From NCBI GenBank assembly GCA_024639905.1, contig JAHEGE010000004.1, positions 1 to 64,000 of the forward strand: a DNA stretch of 64,000 bases, in the 5' to 3' direction. This document shows positions 1 through 64,000 of this stretch, piece after piece. The position numbers were made by a program, and so were the translations under genes. The notes under the pieces were generated by a model. That model searched no databases. It had not been told where the DNA came from and saw only the letters and a program-made list of their open reading frames with translations. The stretch is from Gammaproteobacteria bacterium. GTDB lineage: Bacteria > Pseudomonadota > Gammaproteobacteria > Pseudomonadales > Pseudohongiellaceae. Each line of letters starts with the position of its first letter. The stretch's first letter is position 1.

Positions 1-178
1 CAACAGTATCAGCACCGTCACCGCCGTTAATTTGGTCACCAATTGTCATCGTTGAAGTCAGTGCAGAGATCGAGTCATCACCCGCGCCACCCGTGACATT
101 ATCCAGACCAGTAGTGAGCGAACTAGTACCACACTTTACAAACCCTCTGTTTTTATTAGAAAAAAAATCCAAATTCTT
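1..178 (-). pseudogene. RTX-like glycine/aspartate-rich repeat protein, fragment cut at both ends
   Basis: The minus strand is open from about 178 to the left edge. From about 130 downward it reads like a calcium-binding RTX or adhesin repeat, with short motifs such as TGGAGDDS and NGGDGADT. RTX repeats bind Ca2+ in secreted proteins; that role is family knowledge. No start codon or ribosome binding site precedes the repeat part. The 16 codons before it (178-131) are AT-rich, unlike the repeat, and follow a TAG at 179-181. The gene therefore looks broken near 130 by a deletion or rearrangement, or by an assembly join. The rest lies outside the window. Confidence 0.55.
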
Positions 179-254
179 CTACGGCTTTTTTGATTTTTTC
201 ACCATATGTTGATAAAACTACGCGCAAATCGTCCTTCAAATAGAAGAAAGGTGC
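156..254 (-). pseudogene. AT-rich C-terminal ORF remnant
   Basis: A 32-codon minus-strand stretch between TAA at 255-257 and TAA at 156-158 has plausible protein texture (motifs such as KDDLRVVLSTYGEK) but no start. It overlaps the RTX-like fragment in another frame. It could be the end of a gene destroyed by the same event. I do not recognise the family, and chance cannot be excluded at this length. Confidence 0.2.
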
Positions 255-565
255 TTAAAAACAATAATTTAGATCCGATATATTTCCACCCAATTTTCTT
301 TTAGTACATAAAAAAGGTGGTTACGAGCCCCTTAAGCCAGCAACCATCGGATACATCGCACCTAGTGAGTTACGCCGTTGAGGTTGTGACTCTGACTTGG
401 AGTCGTAAATTCGAAAGGGGGCTAGGCGCTATGTGCGGGTTCCATCCTAGTTAGGCTGCAAAGTTGCGCCCGGTCACGTCTTTTTTACCCCTTTTTTTGT
501 GTGCCCTCGCCCCAGCGCTCTGCTATAAAGGAAGTCTTATTTCGTTGCATCCTAAGGAGACCACT
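179..565. other. Left intergenic region, AT-rich then normal composition
   Basis: About 180-310 is strikingly AT-rich compared with the rest of the window. About 310-565 has ordinary composition and presumably carries the promoter of the gene starting at 566. A small inverted repeat GACTC/GAGTC lies near 388-403. No tRNA cloverleaf or convincing promoter was found by eye. Confidence 0.4.
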
Positions 566-1591
566 ATGTCGCTCTTTATCCGCCTCACAAAAACACTCGC
601 CGCGGGCGTCGCGCTCAGCGCGCTGTTCTCGGCATCGGCTTTCGCCCAGCGCACCGATCTCAACGGCACATTCACGAATATGTCGCTCACTGGCCTCACG
701 CGCCCCGAAGGCGTTGAGCCACTGGTGGTAGACGCCGCGCTCGCGCAGGAAATCGCCAACGGCACGTCTATTGCCGGCCTGCCGGCTGGCGCGTTAGATG
801 AGGGAGAAGAGGGTACCGACGACGGCGCGCCTGCTGCCGGTAGCATCGACTTTGGCCTGCGCGGCTACAACTCGTTCTGGACAGACCCCGGCTCGCAGCT
901 AGCGAATGTGATGGGCGAGTTCCGCACATCGTATGTGATCGACCCGCCTAATGGCCAAATACCGCGCCTCGAAGAGCCGCTGTTTGACCTAAACCGCAAG
1001 AACTTCGGCTATCGCTATCTTACAGGTATTGGCGATAACTCGGGCCCCGAGGCACTGCCACTGGCTGAGCGCTGCCTTATCGGCTTCGGCAACACCGCAG
1101 GCCCAGGCATGATGGGCACGCTGTATAACAGCACTTATCAGTTTATTCAGACGCCCGATCATGTCGCCATAATCGTGGAGATGGCGCACGATGCGCGCAT
1201 AATCCCTACTTTTGGCAGCGCAGAAGAGGCGCGTGCTAACCGCCGCCCAGCCGTGCTCGAGCAGTGGTTCGGCGATTCTGTGGGCTGGTACGAAGGCAGC
1301 ACGCTGGTGGTCGAGACGGCTAACATCAATCCGCTACAAATGGAGCAGAGCTCGGTGCCTGTGTCACCCACTGGCACGATCACAGAGCGCTTCACGCGTT
1401 ACAGCGATACGGAGATTGTGTACCAGTTCATCGTGGACGACTCCAATCTGTACAGCCAGCCGTGGACAGCAGAGCTGAGCTTTCACGAGACAGACGGCCA
1501 GATGTATGAATACGCCTGCCACGAAGGCAACTACGCTATGCCGGGTATCTTGGCCGGTGCGCGCCGCGCAGAAATGGAAGGGGCTGAGTAG
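566..1591 (+). CDS. Secreted conserved protein of unknown function
   Basis: 341 residues. The ATG at 566 follows a strong AAGGAGA (554-560) and gives a clean Sec signal peptide: basic SLFIRLTK, hydrophobic core, ASAFAQ cleavage site around residue 27. An upstream in-frame ATG at 464 would bury the signal and is rejected. The mature protein has an acidic segment (about 80-95) and a conserved-looking C-terminal half with WFGDSVGWYEGSTLVVET and EYACHEGNY. Proteins with this WFGDS...PWTAEL...CHEGNY pattern recur in marine proteobacteria and acidobacteria without an assigned role. Probably periplasmic or exported. No function is proposed. Confidence 0.8.
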   Translation: MSLFIRLTKTLAAGVALSALFSASAFAQRTDLNGTFTNMSLTGLTRPEGVEPLVVDAALAQEIANGTSIAGLPAGALDEGEEGTDDGAPAAGSIDFGLRGYNSFWTDPGSQLANVMGEFRTSYVIDPPNGQIPRLEEPLFDLNRKNFGYRYLTGIGDNSGPEALPLAERCLIGFGNTAGPGMMGTLYNSTYQFIQTPDHVAIIVEMAHDARIIPTFGSAEEARANRRPAVLEQWFGDSVGWYEGSTLVVETANINPLQMEQSSVPVSPTGTITERFTRYSDTEIVYQFIVDDSNLYSQPWTAELSFHETDGQMYEYACHEGNYAMPGILAGARRAEMEGAE

Positions 1592-1651
1592 CTAGCCCTA
1601 GGCTTTACCCCCGCATGTATCGGATAATGCCTGCTTAAAGGGAGAACTCCG

Positions 1652-2275
1652 ATGGCTCAAGCCACTCTATTCATCGTCACCGCGCCTTCGGGCGCGGGCA
1701 AAACCAGCCTAGTAAAGGCGCTCTTCGAGCGCGTCGATTCGCTGCGCGTGTCGGTGTCGCACACCACCCGTGCGCCACGCGAGGGCGAGGTTGATGGCGT
1801 GAACTACAACTTCGTCAGCACCGCAGAGTTTAACGCGATGCGCGAGGCCGGCGAGTTCTTCGAGAGCGCCGAGGTGTACGGCAATTTCTACGGCACGGCC
1901 AAGCCCTGGGTGAACGAGCAGCTCGCGGCGGGCATCGACGTAATTCTAGAGATCGACTGGCAGGGCGCACGCCAGGTGCGCGAGCAGCACCCCGAGGCCT
2001 GTTCTGTGTTTATTTTGCCTCCCTCGGTGCAGGCCTTAACCGAGCGGCTCACCGGCCGCGGGCAAGACGACGCCGACACCATCGCGCGGCGTATGCAGCA
2101 GGCGGTTGCAGAAATCTCGCACGTAGAAGAAGCCGACTACATCGTGGTTAACGACGACTTTGACAAGGCATTGTCGGAGCTCGAAACGCTGATTATGGCG
2201 CAGCGCTTATTGGCAGATGTGCAGCTCGAGCGCTTAGCACCGATGCTCGAAGGGCTTTTAAGCGGCGCCGATTAA
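1652..2275 (+). CDS. gmk: Guanylate kinase
   Basis: Cytosolic ATP:GMP phosphotransferase making GDP for nucleotide pools. 207 residues, the normal family length. The P-loop APSGAGKTS sits at residues 11-19, followed by the GMP-binding [11 protein letters not shown] segment (about 37-47) and [10 protein letters not shown] (about 99-108). GGGAG (1640-1644) lies seven bases before the ATG. It heads the conserved gmk-rpoZ-spoT order seen across gammaproteobacteria; a 107-base gap before rpoZ may hold a further promoter. Confidence 0.97.
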
Positions 2276-2382
2276 CACTAGGCTGTGGAAAAGACTGCAT
2301 TTTGTCGCTAACTTGCGTAAAATCGCCGGTCCGGAGCGAGGCGCCCGCCTCCGCTTCCAAGAATTGGAAATAAGGTACTGAA

Positions 2383-2742
2383 ATGGCACGTATTACTGTA
2401 GAAGATTGCTTGGACAACGTCGACAACCGCTTCGAGCTCGTGATGGTGTCGAGCAAGCGCGCTCGTCAGATCCAGACAGGCGGCAAGGATCCCATGGTGA
2501 AGTCCGACAACGACAAGCCCACGGTTATCGCCCTGCGCGAGATCGCCGAAGGCCTCGTGAACGCCGACATCCTGAAGGCGAAGCCAAGCAGCGAAATGGA
2601 AGAGATCGACATGGAAGCCGAAGTCAGCGCGCTCGCCGCAGCTGAAGAGGCGATTAACGCCGCGGCTGCCGACATCATCCTCGCCGATGACGCCGAAGAA
2701 GTCGGTGGCGACGTGGCGGCAGCTGAAGAGATCGAAGACTAG
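2383..2742 (+). CDS. rpoZ: RNA polymerase omega subunit
   Basis: 119 residues. The N-terminal half is canonical omega ([20 protein letters not shown]...RARQIQTG), which clamps the beta-prime C-terminus during polymerase assembly and forms part of a ppGpp site in related bacteria. The C-terminal half is an extra acidic, alanine-rich tail (about 80-119), making it roughly 28 residues longer than E. coli omega. AAGG lies about seven bases before the ATG. It sits 8 bases before spoT, so the two are almost certainly co-transcribed. Confidence 0.96.
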
Positions 2743-2750
2743 GTTCTAGC

Positions 2751-4946
2751 ATGCCTGCGACAGCCCTCGCACCCGTTGTTGACTCAATCGACTCTCTGGC
2801 GTCGGGGCTCTCGTCTTACCTAAATCGCGACCAAGTTAACGGCATACGCCGCGCCTACTATTACGCGGAACAGGCTCACGAAGGCCAGTTCCGCCGCAGT
2901 GGCGAACCCTATGTAACCCACCCCCTCGCCGTCGCCGGCATCTTGTGCGAAATGCACATGGATCCCCAAAGCCTGATGGCGGCGATGCTGCACGACGTAA
3001 TCGAAGACACGGGCATTACCAAGACCGCAATCAAGGCGCAGTTTGGCGGCAGCGTTGCCGAGCTCGTCGACGGCGTGAGCAAGCTCAACAAGATGACGTT
3101 CTCGAGCCGCGCCGAAGCGCAGGCCGAAAACTTTCAAAAGATGGCGATGGCGATGGCCAAAGACCTGCGGGTTATCTTGGTCAAGATCGCCGACCGTCTG
3201 CACAATATGCGAACGCTCGAAGTACTGATGCCCGAGAAGCGTCGCCGTATCGCGCGCGAAACTCTCGATATTTACGCGCCCATCGCCAACCGCCTCGGCA
3301 TGAATACCGTCCGCATCGAGTTCGAAGAGCTCGGCTTTAATGCGCTCTACCCCATGCGCGCGCGGCGCATCGACGCGGCGGTAAAAGCGATTCGCGGCAA
3401 TCGCAAAGAGATCATCACCAAGATTCAAACGTCTATCGAGGCGTGCCTCGAGCGCGAGGGCTTGGTGGGCCGTTGCAGCGGCCGCGAGAAACATCTGTAC
3501 AGCATTTACGAAAAAATGCGCAGCCAGAAAAAATCGTTTTCCGAGATCATGGACGTGTACGCGTTCCGCATCGTGGTGGACAAAGCCGACACCTGCTACC
3601 GTGTACTCGGCGCCGTGCACAGCCTGTATAAGCCCGTGCCCGGACGCTTTAAAGACTACATCGCGATTCCCAAGGCGAACGGTTATCAGTCGCTACACAC
3701 TTCGCTGTTTGGCATGCACGGCGTGCCCATCGAGATTCAGATTCGCACCGAAGAGATGGAGGCGATGGCGAACAACGGTATCGCCGCGCACTGGTTGTAC
3801 AAGTCTAACGAAGACCTGCCGGGCAACGCCCACGGCCGCGCGCGCGAATGGGTTAACGGCCTGCTTGAGCTGCAAAAACACGCGGGCAACTCGCTGGAGT
3901 TTATCGAGAACGTAAAGATCGATCTGTTCCCCGACGAGATTTACGTGTTCACACCTAAAGGTACGATCTTCGAACTGCCCACGGGCTCTACGGCTGTCGA
4001 CTTCGCCTATGCGGTGCACACCGACGTCGGTAATTCCTGTGTAGCGTGTCGTATCAGTCGCCGGCTTGCGCCATTAAGCGAGCCGCTGCAAAGCGGACAG
4101 ACAGTAGAAATTATTACCGCGCCTGGCACACAGCCTAACCCTGCGTGGCTTAGCTTCGTGGTTACTGGCAAGGCACGCGCGAATATTCGTCACTACCTTA
4201 AAAATCAAAAAGTGTCCGAGTCGGTGTCACTCGGCCGACGCCTACTTACCAAAGCGCTCGCTGGGTTCGGCAGCAGCATCGATGCGGTGCCGCAGGCGAA
4301 TATCGATTCGGTGCTAAAACAAATGCAACTTGCCTCGTTCGATGACTTGCTCGCCGAGATCGGCCTCGGCAATCGCATGTCGTTTATGGTGGCGCAGCGC
4401 TTAAGCGCAAACGAAGAACTCAGCGAAGACGCCGCAGTAAAAGAATCCGATCGCCAAGGCTCTATAGAGATTCGCGGCTCGGAAGGCATGGTGATGAGCT
4501 ACGCCAAGTGCTGTCATCCTATCCCTGGTGATCCGATCGTCGGGCACATTAGCACTGGCCGCGGCATGGTGATTCACACCGAAGACTGCAACAACATCGC
4601 CGAGATTATCGACGATCCCGAGAAGTGTGTGTCGGTGCGCTGGGACCCAGAGGTCAAAGGCGAGTTCTCGGTGGAGCTGCGAGTGGAGCTGGAGAATTCA
4701 CGCGGCATTATTGCCACGCTCGCCACGACCATTACCGGCTGCGAGGCCAACATCGAGCGTATCTCTACCGTAGAGCGCGACGCGCGCTTTAGCATCGTGA
4801 ATTTGTCGTTGAACGTGCGCAACCGCATCCACCTCGCTCGCGTACTCAAAAAGGTGCGCCTGATTCGTTCGGTGCTGAAGGTCACGCGCGTGAAGAGCCG
4901 CAAGGTGCGCAAGACCATTAAGAGTATTCTTGGCGCTAACGAATAG
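2751..4946 (+). CDS. spoT: Bifunctional (p)ppGpp synthetase/hydrolase
   Basis: 731 residues, full Rel/Spo length. Domains in order: HD hydrolase with the metal-binding HD at residues 81-82 (LHDVIEDT); synthetase (about 230-350) with RFKDYIAIPKANGYQSLHT; TGS (about 395-455, IYVFTPKGTIFELP); conserved-cysteine region (AKCCHPIPGD, about 585); C-terminal ACT domain (about 660-725). The intact HD residues and rpoZ-spoT context support the SpoT rather than RelA type. It controls stringent-response alarmone levels in the cytosol. Whether its synthetase is active cannot be judged here. Confidence 0.97.
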   Translation: MPATALAPVVDSIDSLASGLSSYLNRDQVNGIRRAYYYAEQAHEGQFRRSGEPYVTHPLAVAGILCEMHMDPQSLMAAMLHDVIEDTGITKTAIKAQFGGSVAELVDGVSKLNKMTFSSRAEAQAENFQKMAMAMAKDLRVILVKIADRLHNMRTLEVLMPEKRRRIARETLDIYAPIANRLGMNTVRIEFEELGFNALYPMRARRIDAAVKAIRGNRKEIITKIQTSIEACLEREGLVGRCSGREKHLYSIYEKMRSQKKSFSEIMDVYAFRIVVDKADTCYRVLGAVHSLYKPVPGRFKDYIAIPKANGYQSLHTSLFGMHGVPIEIQIRTEEMEAMANNGIAAHWLYKSNEDLPGNAHGRAREWVNGLLELQKHAGNSLEFIENVKIDLFPDEIYVFTPKGTIFELPTGSTAVDFAYAVHTDVGNSCVACRISRRLAPLSEPLQSGQTVEIITAPGTQPNPAWLSFVVTGKARANIRHYLKNQKVSESVSLGRRLLTKALAGFGSSIDAVPQANIDSVLKQMQLASFDDLLAEIGLGNRMSFMVAQRLSANEELSEDAAVKESDRQGSIEIRGSEGMVMSYAKCCHPIPGDPIVGHISTGRGMVIHTEDCNNIAEIIDDPEKCVSVRWDPEVKGEFSVELRVELENSRGIIATLATTITGCEANIERISTVERDARFSIVNLSLNVRNRIHLARVLKKVRLIRSVLKVTRVKSRKVRKTIKSILGANE

Positions 4947-4982
4947 CGCCACGCCATTCATTCCCTTTCGAGGATCTCGCTC

Positions 4983-5366
4983 ATGTCGACCCTACACCCC
5001 ATTAATACTGCGTCTGCGCCCGCGGCCATCGGCCCTTATTCGCAGGCGATTAAGTGCGCAGGCTTGGTGTTTTTATCGGGCCAGATTCCGCTCGACCCCA
5101 CAACGATGGAAGTCGTAGAAGGCGGCATTGAGGCGCAGACACATCAGGTATTTAAGAATTTGATCGCCGTGTGCGAAGCCGCTGGCGGTTCGCTCGCCCA
5201 CGCAGCGAAGCTCACGATTTATCTTACCGACCTCGGCGACTTCGCCAAGGTTAACGCGATTATGGCCGAGTATTTTTCGGAGCCGTATCCTGCACGCGCG
5301 ACGATTCAGGTGTCTGCTCTGCCCAAGGGTGTGGCGGTCGAAATAGACGCGGTGCTTAGCCTCTAA
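4983..5366 (+). CDS. ridA: Reactive intermediate/imine deaminase RidA
   Basis: 127 residues, usual for the YjgF/YER057c/UK114 family. RidA hydrolyses reactive enamine/imine intermediates released by PLP enzymes to 2-ketoacids and ammonia. The conserved [20 protein letters not shown] block carries the substrate-carboxylate-binding arginine. GAGGA precedes the ATG. It lies 36 bases after spoT, as in many gammaproteobacteria, and is probably part of the same transcript. Confidence 0.95.
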
Positions 5367-5411
5367 GCTCCGTGCGTTGCACTAGCGCTTAACCTCGAGG
5401 AACGCGACGCC

Positions 5412-7523
5412 ATGGCGGTGAAGCCTAGCACCCTAGCTCCAGAGCTTAAGCGTCTTGATGCGATGTCGCCAGCCCGACTCAAAGGTGTTGGGCCGGCGCT
5501 CGAGAAGAAGCTTGCGGCGATCGGTATTACCTCCATTCAAGACCTCTTATTCCATTTACCCCTGCGCTACGAAGACCGTACGCGCGTGACGCTGGCTGCG
5601 CGCGCACAGATCGGCGAGCATATGCAGTTCGAAGGTGAGGTAACTAGCTGCGAGATTCAGTTTGGCAAGCGCCGCAGTCTGCGTTGCAGCCTACGCGACT
5701 CTTCCGGCAGCATGACGCTGCGCTTCTTTCACTTTAGCGCGGCGCAAAAAGAGTCGCTCGCAGTAGGCACGCAGCTCAGGGTGTATGGCGAGGTTAAACA
5801 CGGTCGCGGCGGGTTCGAGATTTTTCATCCCGAGTATAAGCCGCTAGCACAGGTAAACGCGGAGACATCCGACACCTTAACACCGATTTATCCAACCACC
5901 GAAGGCCTACTGCAGCCGCGTCTGCGCAGCATTATTGCGCAAGCGGTAGATTTAGTTGTGAGCAAAGAGTCTATCGAGGACTACCTGCCCGCAGAGCTGA
6001 TCGCGAAACTGAAGCTCGCCAGCCTCAGCGCGGCGATCACGCATATTCACAGGCCGCCCGCCGACGCCTTTGGTGGCTGGGACAGGGACGCGCCGAACCC
6101 CGGGCGCGACCGGCTCGCGTTTGAAGAGCTCCTAACGCACAGGCTTAGCCTGCGCCGGCTGCGCGAAGACTCCGACGTACAGGCGGCGCCACAGTTCGTC
6201 GGCGAGAACCAGTTGCTGCGCGGTTTTGTCGCTAACCTTCCGTTCGAGCTTACCGGTGGGCAGCGCCGTGCGTTCGCCGAGATAAGTGACGACCTCGCAC
6301 GGCCGACACCGATGCTGCGACTTTTGCAGGGGGACGTGGGTTCGGGCAAAACAGTCGTTGCCGCGCTGTCGGCGCTGCGCGCCATCGACGCTGGGTATCA
6401 AGTGGCGTTAATGGCACCAACGGAAATTTTGGCCGAGCAGCACGCGATAAATTTTCGCGCGTGGTTCTCTCCCCTCGGCGTCGAGGTTGGTTGGCATAGC
6501 GGCAAACAGAAGGGCAAGCCGCGCGCTGAGCAATTGGCCCGTGTGGCAAGCGGCGAATGCCAGATTCTCGTGGGCACTCACGCGCTTTTTCAAGGTGAGG
6601 TTGAGTACGCCAAGCTCGGGCTTATTATTATCGACGAGCAGCACCGCTTTGGCGTGCAGCAGCGGCTCGCGCTGCGTGAAAAGGCCGCGGCACTGCAGAT
6701 TAATCCGCATCAATTAGTAATGACGGCCACGCCGATTCCGCGCACGCTCGCTATGAGCGCCTATGCTGATCTCGACAACTCGATTATCGACGAGCTGCCA
6801 CCGGGGCGCACGCCGGTGAATACGCTTATCGTGTCTAACGAGCGGCGCGGCGAAGTCGTCGAACGTATCGCCGCAGCTTGTGAAACGCGCAGTCAGGCCT
6901 ATTGGGTGTGCACGCTTATTGATGAGAGCGAAGTGCTTCAGTGTCAGGCTGCGGAGGTTACCGCCACGCAGCTTGCCGAGCAGCTGCCGCAGGTGCGCGT
7001 GGGTTTAGTGCACGGGCGCATGAAGCCAGCGGAGAAAGCCGAGGTGATGGCGCGCTTTAAGGCTGCAGAGATCGACTTGCTGGTTGCCACCACCGTGATC
7101 GAGGTTGGCGTGGACGTGCCGAATGCGAGCCTGATGGTGATCGAGAATCCTGAGCGCTTGGGTCTCGCGCAGCTGCATCAGCTACGTGGCCGAGTGGGGC
7201 GAGGCTCGATTAAGAGCCACTGTATTTTGCTCTACCAGAGCCCGCTGTCGCGCAATGGCAAAGAGCGCCTCGGGGTGATGCGCGAGAGTAACGACGGCTT
7301 TTTTATTGCCGAGAAAGATTTGGAACTGCGAGGACCTGGGCAAGTGCTCGGCACGGCGCAGACCGGTCTCATGACGTTTCGCATTGCAGACATCGCGCGC
7401 GACGCCGCAATGCTCGACGAGGTGAAAGACGCGGCAGATTTCGTGCTGAGTCGTCATCCACAAGTAGTCGACTCGCTGGTGCGGCGCTGGCTGGGCGAGA
7501 ATATTCATTACGCTAACGTTTAA
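5412..7523 (+). CDS. recG: ATP-dependent DNA helicase RecG
   Basis: 703 residues, near the E. coli 693. The N-terminal wedge/OB domain is followed by the helicase core: Walker A GDVGSGKT (about 307-314), DEQH Walker B (IIIDEQHRFG), motif III MTATPIPRTLAM, and motif VI around QLRGRVGRG. RecG remodels stalled forks and branches Holliday junctions. GAGGAACG lies upstream of the ATG. A GGGGTC...GACCCC hairpin begins 12 bases after the stop and could end the transcript. Confidence 0.97.
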   Translation: MAVKPSTLAPELKRLDAMSPARLKGVGPALEKKLAAIGITSIQDLLFHLPLRYEDRTRVTLAARAQIGEHMQFEGEVTSCEIQFGKRRSLRCSLRDSSGSMTLRFFHFSAAQKESLAVGTQLRVYGEVKHGRGGFEIFHPEYKPLAQVNAETSDTLTPIYPTTEGLLQPRLRSIIAQAVDLVVSKESIEDYLPAELIAKLKLASLSAAITHIHRPPADAFGGWDRDAPNPGRDRLAFEELLTHRLSLRRLREDSDVQAAPQFVGENQLLRGFVANLPFELTGGQRRAFAEISDDLARPTPMLRLLQGDVGSGKTVVAALSALRAIDAGYQVALMAPTEILAEQHAINFRAWFSPLGVEVGWHSGKQKGKPRAEQLARVASGECQILVGTHALFQGEVEYAKLGLIIIDEQHRFGVQQRLALREKAAALQINPHQLVMTATPIPRTLAMSAYADLDNSIIDELPPGRTPVNTLIVSNERRGEVVERIAAACETRSQAYWVCTLIDESEVLQCQAAEVTATQLAEQLPQVRVGLVHGRMKPAEKAEVMARFKAAEIDLLVATTVIEVGVDVPNASLMVIENPERLGLAQLHQLRGRVGRGSIKSHCILLYQSPLSRNGKERLGVMRESNDGFFIAEKDLELRGPGQVLGTAQTGLMTFRIADIARDAAMLDEVKDAADFVLSRHPQVVDSLVRRWLGENIHYANV

Positions 7524-7535
7524 ATCATTACCGAG

Positions 7536-7570
7536 GGGGTCTGGCACTCGCTGCCTGACCCCGGGTTTGA
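7536..7570. repeat. REP-like palindrome, long-loop form
   Basis: GGGGTC (7536-7541) pairs with GACCCC (7557-7562), with an inner GGCA/TGCC extension around CTCGC, followed by GGGTTTGA. The stretch 7536-7571 is repeated base for base at 9489-9524. Position just after recG suggests a possible terminator role, though there is no strong T-run. Confidence 0.75.
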
Positions 7571-7623
7571 CTGTAAGTCGCAGCACCCACACACTAAAAA
7601 GATTATCAGCGAGGCACGACACC

Positions 7624-7956
7624 ATGACCTTCTTCCGCACCTATTTAGCCGCTCTAGTCATCATACTCAGCTACTACACCTTCATCGTAGTCAGCGACTT
7701 CGGGATAAACCTATTCCTGCCGTTTTTCGGCGCGATGGCCAACATCACGTGGTCGGGGCAGTTCAATCTGGATTTCATGATGATGCTCTCTCTTAGCGCG
7801 CTGTGGACGGCGTGGCGCTCTCAGTTTTCGGGCTTGGGTTTTGCGCTCGCAGTACTCGCCTTTTTTGGCGGTGCGCTTTTCCTGTGCGTCTACCTCACGG
7901 TGCTGTCCGTGCAAACTCAGGGCGATGTGAAACGCATGCTAATCGGTAATCGCTAA
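7624..7956 (+). CDS. Small integral membrane protein, unknown function
   Basis: 110 residues with about three hydrophobic segments (roughly 5-25, 45-62, 70-95). ATG at 7624 is preferred: the upstream in-frame ATG at 7567 would add a basic, serine-rich leader that starts inside the repeat-flanking sequence. Its stop overlaps the ubiA start by one base (TAATG), so the two are translationally coupled. Family not recognised. A membrane-linked role alongside UbiA is only a guess from position. Confidence 0.7.
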
Positions 7957-8816
7957 TGCTTGAGTCGCTAAGCTCAAAACTGCCGGCGTTCTATCGCCTC
8001 ATGCGCATAGACCGACCCATAGGCATCTTGTTGCTGCTGTGGCCGACTCTCGGCGCGCTGTGGATTGCGAGCGGCGGTATTCCTCGCATCGACCTGCTTC
8101 TTATTTTTGCACTCGGCACCGTAGTTATGCGCTCGGCCGGCTGCTGCATTAACGATTACGCCGATGCCAAGATAGACGGCCACGTTGCCCGCACGGAACA
8201 GCGGCCGCTCGCCACCGGCGAGCTTACACGGCGCGACGCGCTTTTGGCCTTCGTGGTGTTGTCGCTGATCGGATTTGGGCTGGTGCTGCTCACCAACAAG
8301 CAGACGATTCTTTTGTCCTTCGGTGCGGTGGCAGTCGCTGCGTTGTATCCGTTTATGAAGCGCGTGACCAACCTGCCTCAGGTGGTGCTTGGTATCGCGT
8401 ATTCGTTCGGCATTCTCATGGCGTTTACGGCGGTGTCGCAGCAGATTCCTCCCGCAGCCTACCTGCTGTTCATCGCCAACGCGCTGTGGACGGTGGCCTA
8501 TGACACGCAGTATGCGATGGTCGATCGCGAGTACGATCTTAAGATTGGCGTGAAGTCGACGGCGGTGCTTTTCGGCGACGCCGACAAAGCGATGATCGGC
8601 ACACTGCAGGGGCTCGTGCTGTTCGCGTGGTGGCTTGCGGGCCTGCGCTTCGAGTTGGGCGTGGCCTATTTCGCCGCTCTCGCGCTTGCAGCGGGGCTTT
8701 TCGGCTACCACCAGTATTTGATTCGCGACCGCCTGCCGGAGCCCTGTTTTACGGCCTTCCTGCATAATCGCTGGGTGGGGCTCGTCGTGTTTCTCGGTGT
8801 CCTGGCTGGCGTTTAA
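7956..8816 (+). CDS. ubiA: 4-hydroxybenzoate polyprenyltransferase
   Basis: 286 residues, inner membrane. It transfers the polyprenyl tail to 4-hydroxybenzoate in ubiquinone synthesis. The two aspartate-rich Mg-diphosphate motifs are present: [10 protein letters not shown] (about 65-75) and [12 protein letters not shown] (about 188-199), with roughly eight membrane helices. The C-terminus ends abruptly as FLGVLAGV. Homologues usually carry a few more residues, so the last codons may have been altered at the junction with the next gene, whose frame begins inside ubiA. Confidence 0.95.
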
Positions 8817-9417
8817 GGGGTCGTTCGATTTGCACGATTGGATCGGCGACAGCTGGGCGATTCTGTTCAGCCACCCCAAAGACTTTACCCCCGTTTGCAC
8901 AACAGAGTTCGGCGCAGTTGCCCAGCTCGCCGACGAGTGGACCGCGCGCGGCACCAAGGTGATCGGCCTGTCGGTAGACGGCGCAGAAGAGCATGTTGTG
9001 TGGAAGCGCGACATCGAGAAATTCTCCGGCGCGCCCGCGGGCTTTCCGATTATTGCCGACGAGTCGCTCGGGGTTGCTAAGGCGCTCGACATGTTACCCG
9101 CCGATGCCTACTTGCCAGACGGCCGCACGGCGGCGGACTCGGCGAGCGTGAGGGTGGTATTCATCATCAGCCCCGACAAGAAACTGCAGCTGTCGATGAC
9201 CTATCCGATGTCGGTGGGCCGCAATTTCGCCGAAGTATTGCGCGCGCTGGACGCGTTGCAAGCCACGTATAAGACGCCTATCGCGACCCCTGCGAACTGG
9301 GTGCAAGGGCAAGACGTGATCGTAGCTTTGTCGCTTGACGATGCGGCGGCGAGAGAGAAGTTTGGCGAGATAAACGTGGTATTGCCTTACCTTCGAACGA
9401 CGAAGCTGCCGGCTTAA
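8797..9417 (+). CDS. 1-Cys peroxiredoxin (Prx6-like), N-terminally truncated
   Basis: 206 residues in the open frame. From FDLHDW (residue 10) on it is a clear 1-Cys peroxiredoxin: [15 protein letters not shown] with peroxidatic Cys at residue 34, then the long Prx6-type C-terminal domain. Relatives place this Cys near 45-47 after a GDxAPDF strand. That strand is absent here; the first seven codons are an out-of-frame reading of the ubiA end. The only start is GTG at 8797 inside ubiA, with no ribosome binding site, so any expression relies on coupling. The family reduces H2O2 and organic peroxides. A damaged or possibly inactive gene is likely. Confidence 0.8.
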
Positions 9418-9442
9418 AAGGGGTGGCGTAAAGGGGTCACGT

Positions 9443-9463
9443 AAAAGGGGTCAGACCCCTTTT
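9443..9463. repeat. REP-like palindrome, short form
   Basis: AAAAGGGGTC and GACCCCTTTT pair perfectly around a single A: 10-bp arms, 21 nt in all. It has T-runs on both strands and lies between convergent peroxiredoxin and gcdH, so it may act as a two-way terminator. Confidence 0.75.
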
Positions 9464-9488
9464 ATGGGATCGAGAAAGCATCGCCGAA

Positions 9489-9524
9489 GGGGTCTGGCAC
9501 TCGCTGCCTGACCCCGGGTTTGAC
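9489..9524. repeat. REP-like palindrome, long-loop form (second exact copy)
   Basis: Identical over 36 bases to 7536-7571. GGGGTC/GACCCC arms with inner GGCA/TGCC, then the shared tail GGGTTTGAC. Confidence 0.75.
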
Positions 9525-9543
9525 CTTCAGCGTAAAAGGATCT

Positions 9544-9570
9544 CGTAAAAGGGGCCTTACCCCTTTTACG
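9544..9570. repeat. REP-like palindrome with 11-bp stem
   Basis: CGTAAAAGGGG (9544-9554) pairs with CCCCTTTTACG (9560-9570) around CCTTA. It lies ten bases beyond the gcdH stop and can form a strong terminator-like hairpin. Confidence 0.75.
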
Positions 9571-9579
9571 CGCCCGCTT

Positions 9580-10773
9580 TTAAGTGCCGGTGAAAGACTG
9601 GATGCCTGTCTGCGCGCGGCCAAGGATGAGCGCGTGAATATCCGACGTGCCCTCGTAGGTGTTGACGACCTCGAGGTTTTGCATGTGACGCATCACCGGG
9701 TAGTCATCCGAGATGCCGTTACCGCCGAGCATGTCGCGTGCCTCACGAGCGGCGGCGAGCGCCTTCTCGCAGGAGTTGCGCTTGAGCAGCGAGATCAGTG
9801 GTACAGCCAGTTTGCCTTCGTCTTTCAGGCGGCAGGCTTGCAAGCAGCCCTGCAGCGCGAGCGAGAGCTCGGTTTGCATAATGGCTAGCTTTTTCTGAAT
9901 GAGCTGATTGGCTGCCAGCGGACGGCCGAACTGCTTGCGGTCTAGCGTGTATTGCAGCGCCGCGTGCCAGCAGGTTTCACCCGCGCCAAGCGCGCCCCAG
10001 GCGATGCCTAAGCGCGCAGAGTTTAGGCAAGAGAACGGGCCATTGAGTCCGCGCGCCTTGGGCAGTTTGTTTTCTGCCGGAACGAAGACTTCGTCCATTA
10101 CGATCTCGCCAGTGACGGACGCACGCAGTGCGAGCTTGCCTTCAATCTTCGGCGCGCTCAGGCCTTCCATACCCTTCTCAAGGATAAAGCCGCCGATCAC
10201 ACCGTCGTCGTCTTTTGCCCACACGATGAAAACATCGGCGAAGGGCGAGTTGCTGATCCAGTTCTTCGCGCCAGTCAGGCGGAAACCGCCGTCGACGCTG
10301 CGCGCGCGAGTGATCATGCTGCCGGGGTCGGAGCCGTGGTCGGGCTCGGTTAGGCCGAAACAGCCGATGTATTCGCCCGTGGCGAGCTTGGGCAGGTATT
10401 TCTGCTTCTGCTCTTCGCTGCCGAATTCGTTAATGGGGTGCATGACGAGGCTAGACTGTACGCTCATCATCGAGCGGTAGCCGGAGTCTACGGCTTCGAT
10501 TTCTTTCGCGGCGAGGCCGTAGCACACGTAGTTAACGCCCGCGCAGCCATAGCCTTCGATCGTCGAACCGAGCAGGCCGAGGGCGCCCATTTCACGGAAG
10601 ATTTCAGGGTCGGTTTGCTCGTTGCGGTAGGCATCCTTCACGCGGGGCAGCAGTTTTTCCTGTGCATACTGGCGTGCGGTGTCGCGCACGAGGCGCTCCT
10701 CTTCGCTGAGCTGAGATTCCATGAGGAACGGGTCTTTCCAGTCAAACTGCGCGTTGTCCGAACGAACAGACAT
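9580..10773 (-). CDS. gcdH: Glutaryl-CoA dehydrogenase
   Basis: 397 residues, usual for the family. FAD enzyme oxidising and decarboxylating glutaryl-CoA to crotonyl-CoA in lysine/tryptophan breakdown. Acyl-CoA dehydrogenase signatures include [14 protein letters not shown] (about 145-158) and [14 protein letters not shown]. The C-terminal [22 protein letters not shown] carries the catalytic glutamate near 374 in the glutaryl-CoA-specific context. AGGAGA lies five bases before the ATG. It stands alone, so a cognate regulator or CoA-transferase gene is not nearby. Confidence 0.94.
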
Positions 10774-10887
10774 AGTCTTCTCCTAAATCTATTGGGCTTG
10801 CAAGCGTGCGATTCTATCAAACTACGTCGGTTTTCCCTATGCCGGATGCGGGCAAGATGGTAACGCGTTGTCGTCGGAGTAACGAAT

Positions 10888-10907
10888 AGGGGTCTGACCC
10901 CTTTTTC
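10888..10907. repeat. REP-like palindrome, short form, before uvrD
   Basis: AGGGGTC (10888-10894) and GACCCCT (10896-10902) around one T, followed by TTTTT on the plus strand. It overlaps the region where a -35 element for uvrD would fall. Confidence 0.7.
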
Positions 10908-10925
10908 TTCTGCTAGAATGAGGGG
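10891..10925 (+). promoter_or_regulatory. Predicted extended -10 promoter of uvrD
   Basis: TGCTAGAAT (10911-10919) is a good extended -10 box. Transcription starting about seven bases downstream would begin at or within a base or two of the uvrD ATG at 10926, implying a leaderless or nearly leaderless mRNA. No good -35 is seen; the position is occupied by the REP-like palindrome. Confidence 0.45.
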
Positions 10926-13136
10926 ATGGATGTCTCTCATATACTCGATTCGCTTAACGATGAGCAACGCAATGCCGTTGCTAATCCCAGCCAACACCTC
11001 TTAGTGCTCGCCGGCGCCGGCAGCGGCAAGACGCGCGTGCTCGTGCATCGTATCGCCTGGCTTTTGGAAGCAGAGCAGGTGTCGCCGTTTTCTATTCTGG
11101 CGGTGACCTTTACCAACAAAGCCGCGCGCGAGATGCGCCACCGCATCGAATCGCTGATGGGTCAGGCTTTCGGCGGCATGTGGGTTGGCACTTTCCATGG
11201 GCTTGCGCACCGCTTGTTACGCACGCACTGGCAAGAGGCGGGGCTGATTCAGGATTTTCAGATCCTCGATAGTGACGATCAACTGCGCCTGATTAAGCGC
11301 ATTAATCGCGAGCTGCAAATCGACGAAGAGCGTTGGCCGGCTAAGCAATGTCAGTGGTATATCAACGGTCAGAAAGACGAAGGCCTGCGCGCCGCCAACA
11401 TCGACGATTTTGGCGACGACTACACCAAAACCATGCTGCGCATTTACCGCGCCTACGAGATCGCCTGCGACCGAGGCGGCATGATCGACTTTGGTGAGAT
11501 CCTGCTGCGTTCGCACGAGCTGTGGCTTAAGAATCCACAGATACTCGACCACTATCAGCGGCGCTTCCAGCATATTTTGGTCGACGAATTTCAAGACACC
11601 AACTCCATTCAGTACGCGTGGCTACGTGTGCTCGCGGGCCGCGGCAGTAACCTCATGGTGGTGGGCGACGACGACCAATCTATTTACGGTTGGCGTGGCG
11701 CGAAGATCGAAAACATTCAGCAGTTCAATACCGATTTTCAAGGCGCGCAGCTGGTTAAACTCGAACAGAATTATCGCTCGACGAAAAACATTCTCGATGC
11801 TGCCAACAGCCTGATTACCAATAATGCTGGGCGGCTTGGTAAGCAGCTGTGGACCGAAGGCGTAGCCGGCGAGCCGATCAGTTTGTACGAGGCCTTTAAC
11901 GAGCAAGACGAAGCGCGCTTTGTCGTGGATCGCCTGCAGGACTGGTTTAATGGCGGCAATCGCCGCGTCGATTCTGCGGTGCTGTATCGCTCTAACGCGC
12001 AGTCGCGCGAGCTCGAAGAGGCGCTGCTGCGCGTGGGCATGCCGTATCGCATTTACGGCGGCCAGCGTTTTTACGAGCGGCTCGAAATTAAAAACGCGCT
12101 GGCTTACTTGCGGCTTGTGACGAATCGCTTCGACGACACGGCGATCGAGCGGATTATTAACGTGCCCACGCGCGGCATCGGCGGACGCACGCTTGAGCTG
12201 CTGCGGCAAGTGGCGCGCGACCGCGATTTCTCCTTGTGGGAAGCAGCGGTGGTTTCGGTCAATGACTCTTTATTAACCGCTCGCGCGGCAAATTCTGTGC
12301 TCGCGTTTCTTGAACTTATCGACGGGCTTGATGAGTCCTGCCGCGACCTCGAGCTGTACGCCAAGGCCGATCGCATTATCAAGGCTACCGGCTTAATCGC
12401 GCATCACGAGAAAGAAGGCGGCGAGAAAGCGCGGGCGCGCATCGAAAACCTTGAAGAGCTGGTGACGGCGGCAAGCAGTTTCGATGTTACCGATTCCGAA
12501 GAAGAGCTCGACACGACCTCATCGGCGTTCCTCGCCGCGTTCCTCGACCAAGCGGCGCTAGACGCCGGCGAAGGACAAGCCGCAGCAGATGAAGACGCGG
12601 TGCAGCTAATGACTCTTCACAGCGCTAAGGGTCTTGAGTTTGATCTCGTGTTCTTGGTCGGCATGGAGGAAGGGCTTTTCCCGCACAAAATGTCGATGGA
12701 CGATCTCGCCGGTTTAGAAGAAGAGCGGCGGCTCGCTTACGTGGGGATTACCCGCGCCAAACATAAGCTGTACCTGAGCCACGCCGAGTCGCGTCGTATG
12801 CACGGCGAGATTAATCTCTGCCGGCCGTCGCGCTTCGTACGCGAAGTGCCGCGCGCCCTTATCGAAGAGGTCAGGCTGAAGTCCACCATTAGTCGACCTG
12901 CCGTTAGCGGCCCAAAACTCGGGCGCAAGAATCCGAGCGGCAGCTTAGATGGCAGCGTGGGCGTGCCGCAAACAAGCCTGTCTCTCGGCCAGCGTGTTAT
13001 TCACGGTAAATTCGGCGAGGGCGTGGTGCTTAACTACGAAGGCCAAGGCAGTAACGCGCGCGTGCAGGTCAACTTCGACGGCGCCGGCAGCAAGTGGCTG
13101 GTGCTTTCGTATGCCAAACTTGAGGTATTGGGCTAG
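10926..13136 (+). CDS. uvrD: DNA helicase II UvrD
   Basis: 736 residues, similar to E. coli UvrD (720). SF1A helicase that releases UvrC and the incised oligonucleotide in excision repair and acts with MutL in mismatch repair. Seen: DSLNDEQRNAV start, Walker A AGAGSGKT (about 29-37), VDEFQDTN Walker B, GDDDQSIYGWRGA, VALYRS-type motif IV, LMTLHSAKGLEFD, and YVGITRAKHKL. A short Tudor-like C-terminus ends in WLVLSYAKLEVL. The start matches the family consensus MDVS. Only GAGGGG directly abuts the ATG. Confidence 0.96.
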   Translation: MDVSHILDSLNDEQRNAVANPSQHLLVLAGAGSGKTRVLVHRIAWLLEAEQVSPFSILAVTFTNKAAREMRHRIESLMGQAFGGMWVGTFHGLAHRLLRTHWQEAGLIQDFQILDSDDQLRLIKRINRELQIDEERWPAKQCQWYINGQKDEGLRAANIDDFGDDYTKTMLRIYRAYEIACDRGGMIDFGEILLRSHELWLKNPQILDHYQRRFQHILVDEFQDTNSIQYAWLRVLAGRGSNLMVVGDDDQSIYGWRGAKIENIQQFNTDFQGAQLVKLEQNYRSTKNILDAANSLITNNAGRLGKQLWTEGVAGEPISLYEAFNEQDEARFVVDRLQDWFNGGNRRVDSAVLYRSNAQSRELEEALLRVGMPYRIYGGQRFYERLEIKNALAYLRLVTNRFDDTAIERIINVPTRGIGGRTLELLRQVARDRDFSLWEAAVVSVNDSLLTARAANSVLAFLELIDGLDESCRDLELYAKADRIIKATGLIAHHEKEGGEKARARIENLEELVTAASSFDVTDSEEELDTTSSAFLAAFLDQAALDAGEGQAAADEDAVQLMTLHSAKGLEFDLVFLVGMEEGLFPHKMSMDDLAGLEEERRLAYVGITRAKHKLYLSHAESRRMHGEINLCRPSRFVREVPRALIEEVRLKSTISRPAVSGPKLGRKNPSGSLDGSVGVPQTSLSLGQRVIHGKFGEGVVLNYEGQGSNARVQVNFDGAGSKWLVLSYAKLEVLG

Positions 13137-13170
13137 GCGCTGCCGCCTGCTAGGCTACGCCGGAATAAGC

Positions 13171-13207
13171 GTGGGGAAAATGCATCGTTGAAAGACCTGA
13201 CCCCGGG
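13171..13207 (+). repeat. Left 37-nt inverted repeat around dctP
   Basis: Matches the reverse complement of 14362-14398 at 35 of 37 positions (differences at the 6th and 18th base). It contains the AAAGACCTGACCCCGGG core of the local repeat family. Together the two arms enclose the dctP gene. Confidence 0.8.
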
Positions 13208-13300
13208 TTTGCCGTTTTGTTGAAAGACCTGACCCCGGGTTTGCCGTTTTATTCGTTGGAGAAATGTGATGAGGAAAGACCTGACCCCGGGTTTGATTTT
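13187..13300 (+). repeat. Tandem 32-nt repeats ending inside the dctP signal peptide
   Basis: Two adjacent copies of a 32-nt unit (13187-13218, 13219-13250) differ at no position I can see. A third partial copy (about 13274-13294) has AAAGACCTGACCCCGGGTTTG in frame at the dctP start, where it encodes KDLTPGL. The core is shared with the right inverted-repeat arm at 14362. Confidence 0.75.
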
Positions 13301-14360
13301 GGTGTTGGCGTTGTTGGTGGGCTGTTCGGAGGCGCCGGTTGAGTCGGCGGCCGGGCCGGCGGCGGCGCAGCAGACCTATGAGTGGAAGCTGATTACGTCT
13401 TGGCCGAAGAATTTGCCGGCGCTGGGCACTACGCCAGAGTTTTTCGCGGATATCGTCGACGAGATGAGCGCGGGCAGGATGAAGATCCGCGTGTTCGGCG
13501 CAGGCGAGATCGTCGGCGCGCTCGATGTGTTTGATGCGGTGTCCTCGGGCGTGGCAGAGATCGGCCACTCGGGGGCGTATTACTGGCAGGGCAAGATTGC
13601 AGGCACGCCTTTCTTCTCGACGATTCCCTTCGGACTTACCGGCGTGGAGATGAACGCGTGGCTAGACTACGGCGGCGGCAAGGAGCTGTGGCGTGAGATT
13701 TACGAGCCATTTAATTTGTATCCAACGCGCGGCGGTAATTCTGGCACGCAGATGTTTGGCTGGTTTAACAAAGAGATTAATTCGCTCGACGACGTGAAGG
13801 GATTAAAGATGCGCATCCCTGGCCTCGGTGGCGAAGTGTTCCGCCGTGCGGGCGGGCTACCCGTGACGATGGGCGTAGGCGATGTCTTCACCGCGATGCA
13901 AACCGGCGCGCTAGACGCGACCGAGTTCGTCGGCCCTTATAATGACCTCTCGGTGGGCTACCAAGATGTCGCCGAGTTTTATTACTACCCCGGTTGGCAC
14001 GAGCCCGGTTCGACCATCGAGTTGGTGTTCAACAAAGAAGAACTCGATGCCCTGCCCGCGGATCTGCGAGCGATCGTGCTTAACGCCGCCGAGGTTATGA
14101 ACCAGAAGCTCTACGACGAGTACACGGCGCTCAATAACGCCGCGCTGCAGACGCTCATTAACGAGCACGGCGTTAAACTGCGCAAGCTGCCCGACGACGT
14201 CCTCGCCGAGTTCAAACGCCTATCAGCTGACGTCGTCAGCGAGCTGGCCAACACCGATGAGACCACTCGCCGCATCTACGAGTCCTACTCGGCGTTCCAA
14301 AATGGCGTAGAAAACTACCACGCCATCTCCGAAGAAGCCTACACCGACGCCCGCCGCTAA
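13269..14360 (+). CDS. dctP: TRAP transporter solute-binding lipoprotein (DctP/TakP-like)
   Basis: 363 residues. ATG at 13269 follows GGAG (13258-13261); an in-frame GTG lies one codon before. A lipoprotein signal (LALLVGC lipobox, Cys near 19) anchors it in the periplasm. The body is a DctP fold with YEWKLITSWPKNLPALG at the mature start and the conserved GLKMRIPGLGG segment with its carboxylate-binding arginine. TakP-type relatives bind 2-oxoacids; the ligand here is inferred. Its permease genes lie 0.5 kb away in convergent orientation. The first codons of the signal come from a local DNA repeat. Confidence 0.88.
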   Translation: MRKDLTPGLILVLALLVGCSEAPVESAAGPAAAQQTYEWKLITSWPKNLPALGTTPEFFADIVDEMSAGRMKIRVFGAGEIVGALDVFDAVSSGVAEIGHSGAYYWQGKIAGTPFFSTIPFGLTGVEMNAWLDYGGGKELWREIYEPFNLYPTRGGNSGTQMFGWFNKEINSLDDVKGLKMRIPGLGGEVFRRAGGLPVTMGVGDVFTAMQTGALDATEFVGPYNDLSVGYQDVAEFYYYPGWHEPGSTIELVFNKEELDALPADLRAIVLNAAEVMNQKLYDEYTALNNAALQTLINEHGVKLRKLPDDVLAEFKRLSADVVSELANTDETTRRIYESYSAFQNGVENYHAISEEAYTDARR

Positions 14361-14361
14361 C

Positions 14362-14398
14362 CCCGGGGTCAGGTCTTTCATCGATGCATTTTTCCCAC
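14362..14398 (-). repeat. Right 37-nt inverted repeat around dctP
   Basis: Begins two bases after the dctP stop. Inverted partner of 13171-13207 with two mismatches. It lies between convergent dctP and the thioesterase gene and may terminate one or both. Confidence 0.8.
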
Positions 14399-14409
14399 AA
14401 TTCTCGCGG

Positions 14410-14811
14410 CTAGGCGGGCTTCGGAGCTTGCTCCGGCAGCCGCCGCGGCTTGCCGTGCTCATCGATCGCCACGAAGACGAACAAGCCGTCGGCCACCTGG
14501 CTTACGCCCTTCTCTGAATCGAACGGCGTGGTCCACACCTCGACCGCGATATCTAGCGAGGTGCGGCCACGGCGCGTGACGTGAGTGTAGCAGCTCACAA
14601 CATCGCCCACGCCCACTGGCTTCATGAAGTTCACATTTTTAATCGACACGGTCACCGATCTGCCCGCGCATTCGTGTTTGCTGCTAATGCCCGCGGCGAT
14701 GTCCATCTGCGACACGAGCCAGCCGCCGAAGATGTCACCTTGGGCGTTGGTGTCTTTGGGCATCGAGAAGGTTTGTAAGGCGAGAATGCCGGTTGGGGAT
14801 TGTGTTGCCAT
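14410..14811 (-). CDS. yciA: Acyl-CoA thioesterase, YciA family
   Basis: 133 residues, single hotdog fold. YciA hydrolyses acyl-CoAs to free acids and CoA in the cytosol. Conserved: MPKDTNAQGDIFGGWLVSQMD (residues 17-37, with the catalytic Asp/Gly region), NFMKPVGVGD and EVWT. ATG at 14811 has GGAA upstream; a TTG at 14832 would extend it by seven residues and has no ribosome binding site. It lies 34 bases after dctM on the same strand, so it may be read from the TRAP permease transcript. Confidence 0.88.
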   Translation of the reverse strand: MATQSPTGILALQTFSMPKDTNAQGDIFGGWLVSQMDIAAGISSKHECAGRSVTVSIKNVNFMKPVGVGDVVSCYTHVTRRGRTSLDIAVEVWTTPFDSEKGVSQVADGLFVFVAIDEHGKPRRLPEQAPKPA

Positions 14812-14845
14812 GTTTAGTTCCAAAGCGCTCAAGTAAGAAAAAGGG

Positions 14846-16234
14846 TTAGCCCAACACGCCCGGCAGCCACGTGACCAGTTCCGGTATCAAGGCGAGCAGC
14901 AGCAGCAATGCCAACTGCAGCGCAACGAAGGGAATCACGCCGCGGTAAATGTCCTGCGTGCGAATCTCCGGCGGGGCGACGCTGCGTAAGTAAAACAGCG
15001 AAAAACCGAAAGGCGGCGTGAGGAAAGACGTTTGCAGGTTGACCGCGATCATCACGCCGAGCCAGATAGGATCGACGCCCATAGCCAACAAGATCGGCCC
15101 AACGATTGGCACGACCATGAAGGTGATCTCGATGAAGTCGAGGATAAATCCCAGCAAGAAGATGAGCAGCATCACCACAAACAGCGCCGAGAATGTGCCG
15201 CCAGGCAGGTTAACCAGCACCTCTTCGATGAGCACGTCGCCACCGAAGCCGCGGAACACCGAGGAGAACACGGCGGCGCCCACGAGGATCAAATACACCA
15301 TAGAGGTCACACGCAGGGTCTCGAGGCTCACCGCATGGAGTGTACCGAGGCTCAGCGCGCGTTTCGTCGTGGCAAGGAATAAGGCGCCCAGTGCCCCGAC
15401 ACTGGCAGCCTCTGTCGGCGTGGCGATGCCCAACAGGATAGAGCCGAGGACTGCGACGACAAGGAACACCGGCGGCAACAAGCCCTTGATGAGGGCGAGC
15501 GCGAGGCTCTGCTTGCCGCTGCGCAGCGCTTGCACTTCCTCCGCAGGCAGCGGCGGGGCATCTTGGGGGCGCAGCACTGCGGTAAGCAGCACGTAAGCCG
15601 CATAGCTAAACACGAGCAAAAGGCCGGGGATGATGGCGCCGGCGAACAGATCGCCAATCGAGATGGTCTGCGGCGCGAACACCCCGCTATTTAGCTGCGA
15701 CTGTTGGAAGGCGTTGGCGATGACCTCACCAAGCAGTACCAGGCAGATAGACGGCGGGATAATTTGACCCAGCGTGCCGGTAGCACACAGGGTGCCCGCG
15801 GCGAGGCTCGGCTTATACCCTGCCTTCAACATAGTCGGCAGCGACAGGATGCCCATGGTAACCACCGTGGCGCCAACGATGCCGGTGCTAGCGGCTAATA
15901 GCATGCCCACGAGCACGACCGACAAGCCCAGCCCGCCGGGGACGCGCGCGAACACTACTGCCATGTTCTGCAGCAGATCGTCGGCCACGCGGCTCTTCTC
16001 GAGCATCGTGCCCATAAACACGAAGAGCGGCACTGCCAGCAGGTTTTGATTGGTGAGAATACCGTAGAGCCGGTTGGGGATGAGCTCAAGGTAGATGATG
16101 TCGAAAAGCCCTAGGCTCAGGCCCAAACCGGCGAAGCCTAGCGACACGCCGGTGAGGGTTAGCGCCACGGGATAGCCGAGCATCAGCGTGCCACAGATCA
16201 CGACGAAAAACAGCAGCGGCATGAGTTCAGTCAA
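14846..16234 (-). CDS. dctM: TRAP transporter large permease DctM
   Basis: 462 residues with about 12-13 hydrophobic segments. This is the ion-coupled translocation subunit of a TRAP uptake system in the inner membrane. Family motifs are present, such as GIVGATVVTMGILSLP, ATGTLGQIIPPS and the TPTEAASVGALGA stretch. It overlaps dctQ by eight bases, so the two permease subunits are coupled. The likely solute-binding partner is the convergent dctP at 13269. Confidence 0.93.
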   Translation of the reverse strand: MTELMPLLFFVVICGTLMLGYPVALTLTGVSLGFAGLGLSLGLFDIIYLELIPNRLYGILTNQNLLAVPLFVFMGTMLEKSRVADDLLQNMAVVFARVPGGLGLSVVLVGMLLAASTGIVGATVVTMGILSLPTMLKAGYKPSLAAGTLCATGTLGQIIPPSICLVLLGEVIANAFQQSQLNSGVFAPQTISIGDLFAGAIIPGLLLVFSYAAYVLLTAVLRPQDAPPLPAEEVQALRSGKQSLALALIKGLLPPVFLVVAVLGSILLGIATPTEAASVGALGALFLATTKRALSLGTLHAVSLETLRVTSMVYLILVGAAVFSSVFRGFGGDVLIEEVLVNLPGGTFSALFVVMLLIFLLGFILDFIEITFMVVPIVGPILLAMGVDPIWLGVMIAVNLQTSFLTPPFGFSLFYLRSVAPPEIRTQDIYRGVIPFVALQLALLLLLALIPELVTWLPGVLG

Positions 16235-16847
16235 GTTTCATGCTCTTTTCTGGATTAGTAAGCGTTCGCTTTACATCGGCTGGCGCAGCGAACGCGGTGG
16301 TGGCTGACTTAATCAGCTCAGACAGCCCTTGCAAGCCCAGCAGAGCCGCGAGCACCAGAATCATCGATTTGAGCAAGAACACGAAGGGCAGGCCGCTCGT
16401 CTCGGGCGAGCCCTCGCGGATGCGCCACGCCACCGCCACATAGTCCCAGCTCGATACGGCGATGAAGACCGCCGCCGGCAGCAGGAACAGCAGGGCGCCG
16501 AGGATATCGACAAGCGCTTTTCCGCGGGGTTCTAGCCGTGAATAGAAGATGTCGACCCGCACGTGGCCCTGTTCCTTGAGCGTATAGCCGGCGCCCAATA
16601 CGAACAGTGCGCCGTTGATATACATGACGCTCTCTTGCAGCGCGATGGAGCCGATTTGGAACCCGTAGCGCAGCACCACAATAAAGCCCACGACCAGCAC
16701 GAGCACGAAGCTCAGCCACGCCGCCGCACGCCCCAACCGCTCGGACGACTCATCGATAACCCGACTCACGGCCTGCGCCGCCGGAGCGACGCTGCGCCAT
16801 GGCGACACCGGCTGGGCTTTGCTAGGGGGAATGGCTGTGCTTGGCAT
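16227..16847 (-). CDS. dctQ: TRAP transporter small permease DctQ
   Basis: 206 residues from ATG at 16847. The longer open frame upstream is cysteine-rich, non-membrane sequence overlapping the next gene and is not credible. Four membrane helices are visible in the DctQ pattern, with LQESVMYINGALFVLGAGYTLKEQGHVRVDIFY in the middle: the conserved glutamate and HVRVD motif. It pairs with DctM to form the membrane complex. A weak AGAG precedes the start; a GTG at 16871 is an alternative. Confidence 0.85.
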   Translation of the reverse strand: MPSTAIPPSKAQPVSPWRSVAPAAQAVSRVIDESSERLGRAAAWLSFVLVLVVGFIVVLRYGFQIGSIALQESVMYINGALFVLGAGYTLKEQGHVRVDIFYSRLEPRGKALVDILGALLFLLPAAVFIAVSSWDYVAVAWRIREGSPETSGLPFVFLLKSMILVLAALLGLQGLSELIKSATTAFAAPADVKRTLTNPEKSMKLD

Positions 16848-16917
16848 CGCGCTCTTGGCTCTCTGACTCACATCGTGTTTTTGTGGGGGCGAAGTATCGC
16901 ACAGATTTGGGTGCTGG

Positions 16918-17274
16918 TTAGCCCCACAGCACGCGCAGCAACTGATAAGACAGCACCGCCACACAAACGGCGAGCCCGATGACGCAGACGCCGAGCAGAC
17001 GATAGCCGAGCCGGCGCAGCCAGATAGACACCCTGGTAGTCCACGCGGCGTCTGGCGTGTGGGCAGGAACCGCATGGAAAAGCCCGCCGACACTGAGAAA
17101 AAGCAGCGCCCAGAGGAATGCTAACAGGCTGGCCATCGCGCTGGCGTCGCCCTCGAGAGCCTGCGCGCCCACGAGCCTCGTGCCAAACACGGCCAGGGCA
17201 GCCACGGCAAAGAGCCACAGCAGCCGGCGGAATCGGTGTAAATGGCTAGCAATTCGCGCGAGGCGCTCTATCAT
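16918..17274 (-). CDS. Small membrane protein, unknown function
   Basis: 118 residues with three hydrophobic segments (about 17-35, 45-66, 88-113) and basic ends. It lies 70 bases upstream of dctQ on the same strand and may share its promoter. Family not recognised. Divergent from the DUF4265-like gene at 17319. No strong ribosome binding site is seen, which lowers certainty about the start. Confidence 0.6.
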   Translation of the reverse strand: MIERLARIASHLHRFRRLLWLFAVAALAVFGTRLVGAQALEGDASAMASLLAFLWALLFLSVGGLFHAVPAHTPDAAWTTRVSIWLRRLGYRLLGVCVIGLAVCVAVLSYQLLRVLWG

Positions 17275-17318
17275 AGGGATCTCGTGGACGCTTAGGGCGC
17301 TGGCCCAATTTAAAAATT

Positions 17319-17816
17319 ATGACCCAGAGTATAGAGAAGATCGAGCTGCCCTTTATTGCGGGCTTTAATCCAGACGACCAGCCGGTCTTCGAGTCACTTG
17401 AGGTCGAGCTGTTAGACGCAGGCTCAGACGAGGTGCGCCTGCTGCGCTCGCCGCTACTCACGCGCAATCTCGCCGCTGGCGACAAGCTCAAGGTGCTTAA
17501 CCCCGCCGGCGCCGAATACGAGCTGCTCGAGCGCAGCGGCAATCTGAGCATCAGGGTCATGCGTAGGGAATCCATAGAGGAGCTGGAGCAGGCGCTGACG
17601 CCTAAGTTGGAAAAACTCGGCGGCGCGCTCGACTTCAGTAACCCCCGCGCGCTGGTCTATTCCATCCATGTGTCACTCGGTTTCGGCCCCATCGAAGAAC
17701 TGCTTAACGACGCCTGTGCGCGCTTCGAAGGCGCGGTCTGGAACTACGGCAACGTGTACGACCCAGAAGATGGCACGACGCCGATGGAATGGTGGCTCGA
17801 TCTCGACGAGAAATAA
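17319..17816 (+). CDS. DUF4265-like cytosolic protein
   Basis: 165 residues, acidic, soluble, no signal or membrane helix. The general pattern (LNAAGDKLKVLN, ...SIHVSLGFGPIEELL..., C-terminal WNYGNVYDPEDGTTPMEWWLDL) resembles DUF4265 proteins, but this is recognition by eye. ATG at 17319 has no clear ribosome binding site and is preceded by an A/T-rich tract, so it may be weakly translated or leaderless. It is followed 27 bases later by yaaA. Confidence 0.65.
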   Translation: MTQSIEKIELPFIAGFNPDDQPVFESLEVELLDAGSDEVRLLRSPLLTRNLAAGDKLKVLNPAGAEYELLERSGNLSIRVMRRESIEELEQALTPKLEKLGGALDFSNPRALVYSIHVSLGFGPIEELLNDACARFEGAVWNYGNVYDPEDGTTPMEWWLDLDEK

Positions 17817-17843
17817 CTCACTAAAGAATCCAGAGTAATTAGT

Positions 17844-18632
17844 ATGCTGATAGTAGTCTCCCCCGCCAAGTCGCTCGATTTCGAGACCCCCGCCAAGACT
17901 AAGAAGTTCACCACCCCGAGCTTCCTCGACGACTCCAAAACGTTGGTCAAAGACCTGCGCAAGCTCAGCCCCGATGACATCTCGGCGCTGATGAGCGTGA
18001 GCGTCAAACTCGGCGAGCTCAATCACGAACGCTTTGCGAATTGGCATACGCCCTTCACTTTGGAAAACGCGAAGCAGGCCTTGTTCGCGTTCAAGGGCGA
18101 CGTCTATATCGGTCTCGATGCCGAGCAGTTTTCCGCCGCAGACATCACCTTCGCGCAGAAGCACCTGCGCATCCTGTCGGGGCTTTACGGCGTGTTGCGC
18201 CCGCTCGACTTAATGCAGCCTTACCGCCTAGAGATGGGACGAAAATTCGCCAGCGGCAAGACCCAGACGCTGTACGAATTTTGGGGCGAGCGTCTCACGC
18301 AGTTCCTCAACGACGAATTTGCTCAGCAGCGCGGCAAAAGCAAAACGAATGACGGCGTGCTGATCAATCTAGCGTCTAACGAATACTTTAATTCGATAAA
18401 GCCTAAGCAGCTCGACGCGCGCGTAATCACGCCGGTGTTCAAAGATTTCTCGAGCGGCAAATACAAGATAGTCAGCTTCTACGCGAAGAAGGCCCGCGGC
18501 GAGATGGCCGCCTATATTATTAAGAATCGTCTAACCGACCCCGAGGCGCTGCTCGCTTTCGACGTTAACGGCTATGCCTTTAGCCCCGCCGATTCCAGCC
18601 CCGATACGCCGGTTTTCTTACGCAAACAGTGA
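17844..18632 (+). CDS. yaaA: Peroxide stress protein YaaA
   Basis: 262 residues, family length. Starts with the YaaA hallmark MLIVVSPAKSLDFETP and contains FKGDVYIGLDA, LSGLYGVLRPLDLMQPYRLEMG, LINLASNEYFNSI and the C-terminal ARGEMAAYIIKNR. In E. coli YaaA lowers free intracellular iron and limits DNA and protein damage during H2O2 stress. It binds DNA and is cytosolic. Its stop overlaps the downstream methyltransferase frame. Confidence 0.95.
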   Translation: MLIVVSPAKSLDFETPAKTKKFTTPSFLDDSKTLVKDLRKLSPDDISALMSVSVKLGELNHERFANWHTPFTLENAKQALFAFKGDVYIGLDAEQFSAADITFAQKHLRILSGLYGVLRPLDLMQPYRLEMGRKFASGKTQTLYEFWGERLTQFLNDEFAQQRGKSKTNDGVLINLASNEYFNSIKPKQLDARVITPVFKDFSSGKYKIVSFYAKKARGEMAAYIIKNRLTDPEALLAFDVNGYAFSPADSSPDTPVFLRKQ

Positions 18633-18637
18633 GCCCA

Positions 18638-19351
18638 ATGAGCGACCTGCCCTTCAGCCAGAGCTGCGAGAATAATAAGCAGCCGATCTTGCAAACCCTA
18701 CGGCGCCTTCTGGCTGACAGTGCCCATGTGCTCGAAATCGCCGGCGGCACCGGTCAGCATGCCGAGTGTTTCGCCGCTGCGCTGCCGCACCTGCGCTGGC
18801 AGTCTAGCGACATTCCCAGCAATGTCGATTCGCTAAATTTGCGGCTTTCACAGGCGGCATTAGACAACCTGCCCGTGGCGGTCGCGCTCGACGTCAACCA
18901 GGGCGAGTGGCTACTCGGCAAATGGCCCATCGTGTTCATGCCCTTCGATGCTAGCGACAAATCAACATCTATCTTCGCCGAACCCTTCAAGCGCCTGCGG
19001 CGCGCCTTAGCCATTAAAGAGCGGGGCAAATTCGATGCGCTGTTTAGCGCCAATAGCCTGCACATAATGAGCGCAGGATCGGCGACCAATTTTTTCCTTG
19101 GTGCAGGCAAACTACTCGACGAAGGCGCGCTGCTTATTGTCTACGGCCCGTTTAATTACGACGGCGCTTTTACCTCGCCGAGCAACGCGGAATTTGATGT
19201 GTGGCTCAAAGAGCGCAATCCCCAAAGTGGCATCCGCGATTTCGAAACGATTAACGCCACGGCCGATATCGCAGGCTTCGAGCTGCTCGAAGACAATCCG
19301 ATGCCTGCGAATAATCGTCTGCTCGTGTGGCGACGCTGCGCGAAAGACTAG
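18638..19351 (+). CDS. DUF938 SAM-dependent methyltransferase-like protein
   Basis: 237 residues from ATG at 18638. A GTG at 18629 overlapping the yaaA stop (GTGA) is an alternative start that would couple translation. Class I methyltransferase features: VLEIAGGTGQHAECFA (SAM-binding loop, about 32-47) and an acidic end of strand 2 (QSSDIP). The overall pattern, including the GPFNYDGAFTSPSNAEFD stretch, matches DUF938 proteins. Substrate unknown. Confidence 0.8.
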   Translation: MSDLPFSQSCENNKQPILQTLRRLLADSAHVLEIAGGTGQHAECFAAALPHLRWQSSDIPSNVDSLNLRLSQAALDNLPVAVALDVNQGEWLLGKWPIVFMPFDASDKSTSIFAEPFKRLRRALAIKERGKFDALFSANSLHIMSAGSATNFFLGAGKLLDEGALLIVYGPFNYDGAFTSPSNAEFDVWLKERNPQSGIRDFETINATADIAGFELLEDNPMPANNRLLVWRRCAKD

Positions 19352-19457
19352 CAGGTGCCTTTGGCTGCGATAGACCCCAGTGCGCTCTGTTGCCGAGCGT
19401 CTTGCCATCGTTAATCAATCGGTCTAATAATGTGGGTACTAAAAAGAGGACGCCCAC

Positions 19458-21278
19458 ATGCTTATGATCAACACTCGAACGACAAGCTCCCTACTGCATC
19501 GCCTAATCACTCAATATTCATCCCTCGCAAGCACCGTTCTAGTGCTGTTCGCCCTAGCTACCGCCTCACTGTCTGTGCGAGCGGCAGAATCACCGCGAGT
19601 CGGTGACTTCGCGCTGTTAGACGCCGAGGGTTATTTTCACCACATGAGCTGGTATGACGACCACCGGGCACTTGTGTTTCTGACTTATGCGGAAGACGAC
19701 AAGGGCTTGTCGGATTCCTTAGACGCGTTCTTAGCGCTGCAACAGGCCGCGGGCGATCAGTTTCAGTTCTTCTTTTTAGACTCACAGGGCAAGGCCAACC
19801 GCAAGGCGGTTTCTGCAACAATGGCCGCGCGGGGCATTAGCATTCCTGTGCTCATGGACGATGCGCAGCTCATCGGCGAGGCGCTAAACGTAACAGCTAG
19901 CGGCGAAGCGCTGGTCTTCGATCCAAAGCGTTTCACCGTTATTGCCCGCAGCGCTAACCTGCCCGCAGCGCAGGCAGATTTTGCCGCTCTGCTGACAGCG
20001 CTTGCCGATGACCGTGACATCGCCGCTGCAAGCCAGCGGTTAGCCGCCCTGCCTGCGCGGTCCGGCGTCGCCATCGATTATCCCGCGCGCGCCCAGCACG
20101 CCAAGCAGCTGCCTTCTTACAAAAACGACATCGCGCCAATCATTAGCGACAACTGTGCGAGCTGTCACCGTGAAGGCGGCATCGCGCCGTTCGCGATGGA
20201 CAGCCACACGATGGTACTCGGCTGGTCGCCGATGATCCGTGAAGTCCTTCTTACCAAGCGCATGCCGCCGGGGCAGATCGATGCGCATATTGGCGACTTC
20301 ATTAACGACATGGTGCTCGCCGACGGCGATGCACAAAAGCTGGTGCATTGGATTGAAGCGGGCGCGCCTAACGACGCCGCGACACCCGCGGAGGATCCAC
20401 TCGCCCAACTCACGTGGCCAACGAGCGAATGGGCCTTCGGCGAACCAGACTACATCATCGAAGTGCCCCCTCAAGAAGTGCCCGCCACCGGCATTCTCGA
20501 CTACTACAACGCGCTGGTAGAGATCGACATCCCCAGCGACCGTTGGGTGCGCGCAAGCCAATACATTCCCGGCGACCGCACTGTGTTGCACCACACGCTT
20601 CACAGCATCATTCCGCCCGGTGCTACAACCGGCGGCTCGCTGTTAGGTGGCGATCCCGACCGCCCCGGTATAGCCCCGTATATTCCGGGGCAGTCGCCAC
20701 GCGAAGAGCCGCCTAACACCGGCGGCTTACTGCAGGCCGGTTCGAAGATTGCGATGCAGATGCACTTTACGACCACCGGTAAGGCGACCGTCGACGAGAG
20801 TCGCATTGGCGTGTGGTTTTACCCGGAAGGCTTCGTGCCGGATGAGCGCATGAGCGGCGCCTGCGCGTGTCACTTCACCCCAACGTGGGTGAATATTCCG
20901 CCCTTCGATCCGGATTACGAGATGCAGCAGACGATCACCATCGACGACGATTCGCGCCTGTTCTCACTCACGCCGCATATGCACTTCCGCGGCAAGCGCT
21001 TGCGTTTTACTGCCACCTACCCCGATGGCAGCGAAGAAGAGCTGATCAATATCGCCAATTACAATTACAACTGGCAACTCGCCTATACGCTTGCGGAGCC
21101 GAAGTTCATGCCGGCAGGCACGCAGATTACCGCGTATGGCGCCTTCGATAATTCCGCGCAGAATAAGATGAATCCCGATCCTTCTCGGTCGGTGCCGTGG
21201 GGCCTACAGAGCATGGACGAAATGTTCTTCGGCGCGGCGGATTGGAAGGTCATTACCAAGGATCAGGGAGCGGAGTAA
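19458..21278 (+). CDS. Secreted redoxin / cytochrome c / copper monooxygenase-like fusion
   Basis: 606 residues. A long basic N-terminus then a hydrophobic segment ending near ASLSVRAAE gives a signal peptide. About 45-195 is thioredoxin/redoxin-like but lacks a CxxC. A single haem c motif CASCH lies at 233-237 with a distal candidate Met in KRMPP. About 340-600 resembles the type II copper, ascorbate-dependent monooxygenase fold: HH at 378-379 (VLHHTLHS), MQMHF near 436 and PHMHF near 507. The family hydroxylates C-H bonds using copper; the physiological substrate is unknown. GAGG precedes the ATG. Monocistronic by spacing. Confidence 0.82.
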   Translation: MLMINTRTTSSLLHRLITQYSSLASTVLVLFALATASLSVRAAESPRVGDFALLDAEGYFHHMSWYDDHRALVFLTYAEDDKGLSDSLDAFLALQQAAGDQFQFFFLDSQGKANRKAVSATMAARGISIPVLMDDAQLIGEALNVTASGEALVFDPKRFTVIARSANLPAAQADFAALLTALADDRDIAAASQRLAALPARSGVAIDYPARAQHAKQLPSYKNDIAPIISDNCASCHREGGIAPFAMDSHTMVLGWSPMIREVLLTKRMPPGQIDAHIGDFINDMVLADGDAQKLVHWIEAGAPNDAATPAEDPLAQLTWPTSEWAFGEPDYIIEVPPQEVPATGILDYYNALVEIDIPSDRWVRASQYIPGDRTVLHHTLHSIIPPGATTGGSLLGGDPDRPGIAPYIPGQSPREEPPNTGGLLQAGSKIAMQMHFTTTGKATVDESRIGVWFYPEGFVPDERMSGACACHFTPTWVNIPPFDPDYEMQQTITIDDDSRLFSLTPHMHFRGKRLRFTATYPDGSEEELINIANYNYNWQLAYTLAEPKFMPAGTQITAYGAFDNSAQNKMNPDPSRSVPWGLQSMDEMFFGAADWKVITKDQGAE

Positions 21279-21324
21279 GCCTTCGCTTTCACTTGGCGGC
21301 TGTGGGTGGCGGATTGTTCGCGAC

Positions 21325-21780
21325 TCATAGCGGCAAGCACGTTGTGTGTTTCATCGTCTCCATCACGAAGCTCGAGCTCACGTCGTAGATATCTGCCTTG
21401 ATGAGCTGCTTATAGAGCCGATCATACCCAGGCATATCGGCAACCACCGCCTTGATGAGGTAGTCGAGGTCGCCGCTCATGCGATACACCTCTAACACGC
21501 CCGGAATTTGTTCGGTGGCGCGCTGAAAAGTCGCCGCCCACTCGTCGTTATGTTGGTTAGTGCGCACCGAGATATACACGGTCAGCGACAGGTTCAGCGC
21601 GTTGGCATCGAGCAGCGCCACCCGCCCCTTAATCACCCCCTGAGTCTCTAGCTTCTGCAGGCGACGCCAGCACGCCGACTTCGACATGCCCACCCGTTCT
21701 GCGAGCTCGCCCACCGACTGCGAGGCGTCGCGCTGAATCGTCGAGAGAATGACAATGTCTTGCCGATCTAATGGGGTCAT
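21325..21780 (-). CDS. Lrp/AsnC family transcription regulator
   Basis: 151 residues from ATG at 21780; an in-frame ATG at 21825 would add 15 basic residues and cannot be excluded, since neither has a clear ribosome binding site. N-terminal helix-turn-helix (SVGELAERVGMSKSACWRRLQKLE, about 22-45), then the RAM ligand-sensing domain ending FVMETMKHTTCLPL. These proteins respond to amino acids. Divergent from the class V aminotransferase gene at 21995 across an AT-rich gap, so that gene is the obvious candidate target. Confidence 0.9.
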   Translation of the reverse strand: MTPLDRQDIVILSTIQRDASQSVGELAERVGMSKSACWRRLQKLETQGVIKGRVALLDANALNLSLTVYISVRTNQHNDEWAATFQRATEQIPGVLEVYRMSGDLDYLIKAVVADMPGYDRLYKQLIKADIYDVSSSFVMETMKHTTCLPL

Positions 21781-21994
21781 GGGGCTACGCTCTGCTTTTG
21801 CTTTATCTGTTCGCTTTTGACGCATTACTCGCGTTGTTTTCTTAATTATGCCTATTTTGTCTCGATTTTGCTCTTCTTCTTTGTATTTTGTTCTAATATT
21901 TCGCTAGTGCTCGCCATAGTAGGCACAATGTTCTGCGACGACCGCCTTATACTCGTGTTCCATAAACTTCCCGAACCCTAGGAATGCACACACC
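21781..21994. promoter_or_regulatory. Divergent control region between Lrp-like and class V aminotransferase genes
   Basis: About 21826-21910 is rich in A/T with repeated TTTTG tracts, unlike flanking coding DNA, which is typical of Lrp-type operator regions. Both promoters should lie here. Exact elements are not assigned. Confidence 0.4.
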
Positions 21995-23758
21995 ATGGCC
22001 TCGCAGCTCATCAACAAGATTCAAGCCTCGCTCATCGGTGAGCGCGTCCTAATCCCAACGAGTTTCGGGCGCAAGCCGCTGGTCTATGCAGACTATACGG
22101 CGTCGGGTCGCTCGCTGAGCTTCATCGAAGACGCGCTGCGCGAGCGCGTGCTGCCCCTTTACGCCAACACCCACACCGAGACGTCCTATACCGGCGCGCA
22201 GAGCACGGCTTACCGCGAACAAGCGCGAGGCATCATTCGTGCTGCGGTCAACGGCACGCCCGACGACCAAGTGATCTTCTGCGGCTCGGGCGCGACATCG
22301 GCGATCAACAAGCTCATCGACATCATGGGCCTGCGCGGCAGCAGCGAGGCAGGCACTGCAGACGACGCGCCGGTCGTCTTCATCGGACCCTACGAGCACC
22401 ACAGCAACGAGCTGCCCTGGCGCGAGTCGCGCGCCGAGGTGGTCGTCATACCCCTCGCCGACGACGGCAGGCTAGACATCGCCGAGCTCGAACATGCGCT
22501 CACGCGCTACGCCGGTCGCTCGCTTAAGATCGGCAGCTTCTCGGCCGCGTCTAACGTCACCGGAGTGAAGACCGACACCGTGGCGGTTGCCGCGCTGCTC
22601 CACACACACGGGGCCTTGTCGTTTTGGGATTACGCCGCGGCGGCGCCCTATGTCGCGATCGACATGAACCCCGAGCTCGAAAGCGCGGAGGCGGAACAGA
22701 GCGCCATAAAAGATGCCGTGTTCCTCTCGCCGCATAAGCTGGTTGGCGGTCCCGGCACCCCTGGGGTGCTAATCATGAAGCGCCAACTGATGACCAACGC
22801 CGTACCGGCGATGCCAGGCGGCGGCACGGTGCTGTATGTAACACCGCAGGACCACACCTTCATCGAAGACCCCCAGCGCAGGGAAGAGGGCGGCACCCCC
22901 GCTATCGTCGAGGCTATTCGTGCAGGGCTCGTGTTCAAGCTGCAGCAGGACGTTGGCGTCGAGGCTATCGAGGCACGGGAGGCTGAATTTCGGCGCAGAG
23001 CATTGGCTCGCTGGCAGGCCAGGCCAGCCATCGAGGTGCTTGGCGGCGTGGACAACGACTCCTTGGCGATCTTCTCGCTTCGCATTAAGGCGCCAGTTTG
23101 CAGCCAGCCCACCGATGAACCCCTCGACCTGCATTATGGCTTTGTCGTGGCGCTGCTGAACGACCTGTTCGGCATTCAAGCCCGCGGCGGCTGCTCCTGT
23201 GCTGGCCCCTATGGCCACCAGCTATTGGGCATGGACATGGCCGCGAGCAAGGCGATAGAACGTGAGATTCGGGCAGGGCAGATGATTCTGCGACCCGGTT
23301 GGGTGCGGCTCAATTTCAATTATTTTATCGACGAGGCCACCTTCGAATATTTGCTGCGCGCGGTGGAGCTGATCGCCGAACACGGCTGGCGACTCTTGCC
23401 CTATTACGAGTTCGAGCAGAGCACGGCGACCTGGCGCTTTCAGGGCCAGACCATGCAGCTCGGTCAGCCGCTCGCTCAGATCGACTTTTCCGAGGAGTCT
23501 CGTGAGCAGGCGTTTACCCCCGACAAGGCCATAGGCAGCGACGAGCTTGCCGCGCTCTTGCGCGAAGCCGAGGCGACTCTAACAGGAGTGACTAAAGGGG
23601 CACGAGTAGGAGAGGCAGCTGATCAAGGAGTCGAACTCAACACCTATCGCCTCACGCTGCCGGCCAGCGTGAATGCGCTACGCTGGTTCGCGCTGCCGCA
23701 AGAAGTGTGTGCTCACTTGTTTGGTGAATCAGAGAATAAAGGAGAGGCCGCGGCCTAG
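21995..23758 (+). CDS. Class V aminotransferase (cysteine desulfurase-like)
   Basis: 587 residues. PLP fold type I: FCGSGATSAINKL, GPYEHHSNELPWRE, the Schiff-base lysine in FLSPHKLVGGPGTPGV (about 249) and a cysteine-containing loop RGGCSCAGPYGH (about 404-415) like the mobile Cys loop of desulfurases. It is much longer than SufS/IscS (about 400), with an extra C-terminal region of roughly 120 residues. Likely removes sulfur or an amino group from a Cys-like substrate; the true substrate is unknown. AGGA precedes the ATG. Regulation by the divergent Lrp-like protein is inferred. Its TAG overlaps the convergent stop in a shared CTAG. Confidence 0.8.
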   Translation: MASQLINKIQASLIGERVLIPTSFGRKPLVYADYTASGRSLSFIEDALRERVLPLYANTHTETSYTGAQSTAYREQARGIIRAAVNGTPDDQVIFCGSGATSAINKLIDIMGLRGSSEAGTADDAPVVFIGPYEHHSNELPWRESRAEVVVIPLADDGRLDIAELEHALTRYAGRSLKIGSFSAASNVTGVKTDTVAVAALLHTHGALSFWDYAAAAPYVAIDMNPELESAEAEQSAIKDAVFLSPHKLVGGPGTPGVLIMKRQLMTNAVPAMPGGGTVLYVTPQDHTFIEDPQRREEGGTPAIVEAIRAGLVFKLQQDVGVEAIEAREAEFRRRALARWQARPAIEVLGGVDNDSLAIFSLRIKAPVCSQPTDEPLDLHYGFVVALLNDLFGIQARGGCSCAGPYGHQLLGMDMAASKAIEREIRAGQMILRPGWVRLNFNYFIDEATFEYLLRAVELIAEHGWRLLPYYEFEQSTATWRFQGQTMQLGQPLAQIDFSEESREQAFTPDKAIGSDELAALLREAEATLTGVTKGARVGEAADQGVELNTYRLTLPASVNALRWFALPQEVCAHLFGESENKGEAAA

Positions 23759-24996
23759 CCGCGGCGAAACGGCAGCAGCGAGGCGGCGTCGCGACGATAG
23801 GCTTCGATATGCGGCCGCTCCTCCTCTACGAACTTGGCCACCGCCTCGGCGAAGCCCGGGTGCGCGAGCCAGTGCAGGGAGTAGGTTGGGGTCGGTTCGA
23901 AGCCACGCTGAATTTTATGCTCGCCCTGGGCGCCGGAGTCGAAGCTCTTTAGGCCATGCTCGATGCAATAGTCTTGGCCTTGGTAATAACAGGTCTCGAA
24001 ATGCAGGAGCGACTGGTCTGCCGTGCTACCCCAGTAACGCCCAAACAGCTGCGTGGCGCTCTTGAAGAATAGCGCGGCGGCAACCACCTTCTCAGCTCTC
24101 TCGGCACTCTCAAGCGTCTCTCCTAGCGCATCCTCCTCGCTCTGCAGGGCCTCAATCAGCAAGATCTGCTCAGGCATAGAAGCGCCTAGCTGTTCGAAAA
24201 AACGCTGACTCAGATAGCCCTGCTGGCCACGCACGAGATACGTGCGGTGGTAGAACAGGCTAAAGTCTGCCCACTGCTGTGGCGTGATGTTGGCGCCCTC
24301 GGTGCGACGGAACCGAAAGCCCGCCTCCGTGGCCGCGCGGCGCTCTTTCTTGAGTGACTTACGCTTGCGTGAGCTGAGTGTGGCGAGGAAGTCGTCGAAA
24401 CTGTCGTAGCCCTTGTTGTGCCAATGAAACTGAGTGCCCGTGCGCTCGACAAGCGCGGTGTCGGCGAAGGCCTCGCGTTCGGCAGGGTTGGGGTACAGCA
24501 GATGATAGGAGGAGGCGCCTAGGCGGGCCGCCTCTGCTTGAATCGCAGGCACCAGACCCGCACACACCGCTTCCAAGGCAATCCCCTCAGCGACCAACAC
24601 TCGCAGCCCTACGCTGGGCGTGAACGGGATGGCGGTGAGCAGCTTCGGATAATAGTCCAGGCCGTGGCTCTGGTAGGCGTTGGCCCAAGACCAATCGAAC
24701 ACGTATTCGCCGTAGGAGTTGGTCTTAAGATACAGCGGCACCACGGCGACGATGGCATTGTCCGCTGAGCCTGCCGAGTCTGCATGGCTTACCACGACAT
24801 GGTGAGGCTGCCAGCCGCTTGCACGCGTCGTGCAGCCTGTCGTCTCAAGTGCGGCCAAAAATTCAAAGCGCGCGAACGGATTCTCCGTGCCGGCGCAGGA
24901 TTCCCAGGCAGCTTGGCCAATGTCGACAATGGAGTCGACGAAGCGGTAGTAAAAAGGGGAGTCGGCGGGGGGCATCTGTCTGGGATTGTAGGGCAT
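23755..24996 (-). CDS. GNAT-fold protein, DUF482/FemAB-like
   Basis: 413 residues, the usual length for the DUF482 peptidogalycan-biosynthesis-like acyltransferases. Seen: VPLYLKTNSYGEYVFDWSWANAY (about 84-106), SSRKRKSLKKERRAA basic stretch, RGQQGYLS, and FGRYWGSTADQSLLHFETCYYQGQDYCIEHGL. Proteins of this kind are predicted N-acyltransferases; the acceptor is unknown. Convergent with the aminotransferase gene, sharing CTAG stops; divergent from hexR with only 21 bases between starts, so promoters overlap the coding starts. Confidence 0.85.
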   Translation of the reverse strand: MPYNPRQMPPADSPFYYRFVDSIVDIGQAAWESCAGTENPFARFEFLAALETTGCTTRASGWQPHHVVVSHADSAGSADNAIVAVVPLYLKTNSYGEYVFDWSWANAYQSHGLDYYPKLLTAIPFTPSVGLRVLVAEGIALEAVCAGLVPAIQAEAARLGASSYHLLYPNPAEREAFADTALVERTGTQFHWHNKGYDSFDDFLATLSSRKRKSLKKERRAATEAGFRFRRTEGANITPQQWADFSLFYHRTYLVRGQQGYLSQRFFEQLGASMPEQILLIEALQSEEDALGETLESAERAEKVVAAALFFKSATQLFGRYWGSTADQSLLHFETCYYQGQDYCIEHGLKSFDSGAQGEHKIQRGFEPTPTYSLHWLAHPGFAEAVAKFVEEERPHIEAYRRDAASLLPFRRG

Positions 24997-25017
24997 AAGT
25001 TGCTAGGATCATCGCAC

Positions 25018-25911
25018 ATGTCTCAACATTCGCCCAACCTCATACGCCGCCTCACCGACGACGGATCCGTGCTCAGCAAATCCGAGTCTAAGGTCGCCCG
25101 CTTCGTGCTCGACAACGCCCACGACGTCGTTTCTATGCGTATCTCAGACCTCGCGCGGCGCTCGCAAGTTAGCGAGCCAACGGTAATCCGCTTTTGTCGT
25201 GCAATTGGCTTCGAAGGCTTTCAGGCGTTCAAGCTGCAACTCGCGCAGCAGCTTGGCAGTGGCGGCGTGTACGCGCAGTTTGCCGTAGACGACAACGACA
25301 CCGTACAAGACCTACGCAACAAGGTGTTCGACTCCACCGTGGGCAAACTCATCGCGGTGCGCGACGAGCTCGACCCTATAGCACTTGAACGGGCGATCAA
25401 TTTCATCGGCCGCGCCAAGCGCGTCGAGTTCTATGGCTTTGGCGCATCCGGCTCGGTTGCAGCAGACGCGCAGCACAAGTTTTTCCGCTTGCAGGTGTCT
25501 TCGGCTGCCTATACCGACCCGCACATTCAGCATATGTCGGCGATCTCATTAGGCCGCGACGACGTGGTCGTGGCGATCTCGCAATCGGGGCAGACCTTGG
25601 CGCTATTGCAGAGTGTGCGGCTTGCCATGCAGGCAGGCGCGACGGTTATTGGCCTCGCCCCGCGCGATACGGCCTTAAGCCAAGAATGTACCATCGCCAT
25701 TCACGTGAACATGGAGGAAGACGAGCAGGCCTTCGCACCCGTTTCATCGCGCATCGCGCACCTGGTCGTTATTGATGTTTTGGCGACCGGCGTCGCGCTC
25801 AAACGTAAACCGGCACTCGAAGACCACCTGCACCGGCTCGACACAAGCCAGCGCGTGCTGCGCCGAGGCAGAGTCGTGCGATCAAAAAGCAGTAGTAAAG
25901 AAAGCAACTAG
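25018..25911 (+). CDS. hexR: RpiR/HexR-type transcription regulator
   Basis: 297 residues from ATG at 25018; the open frame extends upstream into the divergent gene and is not used. N-terminal RpiR helix-turn-helix (ISDLARRSQVSEPTVIRFCRAIGFEGFQAFKLQLAQ, about 41-76) and C-terminal SIS sugar-phosphate-binding domain (FYGFGASGSVAADAQHKFFR, VVAISQSGQT). HexR binds 2-keto-3-deoxy-6-phosphogluconate and controls central carbon genes in many gammaproteobacteria. Target genes are not adjacent here. The C-terminus carries a basic/serine tail. Confidence 0.9.
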   Translation: MSQHSPNLIRRLTDDGSVLSKSESKVARFVLDNAHDVVSMRISDLARRSQVSEPTVIRFCRAIGFEGFQAFKLQLAQQLGSGGVYAQFAVDDNDTVQDLRNKVFDSTVGKLIAVRDELDPIALERAINFIGRAKRVEFYGFGASGSVAADAQHKFFRLQVSSAAYTDPHIQHMSAISLGRDDVVVAISQSGQTLALLQSVRLAMQAGATVIGLAPRDTALSQECTIAIHVNMEEDEQAFAPVSSRIAHLVVIDVLATGVALKRKPALEDHLHRLDTSQRVLRRGRVVRSKSSSKESN

Positions 25912-26208
25912 TCTGTTTAAGCCCGCTTGTTTGAATCATTGGTATCCAATTGTTTCATTATTAACCTGTGGCACAACTCCGCCTCCTTGATAAGCACATG
26001 TAATAATTGCAAAAACCTTCTTCCCATTTTTGGCACTCCTCTTTTTCATGGCGATAAGCCCACGCTCTCGGTGGGATTTTCGACGCGGCGGCCGATGGTT
26101 AACGGTAAGCGTGAGTCAGGGATGCATCGCTAAAAACAAGAATAAGAGGACTCGATCCACGCCGAAACGCGTGGCAGCCTCGCGACTGCATTCTGTTGGA
26201 GTACGCAT
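25912..26208. other. Gap between hexR and integrase
   Basis: 297 bases, AT-rich in its first half. It contains a CCCAC/GTGGG hairpin followed by ATTTT at 26059-26080. No tRNA gene or attachment core is recognised. GGAG at 26198-26201 serves the integrase. Confidence 0.4.
26059..26080 (+). terminator. Possible intrinsic terminator
   Basis: CCCAC (26059-26063) pairs with GTGGG (26071-26075) around a seven-base loop, followed by ATTTT. The short stem and its 150-base distance from hexR make this weak. Confidence 0.3.
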
Positions 26209-27363
26209 ATGCCCAAGATAGACCTGTCTCAGTCATTCGTTAAAAACATCACACTTGAAGAAGGCGCGAAAAGCGTCGATTACTTCGATCAACGCCTCAC
26301 AGGACTCCTATTAAAGGTCCTCAACAGCGGCCGCAAAACCTACTACATTCGATTCAAAGATCATCGTGGTAACAACGCCCAGCGCAAGATAGGCAACGCG
26401 GCCACTCTCAATCTCAGCGAAGCGCGTCGACTCGCACGCCGCTACCTCGCCGAAATCAACATGGGCGTTAATCCTTTTACCCTAGTCTCTGCCAGACAAA
26501 TCCCTACGCTCGAAGAGTTTGCCTTCAACGACTACATTCCCTACGTAAAGACCTACAAGAAATCTTGGGACATGGATATCTCGCGTATCCGTAACCACAT
26601 CCTCCCGCATTTCGGTAAGCTAATCATGAGCGACCTCGAGAAGCGCGATGTGGTCGAATTTATCAACGGCCAACTGACGACGCACAAACCCGGCAGCATT
26701 AACCGTGTCGTGATCCTATTACGGTATATGTATAACTTAGCTGTCAAATGGGAAATCGTCGGCGTTACTCGCAACCCAACTGCGGGAATCCCCCTGCTAA
26801 AAGAAAATAACCAAGTCGAACGCTTCTTGAGTTCTCTCGAGGCAAAGGCGTTGCTACGCTCGATTAAACACTCGCGTAACAAGATGCTGCAATACATCAT
26901 CCCAATGCTCATTCTTACCGGCGCGCGTAAGCGCGAGGTGCTCGATGCAAGGTGGGAAGACGTAGACTTGGATCGTGCGCTATGGCGCATACCGAATACT
27001 AAGGCCGGCAAAGCTCGCGTAGTGCCACTGTCGGATACCGCCCTCAAATTACTCAAGACGCTGCGCGCGAGAAAACGCTGCGCTTATATTTTCGCCAACC
27101 CCAATACGCTCAAGCCTTACCAAAGTTTCTATTACTCTTGGCATACTGCGCGTCGCGATGCGGGCCTCGAAGACGTGCGTGTGCACGATCTGCGCCACAG
27201 CTTCGCGTCCTTCTTGGTGAATGCGGGCCGCAGCCTTTACGAGGTGCAAACCCTGCTTGGACACACCCAGATCAAGACGACCCAACGCTATGCGCACCTC
27301 TCTTCGGAATCCCTACGAAATGCCTCGAACGAGGTCTCTTTGGCGGTACCCGAGCTAAGATAG
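26209..27363 (+). CDS. Tyrosine recombinase (phage/island integrase)
   Basis: 384 residues. N-terminal DUF4102-like arm-binding domain (about 15-90), core-binding SAM-like domain (about 105-190), catalytic domain with Arg in LTGARKREVL (about 242), Lys in NTKAGKAR, HDLRH (326-330), LGHTQ (about 350) and nucleophile Tyr 361 in TQRYAHL. All catalytic residues are present, so it looks active. Integrases of this type normally insert islands or prophages at tRNA genes. No tRNA, excisionase or cargo block is seen nearby, so it is either a solitary leftover or the only marker of a small element. Confidence 0.92.
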   Translation: MPKIDLSQSFVKNITLEEGAKSVDYFDQRLTGLLLKVLNSGRKTYYIRFKDHRGNNAQRKIGNAATLNLSEARRLARRYLAEINMGVNPFTLVSARQIPTLEEFAFNDYIPYVKTYKKSWDMDISRIRNHILPHFGKLIMSDLEKRDVVEFINGQLTTHKPGSINRVVILLRYMYNLAVKWEIVGVTRNPTAGIPLLKENNQVERFLSSLEAKALLRSIKHSRNKMLQYIIPMLILTGARKREVLDARWEDVDLDRALWRIPNTKAGKARVVPLSDTALKLLKTLRARKRCAYIFANPNTLKPYQSFYYSWHTARRDAGLEDVRVHDLRHSFASFLVNAGRSLYEVQTLLGHTQIKTTQRYAHLSSESLRNASNEVSLAVPELR

Positions 27364-27519
27364 GGCCCGGGCGTTAAGGGCTTGAGTCAGCGCAAGGTTC
27401 TCTGCGATTTCTGTCGCATTACCTGCTTTATGGCATAGACAGCGGGGGGCCGAACTGGCATTTTTACGCTCCGATCTTAAAGTTAATATTTCAGATTGAT
27501 GCGTAAAAAGGATTTCGCT

Positions 27520-28602
27520 ATGGGTCTCCATCGTTCGCGTCGAAAGTTGATGTTTACCGTTTCTCTCGTTGCCGTTTTTACGGCCGCCTTGGTCGCGCTT
27601 GCAGCGCAATCAGAAGCGCTACAAGACTGGGCGATGCTCAAGCTGTTTGCCGCCGTCACGGTAGACCCCAATGCCTCTTCGGGCCCAGACTCACTGTCAG
27701 CGGCGGTTTGTGGTTCACGCTCGCCGATTCCCGACCCTCAACGCGCCGAAGCGTGCGTCCTAGTTAGCGCCGGCGATCGTCTGTTTGTCGTGGATGTGGG
27801 TGATGGCAGCGTCGCGCGCCTGCGGCAGTGGGCTATTCCCTTCAATCGAATCGAGGGTGTGTTTATCACGCACCTACATTCGGACCACATCTCTGACCTG
27901 GCTGATCTGCATCTCGCAACCTGGGTGTTGCAAGACCGGCCTGGGAAACTGCCGGTTTACGGGCCTGCAGGTATCGAGAAGATTACCGCCGGGTTCGAGG
28001 ATGCCTACGAGATAGACTATGGTTTGCGCAATGCGCACCACGGCGACGCACTCGCGCCGCTCGCGACCGCCGGATTCGATGCCCATGCAATAGCGGATTC
28101 TGCGCCCGTATTGCTGGACGAAGACGGTCTAAAGGTTACAGCTTTTTTGGTGCAACATGCGCCGGTGGTACCTGCCTACGGCTACCGCTTCGACTACAAA
28201 GGCAGGTCGTTGGTAATTAGCGGCGATACCACGAAGAGCGCAGAGCTAATCGAACAGAGTCGCAACGTCGATGTTCTCTTCCACGAGGCGCAGTCGAATG
28301 AGATGCTAGCGCTGATGAGGACGGCCTCGCTAGCAAACGGGCAGACTAAACGCGCCAAACTTTTCGAAGACATCACGACCTATCATTCAACGCCCGAGGA
28401 GGCAGCCGAGGTTGCCAACGAGGCGGGCGTTGGACACTTAGTGTATTACCACCTGACCCCGCCGCCACGCACGTGGCTTATGGAGAAGCGGTTATTACGC
28501 AATGCGGTGAGGGTGCGCCCAAAAGACTGGACGCTGGCGGAAGATGGTACTCAGGTCACGCTTCCGGTCGGCAGTGCCGACATCATTCTAGGCTCGCGTT
28601 AG
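27520..28602 (+). CDS. Metallo-beta-lactamase fold hydrolase (RNase Z/arylsulfatase-like), exported
   Basis: 360 residues from ATG at 27520, which has AAGGA eight bases upstream; TTG and ATG codons at 27496/27499 lack one. An N-terminal hydrophobic segment (about 10-30) suggests a signal peptide or anchor. Zinc ligands: THLHSDHISD (about 117-126), an Asp in VISGDTT and His in LVYYHLTPP. The layout resembles RNase Z-like and exported arylsulfatase-like members. Substrate unknown. Its end overlaps the convergent GNAT gene by 20 bases. Confidence 0.82.
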   Translation: MGLHRSRRKLMFTVSLVAVFTAALVALAAQSEALQDWAMLKLFAAVTVDPNASSGPDSLSAAVCGSRSPIPDPQRAEACVLVSAGDRLFVVDVGDGSVARLRQWAIPFNRIEGVFITHLHSDHISDLADLHLATWVLQDRPGKLPVYGPAGIEKITAGFEDAYEIDYGLRNAHHGDALAPLATAGFDAHAIADSAPVLLDEDGLKVTAFLVQHAPVVPAYGYRFDYKGRSLVISGDTTKSAELIEQSRNVDVLFHEAQSNEMLALMRTASLANGQTKRAKLFEDITTYHSTPEEAAEVANEAGVGHLVYYHLTPPPRTWLMEKRLLRNAVRVRPKDWTLAEDGTQVTLPVGSADIILGSR

Positions 28603-29143
28603 CGGCCGCCCAACTCGCGGGCGTTATCGCATAGCAGAGCGTCTCTGCAGGATCGATGCTCACCGCGAGTACTGCCGTATAGCGATAGGCGGCGCCGATT
28701 TTCTCAGCCGCCTTTTGTGAACGCGTATTACTGGGCGCGATGTGTAGCCATACCTCGTCGACTGCCAGAAACGCGTGTTCTAACATCAGCGACTTCATCT
28801 GCTGGTTCCAACGCCCGCCCCAATAATGATGATCGAGAAACGTAAAGCCTATCGATACCGATTCGGGGATATCCGGCGTAGGATAGAAACGTGAGCAGCC
28901 AATAATATCGTTACCCGAATGCTCTTCGAGCGCATTATCGATTGCTACCAGCGTAGTGCCGGTCCCGAGTAGATAGGCGAAGTATTCTTCAAAGACTTCG
29001 CGTTGCCATCGGTCGTGTTTCGGATGCCCAGCCCAAGTCTCGGGAGCAGACGCCGCCAGATACAAGCCTTCGAAATCAGCCTCTGCAAGCGGGCGCATCG
29101 ACAGTGCGGCGCCGTTAAGCCTAGGCTGAAAATCGAAATTCAT
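28583..29143 (-). CDS. GNAT N-acetyltransferase (RimJ/RimL-like)
   Basis: 186 residues. The GNAT core is visible: N-terminal LRPLAEADFEGLY-type strand (here MRPLAEADFEGLYLAA), SIGFTFLDHHYWGGRWNQQMKSLML (about 95-120, acetyl-CoA loop region) and HIAPSNTRSQKAAEKIGA (about 134-151), typical of ribosomal-protein and resistance-type acetyltransferases. Acceptor unknown. It lies 32 bases downstream of the glyoxalase-like gene and may share its transcript. Confidence 0.85.
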   Translation of the reverse strand: MNFDFQPRLNGAALSMRPLAEADFEGLYLAASAPETWAGHPKHDRWQREVFEEYFAYLLGTGTTLVAIDNALEEHSGNDIIGCSRFYPTPDIPESVSIGFTFLDHHYWGGRWNQQMKSLMLEHAFLAVDEVWLHIAPSNTRSQKAAEKIGAAYRYTAVLAVSIDPAETLCYAITPASWAAANASLE

Positions 29144-29175
29144 CGGCGTCTACTCTCCGAGAAGTCTAGGAGGGA

Positions 29176-29571
29176 TTAGGCAGGGATGCGGTGCAGCGCG
29201 CAGATTTTATTGCCTGAAGGGTCGCGTAGATACGCCAGATACATTGCGCCGGTCGAGCCTTCACGAATGCCTGGTGCGTCCTCACAAGTCGTGCCGCCGT
29301 TCGCCACGCCGGCGGCATGCCAAGCATCGCCCTGCGCCGCATCGGCTACCGTGAACCCGATAGTGCCGCCATTAGCGCCCGTTGCTGCGTTGCCGTCTAG
29401 CGGTTGGGTAATCGCGAAGATTCCCGTTGGCGTCATGTAGAAATAGCGCTTAATGCCAGTAGGGCTTGGATTTAAGACGCCTGGGCCGATGCCTATCGCG
29501 CCGAGTGTGGCGTCGTAAAAGGCCTTTGATGCCTCGATGTCGGTAGCGCCGAGCATGATGTGACTGAACAT
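29176..29571 (-). CDS. Glyoxalase/bleomycin-resistance (VOC) family protein
   Basis: 131 residues from ATG at 29571, preceded by AGAGGAAG. Two beta-alpha-beta-beta-beta modules: MFSHIMLGATDIEASKAFYDATLG at the start and YLAYLRDPSGNKICALHR at the end, the latter with the usual DPxGNK turn and a candidate metal His/Glu region. VOC members bind metals or small molecules; the role here is not defined. The longer upstream frame lacks a signal and is not used. Confidence 0.85.
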   Translation of the reverse strand: MFSHIMLGATDIEASKAFYDATLGAIGIGPGVLNPSPTGIKRYFYMTPTGIFAITQPLDGNAATGANGGTIGFTVADAAQGDAWHAAGVANGGTTCEDAPGIREGSTGAMYLAYLRDPSGNKICALHRIPA

Positions 29572-29680
29572 GGTCTTCCTCTCTTTTAGGTTTTCGATTC
29601 TTCTACCGCTGTTTGTTGCAGCGCGCAGTGCAACTGAGTCTAACTCAAAATCCCATCCGGGTGCGCGCGCTATTCGCTGC

Positions 29681-30865
29681 CTAGTCGCACTCCACGCGAA
29701 TCGCGGCGGCGACAGCGAGCGCTTTGCTCGTTGCCTCTTCGACCGTCGCTGCTCGTGCAAGGCCAACCCCCATCCTGCGCTTGCCTTGCACCTCGGGCTT
29801 ACCAAAGAGGCGCAGTGACGTATCGGGGAGCGCCGTCGCCGCGTGCAAATTGCCGAAGCGAATGTTGGCGCTGTCGGCTTCGACTAAGAGAACCGCCGAC
29901 GCAGAGGGGCCGTGAAAATGAATAGCAGGAATGCTTAAGCCCAAGATCGCTCGCGCGTGCAACGCAAACTCAGACAAGTCTTGCGAGATAAGCGTCACCA
30001 TGCCGGTATCGTGCGGTCGCGGCGACACCTCACTGAAGATTACCTCGTCGCCACAAACGAATAGCTCGACGCCGAATAAGCCCCGTCCGCCTAACGCGGC
30101 GGTGACGCGAGTAGCGATCTCTTGTGCGCTGGCCAACGCCGCCGCCGACATCGCCTGTGGCTGCCACGATTCGCGGTAGTCGCCATCTTCTTGTCTATGG
30201 CCAATTGGTTCACAGAAACTTGTGCCATCAACATGGCGTGTGGTGAGCAGGGTAATCTCGTAATCGAAAGCGACAAATCCTTCAATGATGACCTTGCCGG
30301 CTCCCGCACGGCCGCCCGCTTGTGCGGTGTCCCAGGCGGAATCTATCTGTGCGGCGGTGTGCACCGTGCTTTGGCCCTTGCCGGACGAGCTCATGATTGG
30401 CTTCACCACACAGGGCAGTCCAATGTCGGCAATTGCTTGCAGGTATTCCTCTCGTGACGCGGCGAAACGGTAAGGCGAGGTGGCGATGCCAAGCTCTTCT
30501 GCCACGAGGCGGCGGATGCCCTCGCGGTTCATCGTGAGCTGCGCGGCCCGTGCGCTCGGCACCACATGCACGCCTTCCGCCTCGAGCTCGACCAGAGTCG
30601 CCGTGGCGATCGCCTCTATTTCGGGCACCACGAAGTCGGGCCTCTCTACTTCGATTACGCGGCGCAGCTCGTCGGCATCGAGCATCGAAAACGTATAACT
30701 GCGATCCGCAACCTGCATAGCTGGCGCGTTGGCGTAGCGATCACAAGCGATCACTTCAACGCCAAGGCGCTGGAGTTCAATAACGACCTCTTTGCCAAGC
30801 TCACCCGAACCCAACATCAGAACCTTCGTCGCGGAGGGCGAGAAGGGCGTGCCTAGAACGCTCAT
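29681..30865 (-). CDS. purT: Formate-dependent phosphoribosylglycinamide formyltransferase
   Basis: 394 residues, family length (E. coli 392). ATP-grasp enzyme that uses formate and ATP to make formyl-GAR in purine synthesis. Seen: [13 protein letters not shown] (about 15-27), [18 protein letters not shown] (about 155-165, ATP-binding loop), [16 protein letters not shown] (about 275-290) and [10 protein letters not shown]. The start overlaps the end of the upstream small acidic gene by four bases (ATGA), so translation is probably coupled. Confidence 0.95.
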
Positions 30866-31308
30866 ACCCTGTCCTCCTCAATGGGGTCTAGTCCAATAGC
30901 GGTAAACACCAGGTCGCAATCGAGTCTGCGCCAGTCGTCGCCCACGCCCCCATGGTCTTCGAACTCTTCGAAAGACTCCCACAGGTCGTCGGTAATATTC
31001 CAGCCGCCGTCATCGGTCTGCGTCTCGCGCGGGAGGTCGAAGTGACCCGTCACCCGCAGGAACTGCTCCGAGTGGTACGGATTGTCTTCTTCGCCGCATT
31101 CGCAGAACAGTATCTCTGAATCGCTGTCGAGAATCTGACCCATTGAATAGAGTTCTGGATCGATGGCGATCTCTAAGGGATCATCGCTATGATGAAAGTT
31201 CGTCTCCCAGCGTTGAAAAATCTGCCCGGTTAACACGTGCTCAACATAGTAGATGCGCTCGAAGGAATCTTCTCGGGTAATGACTTTGTATTTTCTGATG
31301 GGACTCAC
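30862..31308 (-). CDS. Small acidic protein of unknown function
   Basis: 148 residues from GTG at 31308. No ATG is available, and the open frame upstream overlaps the arsC remnant in antisense. Soluble, strongly acidic in its second half, with a [10 protein letters not shown] pair of cysteines (about 80-90) and aromatic residues ([16 protein letters not shown]). Family not recognised. Its last four bases overlap purT, which suggests co-expression, but a purine link is only positional. Confidence 0.55.
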
Positions 31309-31390
31309 CTTTTCACAGTTTTTGCTAAGAGTCGCAAAACTGTCATAGTTTGCTGCGACGCTTAGGCGGGGTTTCAAGAGTACTATGATA

Positions 31391-31592
31391 ATGGACTCAA
31401 CGAGTACACACGAGAACAACAGCAAACAACGCGTACTGGTGCTCTGTACAGGTAATTCCTGCCGCTCGATCATGGCAGAGGCGCTAATCAACCACCTGGG
31501 TGCCGGCAAGGGGTACCGAGGCCGAAATAAAAGCGGTGTTCGATCAGGTGTTCAGCCAGCTGCGACAATCCATTGAGGAGCAGTGGCTATGA
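31391..31592 (+). pseudogene. arsC: arsC (LMW-PTP-type arsenate reductase), internally deleted
   Basis: The 5' part encodes RVLVLCTGNSCRSIMAEALINHL, the ArsC P-loop with catalytic Cys in CTGNSCRS. After GAGK at about 31510 the reading jumps frame, and the other frame gives GTEAEIKAVFDQVFSQLRQ up to TGA at 31590-31592, the classic ArsC C-terminus. The roughly 100 residues between, including the two redox cysteines and the DP acid loop, are missing. The gene cannot make a working reductase. The stop overlaps the acr3 ATG (ATGA), the usual arsC-acr3 operon join. Confidence 0.85.
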
Positions 31593-32671
31593 CACATTCT
31601 GAGAACACCTCGGCGTTGGGAATGTTCGAGCGCTACCTCTCAGTGTGGGTTGCCCTGAGTCTTGCCACGGGCGTCGTACTGGGTCTGGCCCTGCCAGCTT
31701 TATTCGAAACAGCCGCTGCGCTGCAGTACGCCAATGTGAATTTCATTATCGCCGTGCTCATTTGGGTGATGATTTACCCCATGATGATCGGCGTGGATTT
31801 CGGCTCGCTCAAGGATGTTGGCAGAAAGCCTAAGGGGCTGTGTATTACTTTAGTTGTGAACTGGCTGATCAAGCCCTTCACAATGGCGCTGCTTGGGCTG
31901 CTGTTCTTTGAAGTGCTGTTCGTCGAGTGGGTCGACGCCCAGTCTGCCAAGGAATACATCGCTGGCATGATTCTGTTGGGCGTGGCGCCCTGCACGGCCA
32001 TGGTCTTTGTATGGAGCCAGCTGGTGCGCGGCGACGCGAACTACACGCTGGTTCAGGTGACTGTGAACGACCTTATTATGGTCTTTGCCTTCGCACCACT
32101 TGCCGCGCTGCTACTGGGTGTTGCCGAGCTCACGGTTCCTTGGAACACGCTTTTGCTTTCGGTGCTTTTGTATGTCGCCATACCGCTAATTGCTGGCTAT
32201 TTAACTCGACAGCGTTTGGCGTGGTCGCTAGCAGCTAATGCGGAAGCCGCGGATGTCTCTGCGCGGGTTGCCGAGTTCACCAGCAAACTCAAACCGTATT
32301 CTGTAATTGGACTGCTCGCTACTGTGGTCTTGCTGTTCGGATTTCAAGCGCAAACGATTATTGCTAAACCGCAGATCATCGCACTCATCGCTTTGCCGCT
32401 GATTATTCAGAGCTACGGTATTTTCGCACTCGCCTACGGCTGGGCCTATCTCTGGCGCGTGCCTTTTAGTACCGCAGCGCCGGCCGCGCTTATTGGCACG
32501 TCCAATTTTTTTGAGCTCGCTGTCGCGGTGGCCATTAGTTTGTTTGGGCTCAACTCAGGTGCGGCGCTAGCCACGGTTGTCGGCGTACTTGTTGAGGTGC
32601 CTGTCATGCTCTCGCTAGTCGCCTTGGCTAACCGCAGCCGCACTGTGTTTGACGCGCGCTCAGCTGTCTAA
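31589..32671 (+). CDS. acr3: Arsenite efflux transporter, ACR3 family
   Basis: 360 residues, about ten membrane helices, inner membrane. ACR3 exports arsenite. The conserved cysteine sits in [15 protein letters not shown] (about 137-151), and the [18 protein letters not shown] motif is near 305-322. ATG at 31589 has GAGGAG eight bases upstream, within the arsC remnant, and overlaps its stop. With arsC lost, this gene alone would protect against arsenite but not arsenate reduction products made elsewhere. No arsR is adjacent. The 3' end overlaps the convergent kinase gene by 12 bases. Confidence 0.93.
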
Positions 32672-33508
32672 AAACCGCAGCAGGCAATCCAACTGCGCTT
32701 TTTGTGGAGAGCCGCGCCGGCGCCACCAGAGAATTTCCAGTAGCCCATAGTAGGCTTGGTAATAGTGCAGGCGCTGCAGAAACTGCGTATCAATTCTTTC
32801 TAAGCCGTAGCCTTCGAACAACTGCGTTTTCTGGGCCTCGTTTAGTGTATTACCCGCACAGACAACGGCAAGCTCGAACGCGGGGTCCATCGCCGCCGCG
32901 TATTCCCAATCAATTAACTGCAGCACGCTGTCAGCGCTGACCAGATTGGCGAGTAGGCAGTCGTTGTGACAAGGCACGGTGGTGATCGGCTCGTTGGGAA
33001 AATGTTGCGCTAGCCACTGGGCGCAGTCTTCAATCAGCTTGCTGTCCGCCTGCCCTTGATAAGGGCGCGCTGCCAGAAGATTTTCTTGCAGATAGTCTAG
33101 CGGCTGCAAAGCAGGCAGCGCGATCGGCAGCTCATGCACTTGCCTCAGCAGCCTCCCAATAGCAGACAATTTTGTCAGCGACGGCTTCTCGCCTGCAATG
33201 AACGGCGTGACTAATACTTCCGCCGAGCAATACACCACGCTCGGCGCCAAGCCTGCTTGCGCGGCTGCAGAATGCGCGGCGCGTTCAGACTGTCTGTTTA
33301 CACCCAGACTTGGGCCTTCTGCATTCAGCCGGAGCACCCATTGCTGTACACCATCGCTTACTAGAAAAGAGACATTGCTCTCGCCACCTAAGCGCGACAT
33401 CAGCTGCGGTTTACGCGCAGGCCGCGGATGCCACTGCGGCCAGAGAGCAAGCGCGGCGTCTAAGCGCCGGCGGTCGAGCTGCGATAGGTTTTCAGCCATG
33501 CTGACCAT
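32660..33508 (-). CDS. APH-fold kinase, probable thiamine kinase of the TPP-controlled operon
   Basis: 282 residues from ATG at 33508; ATG at 33499 with GGATGG upstream is an alternative. Aminoglycoside/choline kinase fold: [11 protein letters not shown] (about 40-50, nucleotide loop), catalytic [10 protein letters not shown] (about 180-189) and [18 protein letters not shown] (metal-binding Asp, about 199). In E. coli ThiK phosphorylates thiamine to thiamine phosphate. The position after a PnuC-family gene and TonB receptor under a TPP riboswitch supports that role here, by inference. It overlaps pnuT by about 40-49 bases. Confidence 0.8.
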
Positions 33509-34041
33509 CCGAAGGCGATAATAACGAGGTAAACCACGAACAGCATCGCTGTGACGTAGAGTTCACGGTCAAGGTAAAGCGCTACCGATAACGAATCAAT
33601 TACTAGCCAGTAAAGCCAATTTTCTAAGATTTTCTTCGCCACCATAAACGTAGCAACCACACCGCCCCAGGTGGTCAAGGAATCAACAAAGGGCCGCTGG
33701 GCGTCGCTGAAGGTCGATAGGGCATAGCCCGACGCCACAGTAAGCAGAGCTATAAGACCCAGCGCGCCCAGGTGCTGCGCTGGAGTCCAGCGCGAGATGA
33801 CTAAGGCAGTTGTTTCATCACGATTATCCCTACCGCGCCACTGCCGCCAACCGTAGATCGCCATAGCAAGGTAGTACAGCTGCAGCGCAGATTCCATGTA
33901 CAACTTTGCATCCCAGAATAAAAACAAGAACAGCAGCGTAGAGAAGAACGCCGCTACCCAACAGAGAATATTCACTTTTACCGCCAGCAGCAGATACAGC
34001 ACGGCTAAGATAACAGCCGCTATCTCAAGGGGTGAGGTCAC
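33460..34041 (-). CDS. pnuT: PnuC-family permease, probable thiamine transporter PnuT
   Basis: 193 residues with seven likely membrane helices and the PnuC hallmark tryptophans (YGWRQW about 63-68; ENWLYWLVIDSLSVALYL about 140-157). PnuC relatives move vitamin precursors by facilitated diffusion with metabolic trapping. The TPP riboswitch and flanking TonB receptor and kinase point to thiamine rather than nicotinamide riboside. The start overlaps the TonB receptor end by four bases. The kinase downstream would trap the vitamin. Confidence 0.88.
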   Translation of the reverse strand: MTSPLEIAAVILAVLYLLLAVKVNILCWVAAFFSTLLFLFLFWDAKLYMESALQLYYLAMAIYGWRQWRGRDNRDETTALVISRWTPAQHLGALGLIALLTVASGYALSTFSDAQRPFVDSLTTWGGVVATFMVAKKILENWLYWLVIDSLSVALYLDRELYVTAMLFVVYLVIIAFGWSAWLKTYRSSTAGA

Positions 34042-36131
34042 AGAGCAAACTCTAGGTTCACGCCGATGAGCCTTGGTTCACCGAACTGCAGATAGGGCTC
34101 GGGCGCGTAGTCTTTGCGCGGATCGTTGCCGAAGGCGCCAAAGAAGAAACCGCGCACGGCAACGTCTTGATTGCTAAGATTGCGCGCCCAGAGTTGAGCG
34201 CTCCACCTATCAGCGTCGTAGCGCAGGCTCAGGTTAAGAAGCTCAAAGGCATCACTCTTAATGTTATGACTGTCGGAAAAATAGAAGCCGTCTTTGGCGT
34301 CAACCGACGCCGACAAAGACCAGCGGCCAACAGCATAGTCGGCGCCAATGTGCGCCATATAGTTTGGCGCGTGGGCTTGGTCCCGACCCGCAAGATCTTG
34401 CTGCTCTGAATTAATGAAGCGGTCGAAAGTCGCATCAAGAAGACCGGCGCTCGCGGTGAAGCTGAGCTGCGAAGTCGCCAGCCACTGGGCTTCGACCTCC
34501 AGGCCACGGTTAGTGCCTTCGGCCGCGTTGCCCAGGTAATCTATGAACTCAGTGCTGCCGTCATCGCGAAGCTTGCCCGTTGAGCTTTTTACCTGCTGAT
34601 CGCGACGCGCATCGTGGAAGACTGCCGCTTTTAGACTTAGCGTGTTATCGAACAGGCTCGACTTAATACCGAGCTCCGTTTCAATCAGCGACTCTTCACC
34701 GAAACTGCGTAGCTCAGGCGCCAGTGTGCCGTCGGTATTAAAGCCGCCGGCCTTGTAGCCACGCGCAATACTCGCGTAAGCCAAGGTGTTGTTGTTTAGC
34801 GCGTACTTAAGCGCGATTCGCCCGCCCCAGAAATTTTCGTCCGGCGCAAAAGCCGCGGTATCGGAATCTGCATAGTTGGCCTCGCGCGATTCAAGCCTTA
34901 GGCCGGTCTCAAGCGTTAGCTGGTCAGTCAGCTGCGTGTCTAGTTGCGCATAGACTGCCAAGGTATCGAAGGCGAAGTCGCTAAAAAACGGGGCATCAAG
35001 GTAGGTGTAGTCCCTGCGCAGTGTTTCGTCACTGCTGAGCGTGTAAAGCCCGACTAGCCACTGAGTGCTGTCCGCGAACAAGCGGCTGCTGTCATTCGAA
35101 AGCGCGCGCAGCTCGAAGCTGTGGGTATCACGCTCGCGCACGTAGCGGTCAGTCGAGTTGTAGCCGAAGGGATGGATACCGTCGAAGGCCCAGTCTTCGT
35201 CATAGCCATAGTCTAGATCTGATTCTGCTAAACCCACAATAAACTCGACATCAGCGGCAGCCAGTGCCCAGCTGCTCGTTGCGGCAAACAGAGTCGACTG
35301 TTGGCGGTCGAATCCCGGTTCATCAGACAGCGTAGTCCGAGTATTGTCTAAGGAAAACGAATCGTAGCCGTTATCCATATCAACGTGGGACAGGGTGAGA
35401 TCAAGCTGCCAGCTCTCTGTCACTTCAATCGCCAGCTTGGCGCGGGCGCTAAGCTCGTCGCGCGCGTTATTATCGCTAGTCCCCAGAAAATCGTTACTGT
35501 AGAAACCGTCTGAACTGTGCTGTTCGATCGCCACGCGTCCGTTCACTGAGGACGTCAGGGCGCCGTTCACGAAGGCGGAGACCGTGCTGGAGTTATAGTC
35601 GGCAATACCAAGCTTCAGACCAGCGTCAAACTCTTCAGCCGCCGCTTTGCTTCTTATATTAATCAGTCCCGCCAGCGCATTGGCGCCGTAGCGTGTGCCC
35701 TGCGGGCCGCGCAGTACTTCTACCTGTTCGATATCCATGGTTGTCGCGATCGTGCCTGCACCGCTGAAATCCACGTTGTCGATCAGCACGCCAACCGAAG
35801 GATTAATGGGGGCAACAAACTGGCTGCGCTCGCCAATGCCGCGGATCTGAAAGAAGCGAGCGCGGTTAGACCCCGCTGAATAGTTCACATTAGGGATCGC
35901 ATTCACCAGCTCTTCAATGTGCTGGGCGCCACGAGAAGCGATACGCTCGTCTGTCATCACTGTCACACTTGAGGCGATATCAAGATCGGCGCTCGAGCGA
36001 AAATCAGCAGTAATCAGGATTTCTTCAATAGTCAGCGGGGCTGAATCCTGGGCGAACGCGGCACCGGCTTGGTACAAAATACCAAGACCTGTCAGAACGG
36101 CTCTGCTGAGTAACTTGCGGGATGTTTTCAT
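34038..36131 (-). CDS. TonB-dependent outer membrane receptor, probable thiamine uptake
   Basis: 697 residues. Signal peptide ends AFAQ (about 28). TonB box-like IEEILITA (about 35-42), plug domain (about 48-160) with QVEVLRGPQGTRYGANALAGLINI, then a beta-barrel ending in aromatic-rich strands and the final EFAL. It moves a scarce ligand across the outer membrane using TonB energy. The TPP riboswitch leader and pnuT-kinase partners identify thiamine or a relative as the likely ligand. AGGAGA (36137-36142) lies before the ATG and sits in a leader hairpin. Confidence 0.9.
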   Translation of the reverse strand: MKTSRKLLSRAVLTGLGILYQAGAAFAQDSAPLTIEEILITADFRSSADLDIASSVTVMTDERIASRGAQHIEELVNAIPNVNYSAGSNRARFFQIRGIGERSQFVAPINPSVGVLIDNVDFSGAGTIATTMDIEQVEVLRGPQGTRYGANALAGLINIRSKAAAEEFDAGLKLGIADYNSSTVSAFVNGALTSSVNGRVAIEQHSSDGFYSNDFLGTSDNNARDELSARAKLAIEVTESWQLDLTLSHVDMDNGYDSFSLDNTRTTLSDEPGFDRQQSTLFAATSSWALAAADVEFIVGLAESDLDYGYDEDWAFDGIHPFGYNSTDRYVRERDTHSFELRALSNDSSRLFADSTQWLVGLYTLSSDETLRRDYTYLDAPFFSDFAFDTLAVYAQLDTQLTDQLTLETGLRLESREANYADSDTAAFAPDENFWGGRIALKYALNNNTLAYASIARGYKAGGFNTDGTLAPELRSFGEESLIETELGIKSSLFDNTLSLKAAVFHDARRDQQVKSSTGKLRDDGSTEFIDYLGNAAEGTNRGLEVEAQWLATSQLSFTASAGLLDATFDRFINSEQQDLAGRDQAHAPNYMAHIGADYAVGRWSLSASVDAKDGFYFSDSHNIKSDAFELLNLSLRYDADRWSAQLWARNLSNQDVAVRGFFFGAFGNDPRKDYAPEPYLQFGEPRLIGVNLEFAL

Positions 36132-36135
36132 TTGA

Positions 36136-36160
36136 ATCTCCTAAATATGAATTAAGAGAT
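36136..36160 (-). promoter_or_regulatory. Ribosome-binding-site hairpin in the thiamine operon leader
   Basis: On the minus strand ATCTCTTA (36160-36153) can pair with TAGGAGAT (36143-36136), eight pairs with one G-U, around a nine-base loop. The stem covers the AGGAGA ribosome binding site of the TonB receptor, four bases before its ATG. It is a ready expression platform for the TPP riboswitch upstream. Confidence 0.6.
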
Positions 36161-36204
36161 CCGGATAGATAGAGGGCGAACGATGAGATGTGGTGTGCAT
36201 CCTT

Positions 36205-36285
36205 TTCCTACGCCGGTATTAACCGGATCAGGTTCTAGGGTTCGCTGTGAACAGCATCTCAGGTCTTTCGACCACCCCTAAGGAA
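36205..36285 (-). ncRNA. TPP riboswitch (THI element)
   Basis: Reading the minus strand, the conserved core CTGAGAT (pyrimidine-binding helix) and GAACCTGATC...TAATACC...GCGTAGGAA are present in the right order. An outer stem TTCCT (36285-36281) with AGGAA (36209-36205) closes it. It binds thiamine pyrophosphate and represses the downstream receptor-pnuT-kinase genes when TPP is plentiful. The aptamer ends 74 bases before the receptor ATG. Confidence 0.95.
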
Positions 36286-36371
36286 CGCAGGCAGTATAGC
36301 AGCGCCGTTGTTAAATTCTAGTGCATATCGCGATAGAATCCCGTCACTAACTCAACTGCGGGAATCGTCAC

Positions 36372-36480
36372 ATGATCGAACTCGACGTCATCATCCCGAG
36401 CCGAGACATTGTGATTTTTCGTACCCTGCGTTTTGATAAGCGCGGTAGTGGACAAAGCACTGGCGACTTATCAAGCACGC
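36372..36480 (+). pseudogene. Possible alpha/beta hydrolase fragment
   Basis: From ATG at 36372 the frame reads about 36 residues including LRFDKRGSGQST, close to the RFDQRGSGxS strand of proline iminopeptidase-like hydrolases. It then runs into the REP-like palindrome and antisense glmS. If real, it is a small relic of a deleted gene. Short length keeps this uncertain. Confidence 0.3.
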
Positions 36481-36489
36481 GCGGGGCTG

Positions 36490-36508
36490 AAAGGGGTCTG
36501 ACCCCTTT
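36490..36508. terminator. REP-like palindrome directly after the glmS stop
   Basis: AAAGGGGTC (36490-36498) pairs with GACCCCTTT (36500-36508) around one T. It abuts the glmS stop codon and has short T-runs on both strands, so it may terminate glmS. It is the same family as the repeats at 7.5-14.4 kb. Confidence 0.55.
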
Positions 36509-38356
36509 TTACTCGACTGTAACTGACTTCGCGAGGTTGCGCGGATGGTCGACGTCGGTGCCCTTAGTGATTGCGACGTAGTAGGACAGCAGTTGCAGCG
36601 GCACGGTAAAGACGATCGGGGCGAGCACCTCGGAGCAGCTGGGCACGTTGATCACCTTTAGCCGCTTTTCCGAGGCAAAGTTTATACTCTCGTCTGCGAA
36701 AACATACAGCTTGCCGCCGCGCGCACTGACCTCTGACAAGTTTGCCTTGAGCTTGCCCAGCAGATCGTTATTCGGCGCGACCGCCACTACGGGCATCTTA
36801 TTGTCGACGAGCGCTAGCGGGCCGTGTTTGAGTTCACCGGCCGGGTAGGCTTCGGCGTGGATATAAGAGATCTCTTTGAGTTTGAGCGCGCCCTCTTTAG
36901 CCACCGGATACTGAATGCCGCGGCCGAGGAACAGGCTGTGGTGTTTGTCGCTAAACTGTTTCGAGATCGTCTTGATCTGCTTTTTAAGTCCTAGCGCCTT
37001 CTCGATAATACTCGGCAGTTTATGCAGCTCTTTCACCAGCTTGGTCTCTGCAGCGGGCTTAAGGCCGGTACGTCGGCCTAGCACAATCGCCAGCACTAAA
37101 AGAATAGTGAGCTGAGTAGTAAACGCCTTGGTCGAAGCAACGCCGATTTCCTGCCCAGCCATGGTGAGCATATTGATATCGGACTCGCGCACGAGTGAAC
37201 TCGTCGCCACATTACAGATAGCGAGGGTCGCGACATACCCTAGTTTTTTCGCATAGCGCAGCGCCGCGAGCGTGTCTGCCGTCTCGCCTGACTGCGAGAT
37301 CGTAATGAACAGCGTGCCGGGCAATACGATGATATCGCGGTAGCGATAGTCGCTCGCGATATCGACCTGACAAGGCACTTTCGCGATGGACTCAATCCAG
37401 TATTTCGCCACAAGGCCGGCGTGCGAGCTGGTGCCACAGGCGACGATTTGCACCGAAGTGACTTTATCGAATAAACCCGGGGCCTCGATACCAAAGGCCT
37501 GTTCTAAAACTGATGTCTTGCTGATACGGCCATCGAGTGTGTCTTTGATGACCTTGGGCTGCTCATAGATTTCTTTCAGCATGAAGTGTTCGTAGCGGCC
37601 TTTATCGGAGTCGTTATTCTGGTGCGCGACGGTGGTGATTTCACGCTTCACCTTTTTACCTTTGTGCCAGATGTTGACTGACTCGCGCTCAACTTGGGCA
37701 ATATCACCTTCTTCAAGATAGATGAATCGATCGGTAACCTGACCAAGCGCAAGCGGGTCAGAGGCGACGAAGTTTTCACCAATGCCCACGCCTATCACCA
37801 GGGGGCTGCCGCTGCGCGCAACCACCAGCTTATCCGGCTCGTTGTTGTCGATCACACAAAGTCCGTAGGCGCCTTCGAGTAATTTGATCGCCTTCTTTAC
37901 CGCCGAGAGCAGAGAGTGTTTATTGCCTTCGCGGTAGTGGTGAATCAGGTGCGCGATGGCCTCGGTATCGGTGTCTGTGTCGAAGCGATAGCCTTGCTTC
38001 TTAAGCAGTGTGCGTAGGGATTCGTAGTTTTCGATAATGCCGTTATGCACCAGTGCGATGTCGTCGCCCGAACGGTGGGGGTGCGCGTTCGCCACGCTGG
38101 GCTTGCCGTGAGTCGCCCAGCGAGTGTGCGCGATGCCGATGCGCCCGCTCGCCTTCGCTTTGGTCGTAGCGGTAACGAGTTTGTTGACTTTGCCAACGGT
38201 CTTTACGGTGTTTATCCGCGTGTCGGAAGTTGTCGCATCCGTCGTAATGAGCGCGAGACCGGCGGAGTCATAGCCACGGTATTCGAGCCGCTTAAGTCCT
38301 TCTAAGAGGATGTCGCGCACTTCACGCTCGGCGACTGCGCCTACGATTCCACACAT
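36509..38356 (-). CDS. glmS: Glutamine--fructose-6-phosphate aminotransferase
   Basis: 615 residues (E. coli 609). Makes glucosamine-6-phosphate for peptidoglycan and lipopolysaccharide. Glutaminase domain begins MCGIVGA with nucleophile Cys2. Two SIS isomerase domains follow (about 290-430 and 460-600), with CGTSSHAGLVAKYWIE, TISQSGETADTLAALR and the C-terminal ending LAKSVTVE. It lies 41 bases downstream of glmU, as in many gammaproteobacteria, and is likely co-transcribed. No glmS ribozyme is seen. Confidence 0.97.
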   Translation of the reverse strand: MCGIVGAVAEREVRDILLEGLKRLEYRGYDSAGLALITTDATTSDTRINTVKTVGKVNKLVTATTKAKASGRIGIAHTRWATHGKPSVANAHPHRSGDDIALVHNGIIENYESLRTLLKKQGYRFDTDTDTEAIAHLIHHYREGNKHSLLSAVKKAIKLLEGAYGLCVIDNNEPDKLVVARSGSPLVIGVGIGENFVASDPLALGQVTDRFIYLEEGDIAQVERESVNIWHKGKKVKREITTVAHQNNDSDKGRYEHFMLKEIYEQPKVIKDTLDGRISKTSVLEQAFGIEAPGLFDKVTSVQIVACGTSSHAGLVAKYWIESIAKVPCQVDIASDYRYRDIIVLPGTLFITISQSGETADTLAALRYAKKLGYVATLAICNVATSSLVRESDINMLTMAGQEIGVASTKAFTTQLTILLVLAIVLGRRTGLKPAAETKLVKELHKLPSIIEKALGLKKQIKTISKQFSDKHHSLFLGRGIQYPVAKEGALKLKEISYIHAEAYPAGELKHGPLALVDNKMPVVAVAPNNDLLGKLKANLSEVSARGGKLYVFADESINFASEKRLKVINVPSCSEVLAPIVFTVPLQLLSYYVAITKGTDVDHPRNLAKSVTVE

Positions 38357-38397
38357 ACTTTGACTCCCTCTCTGTTTTTACGCTGATGCGGTGTTAA

Positions 38398-39783
38398 CTA
38401 GTCTTTTTTGCTTGGTCGCTTCCAGCCGCTGATGTTGCGCTGCTTGGCGCGGCCTACCGCAAGCGAGCCAGCCGGCGCGTCGGTATTTACCACAGAGCCC
38501 GCCGCAACAAACACGCCGTCTTCAAGTTGTACCGGTGCCACGAGGACGCCGTTGGAGCCGATGAACACATCGTCGCCGAGCACCGTTTGGTGTTTGTTGA
38601 CGCCGTCGTAATTGCAAAAGATCGTTCCGGCGCCAATATTGCTGCCGCTGCCAATAACCGCATCACCAATATACGCTAGATGATTGGCCTTGCTGCCGAC
38701 GCCGATCTTCGCTTTCTTAGTTTCGACGAAGTTGCCGATTTTTACCTGTGCCGCCAATTCGGTGCCGGGACGCAAACGCGCATAGGGGCCGATTGACGCG
38801 TTCGCGCCGATCGTCGCGCCGTCTATTATCGTGCCTGGTAACAACGTAACGCCATCGCCTATTTCGGCGTCCTTGATTAGGCAATTGGCTCCAATGCTTA
38901 CGCCGTTACCCATTTTCACCACGCCTTCGAAGATCACATTGATATCGACGCTTAGGTCTTTGCCGTAACTAATGTCGCCACGGATATCGACGCGCGTCGG
39001 ATCCATGACGGTGACGCCAGTGGCGAGTAGGGCTTGGGCCTGAATCATTTGAAAATGACGCTCGAGAACGCACAGCTGCAGTTTGTCGTTAACGCCCTGC
39101 ACTTCGAATTCATCACCGGTAGTCAGAGATTCGACTGTATGCCCGTCTGCAACGGCGAGGCCAACAATGTCAGTCAAATAGTATTCGCCTTGCGCGTTGT
39201 CGTCGCTTAAACGACTTAGCCAGTCTTTAAGCTCTATAGCACTGGCGACCATAATGCCGGTGTTAATCTCGTTGATGCCCCGCTGCTGCTCAGAGGCATC
39301 GCGCTCCTCGACTATGGCCGTAAGCGCGTGTGCGTCATCGCGCACGATCCGACCTAGCCCTTCCGGGTTTTCCGTAAATAATGTGAGCACGCCTAGCGGA
39401 GCGCTGCTTGCACAGTCGATAAGCTCTGCCAGAGTGTCTTGGCTTACCAGCGGGACGTCGCCATAGAGGATGAGCACCCTGTCTTCGACACTACGCGCGG
39501 GTAGTGAGGGCATCGCCTGTTGCACAGCGTGGCCGGTGCCGAGCTGTTGTTCCTGCGTCGCATACGCCAGTTGCTCAGCGAATGCAGAGCCCGCAAAGTG
39601 ATCTCGGATGAGGTCTGCGCCATGGCCAACAACCAGATGGATTGCGTCGGCATTCAGCGAGGCGGCGCAATCCACCACGTGTTCGATCATTGGCTTGCCC
39701 GCGAGCTTGTGCATCACCTTGGGGATATCGGAGTGCATGCGCGTGCCTTTGCCGGCGGCGAGTATGACGACGTCGAGTCGCAT
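38398..39783 (-). CDS. glmU: Bifunctional GlmU (uridyltransferase/acetyltransferase)
   Basis: 461 residues from ATG at 39783, with AAAGGA seven bases upstream; an ATG at 39804 would place that site inside the gene. N-terminal pyrophosphorylase with LAAGKGTRM (about 8-16), EQQLGTGHA, and YGDVPL. The C-terminal left-handed beta-helix (about 255-440) shows hexapeptide repeats and the acetyl-CoA site. It converts GlcN-1-P to UDP-GlcNAc. Together with glmS it supplies the envelope precursor. Confidence 0.97.
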   Translation of the reverse strand: MRLDVVILAAGKGTRMHSDIPKVMHKLAGKPMIEHVVDCAASLNADAIHLVVGHGADLIRDHFAGSAFAEQLAYATQEQQLGTGHAVQQAMPSLPARSVEDRVLILYGDVPLVSQDTLAELIDCASSAPLGVLTLFTENPEGLGRIVRDDAHALTAIVEERDASEQQRGINEINTGIMVASAIELKDWLSRLSDDNAQGEYYLTDIVGLAVADGHTVESLTTGDEFEVQGVNDKLQLCVLERHFQMIQAQALLATGVTVMDPTRVDIRGDISYGKDLSVDINVIFEGVVKMGNGVSIGANCLIKDAEIGDGVTLLPGTIIDGATIGANASIGPYARLRPGTELAAQVKIGNFVETKKAKIGVGSKANHLAYIGDAVIGSGSNIGAGTIFCNYDGVNKHQTVLGDDVFIGSNGVLVAPVQLEDGVFVAAGSVVNTDAPAGSLAVGRAKQRNISGWKRPSKKD

Positions 39784-39900
39784 AGGAGATTCCTTTATTG
39801 TCATCGCTAATAGGTTTAGCCGTTGTACACTGTTATCGGCAGGGCGATGGGCTTCGCGCGGGTTTTCTGCGGAAGATTATACGGCGAGTCACAACGAAAA

Positions 39901-39920
39901 AGGGTAGCTTTCGCTACCCT
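39901..39920. terminator. Intrinsic terminator of the atp operon
   Basis: Perfect 8-bp stem AGGGTAGC/GCTACCCT with TTTC loop. On the minus strand it is followed by TTTTTCG, 32 bases after the atpC stop. The plus strand also has a short T-run. This separates atp genes from glmU. Confidence 0.85.
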
Positions 39921-39951
39921 TTACGGTTTTCGATTTGCAGCCTAGCGTCGA

Positions 39952-40365
39952 TTATCGTCTATGCTGGCGCAAAGCACGCAGTTGGGCAGTCGCCTCAGCA
40001 ATACGCGCCGCGGCAGCTCCGTAATCGAAATCAGCCTGCTTGTCGGCGATAGCCTGCTTGGCGTCTTCGATGGCTTTAGCGGCGGCTGCTTCGTCGAGGT
40101 CTTCCGCGCGCTCAGCTGTGTCAGCGAGCAGCGTAGTAATACGCGGCTGCACTTCGAGGAAACCGCCAGAGACATAGAAGAACTCTTCTTCGCCGCCTTC
40201 GAGGGTAATCTTCACGGGGCCGGGCATAAGCTGCGTCAGTAACGGGGCGTGGCCTGGCACGATACCGAGGTCACCCAATACGCCTGTCGCCACGATCATC
40301 TCGACTTCGCCCGAGAAGATGCTCTTCTCAGCGCTTACGATATCGCAGTGTAGGGTTTTGGACAT
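39952..40365 (-). CDS. atpC: ATP synthase epsilon subunit
   Basis: 137 residues. Central-stalk subunit that couples and inhibits F1. N-terminal beta-sandwich ([37 protein letters not shown]) and C-terminal helices rich in Ala. AAGGCGA precedes the ATG. Last gene of the operon, 37 bases after atpD. Confidence 0.97.
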
Positions 40366-40402
40366 AGTCTTCGCCTTTTAAGTCGCTATTCTCTAATAGC
40401 CG

Positions 40403-41818
<1,416 letters not shown>

Positions 41819-41874
41819 TTAAGCTTGTAAGCACTAAATTCTATTAAAATAAAAATATCAGTTCGCGATCGCTG

Positions 41875-42732
41875 TTAAACAGCCGATGCACCACCGACGA
41901 TCTCTGACAGTTCTTGCGTAATCGCCGCTTGGCGCGCCTTGTTGTAAACCAGCTGTAGATTATCAATGAGGTCACCCGCATTATCGGTAGCGTTCTTCAT
42001 TGCGATCATACGCGCTGCCTGTTCACAGGCGTTGTTTTCAACTACCGCTTGATAAACCTGTGACTCGATATAGCGATCGAGTAGGCCGTCTAGCAGCTCT
42101 TGAGCGGCAGGCTCGTAAAGATAGTCCCAGTTTTGGCCGAGGTCTTCGTCTGAAGGCTCGAGGGGTAGCAACTGCTGCACCGTGGCCTTCTGTGTCATCG
42201 TGTTAACGAATTCGTTGCTCACCACGTTGACTTGATCGAGCTCGCCGTTCTCGAACTTATCGAGCATGACCTTCACGACACCGATAAGGTCTGCCGCTTC
42301 CGGCGCCTCACCCATATCACGGACCGACGCGAGGACATTGCCGCCGAAGTTCTTAAAGAAGTTCATCGACTTCGCGCCGATTGCACAGACGTCTACCTCG
42401 ACGCCTGCCGTCTTGTTCGCTCGCATCGCGTTCATAGTGGCTTTAAACAGGTTAGTGTTTAAGCCGCCACACAGACCACGATCGGTAGAGACAACAATGT
42501 AACCGACACGCTTGAGCTCACGAGTCTCGAAGAACACATGCTTATACTCAGGCGTCGCGTGCGCGATATGGCCTATCACCGCACGAATGCGCTGAGAATA
42601 AGGCTTACCTAGTTCCATGCGGTCTTGAGCCTTGCGCATTTTACTAGCCGCGACCATTTCCATCGCGCTAGTGATTTTCTGAGTGTTTTTAATACTCGAA
42701 ATCTGCGTTCGTATTTCTTTTCCGACAGCCAT
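41875..42732 (-). CDS. atpG: ATP synthase gamma subunit
   Basis: 285 residues. Rotor shaft between F1 and the c-ring. N-terminal coil ([32 protein letters not shown]) and C-terminal coil ([21 protein letters not shown]...[20 protein letters not shown]) are both intact, as is the [10 protein letters not shown] segment. Confidence 0.98.
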
Positions 42733-42754
42733 GCTCAGTTGCTCTTAGATTGTC

Positions 42755-44299
42755 TTACCAAGTTTGAGTCGACTTAAACTTCTCGAGAGCCGCTTTCAGC
42801 CTCGCTTCGAAGTCGTCGTTCCAGTCGCCCTTCTCATTGATGCTTGCCATGAGCGCAGCTTCTTCGCTGTTCATATACGACAATAACGCAGCTTCGAAAT
42901 CGAGAACCTTGTTCAGCTCGATGTCCTTAAGGAAGCCGTTGTTCGCCGCGTAAATCACGACGCCCATCTCTGCAACTGACAGAGGCGAATACTGCTTTTG
43001 CTTCATCAGCTCGGTGACACGCTGACCGTGCTCGAGTTGCGCGCGAGTCGCTTCGTCGAGGTCTGAGGCGAACTGTGCGAACGCGGCAAGCTCACGGTAT
43101 TGTGCAAGCGCGATACGAATACCGCCGCCAAGCTTCTTGATGATCTTAGTCTGAGCCGCACCACCTACACGCGATACCGAGATACCCGGGTTCATCGCAG
43201 GGCGAATACCAGAGTTAAACAAATCTGTCTCGAGGAAGATCTGTCCATCGGTAATCGAAATCACGTTAGTTGGTACGAACGCAGATACGTCGCCTGCTTG
43301 CGTCTCAATGATTGGCAATGCAGTTAGTGAACCGGTTTTGCCCTTCACTTCGCCGTTGGTGAACGCTTCAACGTACTCTGCGCTCACGCGTGATGCACGC
43401 TCGAGTAGACGGGAGTGTAAGTAGAACACGTCGCCTGGGTAGGCTTCACGGCCCGGCGGACGACGCAGCAGCAGTGAGATCTGACGATAGGCAACAGCCT
43501 GCTTCGAGAGGTCATCGTAAACAATCAGTGAGTCTTCGCCGCGGTCGCGGTAATACTCACCCATTGAACAACCCGCGTAAGGCGCGATGAACTGCATAGA
43601 CGCTGGGTCAGACGCAGTCGCCGCAACGATAATTGTGTACTCAAGTGCGCCGTGCTCTTCGAGCTTCTTCACTACGTTGGCAACAGACGAGGCCTTCTGG
43701 CCTACCGCAACGTAGACACACTTAATGCCTTTGCCTTTTTGGTTGATGATCGTATCGATCGCAACCGCTGTCTTACCGACCTGACGGTCACCAATGATCA
43801 GCTCGCGCTGGCCACGGCCCACTGGCGTCATTGAGTCGATAGACTTAAGGCCTGTTTGGATAGGCTGGTCGACAGACTTACGTGCGATAACACCGGGAGC
43901 GATTTTCTCAACCGGCGCAGTAAGCTTCGCCTCGATAGGGCCTTTGCCATCGATTGGCTTACCGAGTGCGTCAACAACGCGACCTTCGAGTTCCGGACCT
44001 ACCGGTACTTCGAGGATGCGCTGTGTGCAGCGGCAAGTTTGACCTTCGGCCAATGACAGATAGTCGCCTAGTACCACGGCGCCAACTGAGTCACGCTCGA
44101 GGTTGAGTGCCATACCGTAGATGCCGCCTTCGAACTCGATCATCTCGCCATACATGACGTCGGCTAGGCCGTGAATACGGATAATGCCGTCGGATACGCT
44201 AACGATTGTGCCTTCGTTTTTCGATTGAACCGAAACGTCGAGGTTGTCGATGCGCTGCTTAATAATTTCGCTGATTTCTGAGGGATTCAGTTCTTGCAT
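42755..44299 (-). CDS. atpA: ATP synthase alpha subunit
   Basis: 514 residues, family length. Non-catalytic nucleotide-binding F1 subunit. Walker [10 protein letters not shown] (about 169-177), [20 protein letters not shown]-type stretch (here [10 protein letters not shown]), arginine finger in [10 protein letters not shown] (about 375). Follows atpH by 25 bases. Confidence 0.98.
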
Positions 44300-44324
44300 G
44301 CTTATATCCTAGATCCTGACGTGT

Positions 44325-44861
44325 TTAGGAATTTATTGATTCGGCTAATTTTTTCAGTTTGCCTCGAACCGAGCTATCGATCACGGTATCACCTGCGCGA
44401 ACAATCGCGCCTCCGATCAAGCTTGGATCCACTTTGGCAACCAGTTTCACTTCACGGTTGAGATTTTTAGTCAGCGCGGCAGCAAGTGCGTCCACAGTCG
44501 CGCTGTTCACCTCGAAAGCAGTAGTCACTGTCGCGTCTACCGACATCTCTTGTTGTGCGCGTAGCGCTTCGAACAATTCTACGATCTCTCCAACGAGTGT
44601 CAGACGACCGTGATACGCTAGCACCTTGACGACGTTCTGTGCCGCAGGTGTTAGGGCATCATCGAATAGATCGATAAGGCGCTGCGCCTGCTGTTCAGCA
44701 GTGATGAGCGGCGCTGACAACAGCGTAGCAACGCGTGCGTCTTTACAGACAAGCGCTATCTGTCGAAGCATCTGCGACCAGCCTGCGAGATCGTTGCTTT
44801 GTACAGCGACCTGGAACACAGCCTTCGCATAGGGCCGTGCGAGAGTGATGGGTTCTGCCAT
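44325..44861 (-). CDS. atpH: ATP synthase delta subunit
   Basis: 178 residues. Peripheral-stalk subunit linking F1 alpha to the b dimer. N-terminal helical bundle (ARPYAKAVFQVA) and C-terminal DPSLIGGAIVRAGDTVIDSSVRGKL, the family signature. A 127-base gap separates it from atpF, unusually wide for this operon. Confidence 0.96.
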   Translation of the reverse strand: MAEPITLARPYAKAVFQVAVQSNDLAGWSQMLRQIALVCKDARVATLLSAPLITAEQQAQRLIDLFDDALTPAAQNVVKVLAYHGRLTLVGEIVELFEALRAQQEMSVDATVTTAFEVNSATVDALAAALTKNLNREVKLVAKVDPSLIGGAIVRAGDTVIDSSVRGKLKKLAESINS

Positions 44862-44988
44862 GTGTAAAACCTGGTGTTTAACCTAGTTACGCCTAAGAGT
44901 TATCTCCTAGGCGGTGACCGTTCGCCTGCGCGTACTACCGTTGCTCATTCCTCTACCGTTGCCCAGAAAATTCCGGCGGCGCAAAGAA

Positions 44989-45459
44989 CTAAAGCTCGGC
45001 TGCGAGGCCTTTGAGCAACTCTTCGTTAGCAGCTTGATCGATAGACTTCATCAAGATCTTTTCTGCGCCAGCGATAGCGATGAGTGCGACCTGCTCGCGA
45101 AGTGCTTCTTTTGCACGGTTCGCTTGCTGTTCGATCTCGGCACTCGCTGCGGCAAGCTGTCGCTCGCCTTCGGCACGGGCCTGATCTTTCGCTTCTTCGA
45201 TAATCTGATTCGCACGACGCTTGGCTTGATCAAGGATTTCAGCTGCTTCACGCTTCGCGATTTCTTTATCTTCGCCTGCCTTCGTTTGAGCGGCGGCGAG
45301 GTCGAGCTGTGCTCGCTCGGCTGCTGCTAAACCGTCGATAATCTTTTTACGGCGCTCTTCGAGAACCGCGACCACTGGTGGCCAGACTACCTTCATGCAG
45401 AAGTAGGCAAAGATGACAAAGGCGATGCTTTGGCCGACAAATGTTGCGTTCAAATTCAT
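44989..45459 (-). CDS. atpF: ATP synthase b subunit
   Basis: 156 residues, exactly E. coli length. One N-terminal membrane helix (about 5-25) then a long charged coil forming the stator dimer. AAAGGAG lies seven bases before the ATG. Follows atpE by 49 bases. Confidence 0.97.
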
Positions 45460-45508
45460 TCTTACACTCCTTTCAAGTGGGCGTTATCGCCAACTATGAG
45501 GCTGCTAT

Positions 45509-45751
45509 TTAGCCGATGAAAGGGTTAGCGAAGATGAACAGGAATACGATACCAACACCAATGATGGAGATAACGTCCACGAACGCCGCAACCAGGAAGA
45601 ATTGTGTTTGTAGCATTGGCGCCAGTTCTGGCTGACGAGCAGAGCCTTCGATGAGCTTGCCACCAAGGTTACCAAACGCTACCGCGGTGCCAGCACCACA
45701 AATACCGAAAATAATAGCTGCCGTGAGTAGAGTCATTGCTTCAATGGTCAT
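45509..45751 (-). CDS. atpE: ATP synthase c subunit
   Basis: 80 residues from ATG at 45751, with GGAG six bases upstream; an earlier ATG at 45763 lacks one. Two helices joined by the polar loop ARQPE (about 40-44). The ion-binding acid is the Asp in AFVDVISIIG (about 60). No Na+-type Gln/Glu/Ser-Thr set is seen, which favours proton coupling. The helix 1 glycine pattern is GICGAGTAVAFG. Confidence 0.96.
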   Translation of the reverse strand: MTIEAMTLLTAAIIFGICGAGTAVAFGNLGGKLIEGSARQPELAPMLQTQFFLVAAFVDVISIIGVGIVFLFIFANPFIG

Positions 45752-45824
45752 GTTTATCTCCAAGTTTTGCTTTCTTGTGGAGCGGTGAGGCTCCGGGTTT
45801 CAGTGATTTTTTAGGGCTTGCGTA

Positions 45825-46670
45825 CTAGTGATCGACCTGATGCGCTTGGTTGAGGTACACGATGGTCAACATCATGAACAGGTAAGCCTGTAGCGCGATG
45901 ACCAAGATGTGGAACACAGCCCAAGCGAAGTGCAGGGGCAGCTGGTAGTAGCCTAGCAGGGCGATCACGAGGAATATCACTTCGCCGGCAAACATATTGC
46001 CGTAAAGCCTGAGCGCGAGTGAGACCGGCTTTGCGAGAAAACCGGGTAGTTCGATAAGTAGGTTAAGTGGTGCGAGATACCACTTAGGGAACGGATACAT
46101 CAGGAAGCCGCCAGCGAAGCCACCGACGCCTTTAATTTTTATGCTGTAGTAAATCACCATCAGGAACACAGCAACAGCGAAACCGAGCGTGATGTTAATG
46201 TCGGTGGTGGGTACGGCTTTGAAATAGAGGTGTGAGTCGCCTGTGACGAGTTGCGCGAACATGGGAATCCAGTCCACTGGGACCAAATCCATCGTGTTCA
46301 TCAGGAAGATCCAGCTAAACGTGGTCAATGCGAGCGGCGCAATGAACTTGTTTTTAGCAAAGAAGGCGCCTTCAACGCTTTCGATCACGAATTCGGCTAA
46401 TAGCTCAATGAAGTTTTGCACAGGGCCGGGCACGCCCGCCGTCATCTTACGTGACACCAAGAAATAGAAGGCCATAAAACCGATGCCGAGGAGCAAGGAG
46501 ATGAGCATCGTATCGACGTTAAGCGCCCAAAAACCCATTTGCGCCGCCTCTTCTGGTGAGTGCGCAAACCCCCAATGACCGTCGACCTTGCCATAGGTGA
46601 GAAAGCCGAGGTGGTGAGATACATACTCGGTGCTACTTGCGTAAGCGACTTCGCTGTGTGCTTCAGCCAT
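45825..46670 (-). CDS. atpB: ATP synthase a subunit
   Basis: 281 residues. Stator channel subunit with five to six membrane helices. Essential Arg in PVSLALRLYGNMFAGEVI (about 210), the key proton-path residue. N-terminus is periplasmic/polar. Located 79 bases after atpI. Confidence 0.97.
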   Translation of the reverse strand: MAEAHSEVAYASSTEYVSHHLGFLTYGKVDGHWGFAHSPEEAAQMGFWALNVDTMLISLLLGIGFMAFYFLVSRKMTAGVPGPVQNFIELLAEFVIESVEGAFFAKNKFIAPLALTTFSWIFLMNTMDLVPVDWIPMFAQLVTGDSHLYFKAVPTTDINITLGFAVAVFLMVIYYSIKIKGVGGFAGGFLMYPFPKWYLAPLNLLIELPGFLAKPVSLALRLYGNMFAGEVIFLVIALLGYYQLPLHFAWAVFHILVIALQAYLFMMLTIVYLNQAHQVDH

Positions 46671-46748
46671 AAGGTTGTCTTCTACTCTGTCTGGTTCTGT
46701 TCGATTAGTGAGCTAGTTCAGCTATCTATCTAAGCTTCCTGCGCTACC

Positions 46749-47135
46749 CTACCTGCGTTTGGCTAGCCATACTGCGCCCGCCATCCCCGCAAGGTGAACT
46801 ACTGCGAAACCCGCAAACACCATGCTGGGCGCTAGAGGTTTCACGCTAGAAAAGACAAGGGCAAAACCCGCCGCTGTCAGTGCTAGTTTTATCGCCTCAC
46901 CTTTAAACAGGGAGGCGACCATTTTGTCTGCTACGCGCGCGCCCCTAAATTGGAACGCCTTGTAAGCAAAATAGGCCCCTGGAATGGCGCTAATCAGCCC
47001 ACCTAGAAGCGTCGAATACGCCATTAACCCTTTCTGATCACCCGCTATCACCCCTACCAGTGCTGCAAATACGGCAGCGGCGGTAAACTGAAGCACAATA
47101 ACTCGGGTAAATGGTGGCGGCTTGATCGTCGACAC
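46749..47135 (-). CDS. atpI: ATP synthase assembly protein AtpI
   Basis: 128 residues with four hydrophobic segments. First gene of the operon; AtpI assists c-ring assembly in some bacteria. The YSTLLGGLISAIPGAYFAYKAFQFRGAR stretch is typical of gammaproteobacterial AtpI. Confidence 0.9.
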   Translation of the reverse strand: MSTIKPPPFTRVIVLQFTAAAVFAALVGVIAGDQKGLMAYSTLLGGLISAIPGAYFAYKAFQFRGARVADKMVASLFKGEAIKLALTAAGFALVFSSVKPLAPSMVFAGFAVVHLAGMAGAVWLAKRR

Positions 47136-47265
47136 TGGCCCTTATTCTCACTTTGTATGCTCTCTCGAGCATTTTTGAGACCCCGTACCACTTGTCACGC
47201 TAATGCCTGAAACTGCGGATGGTCAGGGCGAGATTTAGCCGGGTCGAAGCTAAACCAAGGCGCGT

Positions 47266-47294
47266 ATTATAGGGAGCTTGGGCGCTACGATCAA
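47266..47294 (-). promoter_or_regulatory. Predicted sigma70 promoter of the atp operon
   Basis: On the minus strand: -35 TTGATC (47294-47289), 17-base spacer, -10 TATAAT (47271-47266), a perfect -10. It lies 131 bases upstream of the atpI ATG and just past the parB stop, so it is well placed to drive the nine atp genes. Confidence 0.7.
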
Positions 47295-47311
47295 TAGCGA
47301 TGACGGGGGGC

Positions 47312-48208
47312 TTACTTAATGTGAGCCAGAATCCCATCAAGTTCGTCTAGTGTGTTGTATTTTATTGATAATTTTCCAGATCCCTTAGCACTGTGTTGAA
47401 CCACCACCTTCGCGCCTAGCGTCTCGGCGAGGGATTGCTCGAGTTGGCGAATATCTGGGCTCACTACTGGCTTCGTTTTGGCTGTGGGGCCCGCGAGCAG
47501 GCGGCGCACGAGCGCTTCGGTTTGACGCACCGATAAGCCCCCGCCCACAACACTGCGTGCGGCCTCGCTTTGTTGCTCTTGTGGCAGTGCGAGTAGGGCG
47601 CGGGCGTGACCCATCTCAAGATCTCCGCGCTCCAGCATCACCCGTGTGTCCAAACTCAGGTTAATCAGTCGCAACAGGTTGGTGACGGTTGTGCGTGACT
47701 TACCAACTGCATCTGCCACCTGTTGTTGGGTGAGTTCGAACTCGTCCTGTAGGCGCTTGAGTGCAACGGCTTCCTCGATAGGGTTGAGGTTCTCGCGCTG
47801 GATATTTTCGATAAGCGACATGGCGATAGCCGCGTCGTCGGCGACGGGCTTAATGATCGCGGGTATTGTATCCAAGCCCGCGAGCTGAGTGGCACGCCAC
47901 CGGCGTTCGCCAGCGATGATCTCGAAGCGGTCGGCACTGATAGGCCGAATCACTATCGGTTGCATAACCCCTTGCTGCTTAATGGAGGCCGCCAGTTCAC
48001 CTAGCGCCTCTTCGTGCATGTCCATCCGTGGCTGATACTTACCACGCTGAATGAGGTCGACGGGAATATGCCTGAGCTCACCGTCACGCGGAACGTCGGC
48101 AGATACTTGCGCCGTGTGGGATTGTTGTGTCGGCTCAGCGGGCTTATTTTTCTTTCCCCCCGAGAGGAGAAAATCCAAGCCTTTACCCATCCTTTTATTC
48201 TCTGCCAT
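47312..48208 (-). CDS. parB: Chromosome partitioning protein ParB
   Basis: 298 residues. N-terminal ParA-interacting start, CTPase/ParB-N domain with GERRWRATQLAGL (about 108-120) and IENIQRENLNPIEEA (about 138-152), central helix-turn-helix (TQQQVADAVGKSRTTVTNLLRL, about 164-185), C-terminal dimer domain. Loads at parS and slides on DNA for origin segregation. Two parS matches lie in recF at 60.3 and 60.95 kb. 33 bases after parA. Confidence 0.97.
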   Translation of the reverse strand: MAENKRMGKGLDFLLSGGKKNKPAEPTQQSHTAQVSADVPRDGELRHIPVDLIQRGKYQPRMDMHEEALGELAASIKQQGVMQPIVIRPISADRFEIIAGERRWRATQLAGLDTIPAIIKPVADDAAIAMSLIENIQRENLNPIEEAVALKRLQDEFELTQQQVADAVGKSRTTVTNLLRLINLSLDTRVMLERGDLEMGHARALLALPQEQQSEAARSVVGGGLSVRQTEALVRRLLAGPTAKTKPVVSPDIRQLEQSLAETLGAKVVVQHSAKGSGKLSIKYNTLDELDGILAHIK

Positions 48209-48241
48209 CGTGCTATCGTCTACTCTAAGTGATTGTAAGGC

Positions 48242-49030
48242 TTAGTTTGCCGCGTTGCTGGCGCGCTCATCGCTGCGTCTAAGTATCTCGCCTGCGAGTG
48301 CTAGATAATACACAGCCCCGCGTGACGTTCGGTCGTATTTTATAACTGGTAGTCCAAAACTCGGCGCTTCGGCCAAGCGTACGTTGCGAGGGATAACGGT
48401 TCTATAAACCGTGTCACCGAAGTGTTGAAAAAGCTGTCGATTGACCTCGATGGTAAGCCTGTTTCTCGGGTCGTACATGGTGCGAATGATGCCTTCGATG
48501 CGCAGCATCGGATTCAAATGCTCCGCGATAGTCTCGACTGTCTGCATAAGTGCTGCCAATCCCTCAAGCGCATAGTATTCGCATTGCATGGGTATGAGTA
48601 CACCCTCGGCTGCAACGAGCGCGTTAATCGTCAGCATGTTTAGTGAAGGAGGGCAGTCGATAATGATGTAGTCATAACGTGTCCGCTGTGCATCGAGAAG
48701 TGTCTTGAGTTTAAACTCCCTCTCTTCCATCGCAAACAGCTGTGCCTCGGCTGCAACGAGATCGCCGTTTGAGGGCAGCAAGTCATAGCCCGCCTCAGCC
48801 GCACTCACACAGACCGTATCGAAGTCGACACCGTCGACCAGTGCGTCGTAAAGAGAAAGCTCGAGGGAGGATTTGTCCACACCGCTTCCCATCGTCGCGT
48901 TACCTTGGGGGTCTAGGTCGACGAGCAGCACGCGGTTGCGCGTGACGGATAGCGAGGCGGCAAGGTTAACCGATGTGGTGGTTTTGCCCACGCCGCCTTT
49001 CTGATTGGCTACAGCGAAAATCTTACTCAT
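48242..49030 (-). CDS. parA: Chromosome partitioning ATPase ParA
   Basis: 262 residues. Deviant Walker A KGGVGKTTTSVNLAASL (about 10-27), Walker A-prime DLDPQGNATMGSG and DCPPSLNMLTINAL. ATP-bound dimers coat the nucleoid and pull ParB-parS complexes. The ATG overlaps the rsmG stop by one base (TGATG), giving tight coupling. Confidence 0.97.
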   Translation of the reverse strand: MSKIFAVANQKGGVGKTTTSVNLAASLSVTRNRVLLVDLDPQGNATMGSGVDKSSLELSLYDALVDGVDFDTVCVSAAEAGYDLLPSNGDLVAAEAQLFAMEEREFKLKTLLDAQRTRYDYIIIDCPPSLNMLTINALVAAEGVLIPMQCEYYALEGLAALMQTVETIAEHLNPMLRIEGIIRTMYDPRNRLTIEVNRQLFQHFGDTVYRTVIPRNVRLAEAPSFGLPVIKYDRTSRGAVYYLALAGEILRRSDERASNAAN

Positions 49031-49737
49031 CAGGCCTCTTTATCCGTCTCTTTATTCGTCTCTTTATCAGTCTCTTTGTGCGAGACAAAGACCAGGTGAC
49101 GCTGGGAATCAACACCGGGAACCTTAAGCTCCACAACGCGCGTCGCCTCGATGCCCGCAGGCAACGCATCGATTTCGGCCTGAGGATACACGCCCTTCAT
49201 GGCAAGTAATTCTGATCCTTCACGTAAAGGCTTGGCGATCATTGTGACGATGTCCTGTAGCGATGCAAACGCCCGACAGGTGACGAATGGAAATTCATTC
49301 GCCTCTCGCATCCCAATATAATCGTCTACTCGCGCATTGACGACCTCAATATTCTCCAAACCAAGGGCCAGCTTCGCTTGAAACAGGAAACGCGTTTTCT
49401 TGCCGTTACTGTCGAGCAAGACGAAACGCCGCTCTGGGCAGGCGATAGCCAAGGGAATACCAGGCAGACCCGCGCCAGAACCAATATCTAAGATCGCTTT
49501 CAGCGCCGTCTTCTCGTCATTTTGTTGCGCAGGCAAATGCGGCAGCACCGCGAGGCTATCCAGAAGATGTAGTGGCACCATCTCTTGAATCGCCGTTACC
49601 CCTGAGAGGTTAAACGCCTTATTCCATTTGGTGAGGAGATGCAGGTAATGGATTAGTTTAGGTTGTGCGCTCGCCGGCAGACCTAGGCCTAATTCCCGTA
49701 TTCCTTGCTCTAACAAGCCTTCTAATCTGTCGGCCAT
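49030..49737 (-). CDS. rsmG: 16S rRNA m7G527 methyltransferase RsmG
   Basis: 235 residues (E. coli 207). SAM-binding LDIGSGAGLPGIPLAIA (about 83-99), FNLSGVT, and CRAFASL. Methylates G527 in the 530 loop. The excess length is a charged C-terminal tail of Lys-Glu-Thr repeats made by four 12-nt tandem units at 49035-49082. Confidence 0.95.
   Translation of the reverse strand: MADRLEGLLEQGIRELGLGLPASAQPKLIHYLHLLTKWNKAFNLSGVTAIQEMVPLHLLDSLAVLPHLPAQQNDEKTALKAILDIGSGAGLPGIPLAIACPERRFVLLDSNGKKTRFLFQAKLALGLENIEVVNARVDDYIGMREANEFPFVTCRAFASLQDIVTMIAKPLREGSELLAMKGVYPQAEIDALPAGIEATRVVELKVPGVDSQRHLVFVSHKETDKETNKETDKEA
49035..49082 (-). repeat. Four 12-nt tandem repeats in the rsmG 3' end
   Basis: Plus-strand units of the form TCTCTTTATYCG at 49035, 49047, 49059 and 49071. 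They encode KETD/KETN repeats at the RsmG C-terminus. Whole-codon unit length means copy change would not shift frame. Confidence 0.8.
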
Positions 49738-49745
49738 AAGTGAGC

Positions 49746-51725
49746 CTAGCTCGCCTTGCGGTCGAGTTGCGAATTTTTGGCTTTCTTTAAATACACCAAC
49801 AACAAAGAGATCGCCGCGGGCGTCATGCCCGGAATTCGCGAGGCACGAGAAAGATTTTCAGGGCGGGCGTCGAGCAGTTTTTGTTTTAGCTCATTAGACA
49901 AGCCTTGCATCTGCGCGTAATCGAAATCCGCTGGTAACGCGGTCTCTTCATTTCGTTTCAGTTTATCGATCTCGCCTTGCTGGCGATCGATATACCCTTG
50001 ATACTTTAATTGGATACTAACCTGTTCTTGCACTTGCCGCTGCAGCTCCGCAGAAAGAGCAATTGCTGGCGCGTTGAGATTTTCACGCGCCGCATAGGCC
50101 TCAAAACCCTTGGGACTTTGCGCAAGCGCAGCAACGAGCGAGGTGTATTCTACCCGAGGGCGTGCAAGTAAGTCGGCGAGGCTTTGTTCCCGCGAAAGAG
50201 GCTTTTCTAATAACGCATCGATCCCAGCAGCCTCAGCAGAATTGGGTTGTATCCATGTTTTCTTTAACCACTGGAGTCGCTGTTCGATGAGTGTTTGTTT
50301 AATGCAATAAAAATCCCATCGCTCATCATCAACGAGTCCAAGTTCTCGCCCTTTAGGCGTGAGTCGCTGATCGGCGTTGTCTTCGCGCAGTGTTAGTCGA
50401 TACTCCGCACGGCTCGTGAACATGCGATAGGGCTCATTCGTGCCAAGGGTGATGAGGTCATCGACTAACACACCGAGATAGGCCTCATCGCGGCGCGGAC
50501 ACCATGACTCTTCGCCGCGCGCTGCGAGGCCGGCATTGAGCCCGGCCAAAAGCCCTTGTGCGGCAGCCTCCTCATACCCCGTCGTACCGTTAATTTGGCC
50601 GGCAAAATAAAGGCCTTTCACGAACTTAGTTTCGAGAGAATAGTGAAGATCGCGAGGGTCAAAGAAATCGTATTCGATAGCATAGCCGGGCCGGGTAATA
50701 AGCGCGTTCTCGAATCCTTTAATCTGCCTAAGCATTGCTACCTGCACATCAAACGGCAGGCTTGTGGAGATCCCGTTGGGATATAACTCGTTGGTGTTGA
50801 GCCCTTCTGGCTCAACGAAAATTTGATGTGAGTCCTTGTCAGCGAAGCGCATCACCTTGTCTTCGATAGACGGGCAGTACCGCGGACCGGTGCCTTCTAT
50901 GACGCCGGTGTACATTGGTGATCGATCAAGCCCGCCGCGAATAATTTCATGACACGCCTCGTTGGTCGAGGTGATGTAGCAGTTCACTTGCTGTGGGTGA
51001 TCGACGTCGCTGCCGAGATAGGACATCACAGGTAGAGGTGAATCGCCCTCTTGGGTTTGCATCACAGAAAAATCGACAGAGCGTGAATCGATCCGCGGCG
51101 GCGTGCCAGTCTTTAACCGGTTAACCCGAAACGGCAAGCTACGCAGGCGCTGAGCTAGGGCAATAGAAGGCTGATCACCTGCACGGCCGCCCGAGCTGTT
51201 TTCAAGCCCAATGTGAATTTTCCCCCCGAGAAATGTTCCAGCCGTGAGCACAACACGACGAGCTCTGATCAACACGCCCATCTGTGTAATAACGCCGCAC
51301 ACCTCGCCGTCTTCGATCAGCAGGTCGTCTACACCTTGTTGGAAGAGGCTAAGGTTCTCTTGCTGCTCCAACATACTGCGAATGGCTGCTTTGTAAAGCG
51401 CGCGGTCGGCTTGTGCACGCGTCGCCCTTACCGCGGGGCCCTTGCTGGCATTGAGCACGCGAAACTGGATGCCGGCTTTATCGGTGGCCTTAGCCATCGC
51501 GCCGCCCAGGGCATCGATCTCTTTGACCAAATGACTTTTACCAATTCCCCCAATTGCTGGGTTACAGGACATCTGCCCCAGCGTGTCGATGCTGTGGGTA
51601 ATGAGCATGGTCTGTACGCCTTGGCGGGCAGCCGCCAGCGCCGCCTCGGTACCAGCGTGTCCGCCGCCTATCACGATGACGTCATAGTGTGTGGGGTATT
51701 CCATGACTGCGGTTGAACTTGTCAT
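49746..51725 (-). CDS. mnmG: tRNA modification FAD enzyme MnmG (GidA)
   Basis: 659 residues as drawn; ATG at 51704 ([18 protein letters not shown]) fits the family better and would give 652. N-terminal FAD-binding [14 protein letters not shown], then [14 protein letters not shown] and [13 protein letters not shown], and helical C-terminal domain. With MnmE it installs the 5-carboxymethylaminomethyl group at U34 of several tRNAs. 8 bases upstream of rsmG. Confidence 0.97.
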
Positions 51726-52185
51726 TAGTAGTCACTTACTTGAAAGAAGAGTAAATAGGGTGTGTTAATAGAATGCCGAATCGATAATTATATAGAATTC
51801 AGCGTATTAGTGAATTTATTTATAGAAAGATCGTCAACGTTGCAAAAAATCAGCGTAGTAGGAAGTTGAGAGCCTGTGAGGCACAGGGTTTATTACTGTT
51901 ATTGATAGCTACGCGTTTTTCTGTGGAAAACCACTTTTAATTACCAGTTTACAATGAGTTAGACGACGGAAAACCTCGGTATAGTCACTCGGATATCGTG
52001 GTAAAAGCTCTGAATCAATGTGGATAAGATGAACTGCCGTGTATTTCCTTCTCTTTAGGCTTTGCCAAAGGTTGCAGCAAGCTGAAAGTTATCCCTCATA
52101 ATCCACAGCTTTATTTTGAATTCTTGAGAGTTGTTCTTCTTCTGCCCAGAGGGTGTCCTAGGCTTATCCACAGGTAACGTCCCTA
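51726..52185. other. mnmG-mnmE gap: DnaA boxes plus AT-rich tract (possible origin)
   Basis: 460 non-coding bases. Exact DnaA boxes TTATCCACA at 52164-52172 (plus) and its complement at 52019-52027. One-mismatch boxes at 52099-52107 (TAATCCACA) and 51922-51930 (TGTGGAAAA). An AT-rich tract runs from about 51757 to 51862. Size, spacing and composition suit an oriC, and E. coli oriC also adjoins gidA. However, genes on both sides run leftward, so replication bias does not switch here. Confidence 0.55.
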
Positions 52186-53607
52186 TTATTTACCTACGCA
52201 GAAATTAGAGAAGATCTCGCCAAGCAAGTCGTCGCTGCTCACTTCACCGGTAATCAAACCAAGCTCATTCTGCGCAAGTCGTAGGTCGTCGGCGAGAAGC
52301 TCGAAGGGCTGCCCCTCTTCCAAACCGGATCTGGCAGAGGCGACCAGCACGGCGGCGGCGCGTAATGCGATTAAGTGTCGTTCTCTTGCTACGAAGGCGC
52401 CCTCGACCAACGTGCTAAAACCAATCGCTCGCTTCAGCGCGTCGGTAAGCGCATCTATCCCTTGTGCTTGTTTTGCGGACAGCGTCACTGTAGGTAGCGT
52501 TAGTGGCGCGCCGCTATCAGTGTCTTGTAGGGCCTTGGGGAGATCGATGTCTCCCATGCCGATTTGTGGCGAGGAGAGCAAGTCAGCTTTATTCAACACG
52601 ATTAGAGTTTTGGTAAGCAGGGCCGGATCGTCGCGAAGGAGATCTGGGATGTCGTCTATGCTCAAACCACGCGCTTGCTCTTGCTGAATCGCGCTCGCAT
52701 CTAGAACGAGTAAAATTTTGTCCGCCTGTCGCACGGCCTCGCTTGCGCGCCTGACACCTTCTTGTTCTACGATATCATCGCTCTGCCTAAGTCCTGCTGT
52801 ATCGGTAATATGAACCGGCATGCCATCGATTTGAATGCGCTCAGATAACAGGTCACGTGTTGTTCCTGCTATGGCGGTGACGATCGCTGAGTCATTGCCG
52901 GATAGCGCATTAAGCAAACTTGATTTTCCAGCATTGGGCTTGCCGGCAATAACCACCTGCATGCCTTCTTTTAACAGTGCACCTTGCTGCGCTTGGGCAA
53001 GCGCGGTATCGAGCTGACCAGTTATGGTCTCTAACGTCTGAACGACGCGGGTCTGTGAGATTATATCGATGTCTTCGTCACTGAAATCGATCGCGGCTTC
53101 AATATTAACGCGTGCCTTAGTCAGTTCGGCGACTAAAACATTGACTGCGGCTGAAAACTCCCCGCTTAGGGTGCGCATGGCAGACTGTGCGGCCTGAGCA
53201 GAGCTGGCATCGATGAGATCTGCTATGGCTTCGGCTTGCACGAGATCGATTTTGTTGTTTAAAAACGCTCGTTCTGAAAACTCGCCTGGGTTGGCTATTC
53301 TCGCGCCCAGTTCGCATACCCGCTTGAGTAGCATCTGTTGAACAGCTGTGCCGCCGTGTCCCTGAAGCTCGAGGACGTCTTCGCCAGTAAAAGAGGCTGG
53401 ATTGGAAAAAAAAAGGGCTATGCCTTGGTCGAGGGTATTGCCCTCACCATCACAGAAATCGGCGTAGTGGGCGACGCGAGGCGTAGGGTCGAAACCAAGA
53501 ACTTGACGCGCAATAACACGCGCCTTAAGTCCTGACACTCGCACTACGCAGACTCCGCTTTTACCTGGAGCGGTGGCTAGAGCCGCGATCGTGTCGTTCG
53601 CACTCAT
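52186..53607 (-). CDS. mnmE: tRNA modification GTPase MnmE (TrmE)
   Basis: 473 residues. Tetrahydrofolate-binding N-terminus (IAALATAPGKSGVCVVRVSG), helical domain, G domain with GKPNAGKSSLLNAL (about 222-235), TTRD, DTAG and NKAD, and C-terminal CVGK matching the conserved CxGK. Works with MnmG. Confidence 0.97.
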   Translation of the reverse strand: MSANDTIAALATAPGKSGVCVVRVSGLKARVIARQVLGFDPTPRVAHYADFCDGEGNTLDQGIALFFSNPASFTGEDVLELQGHGGTAVQQMLLKRVCELGARIANPGEFSERAFLNNKIDLVQAEAIADLIDASSAQAAQSAMRTLSGEFSAAVNVLVAELTKARVNIEAAIDFSDEDIDIISQTRVVQTLETITGQLDTALAQAQQGALLKEGMQVVIAGKPNAGKSSLLNALSGNDSAIVTAIAGTTRDLLSERIQIDGMPVHITDTAGLRQSDDIVEQEGVRRASEAVRQADKILLVLDASAIQQEQARGLSIDDIPDLLRDDPALLTKTLIVLNKADLLSSPQIGMGDIDLPKALQDTDSGAPLTLPTVTLSAKQAQGIDALTDALKRAIGFSTLVEGAFVARERHLIALRAAAVLVASARSGLEEGQPFELLADDLRLAQNELGLITGEVSSDDLLGEIFSNFCVGK

Positions 53608-53648
53608 ACTGGTTTCCAGAAGGCTTTTGTGTCCGAGTGGCTACGCGG

Positions 53649-55382
53649 TTACGCCTTGCTCGCAGCGTACTGCGCCTCGATCTTACGCGTAATATACCAC
53701 TGCTGTGCGATACCCAAAGCGGCATTGGTGAACCAATACAGTACCAAACCGGCTGGGAACCAGAGGAAAATGCCTGTCATCATAATGGGCATCAACTTCA
53801 TGACTCGTGCCTGCATTGGGTCTGCGGGCGCCGGGCTTAGAGAGGTTTGCAGGAACATCGTGCCGCCCATCAACAATGGGAGAATGAAGAACGGATCGCG
53901 TACCGATAAATCGGTTAGCCAGAAGATAAAGGGGGCGTGACGCAGCTCAACGCTTTCCAGAAGCACCCAATACAGCGCGATAAAGACTGGCATCTGCACG
54001 AGCATGGGGAGACAACCGCCGAAGGGGTTAATCTTCTCTTTCTTATACAGCTCCATAGTGGCTTGCTGCATTTTCATCCGATCATCGCCATAAGATTCTT
54101 TGAGTTGCTGCATCTTGGGCATGACGCGGCGCATTCCTGCCATCGACCGGTACTGGGTCTCAGACAGTTTGTAGAACAATGCCTTGACGCTCACCGTGAG
54201 GAGAATAATGGAGAAACCAAAATTATTGATGAAGGAGTTGATACGCGTCAGCAACCAATAGATTGGTGCGGCGAGGAACCACAGGAAGCTGTAGTCGATT
54301 GTGAGGTCGAGATTGTCTGAAATCTCGGCCAGTTTGTACTGGTCTTTTGGTCCTGCGTAGAAGCGCGATTGATATTCGCCTGAGCTACCCGCGGGCACGG
54401 TGAATGCGCTACCGGTGAATTCACCGAAGTACTGTCCCGCGGCGTTCTTTCTAGTGGTGAAATTGTTGGTGGCGTTTTCGTCTGGGATCCACGCGCTAAT
54501 AAAGTAGTGTTGGCTAAACGCCATCCATCCACCAAGGGTTTGTTGGGTTGCCGCGCCATCGTCGTCAATGTCGTCGAACTGGACTTCGTAATAGGGGTCA
54601 TCGAGGGTTGTTGATACAAAGCCTAGGTAGGTGCGTCCGAAGCCCCCTGCGTCGCTCGGGTCGTCAAAATTATCGCGTTTGATTTGTGCGAAGGGGTTAG
54701 CGCGGAAGTCTGTGTCACTGCGGTTCTCGATAAGATAGCTGACGTCGATCACGTAGCTGTCACGGGTGAAGGCGAACCGTTTGGTCACCTCGACGCCGTT
54801 TGTAGTGGTCGTAACGAGGTCGACGGTTAGACTTGTGTCTTGGTCACCGAGGACGAATTCGGATTGGCTAACGCTGTAGCGTGCCCGGCCGTCGGCGTCG
54901 ACACCGTTGGGCCCGATGAGTCCACTTGGCGCAACGTATTGCCTGCCGGGTGCGCTGCTAAGGATGACGAACGGCTCGGCGTTTTCATCGAGGCTCTTTA
55001 GATATTGAGGCAGGGCGAGATAAACGATGTCGCCGCCGACGGTGTCTACCTGCAGTTCTAGGGTGTCGGTTTTAATGCTGACAAAGGTTTGGGGCGTGGC
55101 AACTATCTGTGCTGCGGGTTCGGCGCCCGGTAATGCCGGCACGTCAGTGTTGGCTGTTGTCACAGCGTCCACACCAGAGGCGGTGGCAACGGTTGGCATC
55201 ACTGGGTCGTCTTGCGCGCTTAACGCCGGTGCTGCAGTCGGCAGTGCTGGCATATCTTGGGTATTGGTCGCTGCGATTCCTGCCTGTTCGATCTCTTGTG
55301 GATAGTCTTCTTGCCATTGTAAGAGCATTAAATAGGTGACAACGGCGAGAGCTGTGTAGAGGGCGAAACGAGGAAGATTCAT
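53649..55382 (-). CDS. yidC: Membrane protein insertase YidC
   Basis: 577 residues. N-terminal anchor (about 5-20), Ala/Thr-rich linker, large periplasmic P1 domain (about 85-345), then the five-helix insertase core (about 360-560) with PMLVQMPVFIALYWVLLESVELRHAPF. Inserts inner-membrane proteins alone or with SecYEG. 41 bases before mnmE. Confidence 0.97.
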   Translation of the reverse strand: MNLPRFALYTALAVVTYLMLLQWQEDYPQEIEQAGIAATNTQDMPALPTAAPALSAQDDPVMPTVATASGVDAVTTANTDVPALPGAEPAAQIVATPQTFVSIKTDTLELQVDTVGGDIVYLALPQYLKSLDENAEPFVILSSAPGRQYVAPSGLIGPNGVDADGRARYSVSQSEFVLGDQDTSLTVDLVTTTTNGVEVTKRFAFTRDSYVIDVSYLIENRSDTDFRANPFAQIKRDNFDDPSDAGGFGRTYLGFVSTTLDDPYYEVQFDDIDDDGAATQQTLGGWMAFSQHYFISAWIPDENATNNFTTRKNAAGQYFGEFTGSAFTVPAGSSGEYQSRFYAGPKDQYKLAEISDNLDLTIDYSFLWFLAAPIYWLLTRINSFINNFGFSIILLTVSVKALFYKLSETQYRSMAGMRRVMPKMQQLKESYGDDRMKMQQATMELYKKEKINPFGGCLPMLVQMPVFIALYWVLLESVELRHAPFIFWLTDLSVRDPFFILPLLMGGTMFLQTSLSPAPADPMQARVMKLMPIMMTGIFLWFPAGLVLYWFTNAALGIAQQWYITRKIEAQYAASKA

Positions 55383-55421
55383 TGGATTCCACTTTTTGAG
55401 TGATGAATGTAAAAAGTCTTT

Positions 55422-55673
55422 TTAAGAGTCTTGTGTGCCGGCTTGCGGAACGGGGTCGTAACCGCCTTCGTGCCATGGGTGGCAGCGACACAGCCGCTTG
55501 GTTCCCAACGAGACTCCTGTAACCACGCCATGTTCGCAGATAGCTTCAGCCATATAGTGCGAGCAACTCGGTTCGAACCGACACTGCCTGCCTATTAAAA
55601 GGCTTAGCGACAGTTGGTAGAGTCGAATGCATTTGAGTAAAAGAGGCGCTAGTGCGCGGTCTAGTCTGCTCAT
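55422..55673 (-). CDS. yidD: Membrane protein insertion factor YidD
   Basis: 83 residues. Family signature CRFEPSCSHYMAEAI (about 31-45) and CHPWHEGGYDPVP (about 63-75). Assists YidC-dependent insertion. The ATG overlaps the rnpA stop by four bases; yidC begins 39 bases after. Confidence 0.95.
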   Translation of the reverse strand: MSRLDRALAPLLLKCIRLYQLSLSLLIGRQCRFEPSCSHYMAEAICEHGVVTGVSLGTKRLCRCHPWHEGGYDPVPQAGTQDS

Positions 55674-56077
55674 GCGGTAGCCGGTGACGTCGATGCGGTG
55701 GATTGAGACCGCGCACTGTCTTTAATCGCTCTGCGTTTAAGATCGCTAAACAAAGCATCGAGAGTGCTGGTCAGTTCTGCGCGCGCTAGTTTATCAGCAT
55801 CTTTGCGGGCGAGCACGACTATATCGAGTTGCGGAAATCCGTCCTGTCGCAAACGAAAGCCTTCGCGTAGCGCGCGCTTTAGCTTGTTGCGGTTGACCGC
55901 CTTCGGGATGTGTTTCTTTGCGATAACCAGACCGAGTCGCGGCCTGATGCCATTAGTCGCTGTTGCAAGAAAGAGGAAGTGTCGGTTAGAGACTTTATAA
56001 CGCGATCGATCGAAGACGGCTTTGTAGTCGCCTGCGTTAAGTAGCCTGGCAGTCTTGGGGAAGCACGCGATTGCCAT
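55670..56077 (-). CDS. rnpA: Ribonuclease P protein component
   Basis: 135 residues from ATG at 56077, with GGGG five to six bases upstream; an in-frame GTG at 56107 is weaker. RNR motif in NRNKLKRALREGFR (about 62-75) and the preceding GLVIAKKHIPKAV strand are intact. Binds the M1 RNA that matures tRNA 5' ends. 139 bases downstream of rpmH, with a perfect 18-nt palindrome in the gap. The C-terminal tail is rich in Ser, Thr and Ala. Confidence 0.94.
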   Translation of the reverse strand: MAIACFPKTARLLNAGDYKAVFDRSRYKVSNRHFLFLATATNGIRPRLGLVIAKKHIPKAVNRNKLKRALREGFRLRQDGFPQLDIVVLARKDADKLARAELTSTLDALFSDLKRRAIKDSARSQSTASTSPATA

Positions 56078-56172
56078 GTGGACCCCACTGAGGAGAGAGT
56101 GGCGCACTGCATCGGTGACTGCTGTGGTGCGCTGGCCTTCCTATTGCTGACCTAAACCCAGGTACCGACCCA

Positions 56173-56190
56173 AACCCAGCGCGCTGGGTT
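56173..56190. promoter_or_regulatory. Perfect 18-nt palindrome between rpmH and rnpA
   Basis: AACCCAGCGCGCTGGGTT, nine bases each side with no mismatch. It could be a stem affecting readthrough from rpmH to rnpA, or a protein site. No T-run follows, so a classical terminator is unlikely. Confidence 0.4.
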
Positions 56191-56216
56191 GTGTCACTAA
56201 CTAGGTGTCTAGGTGT

Positions 56217-56351
56217 TTAGGCAGAAAGCTTTGCGCGGCCTTTGGCGCGGCGACGGTTGATTACCGCACGGCCACCTTTGGTTGCCATACGTGCACGGAA
56301 GCCGTGTGTGCGAGCGCGCTTAAGGACGCTGGGCTGAAATGTTCTTTTCAT
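56217..56351 (-). CDS. rpmH: 50S ribosomal protein L34
   Basis: 44 residues, full length for L34. Begins [20 protein letters not shown] and ends GRAKLSA. AGGTGA lies six bases before the ATG. Adjacent to rnpA and divergent from dnaA, the classic origin-proximal order. Confidence 0.97.
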
Positions 56352-56920
56352 GGGGTATCACCTAAAAATTCGTCGTGACGCAGTTGACGCCACCTTTTAA
56401 TACGAGCCCTTTCATAAGGGGATGCGAATATTAGAGCCTTTGTGGATAAGATGCAACGCTTAGTTTACGTAAAAACCCCTTGTTTTTAAGCTTGTTGGCG
56501 AAGACATCGAGAGTGTCTTGTTGGGCGGGTGTTGGTGTTTAGTCGCCCTGGTAGTGTGTTCCCTGGTAAATAAGAGCTTGGGCACACCTTATCCTCAGGT
56601 TATCCACAAAGTTAATCTACTTGGATTGTGGGTAATTTCTTTGCTGTTTTTGTATCGGGAGCTTTTAGTATATTTAAGCTTCTGATTTAAATATCTTTAT
56701 TTCTGTTATTTGGAAACACAGTAACGGTGGATAACTTTATCCTAACGCTCTACACTCAAGCCTCGGTCGATTACCTCTCTCGGTTAATGCGAGATCGAGT
56801 AGACCGTGTTAATTGAGTCGATCAACAATAAAATAACGCGACCGCGTTGTGCCAAACCATCAATGGCAGGCGCGAGTGGCGACAGCCAGCAAACGCTGGA
56901 GATGCAGAATAGGGCCCCAC
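56352..56920. other. rpmH-dnaA gap: DnaA boxes, AT-rich tract, strand switch (likely oriC/dnaA control)
   Basis: 569 bases. Exact DnaA boxes at 56441-56449 (complement) and 56599-56607; near boxes at 56588-56596 (TTATCCTCA) and 56726-56734 (GGTGGATAA). The AT-rich stretch 56631-56712 could unwind. Leftward genes end and rightward genes begin here, as expected at a bidirectional origin. The boxes near dnaA may also serve autoregulation. Confidence 0.7.
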
Positions 56921-58636
56921 GTGTCATCAGAACACCTCGAATTAGTGACAACACCCCATCGATCAGCGAACCCGGCCGGGCCTAGCAGCCTTGTTAGCGC
57001 CGACAGCGTTGACAGCATTAATAGGTCAGCCGAGCCCGAAAGAGTCGCCCACGGCGCAGGCTCTACGCCAGACGCGGCAGAGCTATGGCGCGACTGCCTC
57101 GACATTCTTCGTCTGGAGCTTCCTGCTCAGGCGTTTAATACTTGGATCCGCCCGCTGCGTCCGCGCCTCGTTACAGTGCCTGCTTCAAACAGCTCTGCGG
57201 CGACGCTTGAAATGCAGCTACTCGCACCGAACCGATTCATTCAAGACTGGGTAAAGACCAAATTGTATGCTCAGCTGTGCTCTATTTTCGCTGGAATAGC
57301 GGTTAAAAGCGGCGAAAAAATCGGTTTAATAGGCGAAAGTCCTGTAATTTTAGTCGCCGATGCCCACAGCAGCTCCGGGTCACAGATCGAGAGGCCAGCG
57401 CCAATCGAGGCGGGTCAGGCGGCTGAGCAACCACGCAACCGCTATGGCAGTGAAGAACACCAGGCCCCCCCTTCCTATGGTTCACTTGTTGGAAGTGAAG
57501 GTTCACTCCAGGCGAGCTCTCCTGCGCGTGCCACGCCGCTTTCTACGAGAATGGCGCCGAGCAATGAGACGTCAGGATCCCTCGTCGACACAATTATTGA
57601 AGGAAAGCTTAGCCATCGAGGGACACTCAATCACGAGAACACCTTCGATAACTTCGTCGAGGGTAAGTCTAATCAGCTCGCGCGAGCGGCGGCGATGCAA
57701 GTTGCCGAGAATCCTGGTTTCGCCTATAACCCCCTCTTTATTTATGGCGGTGTGGGATTAGGTAAGACTCACTTAATGCATGCGGTGGGTAATCATCTCA
57801 GGTTAAAGAAGCCCAATGCGAAGATTGTGTACCTGCACTCTGAGACGTTCGTAGGCACCATGGTTAACGCGTTGCAGCTTAACGCTATCAACGATTTTAA
57901 ACGCTTCTACCGCTCGGCTGACGCCCTGTTGATCGACGACATTCAGTTTTTCGCAGGCAAGGAACGCTCACAAGAAGAGTTCTTCCATACCTTTAATGCG
58001 TTGCTCGAAGGCGGACAACAGATCATCCTCACTAGTGATCGGTATCATAAGGAAATCGATGGGCTGGAAGAACGGCTAAAGTCGCGCTTCGGTTGGGGGC
58101 TTACGGTGGCTGTAGAGCCGCCCGAGCTCGAGACACGCGCCGCTATTTTGATGAACAAGGCGGCACTTAGCCATGTGACGCTGCCCAACGATGCGGCGAT
58201 GTTTATTGCCCAGCGCTTACGCTCTAATGTGCGCGAACTCGAAGGAGCGCTCAAGCGCGTCATCGCTCATGCAAACTTTAAGGGCGAATCTATTTCCGTA
58301 GAGTTGATAAAAGAAGCGCTGCGAGACCTATTTTCCCTTCAGGACAAGCTGGTAACGATCGATAATATTCAACGCACCGTGGCTGAGTATTACAAGATTA
58401 AGATGTCCGACATGTTGTCGAAGCGCCGCAATCGCTCTGTGGCAAGGCCGCGACAGGTTGCCATGTGTCTATCTAAAGAACTGACCAATCACAGCCTACC
58501 CGAGATCGGTGACGGCTTTGGAGGCCGCGACCACACCACGGTGATGCATGCCTGCAAACAGATCGCGAACCTACGTCAGGGCTCGATCGATATCGAAGAA
58601 GACTATAACAACCTGCTAAGGCTGCTTTCGAGTTAG
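56921..58636 (+). CDS. dnaA: Chromosomal replication initiator DnaA
   Basis: 571 residues from GTG at 56921, with AGGG six bases upstream; GTG at 56849 would add 24. Domain I ([23 protein letters not shown]) starts about 55 residues in, so there is an unusual N-terminal extension. Domain II (about 150-240) is long and low in structure. AAA+ domain III has [18 protein letters not shown] (about 276) and [12 protein letters not shown]; domain IV ends with [15 protein letters not shown], the DnaA-box reader. E. coli DnaA has 467 residues. Confidence 0.95.
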
Positions 58637-58709
58637 CTTACTTATAAGCCTAGCTGCCAAAACTAAACACACCACCGAATAGACGAGAACAGGAAAAGGA
58701 ATCAAATCG

Positions 58710-59810
58710 ATGCATTTTGTTATTTCACGCGAGGCATTGCTCAAGCCGTTGCAGCTAGTTAGTGGCGTCGTTGAGCGCCGACAGACGTTACCCGTGTTGT
58801 CCAATGTCTTGTTGGTACTCGACAACGACGAGCTGTCGCTAACCGGCACCGATTTGGAAGTTGAGCTCGTGGGCCGGGTGCGTGTTAGTGCTGCGCACAG
58901 CCACGGCGCGATCACAGTGCCCGCACGTAAACTCCTAGATATTTGTAAGGCGTTTCCTGACGACGCGATGCTCGAGTTTTCACTGACGGATAATAAATTC
59001 GTGGTGAAGGCAGGCCGCAGCCGTTTCTCTTTAACGACGTTGCCGGCCAGCGAATTCCCCAATGTGGAGGAAGAAACAGAGTCCTTCGCGCTGACATTAC
59101 CCCAAACCAAACTCGGTGAACTGCTCGATAGCACGAGTTTCGCCATGGCGCAGCAAGACGTGCGTTACTACCTTAATGGCATGCTGTTCGAAGTGTCTCC
59201 AGACTATTTGCGGGTCGTGGCCACAGACGGTCATCGCTTAGCGATGGAAACCTACGAGGTCAGCAACGACAGTACTGCTGTTCAGCAGCTCATTCTCCCC
59301 CGCAAAGGGGTTATGGAGCTTTCGCGCCTGCTCGCCGATGAAGGCGATATCAACCTCGTCTTCGGACAGAATCATATTCGTGCCGCCGTCGCTGATTTCA
59401 CCTTTACGTCTAAGTTGGTCGATGGCAAGTTCCCCGATTACAACCGCGTATTGCCGAAGAGTGGTAATAAGGTCGTGCTGGGCGACTGTCAGGCGTTACG
59501 CCAAGGCTTTAGTCGCGCCTCCATCCTCTCGAACGAAAAATACCGCGGCGTACGTGTCGTACTCACCTCGGGTGAGATGAAAATCTTCGCGAATAACCCT
59601 GAGCAGGAAGAGGCGGAGGAAGTCGTCGCTGTGGATTATCAGGGAGAGGATTTGGAGATGGGCTTTAACGTCAGCTATCTCATCGACGTGTTGTCTACGC
59701 TACGCAGTTCGCAAGCGAAAATCACGTTGCTAGACGCCAACAGCAGCGCCTTGATCGAGTCCAGCGATGAGAGCAATGCGATGTATGTCGTCATGCCCAT
59801 GAAGCTCTAA
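58710..59810 (+). CDS. dnaN: DNA polymerase III beta sliding clamp
   Basis: 366 residues, matching E. coli. Three clamp domains; starts MHFVISREALLKPLQLVSGVVERRQTLPVLSNVL and ends YVVMPMKL, the usual C-terminal strand forming part of the partner-binding pocket. 73 bases after dnaA, likely same operon. Confidence 0.98.
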   Translation: MHFVISREALLKPLQLVSGVVERRQTLPVLSNVLLVLDNDELSLTGTDLEVELVGRVRVSAAHSHGAITVPARKLLDICKAFPDDAMLEFSLTDNKFVVKAGRSRFSLTTLPASEFPNVEEETESFALTLPQTKLGELLDSTSFAMAQQDVRYYLNGMLFEVSPDYLRVVATDGHRLAMETYEVSNDSTAVQQLILPRKGVMELSRLLADEGDINLVFGQNHIRAAVADFTFTSKLVDGKFPDYNRVLPKSGNKVVLGDCQALRQGFSRASILSNEKYRGVRVVLTSGEMKIFANNPEQEEAEEVVAVDYQGEDLEMGFNVSYLIDVLSTLRSSQAKITLLDANSSALIESSDESNAMYVVMPMKL

Positions 59811-59879
59811 CGACAGGTATTGCGCGCCACATTAGCTGCCACATCGCGTGGCCTTAGTCAGTGCGCCCTGTGAAGGCCT

Positions 59880-60983
59880 ATGAATCGAATTCAATCGCTT
59901 AGCGTGACTGGCCTCCGAAATCTCTCGGAGGTTGTTTTCTCGCCGGCTTCTCGGCTGAATATACTCTACGGGGAGAATGGCTCCGGCAAGACTAGCCTCT
60001 TAGAAGCGATTCATCTCTTGGCGACGGGCCGCTCTTTCCGTAGCACCAAGCTCGACCCACTGATTACCGAGAGCCTAGACGACTCTTTAGTTTTCGCGAA
60101 GCTCGAAGATGGCCTCCGCATAGGCCTTAATAAATCACGCCGCCGTCGTCACCAATTACGCTTACAAGAAGAAACTCAGCGAAACTGGGAGTCTGTCGCG
60201 CGCGTCCTACCCGTCCAGCTTATCGATTCGACTGCCTTTCAGCTGCTTGAAGGGGGGCCTAAGGCACGGCGCAAATTTCTAGACTGGGGAGTGTTCCACG
60301 TGGAACACAGCTTCGTTGGTGCCTGGCGTGATGCCAGCAAGTGTCTCGCTAACCGCAACGCACTCCTCAAACAAGCACGATTCGACAGCGCGCAACTCGA
60401 AGCCTGGGATCGGGAGTTGGTCACCGCTGCCGAGCAGGTCGACAGGCATCGCGCCGAATACATGGACAGGTTTCTTCCGGTATTCCACGAGGTTTACCAG
60501 CAGCTCGACGGCGCCCACCGCGAAGAACTAAGCCTCACCTATGATCGTGGTTGGGCCGCGGGCGCTGGTTTGGCTGAGGAGCTTGTCCGCACACGCGACG
60601 CCGATCGCCGCTATGGCTCAACCCAAACGGGCCCACACCGCGCCGATATTCAAGTCCGCCTAACCCGACACCCCGCCGTAGAAATCCTCTCGCGGGGCCA
60701 ACAGAAGGTGTTGGTCTGCGCGCTAAAGATTGCCCAGGGCCGATTGCTATCGGGTGCGATTGGGAGTAATTGCCTGTATCTGGTAGACGACCTTCCTTCG
60801 GAGCTCGATCCCGAGAACCGCGCCCGCATCTTTGCTTCTTTGCTCTCGCTAAATGCCCAGCTGTTTGTTACCTGCGTGGAGTTAGAGAGCCTGGGCGTGG
60901 CCTCTACCGAGGCGCTATTCGCACCCCTGAGCGCGCACGAAATGGCGCAGTTCCACGTGGAACATGGTAGAATAACGGCTTGA
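59880..60983 (+). CDS. recF: DNA replication and repair protein RecF
   Basis: 367 residues. SMC-like ATPase that loads RecA at gaps. Walker A YGENGSGKTSLLEA (about 30-43), signature ILSRGQQKVLV (about 270-280) and Walker B YLVDDLPSELD (about 300). Two parS sites lie inside the gene and both encode FHVEH (near residue 140 and at the C-terminus). Confidence 0.96.
   Translation: MNRIQSLSVTGLRNLSEVVFSPASRLNILYGENGSGKTSLLEAIHLLATGRSFRSTKLDPLITESLDDSLVFAKLEDGLRIGLNKSRRRRHQLRLQEETQRNWESVARVLPVQLIDSTAFQLLEGGPKARRKFLDWGVFHVEHSFVGAWRDASKCLANRNALLKQARFDSAQLEAWDRELVTAAEQVDRHRAEYMDRFLPVFHEVYQQLDGAHREELSLTYDRGWAAGAGLAEELVRTRDADRRYGSTQTGPHRADIQVRLTRHPAVEILSRGQQKVLVCALKIAQGRLLSGAIGSNCLYLVDDLPSELDPENRARIFASLLSLNAQLFVTCVELESLGVASTEALFAPLSAHEMAQFHVEHGRITA
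60292..60307. promoter_or_regulatory. parS site 1 (ParB-binding palindrome)
   Basis: TGTTCCACGTGGAACA, a perfect 16-nt palindrome (extends to 18 with outer G/C) matching the bacterial parS consensus TGTTnCACGTGnAACA. It lies within recF, 12 kb from parAB. Confidence 0.9.
60949..60964. promoter_or_regulatory. parS site 2 (ParB-binding palindrome)
   Basis: AGTTCCACGTGGAACA, 15 of 16 to site 1. The 14-nt core at 60950-60963 is a perfect palindrome. It lies at the recF 3' end, 657 bases from site 1. Confidence 0.88.
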
Positions 60984-61030
60984 TTTATCACCGAATTGTC
61001 CGATAACACTACTAAGAATTAACACCCTAG

Positions 61031-64000
<2,970 letters not shown>

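Follow-up and report, generated by a model that had tools for sequence, protein, structure and literature searches.

Both the region upstream of mnmG (gidA) and the region upstream of dnaA carry DnaA boxes in the genome of a Pseudohongiella-like gammaproteobacterium, which raises the question of where its chromosome starts to replicate. Origin prediction in Pseudomonadales usually points at dnaA, and the sequence-only reading had called the gap between mnmG and mnmE a second origin-like region. Our analysis favors a different ranking: this gap is probably a chromosomal oriC of the E. coli (gidA) type, the ancestral gammaproteobacterial kind, and most likely the principal oriC of this bacterium.

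The mnmG-mnmE gap and its gene neighborhood

The window, that is the whole stretch of DNA analyzed, comprises 64,000 nucleotides. It makes up the first half of C3, a 127,644-bp contig in a draft genome of 2.67 Mb and 26 contigs. A minus-strand run consists of the atp operon, parB, parA, rsmG, mnmG, the gap, mnmE, yidC, rnpA, and rpmH, and is followed after rpmH by a plus-strand run of dnaA, dnaN, recF, and gyrB. Gene names were assigned by homology and position. The main features of the locus are as follows:

49746-51725, minus strand: mnmG (gidA), reading away from the gap and followed by rsmG, parA, parB, and the atp operon; open reading frame with protein matches in relatives and NCBIfam TIGR00136
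51726-52185, unstranded: mnmG-mnmE intergenic region, proposed gidA-type (E. coli-type) oriC on the basis of its box cluster, the core profile, and the strand switch of a congener
52186-53607, minus strand: mnmE, open reading frame; its counterpart in congener G013, together with yidC, has lagging-strand composition
56352-56920, unstranded: rpmH-dnaA intergenic region, dnaA regulatory region and candidate alternative or accessory origin
56921-58636, plus strand: dnaA, open reading frame with the start codon assigned by inspection (the longest open reading frame begins at 56849)

The 460-base gap had been delimited correctly in the sequence-only reading. It spans exactly 51726-52185, is bounded by the mnmG start codon on one side and the mnmE stop codon on the other, and is the intergenic region directly upstream of mnmG. 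In this genome and its relatives, mnmE adjoins mnmG with a gap in 28 of 30 loci. Among the nearest named relatives, MnmG is 76% identical to that of Pseudohongiella L182 and 70% to that of L188. Neither an Rfam family at gathering score nor a tRNA (ARAGORN) was detected in the gap. The sole Rfam family reaching gathering score in the window is a TPP riboswitch aptamer at 36188-36289 on the minus strand.

A non-random cluster of DnaA boxes upstream of mnmG

DnaA boxes were scored against the reference TTATCCACA, a full match being termed exact and a single mismatch near. The following elements were found in the gap:

51732-51831, unstranded: tract of 72% AT and candidate DNA-unwinding element, separated by about 57 nt from the origin core described below
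51922-51930, minus strand: R1-like DnaA box TTTTCCACA, one mismatch to TTATCCACA
52019-52027, minus strand: exact DnaA box, 97 nt from the R1-like box
52099-52107, plus strand: near DnaA box TAATCCACA, one mismatch to TTATCCACA
52164-52172, plus strand: exact DnaA box adjoining mnmE, match to TTATCCACA

The two exact boxes, the two near boxes, and the 100-base AT-rich tract announced in the sequence-only reading are thus all present. Four boxes were observed versus 0.115 expected, and none of 5000 dinucleotide-preserving shuffles reached at least four. Of the 18 exact boxes in the 2.67-Mb genome, two are in this gap and two in the rpmH-dnaA gap. Among the window's non-overlapping 100-mers, the tract at 51732-51831 ties with 186-285, and only 56612-56711 (73%) is more AT-rich. 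GATC is present in a single copy in the gap, giving no sign of dense Dam/SeqA control.

Counted from the R1-like box, the boxes follow the register -, -(97), +(177), +(242), which is not the enteric register R1(-)/+106(+)/+180(+). In E. coli K-12, boxes within one mismatch lie 168(-), 274(+), 309(-), and 348(+) nt from the mnmG start; the annotated oriC begins at 111 nt, with R1(-) at 168, R2(+) at 274, and R4(+) at 348. The -/+106/+180 register is found upstream of mnmG in named Vibrio, Photobacterium, and Enterobacterales (36 and 28 of 150 loci), and we do not take it as defining outside the enteric branch. A minus/minus pair spaced 97-99 nt, 97 nt in this genome, occurs in 18 of the 150 loci, nearly all of them from Pseudomonadales, and the -/+(117) spacing in 16 of the 150; L045 and L185 in this set are one contig.

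The two nearest relatives (L031 and L181) have no exact box in the mnmG gap, and none of the 16 congener loci of the GTDB genus (L032-L047) has more than one there, counting boxes within one mismatch. Upstream of mnmG, 23 of 70 order loci are box-free. Among 80 named gammaproteobacterial loci, 68 carry at least three boxes in this position and five carry none. In L083, L085, L086, and L102, mnmE has moved away and the cluster stays by mnmG, a frequent pattern. In L050, L074, L077, L097, and L099, which belong to several families, about 3.5-9 kb separate the mnmG-side cluster from mnmE, and the cluster keeps with mnmG. The mnmE-yidC-rnpA-rpmH block is inverted in L186 (Porticoccus) and L091, where it runs in the same direction as dnaA and the box cluster upstream of mnmG remains; the block would therefore be co-directional with replication from mnmG.

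A conserved origin core at mnmG

An alignment of congeners revealed a shared core composed of AT-rich DNA, about 20 nt of type TATTAATGTTGTTGTTAATAG, a spacer, and an R1-like TCTGT(G/T)GA. The motif was first spotted in an alignment that contained this window. The profile of this core was seeded with 26 relatives picked after the alignment, excluding this genome and including its nearest relative. In this genome, the core is:

51889-51933, plus strand: origin core, consisting of the trio-like TTTATTACTGTTATTGATAG (51889-51908), a spacer, and the R1-like box; profile match E 4.7e-7 in the gap set

When the profile was run against C3 and four other stretches, 51889-51933 was the sole significant match in the 127.6-kb C3 (E 4.2e-6). 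The match to the rpmH-dnaA gap of this genome was not significant (E 0.59). The R1-like box faces the AT-rich side and has the trio-like stretch ahead of it, with the triplet phase judged by eye. PMC5742627 gives the trio consensus as TA(A/G), along with the TTATT requirement of E. coli. The 60 nt to the left of the core are 52% AT here versus 74-90% in 20 of the 23 other rows, and are the most stable of the 24 rows.

In the family set, the core is found at mnmG in 17 of 19 loci at E <=0.01, the misses being L045 and L047. One of the 17 is this genome, and the other 16 are profile seeds except L064. No core was found in any of 17 family dnaA gaps or at 12 further family dnaA loci, where the best E was 0.067. 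Of the 70 loci in the order set, 33 carry the core at mnmG (23 seeds and 10 non-seeds including this one). On the dnaA side, it was found at E <=0.02 in 4 of 48 gaps (L073, L089, L079, and L088). The mnmG-mnmE gaps of L073 and L089 are merely 138 and 84 nt long, no box was found within 1150 nt upstream of mnmG in L079, and L088 carries boxes at both the mnmG and the dnaA sides. The 80 named gammaproteobacterial loci have the core upstream of mnmG in 25 cases (E <=0.01); among named gammaproteobacterial dnaA gaps, it was found in 2 of 24 (L187 and L228).

The profile recovers most congener cores, which a strict one-mismatch box scan misses. It misses L188, L045, and L047, where TAG/CAG-type repeats and a CTGTTGA box were seen by eye. 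E. coli oriC is barely recognized, scoring 5.6 bits at R1 and 5.4 at R4, so that R1 and R4 are not separated. G087 gives a better match at dnaA (E 0.0054) than at mnmG (E 0.31), yet its skew minimum lies at mnmG, and is a warning against judging by profile alone.

Strand asymmetry places the switch at the mnmG gap in a congener

Composition was compared between leading and lagging genes. Over the 128 kb of contig C3, around the proposed origin, the asymmetry is absent: the G:C odds ratio of lagging versus leading genes is 1.04 (z 1.0), and no block shows it clearly. It is strong in congener G013 (odds ratio 0.65, z -16.6, over 400 kb). In the genome studied here, mnmE and yidC are low versus both leading and lagging genes, and flanking genes lean likewise. 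Raw 4-fold skew of mnmE and yidC was dropped as direct origin evidence for this genome, because the leading and lagging genes of its own contig are alike. With codon-family stratification, the mnmE/yidC G:C ratio is below 1 in 53 of 57 genomes and the T:A ratio in 47 of 57, the 57 being those of the 70 loci with mnmG, mnmE, and yidC in the expected orientation; some control genes (parB, gyrB) are low too. Core location is associated with this skew (Mann-Whitney p 0.004, 29 versus 4 genomes), an association weakened by the relatedness of the genomes, and the 23 genomes with no core match have a median lower still (0.63 versus 0.75).

G013 was the one congener with enough sequence for a strand-switch test. 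Its mnmE and yidC differ in G:C from leading genes (odds ratio 0.60, z -3.8) and resemble lagging genes (0.90, z -0.8); in T:A they are not lagging-like (1.16, z 1.2). Values as low as the higher of the two occur in 1 of 160 leading and 40 of 144 lagging genes. The cumulative GC minimum falls at C5:237957, just within mnmE next to the gap, and the maximum-likelihood switch point over 400 kb at C5:237471, within the mnmG-mnmE gap. The runner-up, at the mnmE/yidC boundary, scores 3.36 log units less, and for points at the dnaA end the deficit is 6.56, or 8.36 if a doubtful small ORF is counted. When the G013 frequencies were applied to 18 other family loci, the sum over mnmE, yidC, and rnpA was lagging in 15 and the flanking genes were leading in 15. 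This genome is an exception, since its flanking genes lean lagging too.

Genomes in which the two sites are separated bear on the same question. In 17 of 25 genomes, at least about 8 kb separates the starts of mnmG and dnaA; eight of the 17 were examined (G055, G057, G087, G133, G082, G104, G130, and G042). In G057, G087, and G130, where dnaA is 8-39 kb off, the cumulative GC minimum coincides with the mnmG-side cluster or is no more than about 1.5 kb away; in G130 it is 63 bp from the mnmG match. In G055 and G104 the GC-skew minimum is 2.7 and 3.8 kb from dnaA, respectively. G133 has a minimum near dnaA by GC, with which the keto skew disagrees, the minimum of G082 is 27 kb from dnaA, and G042 has no minimum within 80 kb. 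In G130 and G057, the intervening stretch contains genes of both strands, and gene-level tests on it favored neither site. As skew minima lie at mnmG in some genomes and near dnaA in others, both sites appear to be used within the order.

These results bear on the label that the gap had been given. It is origin-like: its elements are arranged and oriented as in E. coli oriC, and its core is kept in relatives. The word "second" is probably wrong, because G013 switches strand at the mnmG gap and not at dnaA, and because the core profile matches the mnmG gap and not the dnaA gap.

The rpmH-dnaA gap and alternative readings

The rpmH-dnaA gap contains five boxes within one mismatch, two of them exact (56441-, 56589+, 56600+, 56627-, and 56726-), versus 0.134 expected, a number reached in none of 5000 shuffles. 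The segment 56663-56712 is 82% AT, and the gap holds the most AT-rich 100-mer and 50-mer of the window. A box cluster and an AT-rich element are therefore both present between rpmH and dnaA, as for a dnaA-type origin, but the order's core is not (E 0.59, as above). At 569 nt, the gap is longer than in the 15 congeners measured (216-363 nt); in G024, two contigs appear to break off within it. Two or three boxes are present in 13 of these 15, typically TTATCCACA and TTATCAACA in rightward orientation, 15 nt apart. Close to the dnaA start, a leftward TTATCCAC(C/T) box (here 56726-56734, minus strand) recurs in several congeners, including L154 and L156, and lies on the other strand in L149 and L150; it possibly serves dnaA autoregulation. 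We read the gap as mainly a dnaA control region, which may also assist the origin.

The sequence-only reading had assigned both an E. coli-like and a Pseudomonas-like origin signature to this genome. The co-occurrence stands, as box clusters exceed chance in both gaps, about 4.3 kb apart. The contrast drawn between the two bacteria was too sharp: P. aeruginosa has been reported with two origins, and L071, L072, and L098, probably Pseudomonadaceae, have a box cluster upstream of mnmG.

The working origin might instead be the rpmH-dnaA gap, with the mnmG gap older or accessory, comparable to the two origins, one alone essential, that are reported for P. aeruginosa (PMC4403523). The five boxes, the AT-richness and unusual length of the dnaA gap, the lower AT content beside the mnmG core in this clade, and the skew minima near dnaA in G055 and G104 agree with such an arrangement. 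We nevertheless regard it as unlikely, given that dnaA gaps have no significant core here or elsewhere in the family, that the switch point of G013 falls at the mnmG gap, and that the core in that gap is kept across the genus.

Somewhat less credible is a single bipartite or dual origin of about 5 kb, in which DnaA complexes at dnaA would help melting at the mnmG gap. Bipartite origins in which dnaA forms the spacer are known (PMC4285127), and Neptuniibacter L187 is the sole examined locus where the core is significant at mnmG as well as at dnaA (E 9.6e-4 and 9.4e-4); the present genome has non-random clusters in both gaps. In the order set, however, the dnaA gap was measured for 27 loci that have the core at mnmG, and in none of them is it significant on both sides; G057, G087, and G130 have their skew minimum at mnmG with dnaA 8-39 kb off. 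A related and rather doubtful idea is that the genome is caught between two origins and that both may fire, in which case a recent or mixed switch could account for its lack of strand asymmetry. It is prompted by the lower AT content beside the mnmG core in the clade and by the 569-nt dnaA gap with its five boxes and the window's most AT-rich tract.

That the boxes merely regulate mnmG transcription or titrate DnaA is very improbable. In favor of this reading, the mnmG promoter presumably must also sit in the gap, and E. coli gidA transcription is reported to be cell-cycle controlled. Against it, the E. coli gidA promoter itself is reported to be without DnaA boxes, and regulation alone fails to predict the core in oriC order, the G013 switch, or skew minima at mnmG with dnaA elsewhere.

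We keep the dnaA-side and dual readings beside the mnmG-gap oriC because the DNA beside the core is less AT-rich here, the nearest relatives have no exact box, the profile leaves R1 and R4 unseparated, and the strand test comes from one congener.

Proposed initiation at the mnmG gap and comparison with known origins

What was observed directly is the set of boxes, with a clustering beyond chance, the core kept in relatives, and the strand switch in one congener. From these we infer DnaA binding, melting, initiation, and the use of the mnmG gap in this genome, whose own C3 is without strand asymmetry and whose AT-rich tract is displaced from the core by about 57 nt. With the mnmG gap as oriC, DnaA would bind the R1-like box at 51922- and the boxes at 52019-, 52099+, and 52164+, and would oligomerize toward mnmG across the trio-like stretch at 51889-51908. 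AT-rich DNA on the mnmG side would then melt and helicase would be loaded. The dnaA-side boxes, 4.3 kb off, would mainly serve dnaA control and may assist.

The separated genomes, together with a congener whose sites are 4-5 kb apart, point to a difference between families of one order: the origin lies at one or the other of two neighboring ancestral sites. A switch between gidA-type and dnaA-type origins thereby becomes testable in close relatives. In the open-licence literature, we found no paper on Pseudohongiella together with a replication origin, and none on the origin assignment of this lineage or on a between-family difference of origin site in the order.

The closest model is E. coli oriC, in the order mnmG-oriC-mioC, and its likeness extends to Vibrio and Enterobacterales. 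In both cases the site is directly upstream of mnmG, the AT-rich side is toward mnmG, a leftward R1-type box is near that side, and further boxes follow rightward. On the far side, mioC in E. coli is replaced by mnmE here. The second box here is leftward at 97 nt, whereas E. coli R2 is rightward at 106; the gap here has one GATC, and E. coli oriC matches the profile weakly (5.6 bits).

P. aeruginosa resembles this genome in having two candidate origins in one chromosome. We presume that its second origin is the gidA-side site, and order members that are probably Pseudomonas have an mnmG-side cluster with 99-nt minus/minus spacing. In the literature on this precedent, parAB is placed about 7 kb from oriC and recF about 4 kb, distances that we read as indicating a dnaA-side oriC. 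According to PMC4403523 (citing Jiang 2006; Yee and Smith 1990), P. aeruginosa has two autonomously replicating origins, and the difference is that one alone is reported as essential there.

The Halomonas-like genomes G057 and G087 and the named Halomonas loci L211, L215, and L227 likewise have a box cluster upstream of mnmG. The spacing is 99 nt in G057, L211, and L227, and the skew minimum lies at the cluster in G057 and G087. The two genomes were assigned as probably Halomonas-like from their boxes, G087 matching L215 almost box for box and G057 having the 99-nt register. They differ from the present locus in that dnaA is 22-39 kb off and mnmE was not found in the stretch examined. A gidA-side oriC is of a known kind; what this analysis adds is its assignment for this lineage and evidence for a difference in origin site between families of one order.
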